From Siphonodentalium dalli (lineage: Eukaryota; Mollusca; Scaphopoda; Gadilida; Siphonodentaliidae), in contig CP136069.1 in the NCBI GenBank assembly GCA_032622095.1, positions 160,629,043 to 160,693,042 of the forward strand: a stretch of DNA of 64,000 nucleotides, in the 5' to 3' direction. Shown here in pieces: positions 1-64,000 of this stretch. Within the stretch, counting starts at the first letter, position 1, and each line of letters begins with the position of its first letter. The position numbers were made by a program, and so were the translations under genes. The notes beneath the pieces were generated by a model. The model saw only the letters and a list, made by a program, of their open reading frames with translations. It was not told the DNA's origin and did no database searches.

Positions 1-1036
1 AATTGAATTTTCAATCTGCCCGACATTCGTCCCATGAATGTTGATATCGAGTGTCAATGAGGTAAATTATCCAATTTATCCCTGAAACAGGTTCGACATG
101 GTGCCATGAACACCATGCATACGGCAGATTGCCTAACTGCAATCTTATTACTATAAGTGGGGTATAAGATTTATTTAAAAAGCTTTTTGTAATAATTGAG
201 TCCAAAGACTGATAACAGCATACACAGACACGACAATGCCGACACAATGCTTCGGATTCGAAAACACACATTTTATCCATCCCTCGGCGTATGTTGACCA
301 AAGCAGTATGTTCATCGTTAAAAATATAAAATTATGTAGCTATATTTCAATTCAACTTGATTTTAGTCCTTTCAAGTTAGCAGACACATGTTTAGAACTG
401 TTGCAAAAACACATGAGATACAAAGTGTAAGCCAAATTTGGCCGATCGAATGGCCGAGTAAAACAAGCCACTCACCGCAAATCCCGCGAAAATGAAGATT
501 TGCTCTGAGGTTTATTAACTAATAAGGGCCATAACTTCAAACAAATAAAAAAAAACATATTGCTTTTTATATGTGTTTGCCAAATACTATTATTTAGGTT
601 GAGCTTATTATATGTTTGAACATTTCCTCCAACTAAAAAGATTCATTCTGTAATTGTATTATATGTCGTCTGCTTATTTGTTCTGAAAACACCTATATAA
701 TAATAAACCATTCCGATGTATAATTTGATAACTGAGTTGGATAATCGATTTAGTATAGAGAGGATTAAGGCTCACGGTGGAACTCACCAAATGCACATTT
801 GCGAGTGATCAGGTCGTAATCGGATACAGTACACATTTGACCGGAAGGATGTCTGTATTGACGTCTGTTCATCCACTTGTAAACATCGCAGTATCCGTCT
901 TTGGGGATTACAAAGGCACCGCAAGCATAACTGTCGCATAACGCCTGGCACTTGGTTATCGGCAGCACCCGCGATACAATTCGATGCTGATGCAAAGAAC
1001 TCACCGGAATGCAACCGGGCAACGGTGGGTCGTATA
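1..1036. repeat. Segmental duplication, copy A
   Basis: Most of this kilobase recurs in the same order in copy B. Bases 1-171 match 21284-21452, about 236-590 match 24506-24871, and about 590-1036 match 26490-26931. Identity looks like roughly 85-90% by eye. Copy A is contiguous here, while copy B carries two extra blocks, so A probably preserves the older layout. Bases 172-235 have no clear partner. The match stops at about 1036, where the GGTGCC-type tandem array begins, so the upstream part of the PAN exon is missing from this copy. The left end of the duplication lies outside the window. Confidence 0.85.
765..1036 (-). pseudogene. PAN/Apple-domain terminal exon, 5'-truncated duplicate
   Basis: The minus strand encodes about 90 residues ending CAFGEFHREP and then a TAA stop. 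The cysteine layout resembles a PAN/Apple module: PGC, about 20 residues later CQALC, then a YACGAF core, GYCDVY, and two further cysteines (QMC, RKC). It is about 80% identical to the exon at 26659-26939. Unlike that copy, the sequence immediately upstream changes to a tandem repeat at about 1036. The splice acceptor and the codons for the extra N-terminal cysteine are gone, so this is probably a non-functional remnant. The frame itself is open with no internal stop, so recent loss or exaptation cannot be excluded. PAN modules in animals are extracellular and bind protein or carbohydrate; no ligand can be inferred. The bases 3' of the stop belong to the 3'-flank module also seen at 9.0, 16.3, 26.5 and 53.5 kb. 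Confidence 0.6.
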
Positions 1037-1461
1037 TTAAATACTCAAAATTGGTGCCGGTTGGGTGAGAGATAATGGTGTGGGTTAAAATGTAAAAGTG
1101 ATGCTGTTGGTATCAGGGGCAGAAGGGGGGGGGGGGCAGCAAAAATCATGAAATATTTTTATCCATGATATTCACCAAACTTATACATAATCATCTTCAT
1201 GATATTGCACCGTGCGAGTCAGGGGTGCACGGTAGGGGAGAAGGGCACCAACATTTATAAAAAAAATCTATTTTTAGCGCGGATTTCCACCAAATTTCAA
1301 CATATTCTTCTGTGTGATACGAGGAATATAATCGTGTGATTTAAAGACGCCAAATTGGTGCGGTTTGGTGAGACTATATTTTATAAGAATTTGTTTAGTT
1401 GACGATTACCAACAAACTTATACAGGCATTCTCATCTATAATGGACGTGGGTTTAAATAAT
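1037..1461. repeat. Dimeric tandem array (about 140-bp unit), left part
   Basis: Diverged units repeat the landmarks TTGGTGCCG, GAGAGATGG, a G-rich stretch, TTTAGCGC or TAATCGCC, TTTCCACCAAA and GAGGAATATAAT. Two alternating sub-types occur, one with GGTGCCG(T)TTGG and the other with GCCATTCGAGTCAGGG. The same array resumes at 3384 after the LINE and reappears at 57190-57990. A poly-G run lies at about 1125-1137. No coding potential was seen. Confidence 0.75.
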
Positions 1462-3383
1462 GATAAGAAAACAAAAGATTGTACACTCTCTGCTTTTATC
1501 GACTTCTACAAAGCTTTTGATACAATAAACCACAAAATTCTATTAAAAAACTTGAAACCTATGGAATAAGAGGCAAAGCCAATCATTGGTTTAGAAATTA
1601 TTTGAATAATAGATTTCAATTTGTGGATCTAGAAGGTAGGGTTTCATCTAAACTTCCCATTACATGTGGAGTCCCCCAGGGATCTGTGGCTGGGCCGATT
1701 CTCTTTTTGATTTATGTAAACGATATGCACAAATCTACTGCCTTGTCATTGTTATATTTTGCAGATGACACCACTGTGTACTCCTCAAACCATAACCTTG
1801 ATTATTTGTATGACAACTTTAACAATGAACTTGCAAAACTAAATAAATGGTGTCGAACTAATAGGCTATCACTAAACACTAAAAAAAATAAATATATGCT
1901 GATACAACCTAAAAATGGCCCATATATAGTTGGAAATCACACACTAACTATAAATGGAGAGCAAATTATAAGAATGGGAGTAGACTGTCAGGAAAAATCA
2001 TTTAAGTTTCTTGGAATACACATTGATGAACACCTATCATTCGAACACCACGTGAAAGCTGTTTGTGCAAAAATTAGTAACTCCTTATATGCTATAAATC
2101 GAGTAAAAAAATTCCTTCCGTTTGACTGTCTCCGTATGCTGTATCTTACATTAGTACACTCCCATATTCTCTATGGAATTGAGCTATGGGGCAATGCCGG
2201 TACCCACAACCAAGTTGTTGTTTTACAGAAAAAAGCTATCCGAGCCATTAACAAAAAACGCTACAATAGCCATACTGAACCTTTATTTAAAACTAACAAC
2301 ATCTTGAAATTACAAGACCTTTACATGCAACGTGTATGCCTTTATATGCACAACTGGATGAATACCAACCTCCCCAAGTCATTTAATAACAGCTTTAGCA
2401 TATACATACACCCGAGTATGAATACCAGATCAACAGGCAAAATTCGAGAAACAAAATCACGAATTAAATTCACAGAAAAATTACCTCTCCATGTTTTTCC
2501 GAAAATCTGGAATAATCTTAATAAGGCTACCCAAAATATTCGACCTAAGTCGGCCTTTGTGAACCACATTTCTAAGACAAGTATTGGAAATTATTCACTG
2601 ACTGTTAAATGTACAAACAGATTTTGTCCAGATTGTTCAACATTAACACAGCTCACTCTATATTTTGGTACTAAACGGAAAAATGAATACGTCAATATAA
2701 GTCGTACCTCACTTATTTGCGATATGATTTCAGATTTTTGATTTCTTACTAACTCTCATCTTATTTTAATTCAATAACCTATAATTGTTGTCTCAATCAC
2801 GTCGCACGTTCTGACAGGTGCCTAGTTCAGTGCTATTACGGTGGAAATATATATATGGAAAATATATATTGATTTTATATATTTACTAATACATTGAAAT
2901 ATACCATGTATGCACTTGTTATGCTAATGATATATGTGCATGTGGACTTTCAGTATAACATTTTAATATTATCTTGCAAATTTAATCAAAGAATTCACTT
3001 ATGGAAAAAGTTCGATGATATAAACGAAATATCAAACAGTCCACTTGCACCATTAAATAACTTGAAAGCTGTAGTAAACCGACAAATTCTAATCTAGACT
3101 GTAGTAAACCGACAAATTCTAATCTAGACCGAATATTTAACTTAATCCTGAACAAATGGATAAACGACGATGTAACCAGCTCTCACATGTCATGACCGGA
3201 TTTATTATTATCAAAAGAATCAATAACAATATTTTTTATTTTAGGGTGGCGACAGGAAGAAGACCCGATAGGTCATGTCGCCTCCACATGACTTGTCTAT
3301 TTTTGTTATATTTACTTTTTTATGTACTAGATACTATATATGATTTGTCATGAAATAAACTATTCTGATTCTGATTCTGCTTT
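1462..3383 (+). mobile_element. CR1/Jockey-group LINE, 5'-truncated
   Basis: The segment begins directly in the reverse-transcriptase domain and ends in a short GATTCT/ATTCTG tandem tail at about 3360-3380, after AATAAA-like sequence. This is typical of CR1/L2-type elements, which end in microsatellites instead of poly(A). The 3' UTR (2742-3360) is AT-rich and contains a 28-bp direct duplication at 3070-3128. The element interrupts the dimeric tandem array. Flanking sequences TTTAAATAATG (left) and TTTCAATAGCC (right) may be a decayed target-site duplication. About 1.9 kb remains, so most of the 5' half (endonuclease domain) is absent. Confidence 0.85.
1465..2741 (+). pseudogene. Reverse transcriptase of CR1/Jockey-group LINE (frameshifted)
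   Basis: RT motifs occur in order: FIDFYKAFDTINH (about 1497-1535), GVPQGSVAGPILFLIYVNDM (about 1667-1726) and the catalytic YFADDTTVY (about 1755-1780). The thumb and C-terminal region follow to a TGA at 2739-2741. The first part (1465-1568, DKKTKDCTLSAF onward) is in a different frame from the main 379-codon ORF (1602-2741). The break sits in an A run at about 1542-1548 and looks like loss of one A. The protein would reverse-transcribe the element RNA at a nicked target (target-primed reverse transcription). Without the endonuclease and with the frameshift, the copy should be inactive. The C-terminal tail has a CTNRFCPDC cysteine cluster. Clade assignment between CR1, L2 and Jockey is uncertain. 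Confidence 0.85.
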
Positions 3384-3780
3384 CAATAGCCAAAAGTGGA
3401 ACCGTTCGAGTCGTGAATGGAGAGGGCACGGGCACCAACGCTGATACAAGTATGTTTAGCACTAATTTTCACCAAATTCATAGAAGTTCTTCTCAAATGA
3501 CACGAGGAATTAAATCACACGAGTTAAAAGCGCCACAGTTGGTGCCGTTTTCGGTCAGGGATGGAGAAAGGAGGGCAATAACATTGATAAGAATGTTTTA
3601 ATCGCCGATATCCACCAACGATAATTATATATAGTCATCTCAATAATTCGTTATAAGGAGTTTTTGGCGTTCAAATTCCACAACCGCGACAAATGATGAC
3701 CGAATTAAATCACTTGAATAATGATATCTTCTCAACGGTCATATTTATATGGGGGGGGGGGGGGTCGGTCGGCGTGGATC
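3384..3780. repeat. Dimeric tandem array, right part
   Basis: This continues the array interrupted by the LINE, with the same landmarks: GTTCGAGTC, GGAGAGGGCACGGGCACC, TTTCACCAAATTCATAGA, CACGAGGAATTAAATC, GTTGGTGCCGTTTT. A 14-bp poly-G run lies at about 3751-3764. The open frame at 3413-3601 is just array sequence. Confidence 0.7.
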
Positions 3781-6344
3781 AGGACATGCATATAGTGAGC
3801 ATACACGTTTAATTATAATTCTATTTAAGAGATACGTATATTCTTGGAAAATGTGGGACCTTGAACCGTCAAAAGATGGCATGTTGGAATGGATAATATA
3901 TTATAACAAAGTTTAGTCTTACCCATTCAAGATATTTTCCACAAAAAAAATGCAATTTGTCAAGAGAGATGGAAATGTATAGAAGGCCTGTTCAAAAATA
4001 TTGGCCACAGTGTGCAGCCAAATATAGTTTCTTCTGAGATAAAAGAAAACACTGTCAGTAACATCACTTTTCAGGATTAACCAATAATGGCATCCGACAA
4101 GTGTACATCTGTCCGATACAGTGGGTTTCTTTAATTTTTTAGAACAGACTCATAGCCTAACATAAACAACTTAAAATCTCGCTCTGTGTCGGGCACATGT
4201 AGCTGATATATAGCAACATTTCTTTTAAACTGAGAATAATTAGCCAGTATAACACCATGAACAGAGAAACGCCTGGACATATCTTTAAAACATATGTATC
4301 TTCATGGAGATATGATAACCAGGTGTCTTTAAAATCTAACTTTAACCCATTACTGATTTATACATCTCTATGTAAAACCTAATTGTCCTTTTGAACTAAT
4401 GTTCATGTTTTGATCCCAATAACAAATATTTAAACAAAGACAAAAACAAAACGAACGCCAATTACAACCACGTCGACTGTACGAATTAAAAAACGATAAC
4501 ATCTGAAGTAGGCTCAGTTGTAAATAAATCAATACTTCTTTATTTGTAGAACGAATTTAATCGATAAACAAAATGACAACCAGCCCGACAATGTGAACTA
4601 CTACTTATAATCCATGTATAAGAATGACGTTTTGTGATGCCATTTGGATATACAATTTATGAGAATACGTGTAACACTTTGAGCAAGAGTATTCTCTATT
4701 CCCACCAAATTCCACTTCAGAGGGTTTCACATCACTTTAACATGGGCAACACCGGGTAACCCTACTAGTAGACTTACAAAAAACAAATGTAATTTTGTTT
4801 CACTTTTGTTGTTGAAAACTTAATGATATAATTTTTCTTGTCCTTCTAAATAATTGAAACCATATGAAATAAATGAACAGCAAATTCGATATAATTTTTT
4901 TGCAGTACTGAGAACATCTCCAAAGCTGCCCATAATCTTCAGTTCTCATATAGCACAACCCCAATAATCGTGTGCTTTTGCCACTTTCTGAATAATTAAA
5001 ATGGGCATATACTACATATACGCGCGGACTATGTATTCCCCAGAACAACTAAATGAAGCCATATATTTGGCCCTGTCGGTCTGCAGTTTGCTTCCATATA
5101 CACAGGGTCAGAGTAAAACAAAAATTATTTATATTTTATTGATTGATTTATTTATCTATTTCAAAATATCATCTAATGTACAGGTATAGATTAAATATCA
5201 CATTACGTGCAGTTCAATCATTGTTTTTAGCGGAATCTCATTGCATTATGTAGAGGTAATAGCTGTAGTACCCGGTGTTGTGTGACGTCTGTCAACATTG
5301 TAGTGTGACGCAATGTGTTGATAGTAACTTTTGGGCATATTTCGTCTTTAATGTTTGATACATGTGCAGGGTCAACGCGTTCCTGCGAATACAGGTCAGC
5401 GCGAGTTGATAACACATTGAGGCATATGTAAATTATTTGGCGTATTTTCGCCTACGGTTCACATCGTATCATCGCGACACAAAAAAAAAAAAACTCTTGC
5501 AATAATGTCAACCTGATGACACATTTATTATACTCGAAGTTGGAATTTATACATGTAATTCAGCTTTTTTGTTTGCTTATTTCTCTGTTGAAACAACTTG
5601 GTCAGCCTCTATATCGGCATGTACTTGGAACTGGTTTGGTTCACTGTAAGCCAGGAATGGTGGTCAATATACAGGGAGGGTAACCAGGTTCGTCTTTCAT
5701 CATGGGTAAGTTTGTAAGTTACTTATCTAGGTAGGTGCAACGGAGTGGTTTCCAGGTAAAATTCTCCACATGCGTGGACTATTGCAACAACCGATTGTCA
5801 TTAAGATTAGTAACTTTACAATATGTAGCCGGAAATGTATTTTATCATCCCTGAGGAATGCCAATAGCGAAAAGTAGTTACTATATATTAAATATTGATG
5901 TCAGGGTACGACCCCTCTGATTATTGGCCATACAAAAAATTCCAAACCATTCATCACTGTTTGAACAGACACTCCGGCAACGATACCAGGACAGCAGACT
6001 ATAGTTTGGATACTTCGTGGCGATTGTCATATTGCTTATTGATCTGAATCGGCACTGAATACACACCCATCTCATGTTGTAATGGAATATTTCATTGAAC
6101 GGATGTTTGAATTCGTTCTCAGGCCATTCTGCCACTTCCTGACTGTTACGAAAAATACGCGGTATATCTGAAGTGTCCAATGTTACATTTTATATTACGG
6201 TACTCAAATACGTTGATGTTTCTCAAGAGAGTTTTCAAATCCTATCGTTAACGAAGGCACCAGAGTCGCCGTTCCGATACACGACTTTGTTACATCGAGC
6301 AAAACACAGGCGACGTTCCAAAGTCCGTTGGCTGTTTTATTGTG
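3781..6344. other. Gene-free stretch upstream of the GPCR
   Basis: No gene, clear repeat or structured RNA is recognised. The short open frames on both strands have no recognisable motif. The GPCR promoter and any 5' UTR exons would lie in its right part, but no convincing TATA box or splice signal stands out. Confidence 0.5.
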
Positions 6345-7379
6345 ATGAGTGAGATACACGGAGGAAACAATTCGCAGGAACAGGATGATGGCCCCTTACA
6401 TTTGACGTTAGGCGTCGCCAACATTGTGACTATTGTTGTAGGAACTGTTGGAAATATGCTGACAATTCTAGTGTTTTCGCATCCAATGATGCCACGTAAA
6501 CGTGTTTCGTTATACTTCTTGACTCTTGCAATCGCCAATCTCGCGTCACTTTATATTCACGTGATCCCAAATGTTATCTACGAGATTGCTAGGATAAAGG
6601 TGGACGAAATGAGCACGTTTACATGCAAATTACGGCGCTTCGTTGAATATACTTCAGGCGATATAACTGTTTGGATACTTGTTATGCTCATACTCGACAG
6701 AACGCTGACAGTATATCGTCCATATGGAAGTCAAAATTCATCAAACAGGAAGCCCGTGATATGCGCTATTCTAATGGTTTTCATAGGAAGTGTTCTTGTG
6801 AATGGTCATCTTTTAGCAGGGAAAGCGCTTATCATGGATGGGCTTACAAAAGTCTGCGCTTATGAAGGATCACACCAATATCTCACATTTGTTAACGAAG
6901 TTTGGTTTTGGATCGACGTATGTAAGTACTCTGCAATTCCATCTTGTGTCATAATATCTTGCAACGTTGCACTCATCTGGAAGTTACGGGAGTCAAAACT
7001 AGCGTTGAAATATTTTGTGGGAAATGAAAACGGAAGGCGTTGTTCTACCGTCAACACAACGTCGTCGACAACGCTGATGATGATAGCAACTTGTCTGCAG
7101 TTTCTCGTGACAACCATTCCAGTGGTTCTTTTCATAGCCGTCACGGACGGTTCATTGTTCCATGGGATGACTTTCGGACTACTGCAACTACTGAATAACT
7201 CAAACAACGCACTTAGCTTTTTCACTTATTGCCTGAGCGGGAGAACATTTCGTCGCGAATTGGTGCAGTTATTCAAGACGAGAAGGACAGATGCACATGC
7301 GTCGTCGCTTAGGAGTAGACAGTCGACTGAGCATGACGATATCAGTTTAAACGTTACCGCCAACAGGAGATGTTATTAA
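6345..7379 (+). CDS. Class A (rhodopsin-like) GPCR, probable peptide-receptor type
   Basis: This is an uninterrupted 344-residue ORF from ATG 6345; a GTG three bases upstream is not a plausible start. It predicts a seven-helix plasma-membrane receptor. TM1 (about 23-45) has the GN pair at 36-37. TM2 (about 54-76) contains LAIANLAS, with Asn65 where class A usually has Asp2.50. Cys94 and Cys171 can form the conserved TM3-ECL2 disulfide. TM3 ends LDRT (117-120) in place of (D/E)RY. TM6 (about 240-265) lacks CWxP but keeps a proline at 259. TM7 ends LLNNSNNALSFFTY, an NSxxNPxxY variant with Phe at the proline position, followed by CLSGRTFRREL (helix 8). The N-terminus is short with a possible glycosylation site (NNSQ). 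The 48-residue tail is rich in Ser, Thr and Arg. The overall pattern resembles invertebrate neuropeptide and orphan receptors of the FMRFamide-receptor type, but the ligand cannot be inferred. Being intron-less, it could be a complete gene or derived from retroposition. Confidence 0.9.
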   Translation: MSEIHGGNNSQEQDDGPLHLTLGVANIVTIVVGTVGNMLTILVFSHPMMPRKRVSLYFLTLAIANLASLYIHVIPNVIYEIARIKVDEMSTFTCKLRRFVEYTSGDITVWILVMLILDRTLTVYRPYGSQNSSNRKPVICAILMVFIGSVLVNGHLLAGKALIMDGLTKVCAYEGSHQYLTFVNEVWFWIDVCKYSAIPSCVIISCNVALIWKLRESKLALKYFVGNENGRRCSTVNTTSSTTLMMIATCLQFLVTTIPVVLFIAVTDGSLFHGMTFGLLQLLNNSNNALSFFTYCLSGRTFRRELVQLFKTRRTDAHASSLRSRQSTEHDDISLNVTANRRCY

Positions 7380-9043
7380 CGGGTTTAAACAAGGCAGTGA
7401 CATATATGGAGGATCTCTAATGAGTCGCAATGCTATACGAAATTTATTAACCGAGTGCACTGCATGATGTCTTATCGAATTTTATGGACGAGATCAATAA
7501 ATTTCGTTATCGAATTGCGACGAATTTGAGATCCATTTTATCACATTTTAGCAATGCAAAATTAGGTAGAAACGGCTGGGCTTAAAACAAAATAATATTG
7601 ATTTCCTTATCACAACCAAAGAGGAAGTAAAGACAACTTCAAGAAAAAATATAGTTCCAATTTAGATGTGCATTTTCATGTTGACAGAATTGTTCGACCA
7701 CCCTTATCACCTATGTTTATCTCACATTCAACACTAAATAACCAAACACAAATCGAATATCATAATTATATTATAATAATAACATTGATCGATATCATCA
7801 CTGAACATATGAGGTCGGGATTAGGGGCTAATTATGTGGTAAAATGCGATAATCAAGTGTAGCATTAATTTGTTAGAATTTTAGATATATTCATGATACG
7901 CTCCGAACGAACGTGTACCGTAAATTGTCCCAATTGTATTGTATGTATATTATTATATTCGGAATATTAATTAATAGAGGCGTTTCCAGACAGGGTTCTT
8001 CGATTCATATGCATTATTTTTTATAAACAGGAAACTACATAGTTTTGTTATAGAAAGAGAAAGACCACCTTTAGTGAATGGATAAGATGGAGTTTATGGA
8101 ATTAAATTGTCGATTCTTCTATTGCAAGGATGTTTAGATCATATACAATGTACTGTAATGCGAGGAAGAGAAAGGCGGCTTATCCGCAAGTATACAATAA
8201 GTTCCCAGGTGTGGAACTTAAATGCATGGATGGCATTCGTTATAGGTTATAATTTATAAATAACAGTTACTAAATTATGAAAAATTATGAATGCGATATT
8301 ATCCACAAAACACACGTTGTATGAGCCGATCGTTTGTTCATATACATAACGTAAATAGTGAGCGATAAGCATAACACTCAACACAGTGGGCTTTTTGTTT
8401 ATAGAAAAGTGATTCACGGTGCCCAATCAACACCGAAATCTTGAGAGGCGAGGATCAGCGAGCGCTATATCGGTATGTTGTATATAACTTAGTGACATTT
8501 CTAACCAAAGTTCAAGTTGTGGGGTCTTCTCGGTATTGGGTGTTTTGCTTATTGCATACTTATTACGTACTGGTTGTTTACATACCATGGCGTTATAGGA
8601 ACAGTTTGTCCATCATACACAATTCTTTCTGTTTATAGCGGCTTTACCAGATGTGACTATTTTAACAGTAATACACACCGACAACGCTTATCGTATCTTT
8701 AATAGCTACATATGTACGATGCACACAAACGCCTCAATGCATACGTATTAGTAATGGGAATCCGTTAGTGTAAATATATTTTTATTGCATGGTAAACATA
8801 GAAAAGACACACGTTTTTCAAAATTAACGTAAAAGAAGGACTACACAAAATGTATATGTATAACATCGTAACGTATATGTAGAATAATCTTAGCTTTCAT
8901 TTATTTCGGGATGTGGTTCATATCCGGGGGATGGTACGAATTTGTGGTTGTGGGGATTTCTTAATTCATATAATTGTATTTGCAAGCGGGTTTAAAATAT
9001 AACTAATATTAATATAAAATGTTTTTTCAGTTTTGCATAGCGG
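7380..9043. other. GPCR 3' flank and gene-free stretch
   Basis: No gene is recognised. AATAAA-like sequences follow the GPCR stop (for example near 7495-7500). Bases about 7950-8090 (landmarks ATTAATAGAGGCGTTTCCAG, ACAGGGTTCTTCGATTCA) match 42860-42990, so a dispersed duplicate is present. Short open frames at 8441-8702 overlap each other and have no recognisable motif. Confidence 0.5.
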
Positions 9044-9300
9044 TTTGTGAATCACTTAACCATTTCTATACTAAATGTTCATTGCTGAGTAGTTATCATT
9101 TAGGAAATGTTCAGATAATAACTTCAGCAAACGACCATAACATTTACCTCCAATAAATAGGACTACTTCTGCACTTCTATTATCTGTTCGTCTGCTTATT
9201 GTCCACCAACACACCTTCAGATGAATAATCGGCCATTACAATGTATACTTTTATAACTGAATTGAAATCCATCTAGTAAAGAAAAGGTTGAAGACCAATA
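9044..9300 (-). repeat. 3'-flank module, diverged copy (orphan)
   Basis: Landmarks in order are CTAAATGTTCATTG, TTTAGGAAATGTTCAGATAA, TACCTCCAATAAATAG, CTTCTGCACTTCTATTATCT, GTTCGTCTGCTTATT, ATAACTGAATTG and CATCTAGTAAAGAAAAGG. The order matches 26400-26660, which lies just 3' of the PAN exon on the minus strand. No PAN or other exon is recognisable on the expected side (above 9300). Confidence 0.6.
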
Positions 9301-9410
9301 TGCGAATATCCAGTTATGAAATTCTGAAGCTGAGTTGGTTTGGCCTGGGACTAGTATAATATTATGTATGTATATTAGTCCCAGGTTTGGCTATGCGGTA
9401 TAAACACGTT

Positions 9411-9921
9411 GGCTGCGGACACACGTATCACAGTGGCGATGGCATAGTAGGTGTGACAATTAATTATGGTGCAATTTTGGTGACAGTTTGTCGTCATAGT
9501 CCTGTGCCATAGCGAGACATGTCGCCCGCCGCACATTCACACAATGAGTCTTTTCCAAGCTCTATCAGCGTCGAGATCGACATCTCAATGATTTATCAAA
9601 CCGAATGTCTTGTCGCTGTTGATCGTTACTCAACACGCAATGTTATATTTTTAATGCTAACACACAAGACAATTCTGGACGATCGGTCGTGCAATTTTAT
9701 GTATCGTAGAGAATACAGTGTGGCTAAACGTAATGAGTAGAGATCAACCTTGGTGAAACTCAATGGGTTAATTGGTCAGTCGACTCACTGTGCGAATATG
9801 CGGCGCGCGACACGACTCCCTATGGCATATCAATTATGTTGACCAATTGTCACCAAACTCTACCATAATTAATTGTCACACCTACTATGCCATCGCTACT
9901 GTGGTACGTGTGTCCGCAGCC
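9411..9921. mobile_element. Non-autonomous element with about 125-bp terminal inverted repeats
   Basis: Bases 9411-9530 and 9795-9921 are inverted copies. Both arms read inward GGCTGCGGACACACGTA, then GCGATGGCATAGTAGGTGTG and ACAATTAATTATGGT, and end near GCGCGCCGCA-like sequence. Arm identity is roughly 85%. The 260-bp centre has no recognisable protein. A small separate palindrome around TGGGACTAGT lies at about 9345-9385. No clear target-site duplication was found, so the superfamily is unknown. Confidence 0.7.
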
Positions 9922-12900
9922 GTTCTCTATTATGTGATGTTAATTAATGTCGCTACTTGTTTTTAGACAAAAAGTGTGTTTTTTTCGATAACATTTTTTT
10001 TTTCGATTGAAATAGCCATAGGTTGGAAAATATCCAACCATAATTGGTGTCAGGTTGGATATTTGCAACTGTTAGGAATAGTTGTGGTACAAGTTGGAAA
10101 ATGTCGACCCAAAAGAGGGTCAAATGGAATTTCTCGGACATGGGAATTTGTGTCTGGTTCACTGATAGAGTTGGAAATTATATATTTGACACCACATCCC
10201 AAACGGAGACCCTCGAATCCGTGAGTGAAGCCAACGCAATGCATCAGCTTTTATCAACTTCCCACCGAGAAGTGAACGAAACCCTCTTTATACTTCAAAT
10301 GTCAAGAAATGAGTAACACGGAACGCATTTCATTGTGCAGATGAATTCGGCTTTATACGGGGATATGCTTGATCTGTCTTTGCGAAAAATAAACTTTCGT
10401 ACATCCCATCCAAATATCTGTTTTACTCTAATGTACCTATTTTAACACAACCCAGAATCTACATGAACACTATTTAAATGTCATCATATCACAGACAGTA
10501 ACCAGAAGCGAAAATTGCTCTTATTGTTTGTTAGATAGTTTATTTTGTCTGTTTTGTTTTCTCGGAGAAAGTACGGGACCGGAGACACGACTTGGCGGTT
10601 TACCATAAATTGGGCCAACAATTTCATCAGTTGAAAACAACGGCAGTTGGAATTTTCAGACCGAACAATATTCATACACTTTTTTTTATCAGAAACATGG
10701 ATCACTCTGTTAAAGCGGATTAGCTCGCTAACGAGTATATTAATCTGAGAGATCAAGTTATCAGGGCGGATTGGATTGTTTGTCACTTACCAACCTCCAT
10801 ATGACAGACAATATCAGTAGTGTGCATATTGTGTTATTTAGTGCGAACTGACGTTATATTGTCAATGCAGTATCCATTTGAACAAGACAATTGATCAAGA
10901 TATTTGAAAAGCTTTCAGAGATGTTTACTCCTAGCGCAGTTTGAATTTGCATAGATGTCTGATTATCAAAAATGGCAACAACCTTGTGTTCAGCTGACAA
11001 ACAGTTACTGCATATATCGGAATTATGGGTAAATAACAGCGATACACACTAAACGTCCATATTAGATTTGTTCATCCACTAATGCATAAGGCTTGTTGAC
11101 AAAACGTCTTGTATATGTTCATCGTTAACGTTCCTTGTAAAAGCAAGTTGTAGTTGAAACGGTGTGTCAGGGACGATGCGATGAGGGCATTCAGATGTTT
11201 CACCCCACAACTTTGGTCAATATTTTCAACAGTTGGACAATCATGCCTAACATATCACCAGTTGGAAGTTTCACATAAAATTAGGTTGAACTTGGTCGCC
11301 TATTTTTATTTTCCAACTAATATTCAATGAGAAATTTGTTGCTCTTTGATATAAAATCGCATATTTTCCTACTTTTCTTTTAATTTTTTGTACTAATTTG
11401 GCCACCAGTTTGGACATTTTTCAAACTTAGAGGGTGTCACAAGGGAGGTAGGGTGCGAATTGAATTTCCCCAATTTGGAAATTTGGTCTGGTTTCAGGGA
11501 GATGGTGCAGTTAGAAATGGCTGCTATTATCTCCCTTTCTGCATGGCATTACACTAATACTATTTCTAACTGCACTACCTTTCTACTTTAACTAAATTTA
11601 GTCAATACTAAATAATCTTATGTGGTAGCAAGTTAGCAAAACTAAATTTGATAAGTTTAAACCACAGAAAGGAAAAAAAGCCTATTAAAGTACCATGGTC
11701 AGCAGGCATTGATTACTTTATGGTAAAGCTAAAAAAATATTGGCTTAGGAAATTGTGACTAATTTGGTTGTATGAATCGGACTGGGTACGTTTAAAGTCA
11801 CATGGCGGTCTGCGCTCCAAAATACACATAAAGAGCGTGTGTTTAACTTCTGTGCTAAAATTGAAAACAGCTGGAAAAAGGCTGTGACCATCGCAAGTAT
11901 AAGCCCAAAATTAATAAAAGCCCCTGGGCTTGTTGTTTAATTACGATTGGATTAAAAATCGGTTTACATCAATATAAGTCGGTATATCACCAATTCGTGT
12001 ATTTGTCAACATATCTGATACCTCCTTCCAAATTACGTAGACATAATTTGGAAGCTGGAATGCGTCCTGTCAGTTTAAAAAGAAAACCCGCCAAACATTG
12101 CAAATAGACCAAAACTATTGACCCAGATCTAGTGACATCCCGGCCTTGAACACTCTGGTCGACTCTGCGCGAAATACTCCCGGGTCGGGTGGCCGCGATT
12201 TCCAATCAATGCTGAAATAAGTTATTTTGCACTTCTTTAACATGACATGTCTTGCCATGAGGCACATTTTGCATAATGAACTATTACTGATAATAATTAT
12301 GAATAGCTAATATAGTAGTCGTCATTTTTTCGGACGGTTCAAAAACCGCAATAAGGTGATATGGCTATACATTGTGCAAAATACCGTGTTCCTTCAGCAC
12401 ATTGTGCTATCAATTATTTTGAAGGACGGTACGTAATATTTATATACGTCTAATTCTCTATTTTTGTTTACATCAATTTGTATTCAAGTGTGCTATCTAT
12501 ATTCTCGTCTCTGGCTGTAAGTTGTGCCAACGATAAATAAAGAAAGGATTGAACACTGTAAAATATTGATGTTTTTTCTACAGTATATATAGTAGACTTA
12601 CATACTGTATTTCCGTCTTGTACAGTGTATATGCTTTTCAGAAAACATTCTGGCTGAGTTTGCGTCTTGTAATTAGTTATATACGTTCATATATATATAA
12701 TGTTCCCGGGTCTATTGGCTTTTAGATCTAACCAATCTTATGCCCTTGAATCGGTTGCAAATGGTTTGTTGGCAAAATATTACTTCCATAGTGCTGGAAT
12801 AATGTTAACACTGTCTGATTTCGGTCTGTATGTGAACCAGGCGGCAATAAATGAGATTAAATACGACATGTGATTGTTTTGCGCTAACCGTTAGTACAGT

Positions 12901-13410
12901 GCCACCCCACACACCCCGAGTTTGACATTATACGTTTTGCGAAGTTGTGTGACATATGTTGTGTTTGTTAGTTGTTCGTTATTTCGTTAAATCTACGCTT
13001 TAAAGTTTTATTTCAAGTGGTAAAACATTTGCAACAACGGGATAATATTTTAACGAAATAACGGACAGTTAGTTACTTTTATGATAGTTTATGGACAAAA
13101 TCAACAGGAACATTTAGAAGTTTCAACAAGAAAAGAGTTATCGGAAATTTCTAAAAACATAAACATTGGGAGCTGTTGTATCTAATTACATACTATGCCA
13201 ACCGGACACGATGTTCATCTGCGAAAACAAGCCGAAAGCTATAATCATTGACATTTTCATCGGAATTGTCACTATTGTGGCAGGCAGCAGTCACTCGTGT
13301 CATGGTCATGATTAGTCAGTCACAAGTTTGTTGACTACAACTTACAAGTACAGGTACAAACATTATAAGGACTGGTGTATCATATTCATCAGATTTCATC
13401 GAAATATGAG
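9922..13410. other. Gene-free stretch with small repeats
   Basis: No gene is recognised. Bases about 10020-10130 (TTGGAAAATATCCAACC and GTTGGATATTT motifs) resemble the repeat family at 40450-40700 and 56119-56670. A short hairpin (TGCAGTTAGAAAT with its complement) lies at about 11510-11573. Bases 11909-11941 share a near-identical segment with 62786-62818. A short inverted repeat GTTATTTCGTTAAA lies at about 12977 and 13050. Confidence 0.5.
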
Positions 13411-13416
13411 TATGAG

Positions 13417-13798
13417 TTGAGAACCAGTTCGCCAAGTCATCGCCCAGTTACGGAGTCTTCTATTGTTTTGAATGTTTCCATGGAAATGTCTGCGATGCAC
13501 TGATAGTGCCGTGATATACACATGAACTATTCACTGACTTATAATAACAACATTGTATGATTAACTGACGACTGCGAACGGATCCAATTCCAACAAATAA
13601 GTGAATAACCGAATCAGGCATAAGCCTTTAATACAATGCCTTTACTTTGTTCACTACCACAAACCGATGCACCATGTTGTTATCGAATCATGTGTGACTA
13701 TTAGAACCATATCGCCAAGTCATCGACCAGTTATCACAGAGTCTGCTGTAATGGTCGTGTCCAACTACCTGTGACTGTTACTCATAGTGTTGTGATAA
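13417..13798. repeat. Imperfect direct duplication (about 285-bp spacing)
   Basis: Bases 13417-13518 and 13700-13798 share GAACCA, CGCCAAGTCATCG, CCAGTTA and GAGTCT(T/G)CT landmarks, followed by an ACTGATAGTG- or CTCATAGTG-like segment. A third relative lies in inverse orientation at about 37430-37520. No protein is apparent. Confidence 0.5.
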
Positions 13799-13985
13799 TG
13801 GAAATATATAAGCTTGTGATGTGCATCAACTGGTATGCACCAAGACATGAAGTACACATGTAAGTGCATAAATTGAAAATTTTACGCTTGTACCTGGATA
13901 ATTTCATACGAAAACAAGTATGCCAATTCAAATGTTTTACTTTTATATAAATTTGAGTGAAATTATGATAGCTTTGTTCCTTTAA

Positions 13986-14377
13986 CCCTTTACCCAACAA
14001 ACCGGCCAAAACCGGTCAAATAAAGCTTCAACAGCCTAAAATATCTTCGGTCTGTCTCAATAGAACCATACAAATATGGATATCATTGGAACCGGCTCCT
14101 TGACCACATTGTGATAGTTACAGTTATACCCTGTGCCAATGCATTCTCTTATATATGCGAGTCGACCATAGGTCGCCTCGCATATATAAGAGAATGCATT
14201 GGCCTAAAAAAAATCTTTTTTTAACACTTTTTACCATTTTTTCTTACAATCTTTAACAATTTTATAATTTTTAATGTGTTAAGCCAATGCATTCTCTTAT
14301 ATATGCGAGGCGACCTATGGTCGACTCGCATATATAAGAGAATGCATTGGCACAGGGCCCTTCTGTTGGGTAAAGGG
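13986..14377. mobile_element. piggyBac-type MITE with TTAA target site
   Basis: The 392-bp element is bounded by TTAA at 13982-13985 and 14378-14381. Its perfect 14-bp terminal inverted repeats read inward CCCTTTACCCAACA. TTAA duplication with CCC-starting ends is the hallmark of the piggyBac superfamily. There is no transposase, so it would depend on an enzyme encoded elsewhere. Inside it carries the nested palindromes annotated at 14136-14350. Confidence 0.85.
14136..14350. repeat. Palindrome of palindromes inside the MITE
   Basis: Two 67-bp near-perfect palindromes (14136-14202 and 14284-14350) each run CCAATGCATTCTCTTATATA to its complement. Each has an asymmetric core of CGAGTCGACC and GGTCGCCTCG type. 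The second copy is the exact reverse complement of the first, so the pair also forms one large inverted repeat around an 81-bp AT-rich spacer. CTGTG on the left and CACAG on the right extend the outer symmetry. A diverged relative lies at 19050-19216. Confidence 0.9.
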
Positions 14378-14624
14378 TTAAGTCTTAAAATAAGAGGCCC
14401 GATTCGTATGATTTATATTGGTTGAAATTAGTATCACGAATAATTACTCGTAATTGAAAAGCTCACTTGAAATTAATTTTTTTAGACTATAGATGCAGTA
14501 AGTAGTTTTGTGGTGAATTAATCATGAATAATAATTCAAAATTACATCTTTCTTTTCATTTACCTTCTTATAGATATGCACACATATACCGGTGCGAATA
14601 CATAAATTGATCTCTTGTAGCTTT

Positions 14625-15400
14625 TTGAATTGAATTGTTTATTAGCAAAGTCAACATCTAAGTTGCAACATGCCATACAACTTATTTACACAACATTATA
14701 CAAACAATACACAACATACATATACATCAATAAATGAGTTCATCATATTATATGATATTGATAATAAATACAAATAATGCTAATACATTTGGGAATATGT
14801 TTTCTGAAATGGTTTCATATAATATTTACATTATATATAATATAATGTAATACTTGCTTCATGGTAACTTTATAAATGCTAATTTTAAGAAAATGCTCAC
14901 TCTTTTCAATATACTTATGTTAAGCAGTGACAGCAGTCTGTAGAATTTATTTCTGTTAGGGTTTTCCCAGTAATACTTCGGTATATAGGTTTCTCGCAGA
15001 TCGTTGAGTTCAGTACACAAAATAACAAAATGGTATTCATCACATACATTTTCGCCACATAACGGGCATTTCGTGTCTTTACATGTACTTTTATTCCATC
15101 TGCATTGCTCTACCGGTAGTCTGTGATTGGCTGTTCTAAATTTCAGTAAATACGTAGCTAGATGAGATGGCATATATACTAAGTATCGGTTCATTCTGAC
15201 AGAATCCTTTATGTTTCGATAAAATATGGCACGGCTTGAAATAGACATATTCAGATTGCCGAAGAGGCAACATGTGTGTTGCTCTATTAATTTCGCTTTC
15301 ATGTGTTTCATGTCTGTCTTGCTTAGTGGTGACTGATTCTGCCACGCACTTTCCATATTTACTTCTCGCAGAGTTTCTTTGATAAACGAAATCCATTTAA
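14625..15400 (-). mobile_element. LINE 3' fragment (C-terminal ORF2 part and 3' UTR)
   Basis: The minus-strand ORF (about 15356-14859) encodes a LINE ORF2 C-terminus: the phrase KFRTANHRLPVEQ, then RW and C..CPLCGE..CDEYHFVILC, a Cys/His cluster common at the end of CR1/L2-type ORF2 proteins. A stop precedes an AT-rich 3' UTR, which finishes near 14630 with an AATAAA-type signal and TTCAATTCAA direct repeats. The RT domain is absent, so this is a severely 5'-truncated insertion. The start of homology is uncertain because another frame overlaps at 15136-15396. Confidence 0.7.
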
Positions 15401-16319
15401 TCTTGTTTTGTAGTATGGCATCACCATCATTAGGATATCAATTGAAATTGCCCTCTGATTGTACTCGGATATAATACGTTTCCCATCATTCAGCATATGC
15501 TTGTATGCCTACTGACTATCATATATATATATATATGTGTGTGTTTGTGTCAATGGTTGTACTGTTTGCCTCAGACTAAATATCATATTTGAAGGACGGA
15601 ATGAATCAAACAGTATTCAACAAAGAGTAAATACCTAGAATTACCAACCTGAATGATTGTCATATTTTCGTGAGCTTTTTAATGATGTGTAACCTCAAAT
15701 TGACCAATGTAGAATAGCATGTGTAATGCCACTAATTTTGATTGTCCATCAATTGCGAATTCGACCATTTACATTTTTGACGGACAAAACGAAAATATCG
15801 TTTAAAATTTTGATGGCAGTTCCCCACAGGAAAATGACCATCACATTATGACGTAATATTACGGAACGTTTTTGACACTGTTTGTTTATGGCCATTATAT
15901 CGTACTTAATTAAGTTGTTATCGGGTCACGCTTAGTGCTTTGTGTTTCGCATGGTACTCATGTTTCATGGCGACGAATGATCTGAGTGTGACTAAGAGAT
16001 AGCCATTAAGGCTGCATGGTAATTACAGTTATAAGTATACGACATCAGAGTCAACTCCCACATTGAGAACCAAAGAAACAATCTCGAACTTTTGTTGAAA
16101 AACCTAAACATTAATCATAATTACGGATGTGGCAAAACGAATACTGGTAGAAAGAACACACATGTTAGTGACGTGGTACCTTATTCGTAATTCGTATCAG
16201 TAGTAATTCATTTTGCGAAAGGTGTCTATCATCTAATTATTTGAGCCTTTGACAAAAAATCCGTTGCTGTTGGGCTAAATTGAAGTTTTCGACAATGAAC
16301 AGCTGACATATTTATTGCA
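15401..16319. other. Gene-free stretch
   Basis: Only a short AT/GT microsatellite (about 15520-15550) is apparent. No ORF or repeat is recognised. Confidence 0.5.
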
Positions 16320-16579
16320 AATATCGAAAATCCTCAAACATTTCGTTACTAAATATCCATTGACGAGCAAATTATTTAGGAAGTGATAAGATAATAACTT
16401 ATTATCTGAGCAGTCATACCAATGAATGGGAATCATTCCGCACTTGTGTTATCCGTTCGTCTGTCTGCCGTTTGTTTGTATTTCCAGAGCATCACTCCAA
16501 AATAATGCATATTCTTATAATCGGGTCCATTGAGCAAATAAAATGTTAAACATAAAAGTCACTTATACTGCTCAAAGAC
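16320..16579 (-). repeat. 3'-flank module following the Thr-rich exon
   Basis: Landmarks TACTAAATATCCATTGACG, TTTAGGAAGTGATAAGATAA, CGCACTTGTGTTATCCGTTC and GTCTGTCTGCC occur in the same order as 3' of the PAN exons and at 9.0 and 53.5 kb. It starts right after the stop codon at 16580, so part of it is likely 3' UTR. No minus-strand AATAAA is obvious. Confidence 0.6.
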
Positions 16580-18045
16580 CTATTTCAATTTGTTGATTAC
16601 CCATTTACAAACACTCATAACGTCAACTATGACTATGAACCCCAAAACTGCGAAAATAACTAAGCAGCCCGCCAGTCCAGCGACTTGTGATGTTGTACGG
16701 TCGTCGTTCCTTGATATCTTTTTCATAAGAATCCGTGAAATTGTCTGCTTAGATACCGTGAGTTCCTGCTCTATGCGACGCGTTAGGCTGTCCATTCCGT
16801 CATCGAAACTCAAGTTGGCGTATTTCACGACACACCTGCATCTACATACCGGAACTCGTCTCCACTCCACTTTGGTCTCCACGTTCTCCGTTGATGGGTT
16901 AGTTGTTGCAGTTTCGGTCATTGTTGTAACAGTATCAGCGGAAGTAGTGATAGTACTAGTTGATGTAGTTGCAGAAATGGCACTCGTTATGGTGACAGTG
17001 GTAACTAGCACAGTGGAACGTGTACTAGTAGCAGTTGTGGGTATGGCAGTGGACGTTGTGGTAGTAGTAGTAATACTGTTCGCCGTTGTTTCTGTGACAG
17101 TAGTAGTAGTTGCTGATTTTGCTGTGGTTGTGGTAATAATAGTCGTTGGGGTAGTAGTATACGGTGTTGTGGGCGTTGTTGTAGTACTAGTTGTTGTTGT
17201 GATGGTTGTCGTAGTCATACTGGTAATTGTGGTAGTTGCTGTTGTGGTTGTTGTTGTTGTTGTTGTTGTGGTGGTCGTAGTAGAAGTTGTCGTTGACGCT
17301 GTTGTTGTAGTTGTTGTAGCGGTGATGGAAGTAGTAGTAGTAGTGGTAGTATAATTAGTATACGTCGACGCTGTTGTTGTTTTGGCGGTGGTAGTGGTGG
17401 TGGTCGTGGTAGTAGTAGTAGTAGTTGTTGTCGTGGGTGTAGTGGTGACAGTTGTTGCTGTGGTGGTACTAGTAGTGGCGGTGGCCACACCAGTAGTATC
17501 AGTTGTTGTCGTGGACGTAGTTGTAGTAGTCGTAGTCATAGTCGTAGTAGCAATAGTAGTAGTAGTACTGGTTGTCGGGTTGGTGGTGGTACTAGTAGTG
17601 GCGGTAGTCACATCAGTAGCAGTTGTTGTCGTGGATGTAGTGGTAACAGCAGCAGTAGTACTGGTTGTCGGAGTGGTGGTGGTAATAGTAGAGGCGGTAG
17701 TCACATCAGTAGTAGCAGTTGTTGTCGTGGATGAAGTGGTAACAGTTGTTGTCGTGGATGAAGTGGTAACAGTTGTTGTCGTGGATGTAGTAGTAACAGC
17801 AGTAGTAGTACTGGTTGTCGGAGTGGTGGTGGTAATAGTAGAGGCGGTAGTCACATCAGTAGTAGCAGTTGTTGTCGTGGATGTAGTGGTAGTAGTTGTT
17901 GTCGTGGAAGTTGCTGATGAATGTGATGACGTCGTAGGTGACTGTGGGGGAGTTTGTGTGCCGGTTACTGTTTGGATACCTTGATATTGTGTGGCGTCAC
18001 CGATATAATTGCCTTGAAGGAACGACAATGAAAGAGTCGATGATA
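16580..18045 (-). CDS. Terminal exon of a Thr-rich, single-pass membrane protein
   Basis: A long open exon ends at TAG (16580-16582). The acceptor AGCTACAG before 18045 is the likely exon start, because an in-frame TGA lies just upstream and no ATG lies near the 5' end. It encodes about 490 residues. A short leader (QGNYIGDATQYQGIQTVTG) is followed by about 340 residues of Thr-dominated sequence with Ser, Ala, Val and Pro, a mucin-like stalk suited to dense O-glycosylation. A tail follows with CRCRC (about 395-399), a charged segment (RRIEQELTVSKQTISRI), one hydrophobic helix (about 449-471, AGLAGCLVIFAVLGFIVIVD) and a short end (CKWVINKLK). It was probably type I, with lectin- or PAN-type ectodomain exons further upstream; none is identified nearby. 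The layout (Cys pair, charged helix, TM) recalls uncharacterised molluscan surface proteins known to me only in general terms. The stalk DNA is an (ACN)n minisatellite; plus-strand Val-rich frames are its antisense shadow. Confidence 0.75.
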
Positions 18046-18179
18046 CTGTAGCTCAACTTGGGGAGACGGTTAATCATTTTACGCTGAGCATTCAATTGGA
18101 TGATTAAGAAGAAGTAAACTAAAATAGTTTCAGTAAATGGATTGTATTATGTAAATAAGATTATTTTCATTTCAAACAT

Positions 18180-18720
18180 TTCTTTTTGGGCTGCATGGTG
18201 TTCTGATGGATTCAAACGTGAAATCCAAGATGGCTTCAGGTGGCCTTGTTTAAAAAAAAAAACCAATTTCAGAAAAACTGGACAGCTTCCATTTAGAGGT
18301 CACCACAAAGAACCATATGAACATTGGATGAGGGATGTGGCATCTAGGGTGTACCAAAAAGAATTTAGTCAAAGATGGCCATGGCGACCACGTTTTTTAA
18401 CGAAATTCGAAAAATATCGTTGACTCCCATCTGGAGTTCACACAAACGATCCTTATGAAGTTTGATGAAGATCGGATGAGGGATGTGGCCTGTAGGTTGT
18501 GCCGATTGATTTAGTCATGCAAATAGTAAATTCCAAGATGGCCACTGGCAGCCAAGTGTTTTAACGAATTTCTGAAAAAATCGATGGCTACCATCTAGAT
18601 ATAACTCAGAAGATATATATGAAGCTCGGTGATGACCGGATGAGGGCCTGCGGCCTGTATGATGAACCAAAGGAACATGTTGACGGGACGTACCCCAAGT
18701 CAAGTTGAGCTAAACGTGAC
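18180..18720. repeat. Tandem array, about 150-165-bp units, three copies
   Basis: Units begin near 18224, 18370 and 18533 with (C/A)AAGATGGC. They share TTTTTTAACGAA, TCGAAAAA, CCATCTGGAG or CCATCTAGAT, ATGAAG, GGATGAGGGATGTGGC and a CTGTAGG-type end. No conserved frame is seen. The right flank to 19050 holds nothing recognised. Confidence 0.7.
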
Positions 18721-19049
18721 GGTTTTGACAATGACCTGCAGACATATTTGTAACAAATAACCAGAAATGTCAATCAAATGGAGATAATTAAAATCAATTT
18801 GTTTGCGCCCATGTTTGAAATTCTGGACCAGTAGTTTGGTCACATATAGTAAAACGAATTTTGTTTTTTAGATAAGGCACATTTTCCACGCAATAAAACT
18901 GTCAGTTGGTAAACTCAAGCGGCGAGATCTGCCCCGTTTATTTTTATACACGTGTGTATTCATAAAGTATAACCGTACACGAACAGGCGTACCTTTGTAT
19001 TTGTACCTAACCATTTTTCGACGGGAGGCGCGCTGGTGTAACATTAAAG

Positions 19050-19216
19050 ATCATGTGCCAGTGCATTCTTCCATATAGAGCCTCGCATATATACGATAAT
19101 GTATTGGCTTACAAGATCAAAGTAAATATTGCTTGGCCAATGTGTTCTCGTATATATGCGAGGGGCCATATATGGGCGACGCGCGTATATACATGTAAGA
19201 GAATGCATTGGCTCAG
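19050..19216. repeat. Diverged copy of the nested-palindrome family
   Basis: This contains GTGCCAGTGCATTCTTCC, CCTCGCATATATACG, TATTGGCTTA, GGCCAATGTGTTCTCGTATA, TATGCGAGGGGCC and AGAGAATGCATTGGCTCAGG. The order matches 14136-14350 with more substitutions and a shorter spacer. No TTAA-flanked piggyBac ends are visible here. Confidence 0.65.
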
Positions 19217-20179
19217 GCTTTTCGCAAAAAATCAGGAAGCCCCAGTCATTTGAGGGTTCACAGTTTTGTGTGTGTGGCTGGTTGACCATATCCCGCTGTA
19301 CGGCGTTATTGTTTGGAAGGGTAATCATATTCTACTGGGGTTGTTATAGTCCAGTCAAAATAGGGTTTGACCTAGACAAAATTTGTATAGAAATAGTTTT
19401 TATCATTTAAAAAAATCAGTACACAACTCCAATCAACATTATTAGAAATCATCTACAAAATCTGTGCCCGACGTTTTATAATCGAACATATTCAGGTGGT
19501 TCCCGATGTCGGAAAATTCAGCACGATCGTTATGGGGTAGGGTTAGGTATCGGGCGCATTTCGTGACATTTTGAAAGAAAAACTGGCTGCAAATGATTAT
19601 TCTTGCCAGATGGATCGCTAGCAGTGGAATACCATTGCGCTCAAAATCAAAATACCCATCCAAACATGGATACAATAGAATAAAATTAACGTTTTGGATA
19701 AAATTAAATAACTAGTCCCCAAAGAGTAAGCACACGCTCGAATTATTCGATGAAGAATTATTGCAGAATACAAGAGAAACTATTGACCAGAGCTGTAAGC
19801 ATTCCCTCTAATGTACCTCACGAGAGAGCAACGAAAGAAGGGTTTCATATCAGGTTAAATCGGGACCTGTGGGCGCTCAGAAACAAGGGGCCGGTCTGGG
19901 AAAAAATTTGCATACCCGAGGTCCAAAATAATATTGTCCTATCGCAAGGACCCACCACCCGCCTACTTGCAAAAAACATTTCGTCGGAAGATTCCGCCCC
20001 TTGTTACATGTTTGACACGATTTAAAGCTTTTCTACTAAATATTTTATTAAAATACCATCCCGAATGTATTCCTTGTTCACTCGTGTTTCCAATCATGTT
20101 CCACTATCTATTTTACAAGTCGTCCTACCATATATGGTATACTATTTATAGTCTTCAACAGTATTATTGACTACTGATC
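19217..20179. other. Gene-free stretch containing a dispersed-repeat fragment
   Basis: Bases about 19725-19880 (CGAATTATTCGATGAAGAAT, CCTCTAATGTACCTCACG, AGAGAGCAACG) match 38240-38360 and the reverse complement of 25900-26070. No gene is recognised. Confidence 0.5.
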
Positions 20180-20660
20180 AAAATAAATCGCGCGAAACAA
20201 ATGATATCCAACTCTACTTGAATGATATTAATTCTTTATTCTGTGAAACAAACTATGCATAACACCAAATATAACCCCAACATAATTTTGAGTGTGTTAT
20301 CTGATGTTCTTTTTGTAAAATCCAGTGTTAAAGATACGGGCGGCGTTGGCGGTGGGTATGCTGTTCAAATATTCACCTCCGTCAAAAACCGCCATAAACA
20401 GAAAGAATAGTAAAATAGAGACAGACCTTGTTATTATACCAATCAGAAATATGGCATAAACAATATGTTATTGTCAATTTTTTCCCTTTGTTATGTAAAC
20501 AAAAGCAAAAAAACGTTACGTTACTTGGCTTTTGTTTAGATCAGGATATAGTAAACATAAAGAGCCTAATTTATTACTGTTTTCCTGATATGGAAATAAT
20601 AAAGAGCGTTTATATCATTTGTGTGTGATTAACCAATAGAATTGCGCTGTGTTATGTAAA
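20180..20660 (+). repeat. Dispersed repeat copy 1 (about 480 bp)
   Basis: This matches 30120-30500 in inverse orientation. Shared landmarks are AAACCGCCATAAACAGAAAG, AACAATATGTTATTGTCA, TTGTTATGTAAACAAAAGC, CCTGATATGGAAATAATAAA, GAGCGTTTAT and TTTGTGTGTGATTA. Both copies retain short similar open frames (GGGYxVxIF and KNRHKQKE peptides), but frames break soon after, so coding ancestry is only possible. Confidence 0.7.
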
Positions 20661-21283
20661 CAGAAGCACACCTTCTGTAACACGAGCAGACTCTTGTTTA
20701 CGTACACCATCGTACGTATTGACGACAATATACTGTTTACGCGCTGATTATGTTTGGCATATGAACAAAACTATATATATTTTAATATTCCTTCTGTTGA
20801 TGGCGATTTGAACACATATGAATATTTCCGCAACGAACGCGGCCCGTGCCCTTAAATCAAGGTGAATTCCAGGGATATTACTTTTGTGTGATATGGTATT
20901 GTATATGTGTATATTGTGCAGCAACGTGGTGACTGATCGGAGATCCAGAGCCAGTCAGTATTTTAGTAACTATGATTTACTGTATGAAGGATGAGGTGGC
21001 ACTCCATGCGTTTTGATCCGTGTTTACATTTTTCGTTACTCCGTTTGTATAGTACGCTTGTCACTCACATGGAACTAATCATACATATTATGTCGATGGG
21101 GATCAATGGCAATGATAACAGAGTCAGGCCATGCCTTTATTATTAATAAACAAGAACTAATTGTATTGCCACTTAAGAACAATTTAGGAAACATATATAT
21201 TGTACAGGTATCACTTCGATCACATCTTTTGCCGCCAAATATAACTTACTCAATAAACATTCGATCATACTGGCTCATATATG
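20661..21283. other. Gene-free stretch
   Basis: No recognised gene or strong repeat. The ORF at 21106-21315 runs into the segmental duplication and has no motif. Confidence 0.5.
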
Positions 21284-21452
21284 AATTTTCAATCTGCCTG
21301 ACATTCGTCCCATGAATCTTGACGATATCGAGTTTTAATGAGGTAAATTGCCCAATTTGACCCTGAAACAGGTTCGACACGGTATCATGAACACCATGCA
21401 TAAGTTAGATTGCCTAACTGCAATCTTATTACTATAAGTGGGGTATAAGAAA

Positions 21453-24400
21453 TTGTAAAGGCCTGGCCTTTATGACTATAATTTCTCCAAACTATAATAT
21501 TCATATCATCAAACTATTTTGTATTCTACACCATTCTCAGTCTCATCGTATTCAGAAGTTTCACCTTACAAATGTCTCATCACATCGTACGTAATAAGTC
21601 ACAAATTACTAGTTCATCACTTACCACAGTCTCTTTAATTATTCACTATATCGTGCTCTTCATATTTGCAAAGTGTCATTTATACTAAAGCGCTAACTAT
21701 ACATCTATTGGTAAAACTTTCATTTCAAAATTTGGCATTTTCGTTTCTTTATGGGCGCAGCCATTTTTGCGTAGTCCTACGCTGGTATAAACATCTTTGC
21801 GTAATCAGCCTAAACTATACATTAACTCAAATAAAAATGTGTCCACCACAATTATACATTATTATGAATTATTATGTACTTATTTATAAAATATTACAAA
21901 TGTTTCATAAATATCTTGTGATTATTACGCTAATTATGCGCAAACGTAATTGGCACTATTTCTTCTACCAGATTCTGGTTGCGGAGCTGCTGGCCAATCG
22001 TTGAGGGTTAACGATTAGCCGGCCAATCGTTGTGCCAGTTTGCTCTACCACCAGAATATGGTAGAGGATTTAAGTATATATAGATAGGCATCATTGAGAA
22101 CTAGATTCTGTCGCTTCATTTAAAATTTGTTGCTGTACATTCTGCTGCTAGGTATTTGGTAACATGGGTTGTATAACTTATTATGTTTTTCAGGCAATTA
22201 TTTCTAAGTTGTTACTAAATGCTATTACATTACTTAAAGTAATGTCTAACTTTTGTAATAGTTAATCTAACTTTTAGTGGTTAAAAACAATAGTGTGTTC
22301 TTTTACTATTTCAAAATGGCTTTCGATGTTGCTCATTACTAATTTGTTCAATGGCTTAAATTATGAGATGTCTTGGTTGTATTTGTGCAAGTGCTGTAAG
22401 TAGCCATGCACAATTACTGTAATATATTACAGAATCCTTCCATGATGGGAATTTTCAGTGAGAGCCTGAAGTGGCATGCTGAATTAAGTGGTATGTGCTC
22501 AGCTGAGTTTGCTTGAAGAAGCCTAGTTAGGACAATGCCCGAAGTGGTTAGATCCTCGAAGTTGAGAGCCATTTAATTCAACTATCACTGAAATTTGGCC
22601 TGAAGAGGCAATTAATATTTCTATTATCCTATGGAAAAATTAGGCATTAATGCCATACTAGCCTGAAGAGGCATGTTATAAGTTTAGGTTGTACCTAACT
22701 ATTTAGCCACTTGAAATGAGCACTCAACTTTATCTTTGTCATAGCCTGAAGTGGTACATGACTTAGAAATTTATCAGCCATATCAAATAAATATTCTATT
22801 AAATAAATAAAGTAAGTCATTAAGTTAATTAAAGTTAATTGGAGGGCAGAATCCTGAAATAAAACTTACCTTGGCCACTTGGTTTTATTTCAGCCTTTGT
22901 GTATTATTTCATATTCTCACATCAAAATATATCATAGTTCCATCCATTGAAAAATGGTAACTCAATCATTGATCAAATTTGTGTCTTATTCACAATCACA
23001 AATATAGTGTTAAAATATCAAGCACTTTAAGTGTTCATACATTTTATAGTGTACATCTTAATTCATATTCATCTAGTCTTAGCAAGTAATTGATGCTAAG
23101 ATGTTCAGTTCATGGTATTAATAATATATTTGGACTTAGCATGTAAATTCTGCTAAGTTATCTTCTCCATATTTAAATGGAGATTTATTCTTATTTCACA
23201 CAAATAGTCTGTGTGAACTTTTGCCTGTGTGGACCGTAGCCTTCGTGGAAGTAGTTATTCATAAGTTTATATTATACTGGGGCCTGTGTGGGTGTAAATT
23301 TTACTAAGTCCAATCATGGTGTGATATTTGGTTGTGTCCAAAGGTTACACTTTGATTTGACTAATTACTCATAAGTTATATTATATGGGGACCTGGGTGG
23401 GGTGGAATTTTACTAAGTCCAATCATGGTGTGATATTTGGTTGTGCCCAACTGTTACACTTTGATTGGCTAAATATTGATATTCACAGACAAACAAAGTT
23501 GGAAATAACTGTGTCTCTGTTATGTGTTGTATATGTACAAATGTTGTGATAATTAGTGTCACCAATTACTTCAATCTTCATAGATTTCTATTGGCAAGTA
23601 ATAAATGCCAATGTTTCAAATACTTTAAATATTCTTATATAAAAATAAATTCTTATATTTAAAGTAAATACTCTAAATAGTCATATTTAAAGTAAATACT
23701 TTAAATAGTTAAATTTAAATTCAATCTTTAATAAATTTATCTGACTTAGATCATTTTTCAGTTTACCTAATTTCAATTCTTAATAAATATTTCTAAGTCA
23801 AACGTGTGAACACCAAAAAGAAATCACTTATATAAAATACAAATGTATAAACGAACATTTCATTCAACTTATGTGGTGGAATATTTAGGGAACTTATATA
23901 ACTCAATTTAGTAGTAAATTTTCATCTATAAAGTTTTAACTAGCTTTATATTCTAAGTTATAATATTTATATCTTATTAAATATATTTTAAGTAAACTTT
24001 TAAATTAAGTAAATTAAATACTTTCTCCTTTAATATTTCAACCACTTAAGTTTTGTCACATTCAACCAACCTCAGAAATCACCTATTTCACACATTCAAC
24101 ATTCTAACTGTAATACATAATTAATCAAATATTATTCACATATGAAAATTCTAATTTCATTTGTCAAGTTTAATAAACTTGTTGAACTTATATTATCTAG
24201 TCATTATAATTATTCCATTTTTCATCCTCGGCTGTAATAGGCCCAGCCTAAACAAAGCCTGTTGGTGTCAGATCTATTTTTCTATGTGGTTATTCCACAA
24301 AGCCTATCCTGACTTATGTATTGTTCACGTGATTTGTTCATTCTATGCCATCTGGTTTCTCAGAGATCAGTGTCGTAAATGGTTATAAATTGCACCGGGC

Positions 24401-24505
24401 ACTGGAAGCAATTATGATTCATCTTACTTCACAGGCCTCTTAGAGATCAAGTACATAGTTGTGTATAGACCACTTGAGCGTTACAATATATTTAAAGAAA
24501 AAACA
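21453..24505. other. About 3-kb insertion of unknown class in copy B
   Basis: The block is AT-rich and has no long ORF. Near its left end, CCACCAGAATATGG is followed by a TATA-like TTTAAGTATATATAGA and a possible start region (22070-22130), reminiscent of a U3-R promoter. Repeated short phrases GCCTGAAG(A/T)GGCA occur at about 22465-22760. The outer bases TGTAA...TTACA look LTR- or TIR-like, but no terminal direct repeat, long inverted repeat or clean target-site duplication was found. It could be a non-autonomous retroelement derivative (LARD-like), a solo LTR of unusual size, or a composite. No protein is encoded. Confidence 0.5.
23262..23472. repeat. Direct tandem duplication, about 105 bp x 2
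   Basis: Two adjacent copies share CATAAGTT(T)ATATTAT, GGG(G/A)CCTG(T/G)GTGGG, TTTTACTAAGTCCAATCATG, GTGTGATATTTGGTTGTG and GTTACACTTTGATT. They lie inside the 3-kb insertion. Confidence 0.85.
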
Positions 24506-25080
24506 CAAGATTGCTTCAGATTCGAATACATCCATTTGGATCATACCTCAGCGTATTTTAACCAAATCAGTATGTTCATCGTTAAAAATATAAAAGTTTG
24601 TAGCTATATTTCAATTCAACTTGTTGTGAGTCCTTTCAAGTTAGCAGACACATGTTTAGAACTGTTGCAAAAACACATGAAATTCAAGGTTTAAGCAAAA
24701 TTTGGCCTATTGAATGGCCGAGTAAAACAAGCTACATGTACACACCGCAAATCCTGCGAAAGTGAAGATGTGCTCTGATGTTTATTCATTTAATAAGGAC
24801 CATAACTTTAAACGAATGAAAAAAACATGTTGCTTTTGAAATGTGTTTGACCAATACTATTATTTAGTTTACTAAATATAATTCAATCATGATCGATGAT
24901 AATCGTCACATGGTGATCAAAAGTTGCCACGGATGCAATGTTCACACTAATAGTCATAACTCTGCAAAAAATAAAATGAATGGATAAAATGGATATCATA
25001 TCACCCATAACTCATGAACATACCAAAGCTGATTCAAATTTGGTCGATGATGAGAAGTTGTTACCGACGGACTCATAGCC

Positions 25081-26329
25081 CAGGCACATTGCACTTGAAA
25101 GTGGAAAGTAAGGAAATTGTTCGGGGAAAACTGATTTTTTAATATTATTTAGGTCTTAACATCGCGGACGCGTCATAAAAAGTCCCTTAAAAGCAGAGTT
25201 GAGCTTTCTGAGTTACATAATATTTTCCATAGAATTAAAAAAAATATATTTTTCACAATCATGGAAATAATTGGATGCTGAAACAATTTTTCAGCCGAAA
25301 CGTATACAAAAAGCACTCAATATTGTTAGATACACAATTCTCGAACCAAAGACACCCATTCAAAGGGAAAATTCGAATGAATTTCGCATATATGGATATG
25401 AAATAAAACACTGAGGCAAAATACTGACGATTTCGAAGGCAAACTGTTTGTATTCGATGTCGGATTTCTCGGGTTTCTCAAAACATAGACGTAAGCTATC
25501 TATTTTAAAAACTACACAGACACCACTCCGTTGCTTTACTAGGAATTATCGAGTACGCATATGATAAGTGGTAAAAACATAACCCTACCCCCAAAACTGG
25601 TTTTCAACGATCTGGTCGTATTTTGCTCATCTATTTCGTCTAATCTAGTCATATGCATTACGCAGTTATACCAGTCTATGTGAAATATGAGTACGAGAGC
25701 GAATATAGTGACACGATCAGAATAATACAAACGCTGTCATGAAATGGCTGTCAAAATTGCCGCAACCACCAAGCTAATCAATTCCTCGCTATTAAATTTC
25801 ATTTTTCAGTGTAGTGTACACATATATCACACGATTGAAGATAACTAGTGCAGAAAAAATTGCCTTAAATATTCTTCCGTTTCTTTGCGGCCAAAAAGTC
25901 CAGATTTAACCATTGTATGAGACCTGGCTTTTCGCTATATCTCTCGCGAGATATATTAGAGATAATTCGTACATCCCCGATAAAATGTTTCTCTTATACT
26001 CTGCATCATTCTTCCTCACCATTTCATTCTATTTTGGCCATTTTGGGACATAAATTCTACTTATATGGTTCACGACTAAGGATTGTTTGTATGTATCTCA
26101 ATGTATTATGAATTTGGAATTAATTGGTCTACAAATGAATGCATTCCCATATGGCCGGATGGAAATGCTTCAGAATTTGAACCACTCCGAAAAATCAAGA
26201 TATCTCAAAAAGCTCAACTCTGATTTTAGGGGACTTTTGCCATGTTGTTCATAAACATGTTCTTATTGATCCCTGAAAAAAAAATCAGCTTTCCCATATT
26301 TTTTGCGCTAGTGAAACCTAATGTGCCTG
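25081..26329. mobile_element. 1.25-kb element with about 140-bp terminal inverted repeats
   Basis: Arms 25081-25215 and 26185-26329 are inverted copies. Both read inward CAGGCACATT, then a TTTTCC(C)-rich tract, CTGATTTTTT, AAAAGTCCC and CAGAGTTGAGCTTT. It accounts for most of the second insertion in copy B. CAGG-type ends resemble hAT, but no matching 8-bp duplication is visible. The interior (about 25770-26070) carries the repeat also seen at 19.7 and 38.25 kb. No transposase was recognised. Confidence 0.6.
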
Positions 26330-26658
26330 GACTACCAAGGACAGACCATTTCTGTATCCCCACTAAACTTAGTTTGTGGGGAATAATTAAGAGATATATA
26401 AATTAACCATGTCTTTACTAAATACTCATGTGACGGGTAGTTATCCCTCGAGAAAATAGTCAGATAATAAGTTTAACATATATATAAGTCGTTTGTTGAA
26501 CTTCTTACATATGAACATTTCCTCCAATTAAAAAGATTCATCTGTACTTGTATTATATGTCGTCTGCTTACTTGTTCTGAAAACACCTATATAATAATAA
26601 ACCATTCCGATGTATAATTTGATAACTGAGTTGGATAATCGATTTAGTATAGAGAGGA

Positions 26659-26939
26659 TTAAGGCTCACGATGGAACTCACCAAATGCACATTTGCGAGT
26701 GATCAGATGGTAATCGGATGATGTACATATTTGACCAGAAGGATGTCTGTATATATGTCTGTTCACCCACTGGTAAACATCGCAGTATCCGTCTTTGTCA
26801 ATTACAAAGGCACCGCAATCATAACTCTCGCATAACGCCTGGCACGTGGGTGTGGGCGACTGCCGTGATAAAATTCGATGTTGATCCACAGAACTCACCG
26901 GAATGCAACCGGGCAATGGTTGGTCGTATATGCATGCAC
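26659..26939 (-). CDS. PAN/Apple-domain terminal exon
   Basis: The exon starts after a strong acceptor (T-rich tract then ATTTAG, exon from 26939) and ends at TAA (26659-26661). It encodes about 93 residues. An N-terminal Cys (ACIYDQPLPGC) is followed by HRILS, CQALCESYDCGAF, GYCDVYQW and then QIC and RKC. This is a PAN/Apple-like pattern of paired cysteines around an aromatic core. Such domains are extracellular; the lack of a membrane helix suggests a secreted protein. Phase is consistent with the candidate upstream exon at 27085-27127. About 250 bases beyond the stop belong to the shared 3'-flank module. Copy A (765-1036) is the truncated duplicate. Partner and function are unknown. Confidence 0.7.
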
Positions 26940-27084
26940 CTAAATAAAAAAATAATAATATCAGAGGTGATCATATATCGACTTTATATTGATAGAAATA
27001 AGAGAGAACACATTTTATTACGGTCTATTAATGATCTATTATGACATCCATACATTAATAAACAGTTAGTTAATATTATATTAC

Positions 27085-27127
27085 CAGGGGATTGCTCATC
27101 AAAAATAACGGTCGACAAACATGACAT
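27085..27127 (-). CDS. Candidate upstream exon of the PAN gene
   Basis: The minus strand reads ATG TCA TGT ... CAA TCC CCT G, followed by a GTAATA donor, giving MSCLSTVIFDEQSPG. The one-base overhang joins the two-base overhang of the PAN exon in frame (Gly), continuing into ACIYDQPLPGC. An in-frame TAA lies eight codons upstream of the ATG. The peptide is not a convincing signal sequence, so the true first exon may be elsewhere. It rests on a phase match and one donor only. Confidence 0.25.
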
Positions 27128-27594
27128 GCAGGAAAATCGTGTGAATAATTAGTTTAAGCTGATAATAAACGCTCTTGATTGCTAATTAATAGTGCGTATA
27201 CGTCATTTGAGGACCTATACCGTGCAATTTGCCATGCCGTGTTACACTCCCACATACATTCTGTGCTGATAATAAACACTCTTTATTACATGATCCTATC
27301 CTTATTCCATTCAATAAACCCATTATGTAAATTGTGACATTAAACGTTCGTTTAATAACAGGAAATAGTGCCAGGTGACCTTTGACTTCCGGTTTGTCGT
27401 CTATTTACATTCCATACGCTATGTCTCAAAATACTATGGGTTCCAATATTTTTCCAACAAACTATAATGATTGAAGAGTTTGAAAATTTATGTAATTAAT
27501 TATATGCCACTAAATACGCCAAAGAGTCTTTATTTATCTGGGACTATTTCTTTACGCGGGCAAACAACACATATATAGTTACGTGAAACATTAC

Positions 27595-27745
27595 ACAGTT
27601 GTTGCCCGCTGTCGAGGGAGACATTGAGATTTGTCACCCGCTCGAGAACGGAATGTCTCCCGAGGAGCACAGCTCCGATGGAGACATTACGTTCTCGAGC
27701 GGGTGACAAATCTCGATGTCTCCCGAGAAGAAGGGCAACAACTGT
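27595..27745. mobile_element. 151-bp hairpin MITE
   Basis: A near-complete inverted repeat starts ACAGTTGTTGCCC on both ends. The arms share GGGAGACAT(T/C)GAGATTTG, TCACCCGCTCGAGAACG and AATGTCTCC, with GGAGCACAGCTCC at the turn. Open frames on both strands here are products of the palindrome. Confidence 0.8.
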
Positions 27746-28574
27746 TTTGTTATCCGATTATACCACAGAAAAAAAAATCCTTGCCATCCACACGCACGAT
27801 TAGTCCGTGGGCCAAGCAAGAAAATTTTCAAATTGGCTGCACCCCCCTCCAATAAAGGTTTCTATATATCAAATTAAAGGTAATCATATGGCGCATCAGA
27901 TTTCAGAAAAAATAGACTTTTCAGGGAATACAACTCTTACCCCTAAAATAAAAGTTATAAACTGCACAATATATCGTTTATATTAATAAGAAATGATCAT
28001 AATACGATACGAGAAATAAAACTAGACCAATTTCTGAGCTAGTTAGAAAAAAATGCGATAAATATTTTGAAATCGCGAAAAATTACTTGGAATTTGAAAA
28101 CCTTTGTCACTTATAAATGGCTATAACTTGTGAACAGCATGGGCTATTGATACGCAACATGGCTAAAAAATTCCCCTAATGACATACCAAAACGATTTTA
28201 ATAATGGAATGCCAAGAGTATTGCTGTGAAAATGTGATATGAGCCAGGAGGGGGGTTCATTCACTTTTTCCCATACAGTAGGCCGGGTGGGTGGGTGGTT
28301 CAGCCGCGAAAAAAGTCACTTTTTTCCAAGTGGTCACAGTTTTTTCCTCTTACAACATTTCTGCAATATAATTGCATCAAAGTGTTCAGCATCATTGTTA
28401 TAGTATGTATTACACTTAGGTCAGGGCTTAGGGGGTAGTTAGTGTGGATATAGGCATAATGCTTCTCAGAAATCCCGGTTACAAACCAACACTCACAATT
28501 TCGTCTTTTGCATCAGATCACATTGTCAAGTACCAACGCAACTGGTTCAAGATAAAAATGGACAGTTATGACAT
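27746..28574. other. Gene-free stretch
   Basis: No recognised gene. The sequence is AT-rich and contains only short A and G runs. Confidence 0.5.
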
Positions 28575-29762
28575 CAGGCTTCTCAACGTACCGCCGGTAC
28601 CACACATGCCGGTACCGGTACCGGTACTTTGCTAGTACCGCGGTTCCGGTATCGGTACCGGTACTGGCAAGCCATTTTATAGTTCTAGGTATATCTCGAG
28701 GTAATACAGTGCTGAAAAACACCAGCCACGAATTCGACTCTTACCTTAAACTAATGGTAATTTTATATCAGAGTAAAGCAAATATTTCGCGACATTAGAT
28801 ACCATTTTTGGGAATACAATAACGAACTTTCTCGTAGATTTTAGTGATGCGCAAATGACAACATAGACAATATAATCAACCAAAATGGAGCTATTCATTG
28901 CATACGTTTTTTGGTTTTAACTTATTGCTCTTCTGTGTGTGATAAACTGATAGAAAGTGTTCCGTAACACGACACACATCGGTGGTTTTCACTTCACAAT
29001 ATTCAATCAGAATAAGTGTGTTTGCAAAGTCGGTCGGCCATTTTAAATCTACACAATAATGAGTCAAGTTAGGCAACAATTTCTCTCCACGAGTTCCAAT
29101 ACGAAATATGAACTATCATGTCTATTCAGCAAATTACATTGTGCACGGTTCGTGGATAATCGTTCCCGATTTGATTATATAACTGAAGGTTCCATGAGTC
29201 CCATTTAAAATCAAAATGGTCGACCTTATTTACAAATTGATACGAGATGTGAACGGGTACGTGTGTACGTGATTAACCAAAATGTGTGGGGCCATACTTG
29301 TGGGTGGGGTTGTTGGTGATTAAATGATAATAAATTGTAACTGCATGGGTCTAGTGTATAATTGCCACAATTGGGCAATAATAAAGGCAAAACATGTTAC
29401 AATCAGAAGTTACCGACACAAAATAATCTTTGAAGTTTAAAACAATATCACAATGCCGTGCTTTCAAAGAATTGAATTTAACCATTGAAGAGTCATGATA
29501 GACACATAAAAACCCGGACCCACCTTTCCGATACCGGCCTCTCGCGCCATGAATACAATCACGATCGATGTACATCGCCTGCAGTTTAAAGAGCGAAACT
29601 TGATAATACTGTATTCTGCCAAACAGTCTGCTGATCTACGAACGTGCATATATGCAACCACAGTACCGAGTACCGGCGGTACTGAACACCAGTACCGGTA
29701 CCGCGAAAATGCCCGAGTACCGGCGGTACCGGTAACGGCACTGAGAACCGTTGAGAAGCCTG
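28575..29762. mobile_element. hAT-like 1.19-kb element with GTACCG-rich subterminal arrays
   Basis: The ends are inverted: CAGGCTTCTCAACG at 28575 and CGTTGAGAAGCCTG ending at 29762. CAG(G)-TTCTCAAC is a typical hAT-type terminus. Just inside each end lies a short array rich in GGTACC/GTACCG (about 28597-28670 and 29660-29735), in inverse orientation. No 8-bp target duplication is evident (TATGACAT against CATGTATG), and no transposase is present. Two separate one-ended fragments facing each other remain possible. Confidence 0.5.
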
Positions 29763-30119
29763 CATGTATGACACCCATGATTAAAGTAAATAAAAATGAA
29801 TAAAGCTATTCATTTATATCATTAATGTTTACTCAGTAGACCTGATCAGACACCATAAGAGGCAAAACATGGGAAATCTCATCCGGCTAGAAAGTATTGA
29901 ATGCTATTTAAAGCCACATCCAGATTTTTGTTTTTGGACACAATTTCACATCAAAGCCATATGAATGCTGAGGCCTTAGTTGTCGAAAATATTCATATTT
30001 GTTCCAATCACCGTAAACAGAAAAACATTAAAATGCATAAGGTTTCGTTCACATATACCATGACCATAGCGTAAACAGCATGTTATCATAAAGACCTACT
30101 ATATTTTAACTAAGCAAGA
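29763..30119. other. Gene-free stretch
   Basis: Nothing recognised. Confidence 0.5.
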
Positions 30120-30500
30120 GCCTGATTGTGTTACAGAAAACAGCACAATGCTACTGGCTAATCACACACAAATGGCATAAACGCTCTTTATTAGTTCCAT
30201 ATCAGGAATTCACCAACAAAGAACGCTCTTTATGTTTACAATCATAATATAAACAAACACCAGAAAAGTAACTTTGTATGCTTTTGTTTACATAACAATG
30301 GCCAAACATATGACAATAACATACTGTTAATGTGATATTTCTTATTTGTATACGGACAAAGTCTGTCTACATTTTGATGTTCTTTCTGTTTGTGGCGGTT
30401 TTTGATGGGTGGAAATATTTTCACAGGATAACCACCGCCAAGGCCAACCGTACCTTTAAACGCCATGTTGTCAGATGGTATAAGATCGTGTGGGTCCATT
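30120..30500 (-). repeat. Dispersed repeat copy 2 (inverse of 20180-20660)
   Basis: The reverse complement contains AAACCGCCACAAACAGAAAG, AACAGTATGTTATTGTCA, TTGTTATGTAAACAAAAGC, CCTGATATGGAACTAATAAA and GAGCGTTTAT in the order seen at 20.2-20.6 kb. A minus-strand open frame (30242-30499) reads through it and may be fortuitous or a remnant. Confidence 0.7.
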
Positions 30501-32699
30501 ACTATTTAGCATAAATGTTTTGCCTAAATTTTTATTTTATATTTTCGATACAGTTATATTTGAAGTGACTACAGACAAGCATTGGAAATTTGGTAGAATG
30601 TTCATATAACTTGTTTACAAGTCATGATTCAATTGATAAACAAAAACAAACAGGATAACAATGGGTGCTGTAGGTTTATACGATTCTTATCTGTTCTCAG
30701 ACTTTATAACTGAAACAAATACCAAGCCTATTGGTGTGAGACTACAGATGTTTAGGTAAAACGTGGGTGGGTACCATGCATGAAATTGGAAAACAAAATC
30801 CTTCAAATTAGGGGTGATTTGGCTGGATTTGGAGTTAAAAGGGGGGTGGGTACCCCACATGGAATTGGAAAAAATATTTTTTCCTTCAAATAGGGTGGTG
30901 GTGGGTAACAAAGAGGCGGAAATGTTTTTCAGCCTACTGTCGTGGCACTTTTTTCCGATCCCCCCCTGTATGAGCGTAAACTTAACTCCACCCCTATAAA
31001 ATATAACTTTTGCAGAACAACGATGTATGTAGTTTACATTTAGAATGCTGCATGTCAAGTTGGTTTTAGAAGCATAAACTGAAATAGTATAGAGAGTGAT
31101 GAAGGGAATTATAAATAACGGTGTCTGAACGTGATCTAAGATTAAAATTTGAAGAAAAAAATGTGAAAAATGAGAAATTTAACTAATTTATGTAAAACTT
31201 ACAACATTGTGATTAAATTTTGATAGGCTATGGTATAACCTCGCGATAGCACTGGTCTAGAATTAGTAAGTTCGTAAAACCTCATACGATCACCTTTCTG
31301 GCAACTATTTCGTATATTTTTCAATTTTTACTTGAATTTTTATGGAAAGATTATATATATATATATTTCAACTAACCATATATGGCCATGTGTGAGACTT
31401 ACGTTATACAGAACGGTATTTTCTTATTTGTGCCGCGCATGTCGGGACAGTGATCAAAACTGACAATAGATATGGCATTATATACGCTCCATATTTGACA
31501 ATAAGTTTAGGATGGCATCCAAAACGGCCAACAAAATCGAAGTTTCGCACGCTTTCCGCCACAGACGTGACTGAGTTCGTTATCTGGGGACAAGGAAACT
31601 GTTAATCATGAGATCACTGGTAACCATAAACAAACCGAAGAACCCTACTATTGTTTCATTTAATTTAACCCAATGAGTTATTGATTGTCTTAAGGACTAT
31701 AGATGCTCATTTATTGGGGGTAATACTTGATAAAAGTCAATGTATAGAAATATTAAAACAATCACCACTTACATGTGCATTTTGGGTCAGTTTAGACAAG
31801 TAATATAATTATATATTTTTTCTGAAGAAATTGAAATTGTATGCCCATATAACCGGCCTCCAATTTCAAGTTGCCTATCTCTTGTGTTCAGGTGAAATAT
31901 TTTATATTAACAAAATTAGTTGTTATACAGATGATTTTTTGTCAATAAATAAATGACTTTTGCAGTATATAATATTGTGTTGCCAAACAGTTTTAAAGGC
32001 ATGCTACCACGTCCTATTCTATAAGTTGAGTTCTCTCACTCTGCTCATCATATGAGTCATCTAAATTTACAGTATTTCGGTTATTGTAGACATTCTCACA
32101 TACATCGTTACATGGTTAGTCTGCGGTAAAAGAAGATCATTTGTTAGATTCATATGAATCTTTACAGCCAAGGCTCAGTAGTCACAGTAGATCGGGAGGT
32201 AGTATAATACGACCTTGCTTGTAGGACCCAATAGTATGATGTGCCAATCACTGATAGTGTTCGCACGAAGATGTGTTAATGTGATTTCTTAAGGAGACTG
32301 TGTCTGCTTGCGTAGAAGGTGTGTTCCAGTGTTCGGTTAAACACATAAGAACATGTGTGTTAATTTGTCGAATTGACGACATTATGGCTCACTATAATAT
32401 ACCCCACATGCAATTTGGTAGGATATATAGTGTCATCGTCAACATTAATAGATTGCACAAATTGCACAAAATTCGCATCACATTTTACTGCTTTTGACTA
32501 TTAAGTCAAACGACTTAATTTTATATGTGTTTGTGAATGTCGTAACCCGTCAACACGTGAATTAGAGTCAATGTTTCACACACCCCTTGGACAATACTGT
32601 CCGATATGTCGTTCACGGAAATTACCTATTTTTGTTTTGAATATGAAGAATTATCCTAGCTCCTATTCATCGAGAACATAACATTCTAGTATTTCGACA
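30501..32699. other. Gene-free stretch with a small direct repeat
   Basis: Bases about 30765-30835 and 30845-30910 are imperfect direct repeats (GGGTGGGTACC, CATGGAATTGGAAAA, CCTTCAAAT, GGGG). A short TA run lies at about 31360. No gene is recognised. Confidence 0.5.
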
Positions 32700-32937
32700 T
32701 GTTCGTCAGGGGAATAAATACAATAACTGGCTTCCGACCGAAGCGTACTGCATTGTCTACATGTAACAGCATACTTGTATCCTCTGCCTCATGATAACAT
32801 ACTAGCAAGAGATCAGGAACTAACTTTAAGCGAACGTTGACATTCACGGACCGTATCGCGTGACATTCGATCCAATGGCAAACATAATTTAGTGTTTTTG
32901 AAACAGCATGTCTAACAACGCAACTCAAAGGGTCCAT
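32700..32937 (-). pseudogene. Fragment of a transposon-linked ORF (HEADT-type motif)
   Basis: The minus-strand frame encodes LLLVCYHEAEDTSMLLHVDN followed by AVRFGRKPVIVF. From general knowledge, invertebrate repeat-associated proteins often contain HEEADTRMLLH followed by a G-V-V-I strand and a DTD motif. Here the match is partial (EAEDTS) and the DTD is absent, so the fragment is degraded. It lies tail-to-tail with the MULE fragment downstream and may be unrelated. Confidence 0.35.
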
Positions 32938-32984
32938 GTTTCACTACAGTCAGTGCATATATAAGTATGCTACAGTCACGTGTC

Positions 32985-33282
32985 ATATGAAGGCAGAGTA
33001 TGACGAACCAGATTCAGTGATACGTAACTTAATTCGACGTGTCATCGCCTTACCATTCGTCCCGTCGACCAGTTGAGCGATGCTTGGCTCAATGTGCTAG
33101 AAGAATGGGAAGAATATATGGAAACAACAGACCGCCCAATCGACGACCGCGTGACAAAGTTTTTCGATTATGTGACTATGCAGTGGATTGAAGGTGACGA
33201 AGGCCGTACCATGTGGAATCACTATAATACAAGGGAAAACGAGATCGACGTTGTAGAATACTTAGTTCAATCGCTAAATTAG
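32985..33282 (+). pseudogene. MULE/FLYWCH-type transposase C-terminal fragment
   Basis: An initial frame (KAEYDEPDSVIRNLIRRVIA, then LPFVP) ends at a TGA near 33074. The next frame (33073-33282) continues with DAWLNVLEEWEE, VTKFFDYVTMQWI and MWNHYNT. This order, xLPFVPxxxxxDAW followed by a FDYxxxxWI segment and WNxY, matches the C-terminal part of Mutator-like transposases found beside FLYWCH domains in invertebrates. The break is a single frameshift around the LPFVP-VDQ junction. The N-terminal DDE core is not found nearby. The sequence ends in a normal stop followed by AATAAA (about 33373). Confidence 0.55.
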
Positions 33283-33647
33283 TTCGCCATTGAGGTTTTT
33301 GTTAAAGTATTGTCGTGTATTTGTTATATGTTTGTTATCTCCTTGTATGTATTGTATTAATTATTTTGCATCAATAAATAAATAAAACATGACAGAGATT
33401 ATTTCCTGACATCAATATTGAATCAGCACCAAAGGTTCAAAAACCCTCGTTCCCAAATTGACAAATCATTAACCCTACAAAAAGAGAGGACAAACCATTA
33501 AAACATCAAAAGAAAAGAGGAATAGACTATAAGCGGCAAATGATTGAAGTAAGGGATTATTGCCACCCCGTGCAGGTACCCCCGGAAACAATAGCCGTCG
33601 GAAAAGTGAGATGCTCCCATTTTCGCCTTGAATGACCTATTATCGAC

Positions 33648-33730
33648 CTTGGCTGATATCACTCCAAACTCGGCTGATAACACACTACACTCGGCTGATA
33701 ACACACTACACTCGGCTGATATCAGTTGTG
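33648..33730. repeat. 21-bp minisatellite, about 3 copies
   Basis: The unit is TCGGCTGATAACACACTACAC, with diverged edges (GGCTGATATCAC). It is short, with no regulatory inference. Confidence 0.85.
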
Positions 33731-34087
33731 ACATCACCGATAGAAGCGGATATTGTTTACATCCAACGTAAAAGCGGGGATGCAGTGACAGTGCTAGGCC
33801 GATATAACCACAATTTCATAATGGATTTGAAATAATGGCGTTTCCTGGCGTGCCATTTCGAACTAGTATTTACTCCGTAATTTAAATGAAAATCGCGAAT
33901 ATCTACCCAGACATATAACCTGCATGATCATAAACAAATATACCCCAACATCGTATTTAAGATATAAATTTAGTTATTTCGTTTATGTTATATCTGCTGT
34001 CCATTCGATTTTAGGTTTACACCGATGAACCGAAATTGGAATGGATAGTGATGGTATTACCATAATACTGTTGATCAAATTAATAAC
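33731..34087. other. Gene-free stretch
   Basis: Nothing recognised. Confidence 0.45.
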
Positions 34088-34236
34088 GAGGTTATTACTT
34101 TGTTAGATAAATATCGGCCGAGACATCTCAACCCTCTGTAACTTCATATCAGCATTCGACCTTCGGTCTCAGGCTGATTTGAAGTTATTTCGGGTTAATA
34201 TCTCGGCCGATATCCAACTAACCATGTAATAACCTC
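34088..34236. mobile_element. 149-bp hairpin MITE
   Basis: Ends GAGGTTATTAC and GTAATAACCTC are inverted. Arms share TTAGATAAATATCGGCCGAG or its near complement, AACTTCA, and a CAGCATTCGACCTTCGG-type turn with GCTGA. No transposase; target duplication unclear. Confidence 0.7.
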
Positions 34237-34841
34237 TAAATAGCAATTAAAATATCGCCTTGATAAGCTTTGGGAAAAACGTTATACCTCAAGTGATATT
34301 GTACCTATTGGACCGACATTTTTCGTGTCGTATTCTAAGATGCGCCTCCGAGGACATTATCACAATTTGGGCGGACGCTTAGGATTGAAAGAAAGAATAT
34401 AGCACTTCAAGCTGTTATACAATTTTCGCAAAGAAGTGAAACAAACTCTCTTTATTTGTTTGTTTGGGACCCAGACACCGTGTTCAAAGTAGTATTTTTG
34501 ATTACGTCAACGCGTCTTTCTGGGACAAGGTAGTTCAAGTATTTATCGACCTATTTCGATACCGGGAGAAAATCAAAAGCGAATATTATTTAGACAGGTG
34601 GACACCAGATGGGAAATTACATTTTTTCCTGTCAACTTTTTCTCAACTTTTCTTGATATAGAATGGGTTATTCTTGTGAAAATAGAAATGGGGACCGGCG
34701 TGGGGTTAAAAAGTGCGATACACAATGCTCCCCCGGATGGATGGATGTCACAAGGCCATAATAATTATTCTCCTAGATCATGCAATTTTTATCCAAATAC
34801 AATATTTTACTTTGTTTTTAGTTTAAAACTGCAATTGTAAT

Positions 34842-35833
34842 GTACGTTAGTCAGGTGGTTAAATAGTCCGAGGGTTCGATAGTCCGAGGGTTCAGTAGTC
34901 CGAGTGTTCGATTGTCCGAGGGTTCGATAGACGACCATATACACCTATATAGGCCCCACCGTGCAATTACGTGTGGTTGCCTGCTAAAAGTCGCCACGCT
35001 TTCCCCTATTATGGTTGACAAAGGCAAAATGACGTCGACCATAGTAATCTGCTTTCTCATATACGATAATTTCATTTAGAGCGAAATTGAGCAAGAATCA
35101 GGCACATGAAACGCGAGTGTAGCAACGGGACAACAGCGCTGTTGGCGTATAATCGTATTGGAACGCGGCCATGCAGTGCATCGCCAATTACCGTTAAAAA
35201 GTGATATGTTTTAAAAGCTTGAAAGTGTTTATGTTCGCAAAAGTGAATGATCACTGCAATCTGTATTTGAGCTTTGTGATAGTACAACCCTGATACATGT
35301 ATATTGCCTTCCAGCTGTTGAAAATGTTGTCAAAAGTTGGGAGTGTGACCCAAATACCCGCTGCCCCTTCTACAGGACAATCGGACTATCGAACCCTCGG
35401 GCTATTGAACCGTCGGACTATCGAACCGTCGGACTATCGAACCCTCGGACTATTGAACCATCGGTCTGTGACGCTTTAGACTAACCCTCGGACTATCGCA
35501 TCCGCGGACTATTGAACCCTCGGACTATTAAACCCTCGGACTATTGAACCATCGGTCTATGACGCTTTAGAATAACCCTCGGGCTATTGCACCATCGGTC
35601 TGTGACGCTTTAGACTAACCGTCGGACTATCGCATCCGCGGACTATTGAACCCTCGGACTACTAAACCCTCGGACTATTGAACCATCGGTCTGTGACGCT
35701 TTAGACTAACCCTCGGGCTATTGAACCATCGGTCTGTGACGCTTTAGACTAACCCTCGGACTATCGCATCCGCGGACGATTGAACCCTCGGACTATTGAA
35801 CCATCGGACTATTGAACCATCGGACTAACGTAC
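34842..35833. mobile_element. Foldback-like element with 16-bp tandem-repeat arms
   Basis: Both ends read GTACGTTAGTC inward. The left arm (to about 34930) is 4-5 tandem copies of TCCGAGGGTTCGATAG. The right arm (about 35375-35833) is the inverse array (CTATCGAACCCTCGGA), much longer, with higher-order units marked by CGGTCTGTGACGCTTTAGA and ATCCGCGGAC. The centre (about 34931-35374) encodes nothing recognised. Inverted arms made of short direct repeats are the definition of foldback elements. A related element lies at 60721-62062. Confidence 0.8.
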
Positions 35834-36444
35834 TGTCCCCATAATTAACATTGGTGAAATTCACTAAAACTTATGTTGAAAGGGGGTAGGTATCAAATTG
35901 CATATGTAATAATTGTCTTTCATCAAGATATGTACACAACATATGGTTATTTACTGGTCATTTCTCCCATAACTATCAACTATTATGGTTGCAAACATGT
36001 CTCTATGATTCTTGCTATATTGTTGTTATGAATGAATGGTGTGTTGTGACCTAGCTCTTCGGAGCTGTCAAAATGGTTATTTAAGAATTGTGATGTCAAC
36101 TATCACGGGTTTATCGTATTTTAATACAGACTAGATTTTGGTAGAATAGAACAAATTCCCGTAACATTCAATGGCATTCAGTTTCATAACATATCAAAGT
36201 GAAAACTTTATCTTTAATATGCATATGCCTGCATACATCAGTCCATATTATGCATACCGCTACAGTTGTAAGGGCAAGGGTATAGAGGCTAGAAGCGCCA
36301 ATAGGATGGGACAGAAGAATATCATGCAATTATAAAGCAATGCATTAGAAGAAAATTATCAATCGCGTGATACCACTTGACCGTGCATGGTTGAATGGCG
36401 GTACAACCGCGGTCATCAACGGCCTACAACCTTACAACCAGTCC
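35834..36444. other. Gene-free stretch
   Basis: Nothing recognised. Confidence 0.5.
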
Positions 36445-37377
36445 TAGTCCAAGTCTTTTCGTACTGAAACCAGCTAAGATATTGGTATGGCGAGATGTTG
36501 GTATTTAGTCCGAGTTCCAGGCCCATGCATTCCTATGACACGACTTACGCCCAGGAAATGTGGCGGGAATTTGTGGTGTATTTTTACTCGATTTACCTAA
36601 CAAATCAATACATGATGATATATACATCGGAAAGAGTGACATCTTGTGGTCATAATGGTGTATAATAATCTAACTTTCATGTTAAATTACGCATATAATA
36701 TTTCGGTTGATTGTTACCGACATCGCTGTTTTTATATTTTGTTTCGTTTTAACTGGAAGCCGAAGTGTTACGAACAACTCCGGCATAGTCCGGAGTTTGT
36801 TTTGACCGAGACGAATTTCTACATACAAAATGGCAGCCCCCATATTATTATAATGCTCGTTGTGGTTACACTGTTTTAAACTGTGAGATGGTTGTAATTC
36901 CCGTAAATTATTTAATGTATTACATTTATATCTTCAATATTTACTTAATCTATGTATTTATTAATTTATTGACACGTATAATTACGATTACAATGGAGAA
37001 TTAATCGTGCGTGGTTGATCGAAAATCTACGGAATATTTTCACCGGAAAATGCCGAACGCAGTTCGCGAGGTCAACTGAGTTCGCATACTTTTAAAAATT
37101 TGTAAACACTACGGCAAATGTCTCTTTTCACATTAAATTACCGCTTTCAATTCACAACTGATGTGGGTTTCAGATCAAATAGGACGTCTTCTGCGGAAAA
37201 TATCCGTTGATTGTCGCAATTGTGATATTTTATTTCATATAATTGTGGTTTTATTTGAGCGGGTCATTAACGCTTAACTCGTGTCATAAGAATGTATAGG
37301 GCGCGAACTCGGACTAAATACCAGCATCTCGCCATACCAATATCTTAGCTGGTTTTAGTACGAGAAGACTTGGACTA
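36445..37377. mobile_element. TA-flanked element with about 110-bp terminal inverted repeats
   Basis: The left arm (36447-36556) and right arm (37268-37375) are inverted copies: GTCCAAGTCTT(T/C)TCGTACT, AACCAGCTAAGATATTGG, TATGGCGAGATG(T/C)TGG, TATTTAGTCCGAGTTC and a TATGACACGA-type end. TA at each outer edge fits a Tc1/mariner-like target, but this is a minimal signal. The centre (about 710 bp) has no transposase. Confidence 0.7.
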
Positions 37378-37622
37378 AACCAGTCCATGCATATATCACC
37401 ACACTATCATTGAGTAGACCTATCAGTTCATCGCAACCTCCGTAGAAACATTCAAAACAATGTTCAGCTGGACGATGAATTTACAACATGGTTCTTAACT
37501 AATAGTCGCACATGTTTCGTTGACAATTGATGAATATGATGCACCATGAGTGACTGATCTGTGTTCAGACGTCAGTTCGTGATACCGACTAAACTTTCTA
37601 CGTTGTTGATATTGTCCTGTAC
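37378..37622. repeat. Inverse copy of the 13.4/13.7-kb repeat and putative 5' flank
   Basis: The reverse complement of about 37430-37520 reads GACTATTAGTTAAGAACCAT, CATCGTCCAG, GTTTTGAATGTTTC and GATGAACTGATAG, resembling 13417-13518 and 13683-13740. Confidence 0.5.
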
Positions 37623-37814
37623 ATGTCACTAGTGGTTGACATCAAAGTTCTGGTGAATTATTTTTGTGCGTTCATACTCTTTTGTAACTTAGTAAACATC
37701 ATTTTCACAGCATTCCCAGAGCCAAGTGTAACAGCCTCGCCTTGTAACACGGTGAACAGTGACATCGAATTAACAACTCGAAAATATAATCATATAGCTA
37801 GGTCGCTTTCGTAG
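37623..37814 (+). CDS. Candidate small secreted peptide or first exon
   Basis: ATG starts a 63-codon frame with a charged-poor N-terminus, a hydrophobic stretch (VNYFCAFILFCNLVNIIF) and then AFPEPSVTASPCNT, which fits a signal peptide with cleavage after the hydrophobic core. The remainder (DIELTTRKYNHIARSLS) is not recognised. A GTGAAC site after AACACG could act as a splice donor. It may be a complete short protein, a first exon, or chance. Confidence 0.25.
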   Translation: MSLVVDIKVLVNYFCAFILFCNLVNIIFTAFPEPSVTASPCNTVNSDIELTTRKYNHIARSLS

Positions 37815-37866
37815 TTTAACAGCGTGTCCGTGTCACATGCAGACCCAAGTCAGACAGTTTTGACAA

Positions 37867-40039
37867 TATAGTCTGGTCGATAAACTAACATTTTAGGGTC
37901 AATCTAGAATAAATTTGGACTACATGTAAGTTGGTTTCTATTCCATTTTGAAGAGGAATATATCCTCTATAACATATTCAAAATCCGTTAAAATCCGCTT
38001 TGATCATTTTCTGTAATCCAAGATGGCGTCCATGATGGCAGTTGGTATCGAAAAATTCTGAATTTCGGTGATAGGTGCGCCAACTATTACCAAATTAGTA
38101 ATAAAATAAATTACACACAAACAATGCTTAGTCGTAAACCATGTCGGTAGAATGTCTGTCCCAATATGGCTGCCAAAATGGAAAATATCGAATGAAATTT
38201 ACAATTTGTGGAAAATTGAATAGCTAGTCATACAAGAACGAACGAGCCCTCGAATTATACGAGGAAGAATGATTTCAGAGTATAAGGGGAGCTTTTAATA
38301 ATAGATGTAAGAATTCTCTCTAATGTATCTCGCGAGAGAGCAAACGCAAGCCAGGTCTCATACAACGATGAAATATGGACTTTTTAGCCGCCAAGAAACA
38401 GAAGAATAATGCAATTTTATCTCTACTGTTTATCTCGAATCGTGTAATATATGTGTAATTAAACAGTTAAATGGGATCTAAAAGAGATGCATTGATTATG
38501 TATGTAATGAAAACAGTCTCACGAATGTGACCGATAATCATTTATTTTTATATCTACAACACCAAATCTGTCAAAATTCACTACTATAGAACAGTATGAG
38601 TGCTATTCATATGGTACTAGGTAAAATGTGTAGATCACATTGTCCGTATCATAGTTGTCTCCGGTCAAGTGATTAAACACGAATATTTCGCTTTTATCAC
38701 ACAAATGCATGGTGGTATACCATGAACGAAATTTATCAAAATACAAAGGAGTACAATAGACTAACTTCAATAAATTCTCAACATAACCAAATGTGCTTAC
38801 ATACTCTATGACATAGACTGTCTTTATATCTGGAAATTATATGTGCTTAATGCACTAAGGCCACATATATGCAAAACGCATTACCTTTTCGGCAACCGCA
38901 TCGCCGCGTTTACCCATTCTCCCTAATGTTACACATATCTGCTGCATAAAAAACCATAAATAGCAACATTGAGTGAATGGTAAACGCAGAACTAATAAAT
39001 TTAAACGCTGATGACCTGATCTTTAACGCAAGTATGTGGGTGGCAATGGTAATATAATTTCAAACAACAAGATACTGAAAACTAATAGTGTGCATTGCGT
39101 GGTACATATTCCCGTTGTGAAGTGCCGATTGAAGTAATTTGAACAAAATTGTCTAAATAAGAAACCGGTTTGGAAGCAGCATGAAAATTGTTTGAAATAA
39201 AATGTACGAAGTACAGTCTCTTCGATCTAGTGAGATATGGTACTATTCTGTTGAAGAGATGAGTGTTTCTTTACACTATAATCAGCATTTTGGCATACGT
39301 GTATGGTTTATTATCACGGAGAGTGTTGAAAATTCCGGAAATGTAACTAGTATTTACACAGCAAGGGTATGCACTTCAGTTTCCGCGTTACATTCAATAA
39401 TTAATCATCATTCCAAATGAAAATACCACGCAGTGTGTGACGAAATATTACTTCGTGTGTTGCATGCCCGAAATAACTGTTTTTGGCCCGACAGTTTGAT
39501 GGATTCTAAGCAGAAAACCCGAACGTAAATAATTGGGCTAACATGCGTTCAGTGATCGATAAAAGTTCAGATATATTTGTTTTAATTATACATGTATGTG
39601 TACCATTAAAGATATATAACAACATATTTGTAAATTACCAATGTATATTTTCGCTTATAGGTGGTTATCCAATATGTTGTTTCGCCATAGCATGGATTGG
39701 AGTTGCGGCCATTTTGACAACCATTTCATCGCCGCGATTGCATTATTTTCTGTCCTTGTCACTCCAATCGCCCCCTATACTCTAATTTAACACAAACTGG
39801 TATATATCGGATGGAGGATTAATGAGTGCTGGTATCGCCGATGATGGATATTGTAGAAAAACCTACTTCACAAGGTCGAAAAATGGGCATTTTAAACATC
39901 TCTGTAAAAAAGGTTTGCTCAAAGCGGATTGAGGCGGATTTTGGATATGTTATAGAGGATATATTCCTCTTCAAAATGGAATAAAAACCAACTTAGTCCA
40001 AATTTATTCTAGATCAAACCTTTTGTCGACCAGACTATA
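37867..40039. mobile_element. 2.17-kb element with about 130-bp terminal inverted repeats
   Basis: Arms are about 37869-38005 and 39915-40037. Both read inward TATAGTCTGGTCGA, then CTAGAATAAATTTGGACTA, AGTTGGTTT(C/T)TATTCCATT, TTGAAGAGGAATATATCCTC and TATAACATAT. TA dinucleotides at both edges fit a TA target. The interior holds a fragment of the 25.9-kb repeat (about 38240-38460) and no transposase ORF. Confidence 0.65.
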
Positions 40040-40449
40040 ATTCCAGAACTAAGTAGTAGCTATATAACTAAATGTGATCCTATTTCGCCAAAATGGTCAA
40101 AAATATTTATAATTTTACGACTTCGAATGGTTGGTTAGATCTGACTGCCACCAAGTTGTAGCCTTTTAGGCCACACTAAATTTCTAAAATTGCACCTGTA
40201 AATCGAGGCCGAAATTGGCTTCAAATAAAAAGTGAAAGCGGGTGTAATAGCAACCGCAATTATGCAAGCGCACTAAGCGCGAGTGTTTGTTTATACCTTA
40301 GGTGCAGGTGAATGCTGACGTCATATTTCTGTTCTATATTTTCTATTGCGATGAGCCAAATTCTGGCGGAGGTGTACGTTTATTTGTGAAATTTACACGT
40401 GACTCCCGGTTAACAACTGTGTGGATATTGCAAAAGCTCGGAATCGGAA

Positions 40450-40700
40450 ATGGACCATGATTTTCCCACAACAGTTACAACTATATACAAATATTTAGTG
40501 TGGGATATGTTGTTTTCCGACCGAAAATCGAATATTCAACTACCATATAATTTTGGACTGAAATGGCAATTAGCTGGACATTTCCAACCATACGTTGTTA
40601 CGTTGGAAATTTCCTACATTTGGAAACATTCAATTAGCAACTGGAACATTCTGAAACAATGGTTAGATGAAATGAGATTCCCAAAGTTGAGACTTTTGAT
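40450..40700. repeat. Copy of the TTTCCAAC dispersed repeat
   Basis: The phrase TTGGACTGAAATGGCAATTA, then GCTGGACATTTCCAACC, GTTGGAAATTTC and CATTTGG, matches 56119-56670. Confidence 0.55.
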
Positions 40701-40969
40701 CTAGCTCAAGGGTGTGTAGTTCGAATGTCCAATTCTTCGAGTGGTATATATATAGCACAAGTAGACTGTTATAGTAGTGGCACTTGTACTACACATGGAT
40801 ACTTATCATTCTATGATTATTGTAATATTGAATCACAGCATTATGTGGTTGCTCCACTACATGTCACGTACGATAATATTATGTCGTACATGTATACGGT
40901 ACTGTAAAACATTTTGTTCACTTCAATTTCATAATCTACACGTTGACACTTTGCACATGGAACCCAATC

Positions 40970-41300
40970 TATATATGTTCTACATCCATATATAGCTTAT
41001 ACATCCATATATAGGTTATACATCCATATATAGGTTCTACGGCCATATATATGTTATACATCCATATATATGTTCTGCATCTAGATATAGATTCTACATC
41101 CATATATAGGTTATACATCCATATATAGGTTCTACATCCATTTATAGGTTCTACATCTATATATAGGTTCTACATCCATATGTAGGTTCTACATCCATAT
41201 GTTCCACATCCATATAGTGGTTCTACATCCATTTTATAGGTTCTACATCGATATATAGGTTCTACATCGATATATATGTTCTACATCCATATATAGGTTC
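40970..41300. repeat. 19-bp minisatellite, about 17 copies
   Basis: The unit is approximately TTCTACATCCATATATAGG, with variants (TTATAC, CATCGATATATATG). Short frames over it are not genes. Confidence 0.9.
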
Positions 41301-41875
41301 CAGTTAGGTACCCCATGGCTGATTGGTATTTCTTTTTACAGAACTGTTGCTAAGGTTTTGTATAACATTTGGTCGCCTTTTTGGTTGCATAGTATTAGGT
41401 TCAGCTTTTAAATGATTTGGACATGGCACTCGATGTAAGGGTTGGTTCGGGGATTTTGTTACCGAACATATGGTTCCCAAATTGAATCCGATGATTTCCC
41501 TTAAGTATGTCCAATTTCAACACAAGACACTATTAATATCAGACACAGGGTAGTAAGAAATGAAAATCCTATATCACCTTCGGGGAATAACGATAATTAT
41601 TTAACTGCAAGTTTTTCTAAAATCCATTGCTGAGCCCATTTTTGGGTCTTGTTGTCATTTATGCAAGTGTAAACTCTCTGCATTTGTCGGCAATTGCTCC
41701 CCCAAAAATGAATATGTTATAATCACTATCAGACTGGCGGCACATTCTAACTTGTGGTGAAATATTTTCTAATATATACTATCTGATCGGAATTGGTTAT
41801 CATAAATTAGCGTACAGTGAAAGAGTTATGACATCGATCCCACGTGTGTCACTGTACACATATAACGGCACTAAC
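41301..41875. other. Gene-free stretch 3' of the lectin exon
   Basis: This is presumed intron or flank of the C-type lectin gene. Nothing else is recognised. Confidence 0.45.
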
Positions 41876-42120
41876 CTGGTTTCGACCCCACGCAAATGAA
41901 TGGGTACTGTATGACGCAGTCCTCTTTGTACCAGAGCCACATTTGTGCCCCCGAATCATATTGTATGGCCACACACCACGAGTATGCATCTTCGTCAGCC
42001 TCACCCGGTGCCCAATTTGGAATGCCATTGACAAGCGGGTCATCGGAAAATTCCCACTGCCACTCTTCAGGAAGTCCCTCTTCACTATTGACAAGACCGA
42101 TCCACATCTTCACACCGGAT
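41876..42120 (-). CDS. C-type lectin domain exon (C-terminal half)
   Basis: The exon lies between acceptor TCATTTCAG (exon from 42120) and donor CAG|GTTAGT (exon end 41876), 245 bp. It encodes about 81 residues: MWIGLVNSEEG (the WIGL core), WQWEFSDD, GIPNWAPGEADED, WCVAIQYDSG, MWLWYKEDCV and PFICVG. The order WIGL, W-W, NWxxGE, W-C, WxxxxC and FIC is diagnostic of the CTLD fold, with the cysteines for the C-terminal disulfides. The usual EPN/QPD sugar-binding tripeptide and WND calcium motif are not intact (GEADE; WLWYKED), so classic Ca-dependent sugar binding is doubtful. The N-terminal half must be in an upstream exon (above 42120), and the protein continues past the donor. Gene extent is unknown. 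Confidence 0.8.
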
Positions 42121-43412
42121 CTGAAATGACACGTTTGTCCTGATCACACACACATACGCTGTCACTAATTTAGCTAACGGGTATTTCGTTTGGCGCCAAC
42201 CCGATTGAGTTTGTATTGAGACATCAAATGCAGAGCGAGACTGTACGTTGTGCGCCAACACTTTATCATAATCCTATTGTCTGGACACACTTTCTCCCTC
42301 TTTTCCTCTTGAGTAGACCGTTACTCGATCAAGCTATAATTATATGAATGACTTTCATAAAATCGCCATAGATTAAACCAGTCTGATTAATCATTACATA
42401 CATGTAATTTCATGAGAGACACCTCATCATACACAATTGAATATATCCCATTTAAAGATGGATTATCTCTTTAAATAACAAATTTTAAATAGTTGCGTGG
42501 GTATAAAATAATAGATATGAACTGAAGACCTATGTCCGGAAAAGCTTCTATCAATTAATATTGATTTTACTTCGAATATTAAATCGGGCCCATTTATGTT
42601 ACTATTTTTAGAACCGACCATTCGGATGAGACCGTATTGCTATATAGAGCACTGGGCTGTTCCTACGGCTACGCAACGAATGTCAAATGTCACAGATTGG
42701 TTGTTTGTACTGTTTTGTTCCACAGATATAAGCAATAATGAGTATAAATAACGTTTATTCGTGACAAAATTGCACAATATAATTTCTGGTCTCTGTTAAC
42801 AGTAACCAATATTGTTCGATAGCTGAACAAACACATCTTTTTAGACCAGAAAATATTCGAAATAAAATTAATATTAATCGATAGAAGCATTTCCGGACAG
42901 GAGTCTTCGATTCAGATCTAATATTTTATACCCCGGTAACTATATAATACATGTTTACAAAGAGATAATCCACCTTTAAACACAACATACAGTGCCTGAT
43001 TATGATGCTTTTATGCAGATTATACACCTGTCTTTGTTCTAATGTAAGATAAGATGGTGTCAATTTCTGCAGTTCAATTAATTGTATAATCATATTGACT
43101 CAATCCATGGGCTACTTAATGTTCAAGGTGTCCAAGTATACGAAGGTACTCAACTTTCCAAATGTATAAACCTAAGAATTGTCCTGTTAATGATATGGGA
43201 TGCGACCACACTTCAAATGGATAAATGACATATGTAGAATACACCAATTCGAGTACTGTCAACATTATTATTATTTATCAACATTGTTGTGAATAATTTG
43301 ACCACTAAAGTTATGTACTGGTGACACTGGAAACCCACATTATACTCTGGCATATCATGCTCGGAACGTGAGCAGAATACTGGAGTTCTATATGATAATA
43401 TGCTGATAAACC
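42121..43412. other. Probable intron or flank; dispersed duplicate at 42840-42990
   Basis: Upstream lectin exons were not identified. Bases about 42840-42990 (ATTAATCGATAGAAGCATTT, CCGGACAGGAGTCTTCGATT) match 7950-8090 beside the GPCR. Confidence 0.45.
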
Positions 43413-43454
43413 AGGACAGTACCCATGTACAACAGGACAGTACCCATGTACAAC
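43413..43454. repeat. 21-bp direct duplication
   Basis: Two copies of AGGACAGTACCCATGTACAAC. Confidence 0.85.
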
Positions 43455-43566
43455 ATGATTTTACCCTAGTGTACGAGGGCAGTATCCGCGTAATTTTTCA
43501 TAAGGGTGGGATAATGGTAACATGCTAGTATACTAGGAAAGTACACAGGAACATCAGGGTTATACC

Positions 43567-43663
43567 AAGATCATGTCTTCTCGCAACAGCTGTGGGATAT
43601 CGGTTGAGTTGATCATCCTAACCGATATCCAAGCGGTTGTGGACCGAGAAGACTTGGTCTAGA
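43567..43663. mobile_element. Approximately 97-bp hairpin MITE
   Basis: The inverted ends read CAAG(A)TC..GTCTTCTCG on one side and CGAGAAGACTTG on the other. Inner arms have GGATATCGGTT and AACCGATATCC. The GTCTTCTCG end resembles the terminus of the 36445-37377 element. Confidence 0.65.
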
Positions 43664-43764
43664 TTATACCCTAGCATACGAGGATAGTACCCACGTACAG
43701 TGTTTTCATATGGGGTGTTTACGGGTATACATATAGCTGCGTTCGCGTAAGTCAGTCACATATA

Positions 43765-43890
43765 AACAACGAGAATCACGACGATGATAATGATGATGCT
43801 GACGATGATGATAGTGAGGATGATGATAATGATAACAACGATGCTGATTGTGTCAACGACGATGAAGAGGACGACGATGACGACGACATA
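43765..43890. repeat. (GAT/GAC)n simple repeat
   Basis: An imperfect trinucleotide tract of GATGAT, GACGAC and GATAAC. The acidic frame it encodes has no gene context. Confidence 0.9.
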
Positions 43891-44134
43891 GTAAACATAA
43901 CATTACTGGCCTGAATGCGTGTGCATGGTTTAAATCATAGGTTTAAATATTCTGAATTTTATGAGCTAATCAGCAAAAAATAATGCCAAAAATGCCATTA
44001 TTTGTCTGACTGAATCAAACACTGCAGAAGGAGTGGTACCGAGTACTGATGATAGTACATGCAATAGTACACGAACACTCCCCGTCCATAAGAATACGGC
44101 AAGCCATACAATAATGGCCCCTTTTTGTAAATAA

Positions 44135-44469
44135 TGTACACTGAAAAAAGACAACCAAAGTGATTAAGATTGCTTAGTCACTACCATTGTCTCAGATTCA
44201 ACTATGATTGGTAGTCATTCTGCTTAATGGTAGAATCTTAGTCGTGATGACTAATGGCCGAATCTTAGTCGTGATGACTAAGGGTCGAAACATAGTCATT
44301 CTGATTAATGCCCGAATCTTAGTCGTGATGACTAAGGGTTGAAACATAGTCATTCTGACTAAGCCAAGGCAATTAAATTAGCCATCATGACTAAGTTGTT
44401 ATGTTAGTCAGTTTGACTAAATATGTTACTACTTAGTCACTTTGACTAGGATAATATCGATAACATCTT
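44135..44469. repeat. 335-bp direct repeat, left copy (long TSD)
   Basis: From TGTACACTGAAAAAAGAC to GATAACATCTT this matches 46994-47326 with about ten differences (roughly 97%). The block is rich in TTAGTC and GACTAA dyads. Confidence 0.9.
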
Positions 44470-46993
44470 CTTTTTTTTTTAAATGTTTATTACCCAAAGA
44501 TATACATATATAAGCAGTCATTTTACATACATGTGTACATTCAAACATTTATCAATGGGCCGTGTGGGGGAGGGGTAATCAAACCAACTTACATTTATAC
44601 ATACATTTGACTGGTGCGCGCGTTCCAGACGACCACATGTATTGTGCGTGTGGGCGTCTGGCATACTTTCGTACCACTGGTGGCAATATGAATGATGTTG
44701 TAGAAGAATGGTTACTGTAGTATATCAGTTGCTGGTAACGTTGTCTTGATCTCGACGTTGACATAATTTAGCTAAATTTATTTGTGCCACGGCAAAATCG
44801 AATATCGATCTTAAGGAGGTCATAACAATAGGCCGGTGCAAATGGCGCTTTTTGTTGTTGTTGAGAAATTCGTCATGGTTGTCGATTGAATTAAGTCGTT
44901 TTTGTACCACATTATTCGTTTAGTCTGGAGTCTGGATGATTGGACGATATATGTAGTTATTATCTTACAGATGTTTTTCGGTTTGCCCGGATAAATGGAA
45001 TGTATTTGTCGGTGGGCATATTATTATGTGAAGGCCAGTGCTTTCTCCAGAATTAACCACTTCTGTTGAAATGCTGTTATTTCCATGTTGCATCGTGCCC
45101 TTAACTTATCACAGTCATAACGTAATCTGAGATCATTAAAAAATTCGTTCAGGCTGAGTGATTTCGCGGAAAACTTTGCTTTATAAAGATATTGTTTTAA
45201 AATAAGTAAAAAATAGTTTATCACGCTGTTTGGTTCCAATGGGATAGCTCCAAGTAGCATGGTCTTTTTCGAAACACGTAAGTCGATGCCTTTGTCAGTT
45301 CCCCATTTGGTCAGTTTGTTTAAGAAAGACTGTACATATCTACAGTCCCAAAATATGTGTGAAATTGTTTCAATTTCTGTTTTGCATCTTTCGCATCTAT
45401 CATTTTGTCTTAGCTTTATTATATTAAGAAATCGATTGGTCGCAAGGATTCGAGTGTATATTCGATATTGTAACCATTGCAGTTTAGTATCAGGCGTCGT
45501 GGTGAACGGTAGTTTAAAGTGAGTGTCCCAAGAGTTGATTATACCTATTTTCTGCATGATGTTGGGGTGGGGGAAGTTGAATTGAGAATTCTGTAAAATT
45601 CGTGTCCACCTTTTTGGTCGCGTACAGTAGATACAAAATTGTCTGGACTAGCAATGGGCTAGCAATTCGTCTCAGTGGTTGGTCTAATTGTTTCGATATT
45701 TCCAATATTTGATACTGGTTAAAGTAATAAAGTTTGTTCTTATATGCTTAACATTGACTGTGGTGTGTGAAACTTTCCATCGCTCTGGATCAAATCGTTG
45801 ATGAAAATTACTCCCTTTGCCCTCCATGAGTTGAAATTGATGTATCGCCCATAGATAGTAATTGCTGGATTATTCCATATCGTTTTCGACAAAACATTTT
45901 GATTTTTGGAGTTCAATCTTAAATACTCACACCATGATGAAAATACATCTTTCCAAAATGGATTTGACAGCACGCTTAAGTGTTGTAATAGATATTTTCT
46001 GTCATAAGTGAGGTACAGGGGGTCATCTAAAATAGGAAGATCCGAGATGAGAGGTGCCCATTTGCATTTTTTTGTAATGAGGCGTCGTATCCAAGTGATT
46101 TTAATTGATGAATTGAATGTCTCCACATTAATCATTTTCAAGCCACCATCTGATATGTTACTGCAAATCTGTTGTCGACTGACTCGATCTCTTTTCGAAT
46201 TCCATAAGAAGTTATAGAGCAATGTGTTTAGCTTTTTATAAAATTCGCGGTGCGGATTAGGAAGAGTTAGAAATAGATGTGTCAATTTGGGGAGAATTAA
46301 TGTCTTGATGACTATTAATCTACCAATTGGTGTGAGCAACCGGTGTATCCATGATGTGATCGTCTTTCTTATTTCGTCCATTTTATCGTCATAATTACTT
46401 TGCATTTTTGGCAAGTCAATATTAAAATGGATCCCTAAAAATATAAATTGTTCAGTTACTGTGATACTTAAGTCGCGAATGAAGTCTGGTCTATCGTAAT
46501 TACGGGGCCCTACCCACGACGCCTGACACTTCTCTGGGTTAATTTTTAAACCAGATATCCGGGCAAAAACATCAAGCGTAGAATATGCTTCGCGAACACT
46601 CCTTTCTGAGCCGTCGAGAATAAGCTTTGTATCGTCCGCGTATTGTGTGATCTTATATTCTGAGCTGCCGAGATGAACACCATTTATATTCACATTCTGT
46701 CTTACCATTAGTGCTAGTATTTCTGCACACAGGAGAAAAATATAAGGCGATATTAGGTCCCCTTGTCGACAGCCTCTTGATAGCTTAAAAGTTTGTGAAA
46801 TGTGTCCATTTAAAAGTACAGAAGAGCTCGAGTTTCTATAGAGGATTGTAATCCATTTTTTCATGTCCACTCCAAAATTGAAAAAGTTTAAACATCTTTC
46901 TAAAAAACGCCACGATACAGAATCAAAGGCCCTTTCAAAGTCTACGAGGAGCAGGAGTCCCGGTATTTTGCGTTCATTACATTTGTGAATAAA
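44470..46993 (-). mobile_element. Tx1/L1-like LINE, 5'-truncated, with poly(A)
   Basis: On the minus strand the element ends in poly(A), seen as ten T at 44471-44480 directly against the left direct repeat. The 5' end is abrupt inside RT coding sequence at 46993, directly against the right direct repeat. The 3' UTR spans about 44481-45023. The flanking 335- and 333-bp repeats behave as a target-site duplication. Confidence 0.85.
45024..46993 (-). pseudogene. Tx1/L1-type ORF2 reverse transcriptase (frameshifted)
   Basis: The main frame (46993 to 45740) carries RT motifs LLVDFERAFDSVSW, LSRGCRQGDLISPYIFLLCA, QYADDTKLILDGS and GLKINPEKCQ. The phrase GCRQGDxxSP and the overall order fit the L1/Tx1 group and not CR1/Jockey. 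Two further frames continue the protein: about 45705-45580 (ISKQLDQPLRRIASPLL) and 45557-45024, which has the C-terminal RCERCKTE..SHIFWDC cysteine/histidine motif. At least two frameshifts plus loss of the N-terminal endonuclease make it inactive. The first codons of the open frame above 46993 belong to the flanking repeat. Confidence 0.9.
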
Positions 46994-47326
46994 TGTACAC
47001 TGAAAAAAGACAACCAAAGTGACTAAGATTTCTTAGTCACTACCATTGTCTCATATTCAACTATGATTGGTAGTCATTCTGATTAATGGTCGAATCTTAG
47101 TCGTGATGACTAATGGCCGAATCTTAGTCGTGATGACTAAGGGTCGAAACATAGTCATTCTGATTAATGGCCGAATCTTAGTCGTGATGACTAAGGGTTG
47201 AAACAGTCATTCTGACTAAGCCAAGGCAATTAAATTAGCCATCATGACTAAGTTGTTATGTTAGTCATTTTGACTAAATATGTTACTACTTAGTCACCAT
47301 GACTAGGATAATATCGATAACATCTT
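46994..47326. repeat. 333-bp direct repeat, right copy (long TSD)
   Basis: Partner of 44135-44469. The TTAGTC/GACTAA-rich sequence continues without a break to about 47400, so the LINE landed inside a pre-existing repeat element. Confidence 0.9.
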
Positions 47327-47559
47327 GACTAAGCTTGGTACAACTTAGTCACTATGACTAAGGTACTGTGTTTTGACTAACACGGTATCTTAGTCAAAGT
47401 GTGTCACGTGGTGTAGTTATGTATGATACCGTTTGTTCAAAAACAGTCAAAAATTGTCATCAATTTACTTGTGGGATGACTCACATAATTTGTTCTGCAC
47501 CTCATAAATGTATCCGATACGATCAACATTAGTCAAAAGTAAAACAAATTTGTTAACAA

Positions 47560-48110
47560 ATATTAGCCTTCGGTACAGGCTAATATTTCATGCCAATCTG
47601 ACGCTCTGGCATGCAAAAACTGCTTCTGCACAACCAAACAGGTAATTAAGTACATACCCAGAACGACACGATGTGTAAATGGGTTTGTCGATACGGCACG
47701 AGTGCTGTCGCGGAAGGATAGAACGAGAGGCCCTTGCGCCTCGAGTTCTATCCTTCCGCGACAGCACTCTTCCCGTATCGACAAACCCATTTACACATCG
47801 TGTCGTTCTGTGTTTATTACACGTTTCGCTTCCTAGAATCCGTGCATTAAAAATACAGGATTAATAGAAGGTTTATTTAGGCTCATACAGGGCGTGTTTG
47901 TCATGTGTGGTGATTCTGTTATTTAAATAGTTCCAGTTTCATGGTTGAGGCGAACGTCATGTACGTCATTTTACGTCAACGAGATGCGTATGGAACGTAC
48001 GTTCCATACGTATTTGTAAATATGGAACAGCAATAACACTGTACTTCTAGGAACAAGCGTGTAATACAGTCTAATATTGCATGCCAAAATTTCTTCACTA
48101 CAATCAAACA
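47560..48110. repeat. Dispersed repeat with internal hairpin, copy 1
   Basis: It contains CTAATATTTCATGCCAATCT (also CTAATATTGCATGCCAAAAT at about 48072), the 152-bp hairpin, and TTTCATGGTTGAGGCGAACG near the end. The last phrase recurs at about 49076, after a second hairpin of the same family. Confidence 0.6.
47659..47810. mobile_element. 152-bp near-perfect hairpin
   Basis: Arms of about 65 bp run from CAGAACGACACGATG through GGGTTTGTCGATACG and GTGCTGTCGCGGAAGGATAG to a GC-rich turn (GAGAGGCCCTTGCGCCTC). Only about two mismatches were seen between arms. Confidence 0.9.
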
Positions 48111-48760
48111 AGTAACAACAATAATTGAAGAAATAACGGATATAACGGGCTTGTGGTCTATTTTAATCCACCCTCTGGGGACCTTATTATACATAGCCCC
48201 GCTCTTTTGTGAAGTATCCATAATCTCAGATTAACATTGTTTTAGTTAATTGTTCCCTTCTCTTCAGTTTCTATATCTCATAATTTGCAGAAGATAAGAT
48301 GCATAGTCGAGGTGACTATAATGGGTAAATATCACCAACTTCAACTGGGGAACTTCAATCTGATCCTAGTGATCCCATAGCAGCTGAGACCTAAGTGGAA
48401 TTGGGTCCCCATAGGATGAATGCGGCGATGCTAGCCCGATGTGTGGGATAGTATAACTAAATTCGTCCCCGGGGGGCTCATACTGCGAGTAACAGACACA
48501 CTATTTGCAGACTTGGACAGATTTATATAAACTCACAAATTAAGCGACGACAGGTCACCATATGGATAAACTGCGGACTCTATTGTGCCGTGTAGTAGTT
48601 TCGTTTTGATATTCAGTGGATTCAAACCATGACTCAGACACTCTTGGTGGGCATGGCTTCCTCCCAGTGGCGTGAAGACAACAGTAAACACCTTTGCATT
48701 GTTCTGTGACGTCACCTGACCTGTTAAACATATATGGCTCGTTTGAACCGCCAAATTATG
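48111..48760. other. Gene-free stretch
   Basis: Nothing recognised; short frames have no motif. Confidence 0.45.
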
Positions 48761-48828
48761 TATATGTCATTTGGAAATATAGGGAAAAGATATCCACAGA
48801 TCGACACAAGCGTGCGACTGTGGTTTTC

Positions 48829-48919
48829 GATACGACACGAGCGCCAGTGCGGAAGGATTGAACGAGTGGCGCATCTTAGAGTTATATCCTTCCGCGATGG
48901 CACAAGTGTCGTATCGACA
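48829..48919. mobile_element. Diverged hairpin related to 47659-47810
   Basis: TCGATACGACACGAGCGCCA and GCGGAAGGATTGAAC pair with a right arm of ATCCTTCCGCGATGGCAC and GTGTCGTATCGA. CGTCGTTCTGCG follows at 48938, as CGTGTCGTTCTG follows the 47.7-kb copy. TTTCATGGTTGAGGCGTTCG is at about 49076. Confidence 0.75.
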
Positions 48920-49437
48920 AACCCGCCAAAAACGCGCGTCGTTCTGCGTTGTGTACACACCAAACCACCCAAGAATTAATAGCATTTATTAGAAAAAAAA
49001 CTTACAATGTTAATAAAGAAGCAGACAGCTAGTGCTTGTTTTTTCTTATGATGATTTTTTATTTTATATCTCCGGTTTCATGGTTGAGGCGTTCGTCATT
49101 TGCGTCGTGTGATATCGTCCGTTTCAGAAATGAGGACACGACCCAAGACGACGAACGGTATATTTTCAGGAACGGGCCTCTAAATGTCGATAACTACACG
49201 ACTTACCCGTCCACATGCTCTAAATACTCAAAAGACTTGTCAAAGCCATAGCACTATTCCCAGATATTTTCACTTTTTCGCACATAAGTTATTTATTACC
49301 ACATAATGAACAGATTTACAAACGATAACACTCTATTGTTCTGAAGAAAATTAATGATGTATCTAAATTCTATATATGACTTGAATGAGTCTTACTGTTG
49401 CGGAAGCATGAAACCGTCTCTAAACAGTTTTATTTCG

Positions 49438-49850
49438 ACGAATATACGCCGAACATCGGTGAATATACGCTGAAAGTCGGTGAATATACGCCGAACATCG
49501 GTGAATATACGCTGAAAGTCGGTGAATATACGCCGAACATCGGTGAATATACGCTGAAAGTCGGTGAATATACGCCGAACATCGGTGAATATACGCTGAA
49601 AGTCGGTGAATATACGCCGAACGTCGATAAATATACGCCGAATGACGGTGAATATACACGCACATCAGTGAATATACGCCGAACATCGATGAACATACGC
49701 CGAACATCGGTGAACATACGCCGAATGACGGTGAATATACGCCGCACATCAGTGAATATACGCCGAACATCGGTGAACATACGCCGAATGACGGTTAATA
49801 TACGCCGAACATCGGTGAATATTCACCGAAGGCTTATACGCCGAACATCA
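49438..49850. repeat. 21-bp minisatellite, about 19 copies
   Basis: The unit is GAATATACGCCGAACATCGGT with an alternating variant GAATATACGCTGAAAGTCGGT in the left half (42-bp higher-order unit) and a CGAATGACGG variant on the right. Because 21 is divisible by three, long frames open on both strands (49398-50012 and others); these are repeat translations. Confidence 0.9.
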
Positions 49851-50740
49851 CTTAAGGCCCCCGCAGACTTGCGCAATCGAGCTGAGCAATCGGAGTCGCG
49901 ATCCCGATTGCTCTCGGTTCGAGCTCTCCGCCATTCGGCTCAGCACCATAGCCACACAATACACATGCACAACCCACCCATGACCATATATAGTCACTCC
50001 ATATGTACATAAATACAACCCACATGACCATGTACCCACTCACTCTATACACACACACCTCACTTGTACACCCCACACATGACCAATGACCATACAGCTA
50101 CTCACGGTATACACATTAACGTCATAAATTACCATATATACACTCATTATATATGCATGGCACCATGGACACCCCAACCATGACCATAGAGCCACTGCTT
50201 GTATAACAAATCACACAATTCATGATCATACAATAACCCCTGTACATTTATTCACCTCACCTATGACCACACAATCACTGCATGGCTGCCATTTTGACAT
50301 AATACCATGTATTACGTTGATGAATTTCAATGCTAATGGGATAGAGTAGCCACATAGTAGATCCACATAAATTGCTTTCGAATTATGCCCATATCCGTTC
50401 AAAAAACATTGGCCAGATCGCATATCGCGTGCTTATGAAAGGAAATATAAGGAAGCCATCGTTGACGCCACATGTCCAAAAACAACACGGGTGGGACGAG
50501 GAAGGTGACATAAAGTGAATCACTACACCTTTTCCCGACATATCGGCGTTAGTTATCGAATACAATTTCCCCCGGCAACCTAACACGTGTGGGTCACGAT
50601 GACGCTACCTTCGATGCTGATTGCAGTGACAATTATTATGAATCCGATGAATATCAAACAGAGTAACGATTTTTGAGACGATGATCAGCAGTAGTTCATA
50701 ATTTCATGTGTTTCAACGAATATTAAATAATGTTCCCAAT
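49851..50740. other. Gene-free stretch
   Basis: This is rich in CACAC, CCATATA and ACCCA short motifs (about 49940-50250). No gene is recognised. Confidence 0.45.
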
Positions 50741-51330
50741 ATTGTAGGAAAATTGCATTTTATTTTCAAACATGGAAGTCAATTTTGGCAACCATCATGG
50801 ATAATAACTAGCAAATGCTCCTGTCATATCCAGCAGAGGAGGGTTAAGTTTTGTTTACCCAACAATCGACAATTTTGACCGCACGGACACAATTCCTAGT
50901 TCACGTTATAGCATATAAACTCTAGTTTACAGGCATATAAAAGTCGTTTATGGCATAGCAACAATTCCATGAAAATCGTAAGTGAGAGCTAGCCAAACTT
51001 CCAAGAAAAGTGTAACTATGTCAAATATGGACGCCATTTTGGCGACCACCTTAGATAATAAGTGGCCAATTTTACTCTCTTGTATAGTACAATGTTTTTG
51101 GTGAGCAATATAAATGATATTTTCCGCAGATATATAGTTTAGTAACCATTTCCAATGTGGCTATACGAAACGAGGTTGTTCGTGGACACGCTGGGTCGTT
51201 TTTGGTGGAGGGTTAAGTTTTCCCTCGGTAAATAGGGAATTTTTACCCCACGAACTAAACTGCTAATTTATTGAATAGCCAATACACTCTAGTGTACCGG
51301 ATATTAAAATTCTATACAAGTTCCCAACTA
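50741..51330. repeat. Imperfect direct duplication, about 300-bp units
   Basis: Shared landmarks are TTTTGGC(A/G)ACCA, (T)GGATAATAA or TAGATAATAAGTGGC, GGAGGGTTAAGTTTT, AATTTT(G/T)ACC, and ACTCTAGT(T/G)TAC followed by ATAAAA or TTAAAATTC. The first unit starts near 50765 and the second near 51030. Confidence 0.6.
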
Positions 51331-52390
51331 TATGGCCACTGGTACAATCGAAATACCTTCATTTTGGTGAATTGACGAGAATGTTTATTACGTATCATTG
51401 TTGGACGTAGGCTGACATGACGTTTCCTTACTCTTTTGTGGGTATATATGAAGCTCCCGTGTGGTCATGGGTACAAATGGGATGTATATACATCGCTGCC
51501 GTGGCTGAATGGTCATTGATGGGTGTTTAGATACACATGGAGTAAATGTATGATCTAGGATGGGTGGCTGAATTGTCGTGGGTTTTGTGTATAATTATGC
51601 AAGTCCGGGGTGAACGGATGTGTATGGGGAATTGGTATCTAATTTGATGTCAGCTATCAATTCCGGTCAGTAAAAATTTGACATTAACCTGCTTTTGTGT
51701 TAACAATATTCGAATAAGGTGTAACAAAACGATTCAGAAACTGGAATAATTTTCCAATAAGAAAATACTAGTCGCATAAATTCACCTTTTTCCGGACATC
51801 CCTTGCATGTTTCGCCCCTACTACTATATAGCATATACATTGGCTATACAGAGTAATAATTTTCCCTTTCAAATTGATAGTTTGAAATTTATATTTCTTA
51901 AAATGTCACGAATAAGGTGCCTCCTTACGAGCAGGACCATACATACCATTCATTTTTACGGTCGTCTATAATTTTACATAACACAAGTTATGTCATCACT
52001 TTTTCAAAAACTTTGTCCACATACTAAAGGGATTGTATTTTAGCATTGAAGATGATGTGGTAGCAGAACTTTCGCGAAGCATTGGGTATGAAGACCTGAT
52101 TGAAACAATGATTCATTTGTGTCAATTAATTGACCCTTACATGGCGCTAAATTAGAAAATTTGATTGGGGTGGGGCTAGAGAGTAACCATATATGGAACT
52201 AAACTGGGACTCTTAATTAACATAATTGAAATTTGTTTCTTGGAATTTGTCGCCTATGAGAAATGAAACAAGAACCAAATGGCTCTACGAAGAACCAAAT
52301 TAGAGAAACAAATAAAGAATCTGAAGCTATGGGTTTGTTCCGTATATAGGAGACAACGCTCAGAACAAGATCATGTTGTTTCAAGAACTC
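51331..52390. other. Gene-free stretch
   Basis: Nothing recognised. Confidence 0.45.
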
Positions 52391-52398
52391 ACGTTATA

Positions 52399-52429
<31 letters not shown>

Positions 52430-52430
52430 G

Positions 52431-52471
<41 letters not shown>

Positions 52472-52478
52472 TATATAG

Positions 52479-52511
<33 letters not shown>
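52391..52511. repeat. (TA)n microsatellite
   Basis: About 120 bp of TA repeats interrupted by TAGCTA (twice) and a single TACATA. Tyr/Ile-repeat frames on both strands are artefacts. Confidence 0.95.
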
Positions 52512-52513
<2 letters not shown>

Positions 52514-52834
52514 ACACAGGCACCCGTTATAACAATTTTCTTCCACGAGGTTAAAATAAACCCGTTTCGACAAAAGATGGAAAAATAGTGGTATAAATTG
52601 AAGCTAGAGAATATCAGAGACATCTTTCAGAATTCCTTTCATCGGACGACCGCACAGTGTCCATGACAATTAAACAGAAACACATCATTTGCGTTGAATT
52701 CCAGACAACAGCAGCTAGTATTATCAGTGATCTAAATTAGAAAGCAAACGTTGATGTACGCCATCGGAATTAGAATCATCATCATCGTCGTCGTCGTTGG
52801 CGTCCGCGACGGGTGTGCAAAAAAATAATACTGC

Positions 52835-53260
52835 GCGAATTTAAATACTAGTAAGGTATGTGGAACTGAGCCAAATGCTTTCCTAAAATCGAGGTATATT
52901 GCATCTACGGGCTCGCTATTATCTAAGGCGGAAGATATATTTGAGATATACTCGACCATTTGGGTCTTACATGATCCTTTATGCCTGAAACCATGCTGGC
53001 AGTTTGTGGTGAGATTATTATGTTCCATTTGGGTTATAACTGCGTCATTTACGAATGAATGCAATACTCAGCACAGAACACACACCAGACTGACTGGGTG
53101 GTAATTTCCAGGTTCAGACTGTGTTCTTTTTTAAACTGTGAAGAGGCCTGTGGATGGCTTTCTTACATATTTTAGGGATTTTTCCTTCCGCGATGTTGTT
53201 TCTTCCAATATTTTTGAATGGATGTTTTAAGTTGTGATTGAGTAGATCCACGTAATTTGA
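52835..53260 (-). pseudogene. Jockey/CR1-group LINE RT fragment (N-terminal RT)
   Basis: The minus strand encodes the early RT region: a GNYHPVSL-like segment in other frames (about 53150-53070), then NCQHGFRHKGSCKTQ, ISSALDNSEPVDAIYLDFRK and AFGSVPHTLL. Homology stops at about 52835 beside a CGTCGT/ATC-rich tract, so the catalytic ADD box and 3' end are missing. Frameshifts lie near 53065. LINE copies usually keep the 3' end, so this one was probably cut by a later deletion. Confidence 0.7.
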
Positions 53261-53479
53261 CCAGGTAATTATGTCATATATAACCTCTTCGCCACGGTAG
53301 GTTTATTTATCATTCACGGGCACATTGTTGCACACGGGACAGACATGGGAGTAATTAGCATAGTGTCATCCATGGACGTGACAGAATGAGAGGAGCGGAG
53401 GTACGCAATTCATTTGGTACGTCTCTTTAGATGTGTCTGAAATTGATGTTGCTTCTGAAATCATGTTCATGGCATTGAT

Positions 53480-53650
53480 AGTGGCCGTTTATTATCTGAG
53501 GATTTTCACCAATCAATATGAACTCTTCTGCACTTGTATTATCTGCCGTCTGCTTTTATTCTCTGAACACTCCTCAAAATGGATAATGTACCATCCCAGT
53601 GGATACTTTTCTGATAGGATAATCCATGTAGTAAAGTAAGTAAGGACTGG
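53480..53650 (-). repeat. 3'-flank module, copy at 53.5 kb
   Basis: Landmarks TTCTGCACTTGTATTATCTG, CCGTCTGCTTTTATT, CTGAACACTCC, ATACTTTTCTGATA and GGATAATCCATGTAGTAAAG align with 26530-26660 just 3' of the PAN stop. Confidence 0.65.
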
Positions 53651-53697
53651 TAAGGGCTATAATTAACGTCGATCGATCATATATAAAGTAGACTCAC

Positions 53698-53736
53698 CTA
53701 TTCCTATTACCAGCATGATCAGCGATATCTTCTTCT
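53698..53736 (-). CDS. Candidate 39-bp micro-exon
   Basis: The minus strand reads TATATTTTCAG|AGAAGAAGAT...GGAATAG|GTGAGTC, with a good acceptor and a consensus donor. One frame gives a hydrophobic KKISLIMLVIGIG, resembling part of a signal peptide or membrane segment. A second frame (EEDIADHAGNRN) is also open. It lies just upstream (minus sense) of the 3'-flank module. No neighbouring exon is confirmed. Confidence 0.25.
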
Positions 53737-53739
53737 CTG

Positions 53740-55480
53740 AAAATATAGAAAAATATATCTAAATGTCATGATGGTTCATATAAGAAAAGCTCTATATAAT
53801 GCAATACTTATATCATGTATCTGTAACGCTTCTATCATGTATATATATTTCCGCTAACAGACAGGGTGAGGGGATAGGAAAATATGTTCAGAAACGAATG
53901 ATATGTTATGCTTTGGCAATTTATGGGACCCAGTCCTTCATCCAAAGTTTTTTCCCATGTTTGCAGAACTGAGTTCAACTGACCATGCATTTTAAATCCC
54001 ACACCAAGGCACGAAAACAATATTAAAAAACCCACTGTCAATGTATTTTCCTGTATCAATGATAATCATATCTTCAGTGCATTTTGTAATCCAAATAGAA
54101 AATTGGAAAATGCTATATCACTGTGAAATAATACCAAAAAAAGTACGGCATAAAGTGTCGGCAACTATGATACCGTTGGAACCAGCCGTAACATTTACGT
54201 TAAATCCGTTGATATAGTTGAACGATAAATTCCGTAAATTCCAAGAGTAATATGTATTAATTCCCGTCTACAATTATTACAATAGCAGTATTTCTGTAAA
54301 AATGTAAATTTGGTTAATTATCTCATACAATTCTTTAAACTGTTTATGTCTGTGAGGGGGATTTGAACATATGTTGGGCGAGGCTCTTTCGAGCCCAGTA
54401 GGTAGCAAATCCCCTGATCGGACATAAACAGATTAATAGACATTGACACAAATTCCCAAAGGCACGGACAATCAATTACGCATGGAAGTCTACATTGGTC
54501 AAGTTGAGGTTAAAAAACATTAAAAAGCTAACTAAAATATTGGTAATTTTAGGTATTTGATCTTGAATGTTGAATGTTGCTTGATTAATTCAATATTTAA
54601 ATATTCTATTTCATCTGAGACAAACATGCAGTACAGTTATTGCCATACTGGTATATCCAGTAGTCAGTAGGCCTACACATACACATGTATGCTGAATGAT
54701 GGGGTCTCTCGTATAGCAGAGTACAGAGAGCAATTTCAATAAATATCCAAATAATCTCTCCAATGTGTACCAGTATATATGTTAGAGTTAAATGAAAACA
54801 CACATGTAATTGTGATACATGATTGAATGACCAATTGACCACATACCTACTACCTGCACATATATTCTAAAACAGTTATTTCATGTGAGCTTATCAATTA
54901 CGAGTAATACTATTTTCAACCAATCTAAACAGAAATCGAGCCTCCCATCTTGAGACATAAAGGAACAAAGACCTTAGCTATAATATTTATAACTCGATTT
55001 ATGCTAATGTAAAACATTTGAATTGGCATAATTGTTGTAATTTTTACTCTGTAGTCCTTGAATTTTCCAACTCCAGTGAATAACGCCTATGTGAGAGAAC
55101 TGTTGTAATTGTCTGTGTCAATTGATACAGAGTTACTTTTGGAGAAAATGTTATCAGTCTGAGCTTGATTGCTGAGTCACATGGTAGGAGACAACGTGCA
55201 AAATGTCTAGGAGTTCTCGGTCACCACATTTCAGTTTAGCCATAAAATTGTCCAAGTGTACTCAGGTGGTGTGTTGGTCCATACAGGAATATCTTAGTGT
55301 CTGATTAGCTAAGAGTTGGTTGGGGAGACAATTTCTTAAAGTCACGTTCAACAATCACATTTATACCAGCACCTGATTCATCTATCTGGACACCGTTCCA
55401 TTTATTTCAATGTCAAACAAAAACATCGGTTATTTTGTGGTGTTCATAGCGAAAACATATTTCCAGTTTTTGTTTTGTTG
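53740..55480. other. Gene-free stretch with one hairpin
   Basis: A minus-strand frame (54059-53835) has a hydrophobic start (TVGFLILFSCLGVGF) preceded by a possible acceptor GATACAG, but it is not assigned. The hairpin at 54344-54434 is listed separately. Confidence 0.4.
54344..54434. mobile_element. 91-bp hairpin, possible MITE
   Basis: CTGTTTATGTC, GGGGATTTG and GGGC on the left pair with GCCC, CAAATCCCC and GGACATAAACAG on the right, around a CTCTTTCGAG turn with internal bulges. Confidence 0.6.
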
Positions 55481-55870
55481 TCAGCGTTCTGACTTTCTGT
55501 TTGTGATTACGATTGCGACCACAGTATCGGTTACGTCCCAATCGATTTTCACGGCGGTATCGATCATCTGGTCGGTCTTTGACATGCACATTTTATGAAA
55601 ATAATTTAAACCCGAACACGCATTACACTGTTTAACATATGCAGGACAACATGTTCTACCAATTGGGTGTGGGTAATTGTCACCGAATGAACCACAGCGT
55701 TGATGTTGTTGATACTTCGATGGAGGTTGGTGTTCATTTTGGGATTTGATTTGATTTTTTCTGATTTTGTCACTCATAATTGACATCTTGTCACGAAGTG
55801 CATCTTGCTGTGATTTTGATGACATGCCTCCACGGATAATCTCTTTTTTTATCTGGCGACCATTTTCCAA
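55481..55870 (-). pseudogene. Ty3/gypsy-type gag/pol zinc-knuckle fragment
   Basis: The minus-strand frame has a basic segment (SDKIRKNQIKSQ), then RCGSFGDNYPH, CCPAYVKQCNAC and NYFHKMC. The order CxxCG-like, H, CPAxxxxCxxC, NxFxxxC matches the tandem zinc knuckles of Ty3/gypsy gag proteins of marine invertebrates. The first knuckle has lost its leading cysteine spacing (CGSFG for CxRCG). No protease, RT, integrase or LTR is recognised within 1 kb, so it is an isolated relic. Confidence 0.6.
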
Positions 55871-56118
55871 TCGTATACCAACAGCACCCTGATTCGGATC
55901 AAACCATGGGAAATCTGGTATCCTGCTTCAAGCTGCTTGCCAATTCGATAAGTTTTAATCCTTGTCGTTAATGTGATGTGTTGGAGATAATTTAGAGATG
56001 ATTTATATATGGCACCGTATTCAAGAAGCAGGCAACCATACATAAGACCGGACCCACAAACAGAAAATAACAAATATAACGTGACCAGGTACGTGGCGAC
56101 CGGGGGGGGGGGGGGGGG

Positions 56119-56670
56119 TTGGTGGGACATTTCCAACACTTGGAAAGCTTGTGTCCTGGTCCTTTCCCCATGGCCAGTCAAAAACAGCTAGTGAATTTAA
56201 GAAAACAAGATTGTCCTACATTTGGTCAACATTGTCATTTGAATTGTCATCAGTTGGATATTTTCCAACCTAAGTGGGCGGTGTCAGGATTGAAATTTCC
56301 AACTCTTGGAAGGTTTGAGGCTAATCCAGATGCTAGGATTTTGCGATTTTTTTGTTCAGATTGCAAATTTTTCCCGACACCGGGCCAAACCATGGTCGGA
56401 CTGGTGTTGGGAAAAATTCCCACGTGGCCAATAAAAACTGCTAATTAGTTTAAGAAAACAATATTTTACTACATTTGGTAAAAATTATGGACTGAAATGG
56501 TCATCAGCTGGAGAATTTTCCATCCTAAGGGAGCGTATGAGATTTGAAATGTCCAACACGAGGAAAGCTTGAGACCAGTCTAGGATTTTGCGATTTTCTT
56601 GTTTAGTTTTCAAAATTTTCTCACACCGGGCTGAACAAACATGGTCGGCCCGGTGTGTCCTGGTCTCTTG
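56119..56670. repeat. About 250-bp units of the TTTCCAAC repeat, two copies
   Basis: Landmarks recur at 250-bp spacing: TTTAAGAAAACAA, CTACATTTGGT, GTCATCAG(T/C)TGGA, TTTTCCA(A/T)CCTAAG, CCAAC and GGATTTTGCGATTTT. A poly-G tract (56102-56117) precedes it. Relatives are at 10.0 and 40.5 kb. Confidence 0.7.
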
Positions 56671-57189
56671 TCCGTAGCCTTGTGCATTGGTCTGGAGTTA
56701 GAAAGGATCTATTGAACAGAATGGTTCTGCGACTGAGTCTGCGGACAGTTCAGCCTGTTCTCCAGAATATCACCACGTTAACGGCTTACAATAGGATTTG
56801 TTTTAGGTTCACATAACTTAACAATCGACGTATAATCGCCTCATTTTGAGTCCATATCGAACTGAAACTAAGAGTGTTTCGTGCCATTATCGACTCATAA
56901 CGACTTATTATAAGTTCTTTATGGGCTGACAATAACACGAATAAAGCAACTCACGAAATACCAATGTATCTCTTTAAAATGTGTTTTCACCGTGACCCAT
57001 AAAGCGGAATAACGGATATAAGTTCACTATCGGCTTACGTGTATTGCAGATAATTTATTTAATAAAATCCAATATAAACATATGTGAACATTATAGGTCG
57101 ATTATGAACCTATTTGCGCGAAGATATGTTGGACGGTCATCTGTATCTATATTTGCGAATGTCTGTCTGTGTTCTATAGAAATCCACAA
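56671..57189. other. Gene-free stretch
   Basis: Nothing recognised. Confidence 0.45.
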
Positions 57190-57990
57190 GGGACCATCTA
57201 GATGGCACCAAAGGGGTCTAACAGGGGTAACTTTTTACGTGTGGGTTAGAATTTTCTAAAGTGACGCCGTTGTTGTCAGGGGCAGAAAGTGGGAGGGACA
57301 GAATCTTTTTGGTCACCGATTGCCACCAAACTTATATATAATCATCCTCATGGTATGGGGAATATAATGGTGTGGTTTAAATATGTCAAAAGTGGCGCCA
57401 TTCGAGTCAGGGATGCACGGAAGGGGAGAGGGGCACACAAATTGATAAAAATAATTTTAGCGCCGATTTCCACCAAATTGATACACATTCTTCTCCATGA
57501 TACAGACTTACAGAGAATCTAATTGTGTGATTTAAAGATACCAAATTGGTGCCGTCTGGATGAGAGATTGGGGTGGGGTGGGGTAGGCACTAAATTTGAT
57601 AAGAATTGGTTAACTCACCGATTTCCACCAAACTGTGCTTAAAACAAATGGCGACATTCGAGCGAGGGGTGCACTGAAAGGGAGAGGGGCACCAAAATTG
57701 ATACACAACATTTTTAGCGCCAATTTCCACCAAAGTTGATACACATTCTTATTCACGATACGAGGAATCAAATCGTGTGATCTAAAGACGCCATATTGGT
57801 ACTGTTTGTGTGAGAGATGGTGTGGGCATGGGGTGTTCACTAAATTTGATAATCAAATTGTTAATCGCCGATTAGCACCAAACTTATAAATAATCATCTC
57901 CATGATATCAGGAGTATAATTGTGTGGTTTAAAGATGTCAAAAGTGATGCCATTCGAGTCAGGGTCCCACATAGGGTGAGAGAGACAACA
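57190..57990. repeat. Dimeric tandem array, second locus
   Basis: About six diverged units of the array described at 1037. Alternating sub-types carry GCCATTCGAGTCAGGG with GGGGAGAGGGGCAC, and CCAAATTGGTGCCGTCTGG with GAGAGATTGGGGTGGG. CCAATTTCCACCAAA-type junctions recur every 130-150 bp. Confidence 0.8.
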
Positions 57991-58208
57991 AAATTGATAA
58001 ACAATATGTCCGTGCATCTTTCGTGTTTCCTTCCATTTAAGCGTTTTGTGAAGATTGTGAAGAATGTCTTTGCGTGCATATATAATCCATGTAGAGTATG
58101 TTCGTTGGTCAAGCAAGATATAACCGATGCCAAGTTAATTTAATTTGGAAAACAATTTTTTTTTGGATGGAGCTAAAAACGAGCGATCTAACTGGGCTCC
58201 GCCATTAA

Positions 58209-59158
58209 GGACTTTGCTAACCCAATTTTCCCCAAATTTAATGGAGGACAAACTAAAGGTTTATGTTAATTTTTATTAGTAATCACAGTAATCAAACCCA
58301 TGGATGCAGCATTTGATGAGTATAATTCATGGTAAATTATGTTAGAAATTCAAAATGTGAAATTTGTAAAAGTTTTTAAATTCTATTTTTTCGAACCCAA
58401 TATCAACAAACACAAAGATCATATCTAAGAAAAAGATATGGGTATGTGTACTGAACACTGTGAAGAATGATGAACAATAAAGATATACTCACATGTCTTC
58501 ATTTTTATGAAGAATGTTGGCTTGGAAGCAGCTGTTTACAAATGGTATATTTCATTGCTCAGAAAAGCTATTTGGGAACTGAATTTGATGGGTCAAGTTA
58601 ATGTTCTCTGAAGCCAGATGGGATTATGACCAGCAGGTGCTGAACCATGAGAATATTATATCATATTCAGGCTGATTGGTGAACTAGTTTCTGGGCTATG
58701 GGTACCACCATATTGGGTATTACACAGTGCTTTTGTCAAGAGATGCACAACACATCACTGTCCACATATATTAACACTTAACTGTCACCTCACTACAAGC
58801 GATGTCAGGCAAGTTTCTAAATTATTTGTAAACATTCGGTTCTTAGTAATTTTATCAAAGAATGCTTTATAAATATAAATATGATTGTATTATTCATCAT
58901 TCTTCGCAGTGTTCAGTACACATTGCCATATTTCTTTATTTGATATGGACTTTGTGTTTATTGATTGTGGGTTCGAAAAAATAGATTTTAAAAACCTCTA
59001 TAAATTTCACATATAGTATTTCTAACATATTCCACCATGAATTATACTCTTAAAATGTTGCATTCATGGGTTTGGTTAATGTGATTACTAATAAAAGTGA
59101 ACATAAACCTTTAATTTTGACTCCATCAAATTTGGGGAAAATTGGGTTAGCAAAGTCC
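58209..59158. mobile_element. TTAA-flanked 950-bp element with about 270-bp terminal inverted repeats
   Basis: TTAA occurs at 58205-58208 and 59159-59162. Ends read GGACTTTGCTAACCC inward, and arms stay similar (roughly 85%) for about 270 bp, down to TACTGAACACTG(T/C)GAAGAAT. A TTAA duplication points to a piggyBac-like or other TTAA-specific transposase, though ends do not start CCC. The 410-bp centre encodes nothing recognised. Confidence 0.8.
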
Positions 59159-59406
59159 TTAACCAGAAGTCCTATTCACCAACGTAAAATTATTTAAATG
59201 CAAACTTTCCGAAACTGAACTATGGAGTTCTGTGGCAGCATAAGGGAGACAACCTTGCATCTTTTCAAAGTGCAATCTCTAAATCTATCCTTGAATTCTG
59301 TGACAATATGTTGAATAAGTGCAATATATCCTCAAAGATCACCCCAGAATATATAATCCTTGGTTTAGGAAGAGACAAAGCAGACTTGAATATACTTGAT
59401 ATATGT

Positions 59407-59525
59407 TTGTTATTATATTAGAGATTTATATACTGTTGCAACATAAGACCAATGAAGCCTGCTATATGTTTGTTATTATATAAGAGAGTTATATACTGTT
59501 GCAAAATAAGACCAATGAAGCCTAC
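59407..59525. repeat. 62-bp direct duplication
   Basis: Two copies share TTTGTTATTATAT(T/A)AGAG, TTATATACTGTTGCAA and ATAAGACCAATGAAGCCT. Confidence 0.85.
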
Positions 59526-60720
59526 AGTCCAATGACTTCTGGGGCACACCAAACAATACAAAATCATAGAAACTGAAATTTCCTGAACTCTTAGGTCCAA
59601 GAAAGAGATATGTTTTAAGGATGTATGGGATAAGCTAAGCAAAATCCGCTCATGATAGACAATACTTATTTATAATACTTAATTTATAGCATCAATTTTG
59701 ATCTAAGCACATACATCCCTATTGAAAATGCCCATTATATTTCATATAATCTATTACCCTTTGTGATAGTTAGGCACAAGTCATATATATCACATATACT
59801 GTACGCTTATTGTGTAATTGTTTTTTTGTTTCATTGATTCTTTGAATCTTGCATATATATGTTATACATCGTGATATGAATGAAAATAGAATAAAAACAA
59901 GCATAGGAAATTTCGGTAGGTTGAGAATGCTCTGATATTTTGAGGGAGAGCTCAAGTGATAATATTTAATTACTAATGCAGGTACAGAGTTGAAATTACA
60001 AAAGAGTGAACCCCATTGCTCAGCCAGTTAGAAGAATATTTGTTTGTCAAACCAAAGCTTGGCCATATTCCTAGTTGTCACAAGTTTATCGTGTACAATA
60101 ATTTAAATAGAACATTTTCGACCTTGTTGCATGATTGGGGGTGGGGGGAGGGGGGGGTCCCGAAAGGTCACAAGAGCTAATGGACTTAGTTGAATGTATC
60201 AGTCGGAATAATCTGGGCAAGAAGGTTCAATATAATATATTTTACTTAAATACCGCTGCTTTTGCTATCAAGTAAAGAGAACACTGGTGATTTAAACAGA
60301 ACGTCCACCATACGGGTTATCATGCGAACAATTAATTTAAGTAACCTGGCGACTCCGTGTGAGATAGCCGCTCCTGTACATTCCGACTTTATTTGAACTA
60401 GAACTCAATGCGGTCGACATATGGTTAATGGTTAGGTTATCAGCGGACAAATATTACACGACCTGTAATTTCCAGGTAAGTCCCCAAATACACGATATTT
60501 ACAGATATTACATGCATGTGTGTATCCACCTAATTAACCCGCATATGCTCAATATACTTAGCAATAGTGGGTTAAAACACAACGTCTGAACTAATGTTGG
60601 GTTCGGTGATCAAATAAGGAGATAACTCCGTCAACATCCCTGGTTAAGTGGTTCTGCTAATTTTACTGATGCTGGCGGTTCTTGCATAATAGCCATGATG
60701 CTCGTTGAGCAAATGATTGT
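59526..60720. other. Gene-free stretch
   Basis: Only a G-rich run at about 60137-60160 is notable. Confidence 0.45.
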
Positions 60721-62062
60721 GTTATTCCGAAGGTTCACTATTCCGAATGTTCGCTATTCCGAAGGTTCGCTATTCCGAAGATTCTCTATTCCGAAGGTTC
60801 GCTATTCCGAAGGTTTTTGTTATTTTAAGGTTAATTCTATATTCTAATGTATTGAGAGGGTTCATTATCACGAAGACTCTTTTTATGAAGAAAATAACTT
60901 AAAACATTAAAACAATAAATGTGATATTGTTTTGTTTTCGCGGATTTAATGTCATTACTTATGACGTTATTTCTCATTAAATATTCACGTCACGCAGCCC
61001 ACATAATTGCTATGTTTCCATACGATTTAATGTCATTACGTCTGACGTATTATCTCAATAATATTAAAGGCAAGAATGCGCCAGCTAAAGGCGGAGTATA
61101 ACAATGGGGCTATATCGCTTAATGAATACTGGAGGCTAGAACATACTGCGTAGCAGAATATCGCTGAATAGACGGGTATGAGATGAATCTAACTGCAATT
61201 GTGACTTTGTATTGACTTTAAAGGCCCACTTAATTTTCAAGTCACCGATTACTTTTTTTATAGTGCCTTCATATACCATTTTAATAACAATTTATTCCAT
61301 AAAATATGATTAAAATACTATATTTCATCACCATTTGAAACGTTTGTGTCTCAGAAGATGCCCATAGAGAAATAGAAAACAGCTGAAATCATTAAAAGAT
61401 TTCCCCCGTTATGGCTCCCAGAATGCAACAGAATTCAAACTAAAAATATATTTTCAATGGAAGGGAGATAACTATCTTTAAAATGTAGTTATTCCTCCAT
61501 TGAAAATAATACACATTGCGCAACAACACCAGATGAAACTTCAGCACAAAACACGTTGGTAACTAAAAAAACCACAACATGTCTATTATACTGGTTTATT
61601 ATACCGGATAAGTTGCAAATACAATGTCAGAGAGCTTCCAATTTCAAATGGTATATAATATGGCATATATTTTATATATGTGATCTGGCGGTTGATTTTT
61701 ATTTCAAATACAGATTGCCAGTTCGGACAGACTGTATCTCTCACATGTAGTTTATTTCAGTCATGCAGTCATCGTGTTTTCAACTTTGCACAATAAACGA
61801 TAAACTGACACTTTATTCTTGCTAATAATAACAACAACCGACATCTGGGACAATTTGGGAATTAGAATGGGGTTTATAAATGTAGACCCTACTATATGTG
61901 AATACTAGCGTAATAGTATTTTTCATTTCTCGTGTGGTTTTTGTGGGGGTGCAAATTTTGATGAAAATTCTGGTTAAATACGCCCATGAATAGAGAACCT
62001 TCGGAATAGCGAACCTTCGGAATAGCGAACCTTCGGAATAAGGAACCTTCGGAATCGGAAAC
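60721..62062. mobile_element. Foldback-like element, second locus
   Basis: The left arm (60723-60820) is six tandem copies of ATTCCGAAGGTTCGCT. The right arm (61994-62062) is about four copies of the inverse AGCGAACCTTCGGAAT. The 1.17-kb centre holds nothing recognised. The 16-bp unit TCCGAAGGTTCGCTAT differs by a few bases from TCCGAGGGTTCGATAG at 34.8-35.8 kb, so the two are one family. Confidence 0.75.
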
Positions 62063-62579
62063 CCTACCGTGTTAAAGTACTGTACAATACATCCGGAAAT
62101 TTATGGGAACATCCTCCTATTATACTCAGTCATAAAATCATTTTCATTATAATTACCATGCTGTTTGCATCTTTCATAGAACACATGAGTTTATATTGCT
62201 CTAATTCATGGCTCAAATTCATTCATTTGTTGCATATATTCTGTTGCGTATAAAAGGAGATGGTCCCATAAATGGCCCGATTTAGTGTACAGCACCCCTT
62301 TAATTACATGTACTGTTATTTTTCTAAAGTTATTATTTTCGCGGCCTTTTGATCAATCTGAACGAAAACAAACAAATATTTAATGAGATATGCGGCAGCA
62401 TGATATTCCACACTATATGTATTTTTAATTACTTATTGACGGATGTAACCAATTAGCAGCTGCGACTGACCCCCTACCATGGCGCCTGACGCTGGTTTGA
62501 ATACTATAGACGAGCATCATTATTATTACGCAACAACTCAACTGAATTATTGAAAACTCTTCACCACTGCCCCATCTTC
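62063..62579. other. Gene-free stretch
   Basis: Nothing recognised. Confidence 0.45.
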
Positions 62580-62690
62580 TAGTATATCATCCCCTTTATC
62601 TCTATATCTCTCCCTCTCGACCTCTCTATCTATCTCTATCGTTCTCTTTCACTATCTTTCTCCCCTCTCTCTTTCCCTGCTTCTCACGAC
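62580..62690. repeat. CT-rich polypyrimidine tract
   Basis: Low-complexity TCTC, CCTCTC and CTATCTAT sequence. Confidence 0.85.
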
Positions 62691-62785
62691 ATCATCATTA
62701 CTATAGTTATAATATTTTCATTCCTTCCCGTCCGACCCCCCCTCTACACTTAATAAAGAGCGGGCGCGAAACAAAAGGGGAGCAA

Positions 62786-62818
62786 ACTTAATAAAAGCCC
62801 TTGGGCTTGTTGTTTAAT
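62786..62818. repeat. AATAAAAGCCC motif shared with 11909-11941
   Basis: Both sites read TTAATAAAAGCCC, a C or T, then TGGGCTTGTTGTTTAAT. The polyadenylation-like AATAAA beside a small GCCC/GGGC dyad suggests a common 3' end of an element. Confidence 0.6.
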
Positions 62819-62940
62819 CCCTTTTCCAATCAATCGTCTATATTGTTCTATCTTATTGTAAAATGTTTGTCAAATGTCTAAATATGTTATCATGATTGGA
62901 ATAAATATATTTTCACCAATCTGAACAAATTAATGGTGGA

Positions 62941-63297
62941 AATCCCGCTCTGTGTTTAAAACACACTTTCTTTTTAATCCCACTTGATCAGAGCTTTACT
63001 TGTTATATAATCCCGCTCTGCGTTTAAAACACACTTTATTTTGAGTCTCACTTGATCAGACCTTTACTTGTTATATAATCCCGCTCTGTACGTGTTTAAA
63101 ACACACTTTGTTTTGAGTCTCACTTGGTCAGAGCTTTATTTGTTATATAATCCCGCTCTGTGTTTAAAACACACTTTCTTTTTAGTCCCACTTGATCACC
63201 GATTTACTTGTTATACAATCCCGCTCTGTGTTTAAAACACACTTTATTTTTAGTCCTACTTGATCAGAGCTTTACTTGTTATATAATCCCGCTCGGT
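62941..63297. repeat. 68-bp tandem array, about 5 copies
   Basis: Each unit reads AATCCCGCTCTGTGTTTAAA, ACACACTTTCTTTTTAGTCC, CACTTGATCAGAGCTTTACT and TGTTATAT. Copies are well conserved, with one 4-bp insertion (TACG). A sixth partial copy ends the array. Confidence 0.95.
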
Positions 63298-64000
63298 GTG
63301 TGACATTAAAAAGAACATAAATACGGCCGCTGACCGACTATTTTGTTTTATCTCACTCTCTCATACTGTCCTCTAATGATATATTTGCTTTGTACTTACC
63401 ATCCATGGCGCATCCCAGTGAGACTTTCTAATTGCTCAGATTGATAAAAATAAACATTCAACGTATGTTAGATTTATGCCGCTGGTTAGCCCGTGTGGCA
63501 GAAGTTAAATGCTGGAAAGTTCTCCGATCACTACGGACCATGAAATTAATTGTTAGCAACAATCCCTTCCCCGTACGTAGTTTAAGGATAGACTCACTGA
63601 TTGTCTACTCAGGAATAATACAATTTGAAACAAATGTCTTGCAAATAAGGGATGAACTAAATGAATAGGCAAAAATCAATTCCGCAAGTTTCGGAATGGG
63701 TTATCCTCGTGCAAACTGTTGGTTTTGTACACGTGGTAATCGATCATTGTGGCTACAATTGTCTTGCAAATAAGAAAGGGATGAACTAAATGAATCGGGA
63801 AAAATAAATTTAGCAAGACTCGGGTTGGATTGGTTCCGCTTATTCTCAAATTGCCTACATGTCTGCAGAAATATCGCTGGCAAAGGCGTGAGCGTCGCAC
63901 GTATAGTCTAATTTCAGCCAAACCTTGGCTGTTTATTTCACACCAGTTTCTGGGATAACCTGTGTGTCGACTGAGAACCTATGTGTCAATTGAGGAGAAC
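63298..64000. repeat. Direct duplication near window end
   Basis: Bases about 63635-63705 and 63758-63830 share GTCTTGCAAATAAG, GGATGAACTAAATGAAT and CGCAAG or AGCAAG segments. Open frames around it (63432-63921) have no recognisable motif. Confidence 0.6.

Follow-up and report, generated by a model that had tools for sequence, protein, structure and literature searches.

The completion of a LINE insertion, meaning second-strand cleavage and 5′ joining, is the less understood half of the process. In the part of the source used here, the L1 site is written TT|AAAA, as seen on the opposite strand (PMC13295347). For zebrafish ZfL2-2 in chicken DT40 cells, the available portion of the report has one of 25 wild-type insertions with a target-site duplication (TSD) of 1228 bp (PMC2666801). 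For the human L1 insertions of Gilbert et al. in HeLa cells, “many L-TSDs”, which there means longer than 20 bp, are noted (PMC4245944). Excerpts of the latter paper and of a further one describe LINE 5′ joining both by annealing and by a direct route (PMC4245944, PMC4760211).

Here we examine a LINE copy of the scaphopod Siphonodentalium dalli that is probably the product of a single target-primed insertion with an exceptionally long TSD, of about 335 bp. Long LINE TSDs are already on record, and this case, rare as it is, fits within the known range. The window is the whole 64,000-nucleotide stretch of DNA that was analysed, and positions are counted from its first letter.

The LINE is a 5′-truncated copy on the minus strand, at 44470..46992, recognised by its RVT_1 and zf-RVT domains, its identity to sister copies and the end of homology to one of them, L044. 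Its poly(A) tail reads as poly(T) on the plus strand, at about 44471-44480, and tails are also present in sister copies. The copy retains reverse transcriptase and zf-RVT only, with a partial reverse-transcriptase reading frame at 45740..46992 (RVT_1, E 1.8e-23) and a C-terminal part at 45024..45647 that contains the zf-RVT domain (E 5.6e-7), both on the minus strand. Homology to L044 ends at 46992; L044 continues as GAATAAGATCGTAAATTAG, and the window at the same point reads GAATAA|ATGTACACTG. Past this point L044 carries GAATAAGATCG, in frame with the reverse-transcriptase sequence GFLAGRYIGDNTRLIYDLIHKCNER that its frame encodes there, and therefore the window LINE is cut off inside the reverse-transcriptase domain at its 5′ side. 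The next 529 nt of L044 have no blastn match in the window, and tblastx gives only matches with E of at least 0.5. The first-pass annotation had placed the poly(A) at the left and a truncated 5′ edge at the right, and both are borne out.

A sister copy, L076, has an APE-like endonuclease and reverse transcriptase in one frame, the arrangement by which L1-type elements are recognised. The best match of this frame among solved structures is human LINE-1 ORF2p (E 5.8e-75, residues 16-706), and its Pfam endonuclease match falls below the Pfam cut-off. The ORF2p match thus supports placing the window family among the L1-type LINEs, a broader placement than the Tx1-like one of the first-pass annotation. 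At the 5′ edge of the L076 copy (L076:2597-3289, minus strand) lies a reading frame with a THAP domain (Pfam PF05485, E 9.9e-13).

The family was searched in the window's own assembly (2.23 Gb, 9 contigs). The best 40 of 285 candidates were scored, comprising the window and 39 sisters, and 30 are given as loci, the window among them; these are the copies closest to the window's 3′ end and not a random sample. The 39 scored sisters are 92-98% identical to the 3′ 631 bp of the window LINE. The family is young, as several of its long copies share 99.8% identity with one another across some 1.7 kb.

On either side the LINE is adjoined exactly by a direct repeat on the plus strand. The left one (about 44134..44469) ends in CATCTT just before the poly(T), and the right one (about 46993..47326) begins at the truncated 5′ edge, where LINE homology stops. 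Alignment of 44135-44469 with 46994-47326 (335/333 bp) gives 324 identities, 9 mismatches and one 2-bp gap, confirming the earlier description of abutting repeats about 97% identical. The likeness continues leftward by 1-2 bases, to 44133/46992, and a local alignment that takes in one mismatch and one gap carries it about 10 bases on, as far as 44124/46982. It is far above chance: the window scores 196, and 756 cross-pairings of 5′ edges with the 3′ flanks of other copies score 6-12, with three exceptions (21, 21 and 98) that we take to be shared repeats.

The TSDs of sister copies were surveyed at 27 of the 29 sister loci, those with a located 5′ edge, in 3′ flanks to 1500 nt, so that longer TSDs would be missed. 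L042, whose 5′ edge is unsettled, and L044, internally deleted and without a located 5′ end, were omitted. A fixed rule assigns TSDs to 15 of the 27, 14 of them spanning 10-22 bp and the other 32 bp; these sizes are match lengths, to which microhomology or tail may contribute a few bases. Another 11 are ambiguous or have no TSD within 1500 nt. In the cross-pairing control a score of at least 10 is reached anywhere in the flank by 74 of 756 combinations; few of these would also adjoin the LINE tail, and the short TSDs are therefore sound as a group, with single ones at score 10-12 possibly due to chance.

Confirmed long TSDs in other copies of the family, which the first-pass annotation had proposed to look for, number none in the 27 sisters within this flank length. 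L045 was considered as a second one and rejected. Its left flank has the target twice, with a 170-bp period, and its right side lacks a full unit; this LINE sits in a pre-existing tandem duplication that imitates a long TSD (L045 / L081 locus, G000:C8, about 24.366 Mb; same LINE family). The flank of L054 is AT-rich and repetitive, and this copy was left uncounted as ambiguous. In L059, L057 and L051 the two flanks match partly in direct orientation without the match adjoining the LINE, and none was counted as a long TSD; the match in L059, with 69 identical and 6 mismatched positions, is separated from the 5′ edge by 62 bp and from the 3′ end by 209 bp.

The interspersed repeat whose left end is duplicated will be called T; the duplicated stretch also includes 5 bp (ATGTA) of the repeat that hosts T. 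The first copy of the T left end, at 44139..44469 on the plus strand, starts with CACTG, contains TGACTAA palindromes and is interrupted by the LINE. The second, at 46998..47404 on the same strand, continues past the LINE insertion point, and homology of the window to other T copies ends near 47404. Among the 52 T matches listed, many overlap in one array and two are the window's own; the others are 68-92% identical over parts. Most left edges start at or near CACTG, as do those of the window at 44139 and 46998, and T copies are rich in TGACTAA palindromes. The T stretch (412 nt), taken as single-stranded DNA, is predicted to fold far better than shuffled sequences (z -9.6). In the T copy at L003/L016 (G000:C7:205383160-205384809) an internal 27-bp repeat has expanded to an array of more than 1 kb. 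T is a candidate CACTA/CMC-like DNA transposon. Transposons of this kind have terminal inverted repeats and a fixed short TSD; the left terminus of T is CACTG or similar in several copies, and its right terminus was not located, some copies aligning with each other past 1.1 kb.

The host of T is part of another interspersed repeat, at 44062..44138 on the plus strand, which meets T as ATGTA|CACTG and resembles a SINE in appearance only. Of 12 other fetched copies none runs into CACTG, and most read TATATG or similar. Hence T had inserted into the SINE-like-looking repeat, and the LINE entered T later. To the right of T, nothing convincing of the remainder of the host repeat was found within the window, and a search with the left flank for a paralogous empty site returned, apart from itself, repeat-level matches only. 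Targeting of T as a habit of the LINE family was also considered and set aside: T and its host repeat are absent from the stretches examined at 29 of the 30 LINE loci, the window being the exception.

Other repeats are present in the surroundings. Inverted repeats are found at 47656-47813 (76-nt arms, 93% complementary, 6 nt spacer), with a related pair at about 48812-48958, and at 42477-42955 (104-nt arms, 83% complementary, 271 nt spacing). Tandem arrays are located at 49440-49830 (21-bp unit, 18.7 copies) and at 40970-41300 (19-bp unit, 17.6 copies).

Since the duplicated DNA is no unique sequence and forms the end of an older interspersed repeat, independent insertion of T and a pre-existing tandem pair became real alternatives. 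In this the earlier reading needs correction. The two T copies of the window are 97.3% alike (329 columns), compared with 76-87% to ten other aligned T copies, and the best partial match of T elsewhere is 92% over 104 bp. The direct repeat is therefore a local and recent duplication. Furthermore, ATGTA from the left flank also heads the right copy, and none of 11 other T left edges is preceded by ATGTA. That T inserted twice independently, once into the LINE, would agree with a right copy that begins only 5 bp outside the natural left end of T, and TA before the start of three other T copies might reflect a weak target preference. Against this stand the pattern of identities, the ATGTA flank common to both copies and the LINE not resuming beyond T, where the 529-nt tail of L044 would be expected; two insertions are ruled out on these grounds, with practically no probability left to them.

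Tandem T pairs without a LINE, which the first-pass annotation had named as an observation that would speak for a pre-existing duplication, were not seen among 28 fetched T loci. Recognisable T 5′ ends are present in 21 of them, one each, and these represent 13 distinct places, since eight of the loci share a single array on C7 and two coincide on C2.

The first-nick site in the window is TCTT|G, and 8 of the 12 sister sites listed are TT|R or AT|R, the exact nick being blurred where a T of the tail meets a T of the target. This is consistent with a site within the range of the family, whose motif is loose. At the 5′ junction, the LINE end TTTGTGAATAA (46982..46992) is 10/11 identical to the left flank TTTGTAAATAA at 44124-44134, which makes it a candidate annealing site; annealing there would leave one extra A in the right copy. 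The homeology score of 3 is the highest among 13 copies tested and is reached by 2.2% of 20,000 random pairings, a frequency uncorrected for the choice of measure. As a signal of annealing this is suggestive, not strong.

In terms of timing, 9 substitutions separate the direct repeats. With ten T copies as outgroups, 5 of them are assigned to the left copy and 4 to the right one, which also carries the 2-bp indel; only one informative outgroup backs two of the changes on the left, and two on the right are neighbours that may stem from one event. For the window LINE the terminal branch is 0.009, with 17 private sites in 2103, and this 0.9% is an upper bound on the time since insertion. Half of the repeat divergence is 1.35%, so that the repeats are nominally more diverged. 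The counts of 9/668 for the repeats and 17/2103 for the LINE do not differ significantly (Fisher p = 0.25), and the Poisson probability of at least 9 substitutions is 0.15 if the rate is taken from the tree branch and 0.10 if it is taken from the private sites. The ages of duplication and LINE are compatible, and these figures also leave room for a duplication older than the LINE insertion. Repeat divergence, put forward earlier as an insertion clock independent of the element, agrees with the LINE age only within a wide error.

A single insertion probably produced the structure, as follows. The LINE would have nicked the plus strand of the old T repeat at about ACATCTT|GACTAAG, as read from the junction, and its RNA would have been copied from the poly(A) tail until copying halted early inside the reverse-transcriptase coding region, where the truncation is observed. 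The opposite strand would have broken about 335 bp away, in the host repeat just outside T, and filling in of both ends would have duplicated the stretch between the breaks. The cDNA end TTTGTGAATAA was probably joined by annealing to the homeologous target TTTGTAAATAA. A long TSD is the best-supported reading because the repeats abut the LINE exactly, the ages are compatible, the changes are split evenly, the first-nick site is in range and the ATGTA scrap was duplicated too; the ordinary TSDs of sisters (15/27) and the junction homeology, the strongest of the 13 copies tested, also count in its favour. Speaking against it, the left edge falls within 5 bp of the T terminus, on the outside, which the homeology accounts for in part and which is otherwise a coincidence, none of the 27 sisters has a confirmed long TSD, the apparent case being a tandem target, and the per-copy divergence of the repeats is nominally above the LINE branch. 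Of the earlier proposal of a long TSD made through a distant second-strand nick or gap repair, the very long TSD is thus the best-supported part, and the route has rivals.

The same structure would be mimicked exactly if the T stretch had been tandemly duplicated earlier and the LINE insertion had come with a deletion that started within the first T and ended immediately left of the second. L045 is a precedent in the same family, T is internally repetitive, with one copy holding the expanded 27-bp array, and the nominal excess of repeat divergence would suit an older duplication; yet two events are required, paired T 5′ ends are missing from the 21 fetched loci with a T 5′ end (13 distinct places), and a copy divergence matching the LINE age would be a coincidence, which makes this history unlikely. 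We give a similarly small chance to template copying or unequal exchange, in which the cDNA end or the filled allele pairs at TTTGTRAATAA with the sister chromatid or the empty homologue, so that synthesis or crossover brings in the second T and a distant second nick is unneeded. The junction homeology and a right copy continuous through the insertion point agree with this, and the strong single-stranded fold of T could favour breaks or stalled forks; it takes more steps than a plain long TSD, and the homeology is short, with one mismatch, an extra A and the uncorrected null frequency. Doubtful, too, is that no distant nick was involved and the unfinished cDNA used the 11-nt homeology to pair with an intact sister target, from which it copied the hairpin-rich T end, recombinational gap repair then completing the insertion. 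Finally, haplotypes with and without the LINE might have been joined in tandem by the assembly. Allelic divergence of about 2.7% is plausible in a highly variable animal and would fit the 2.7% difference between the copies, but the window contains no N, the join would need to coincide exactly with the LINE/target homeology, and the insertion otherwise has an ordinary LINE structure; an artefact is very improbable.

With a long TSD as the preferred reading, the locus offers a natural insertion whose stagger is about tenfold the largest TSD of 27 sisters, with a hairpin-rich target and a homeologous 5′ junction, and hence a usable case for the study of completion. L045 serves as a warning that tandemly duplicated targets can imitate long TSDs.

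The window family is like human LINE-1 in having endonuclease and reverse transcriptase in one frame (in the sister copy), zf-RVT behind the reverse transcriptase (in the window copy), a poly(A) tail and sister TSDs mostly of 10-15 bp. It is a separate family, and the TT|AAAA site, as given in the part of the source used, is not evident in it, 8 of 12 listed sister sites being TT|R or AT|R on the nicked strand (PMC13295347). Compared with the annealing pathway, so far as the excerpts describe it, the window insert is likewise 5′-truncated with a LINE end that resembles the target (PMC4245944, PMC4760211), whereas its homeology is imperfect, 11 nt long, leaves an extra base at the join and speaks from one junction. 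From the ZfL2-2 and HeLa L1 insertions, as presented in the available portions of those reports, it differs as a copy known from the assembly of an animal genome, its history read from the filled site, and in a target that is the end of a palindrome-rich repeat; like them, it has a duplication far longer than 20 bp (PMC2666801, PMC4245944).
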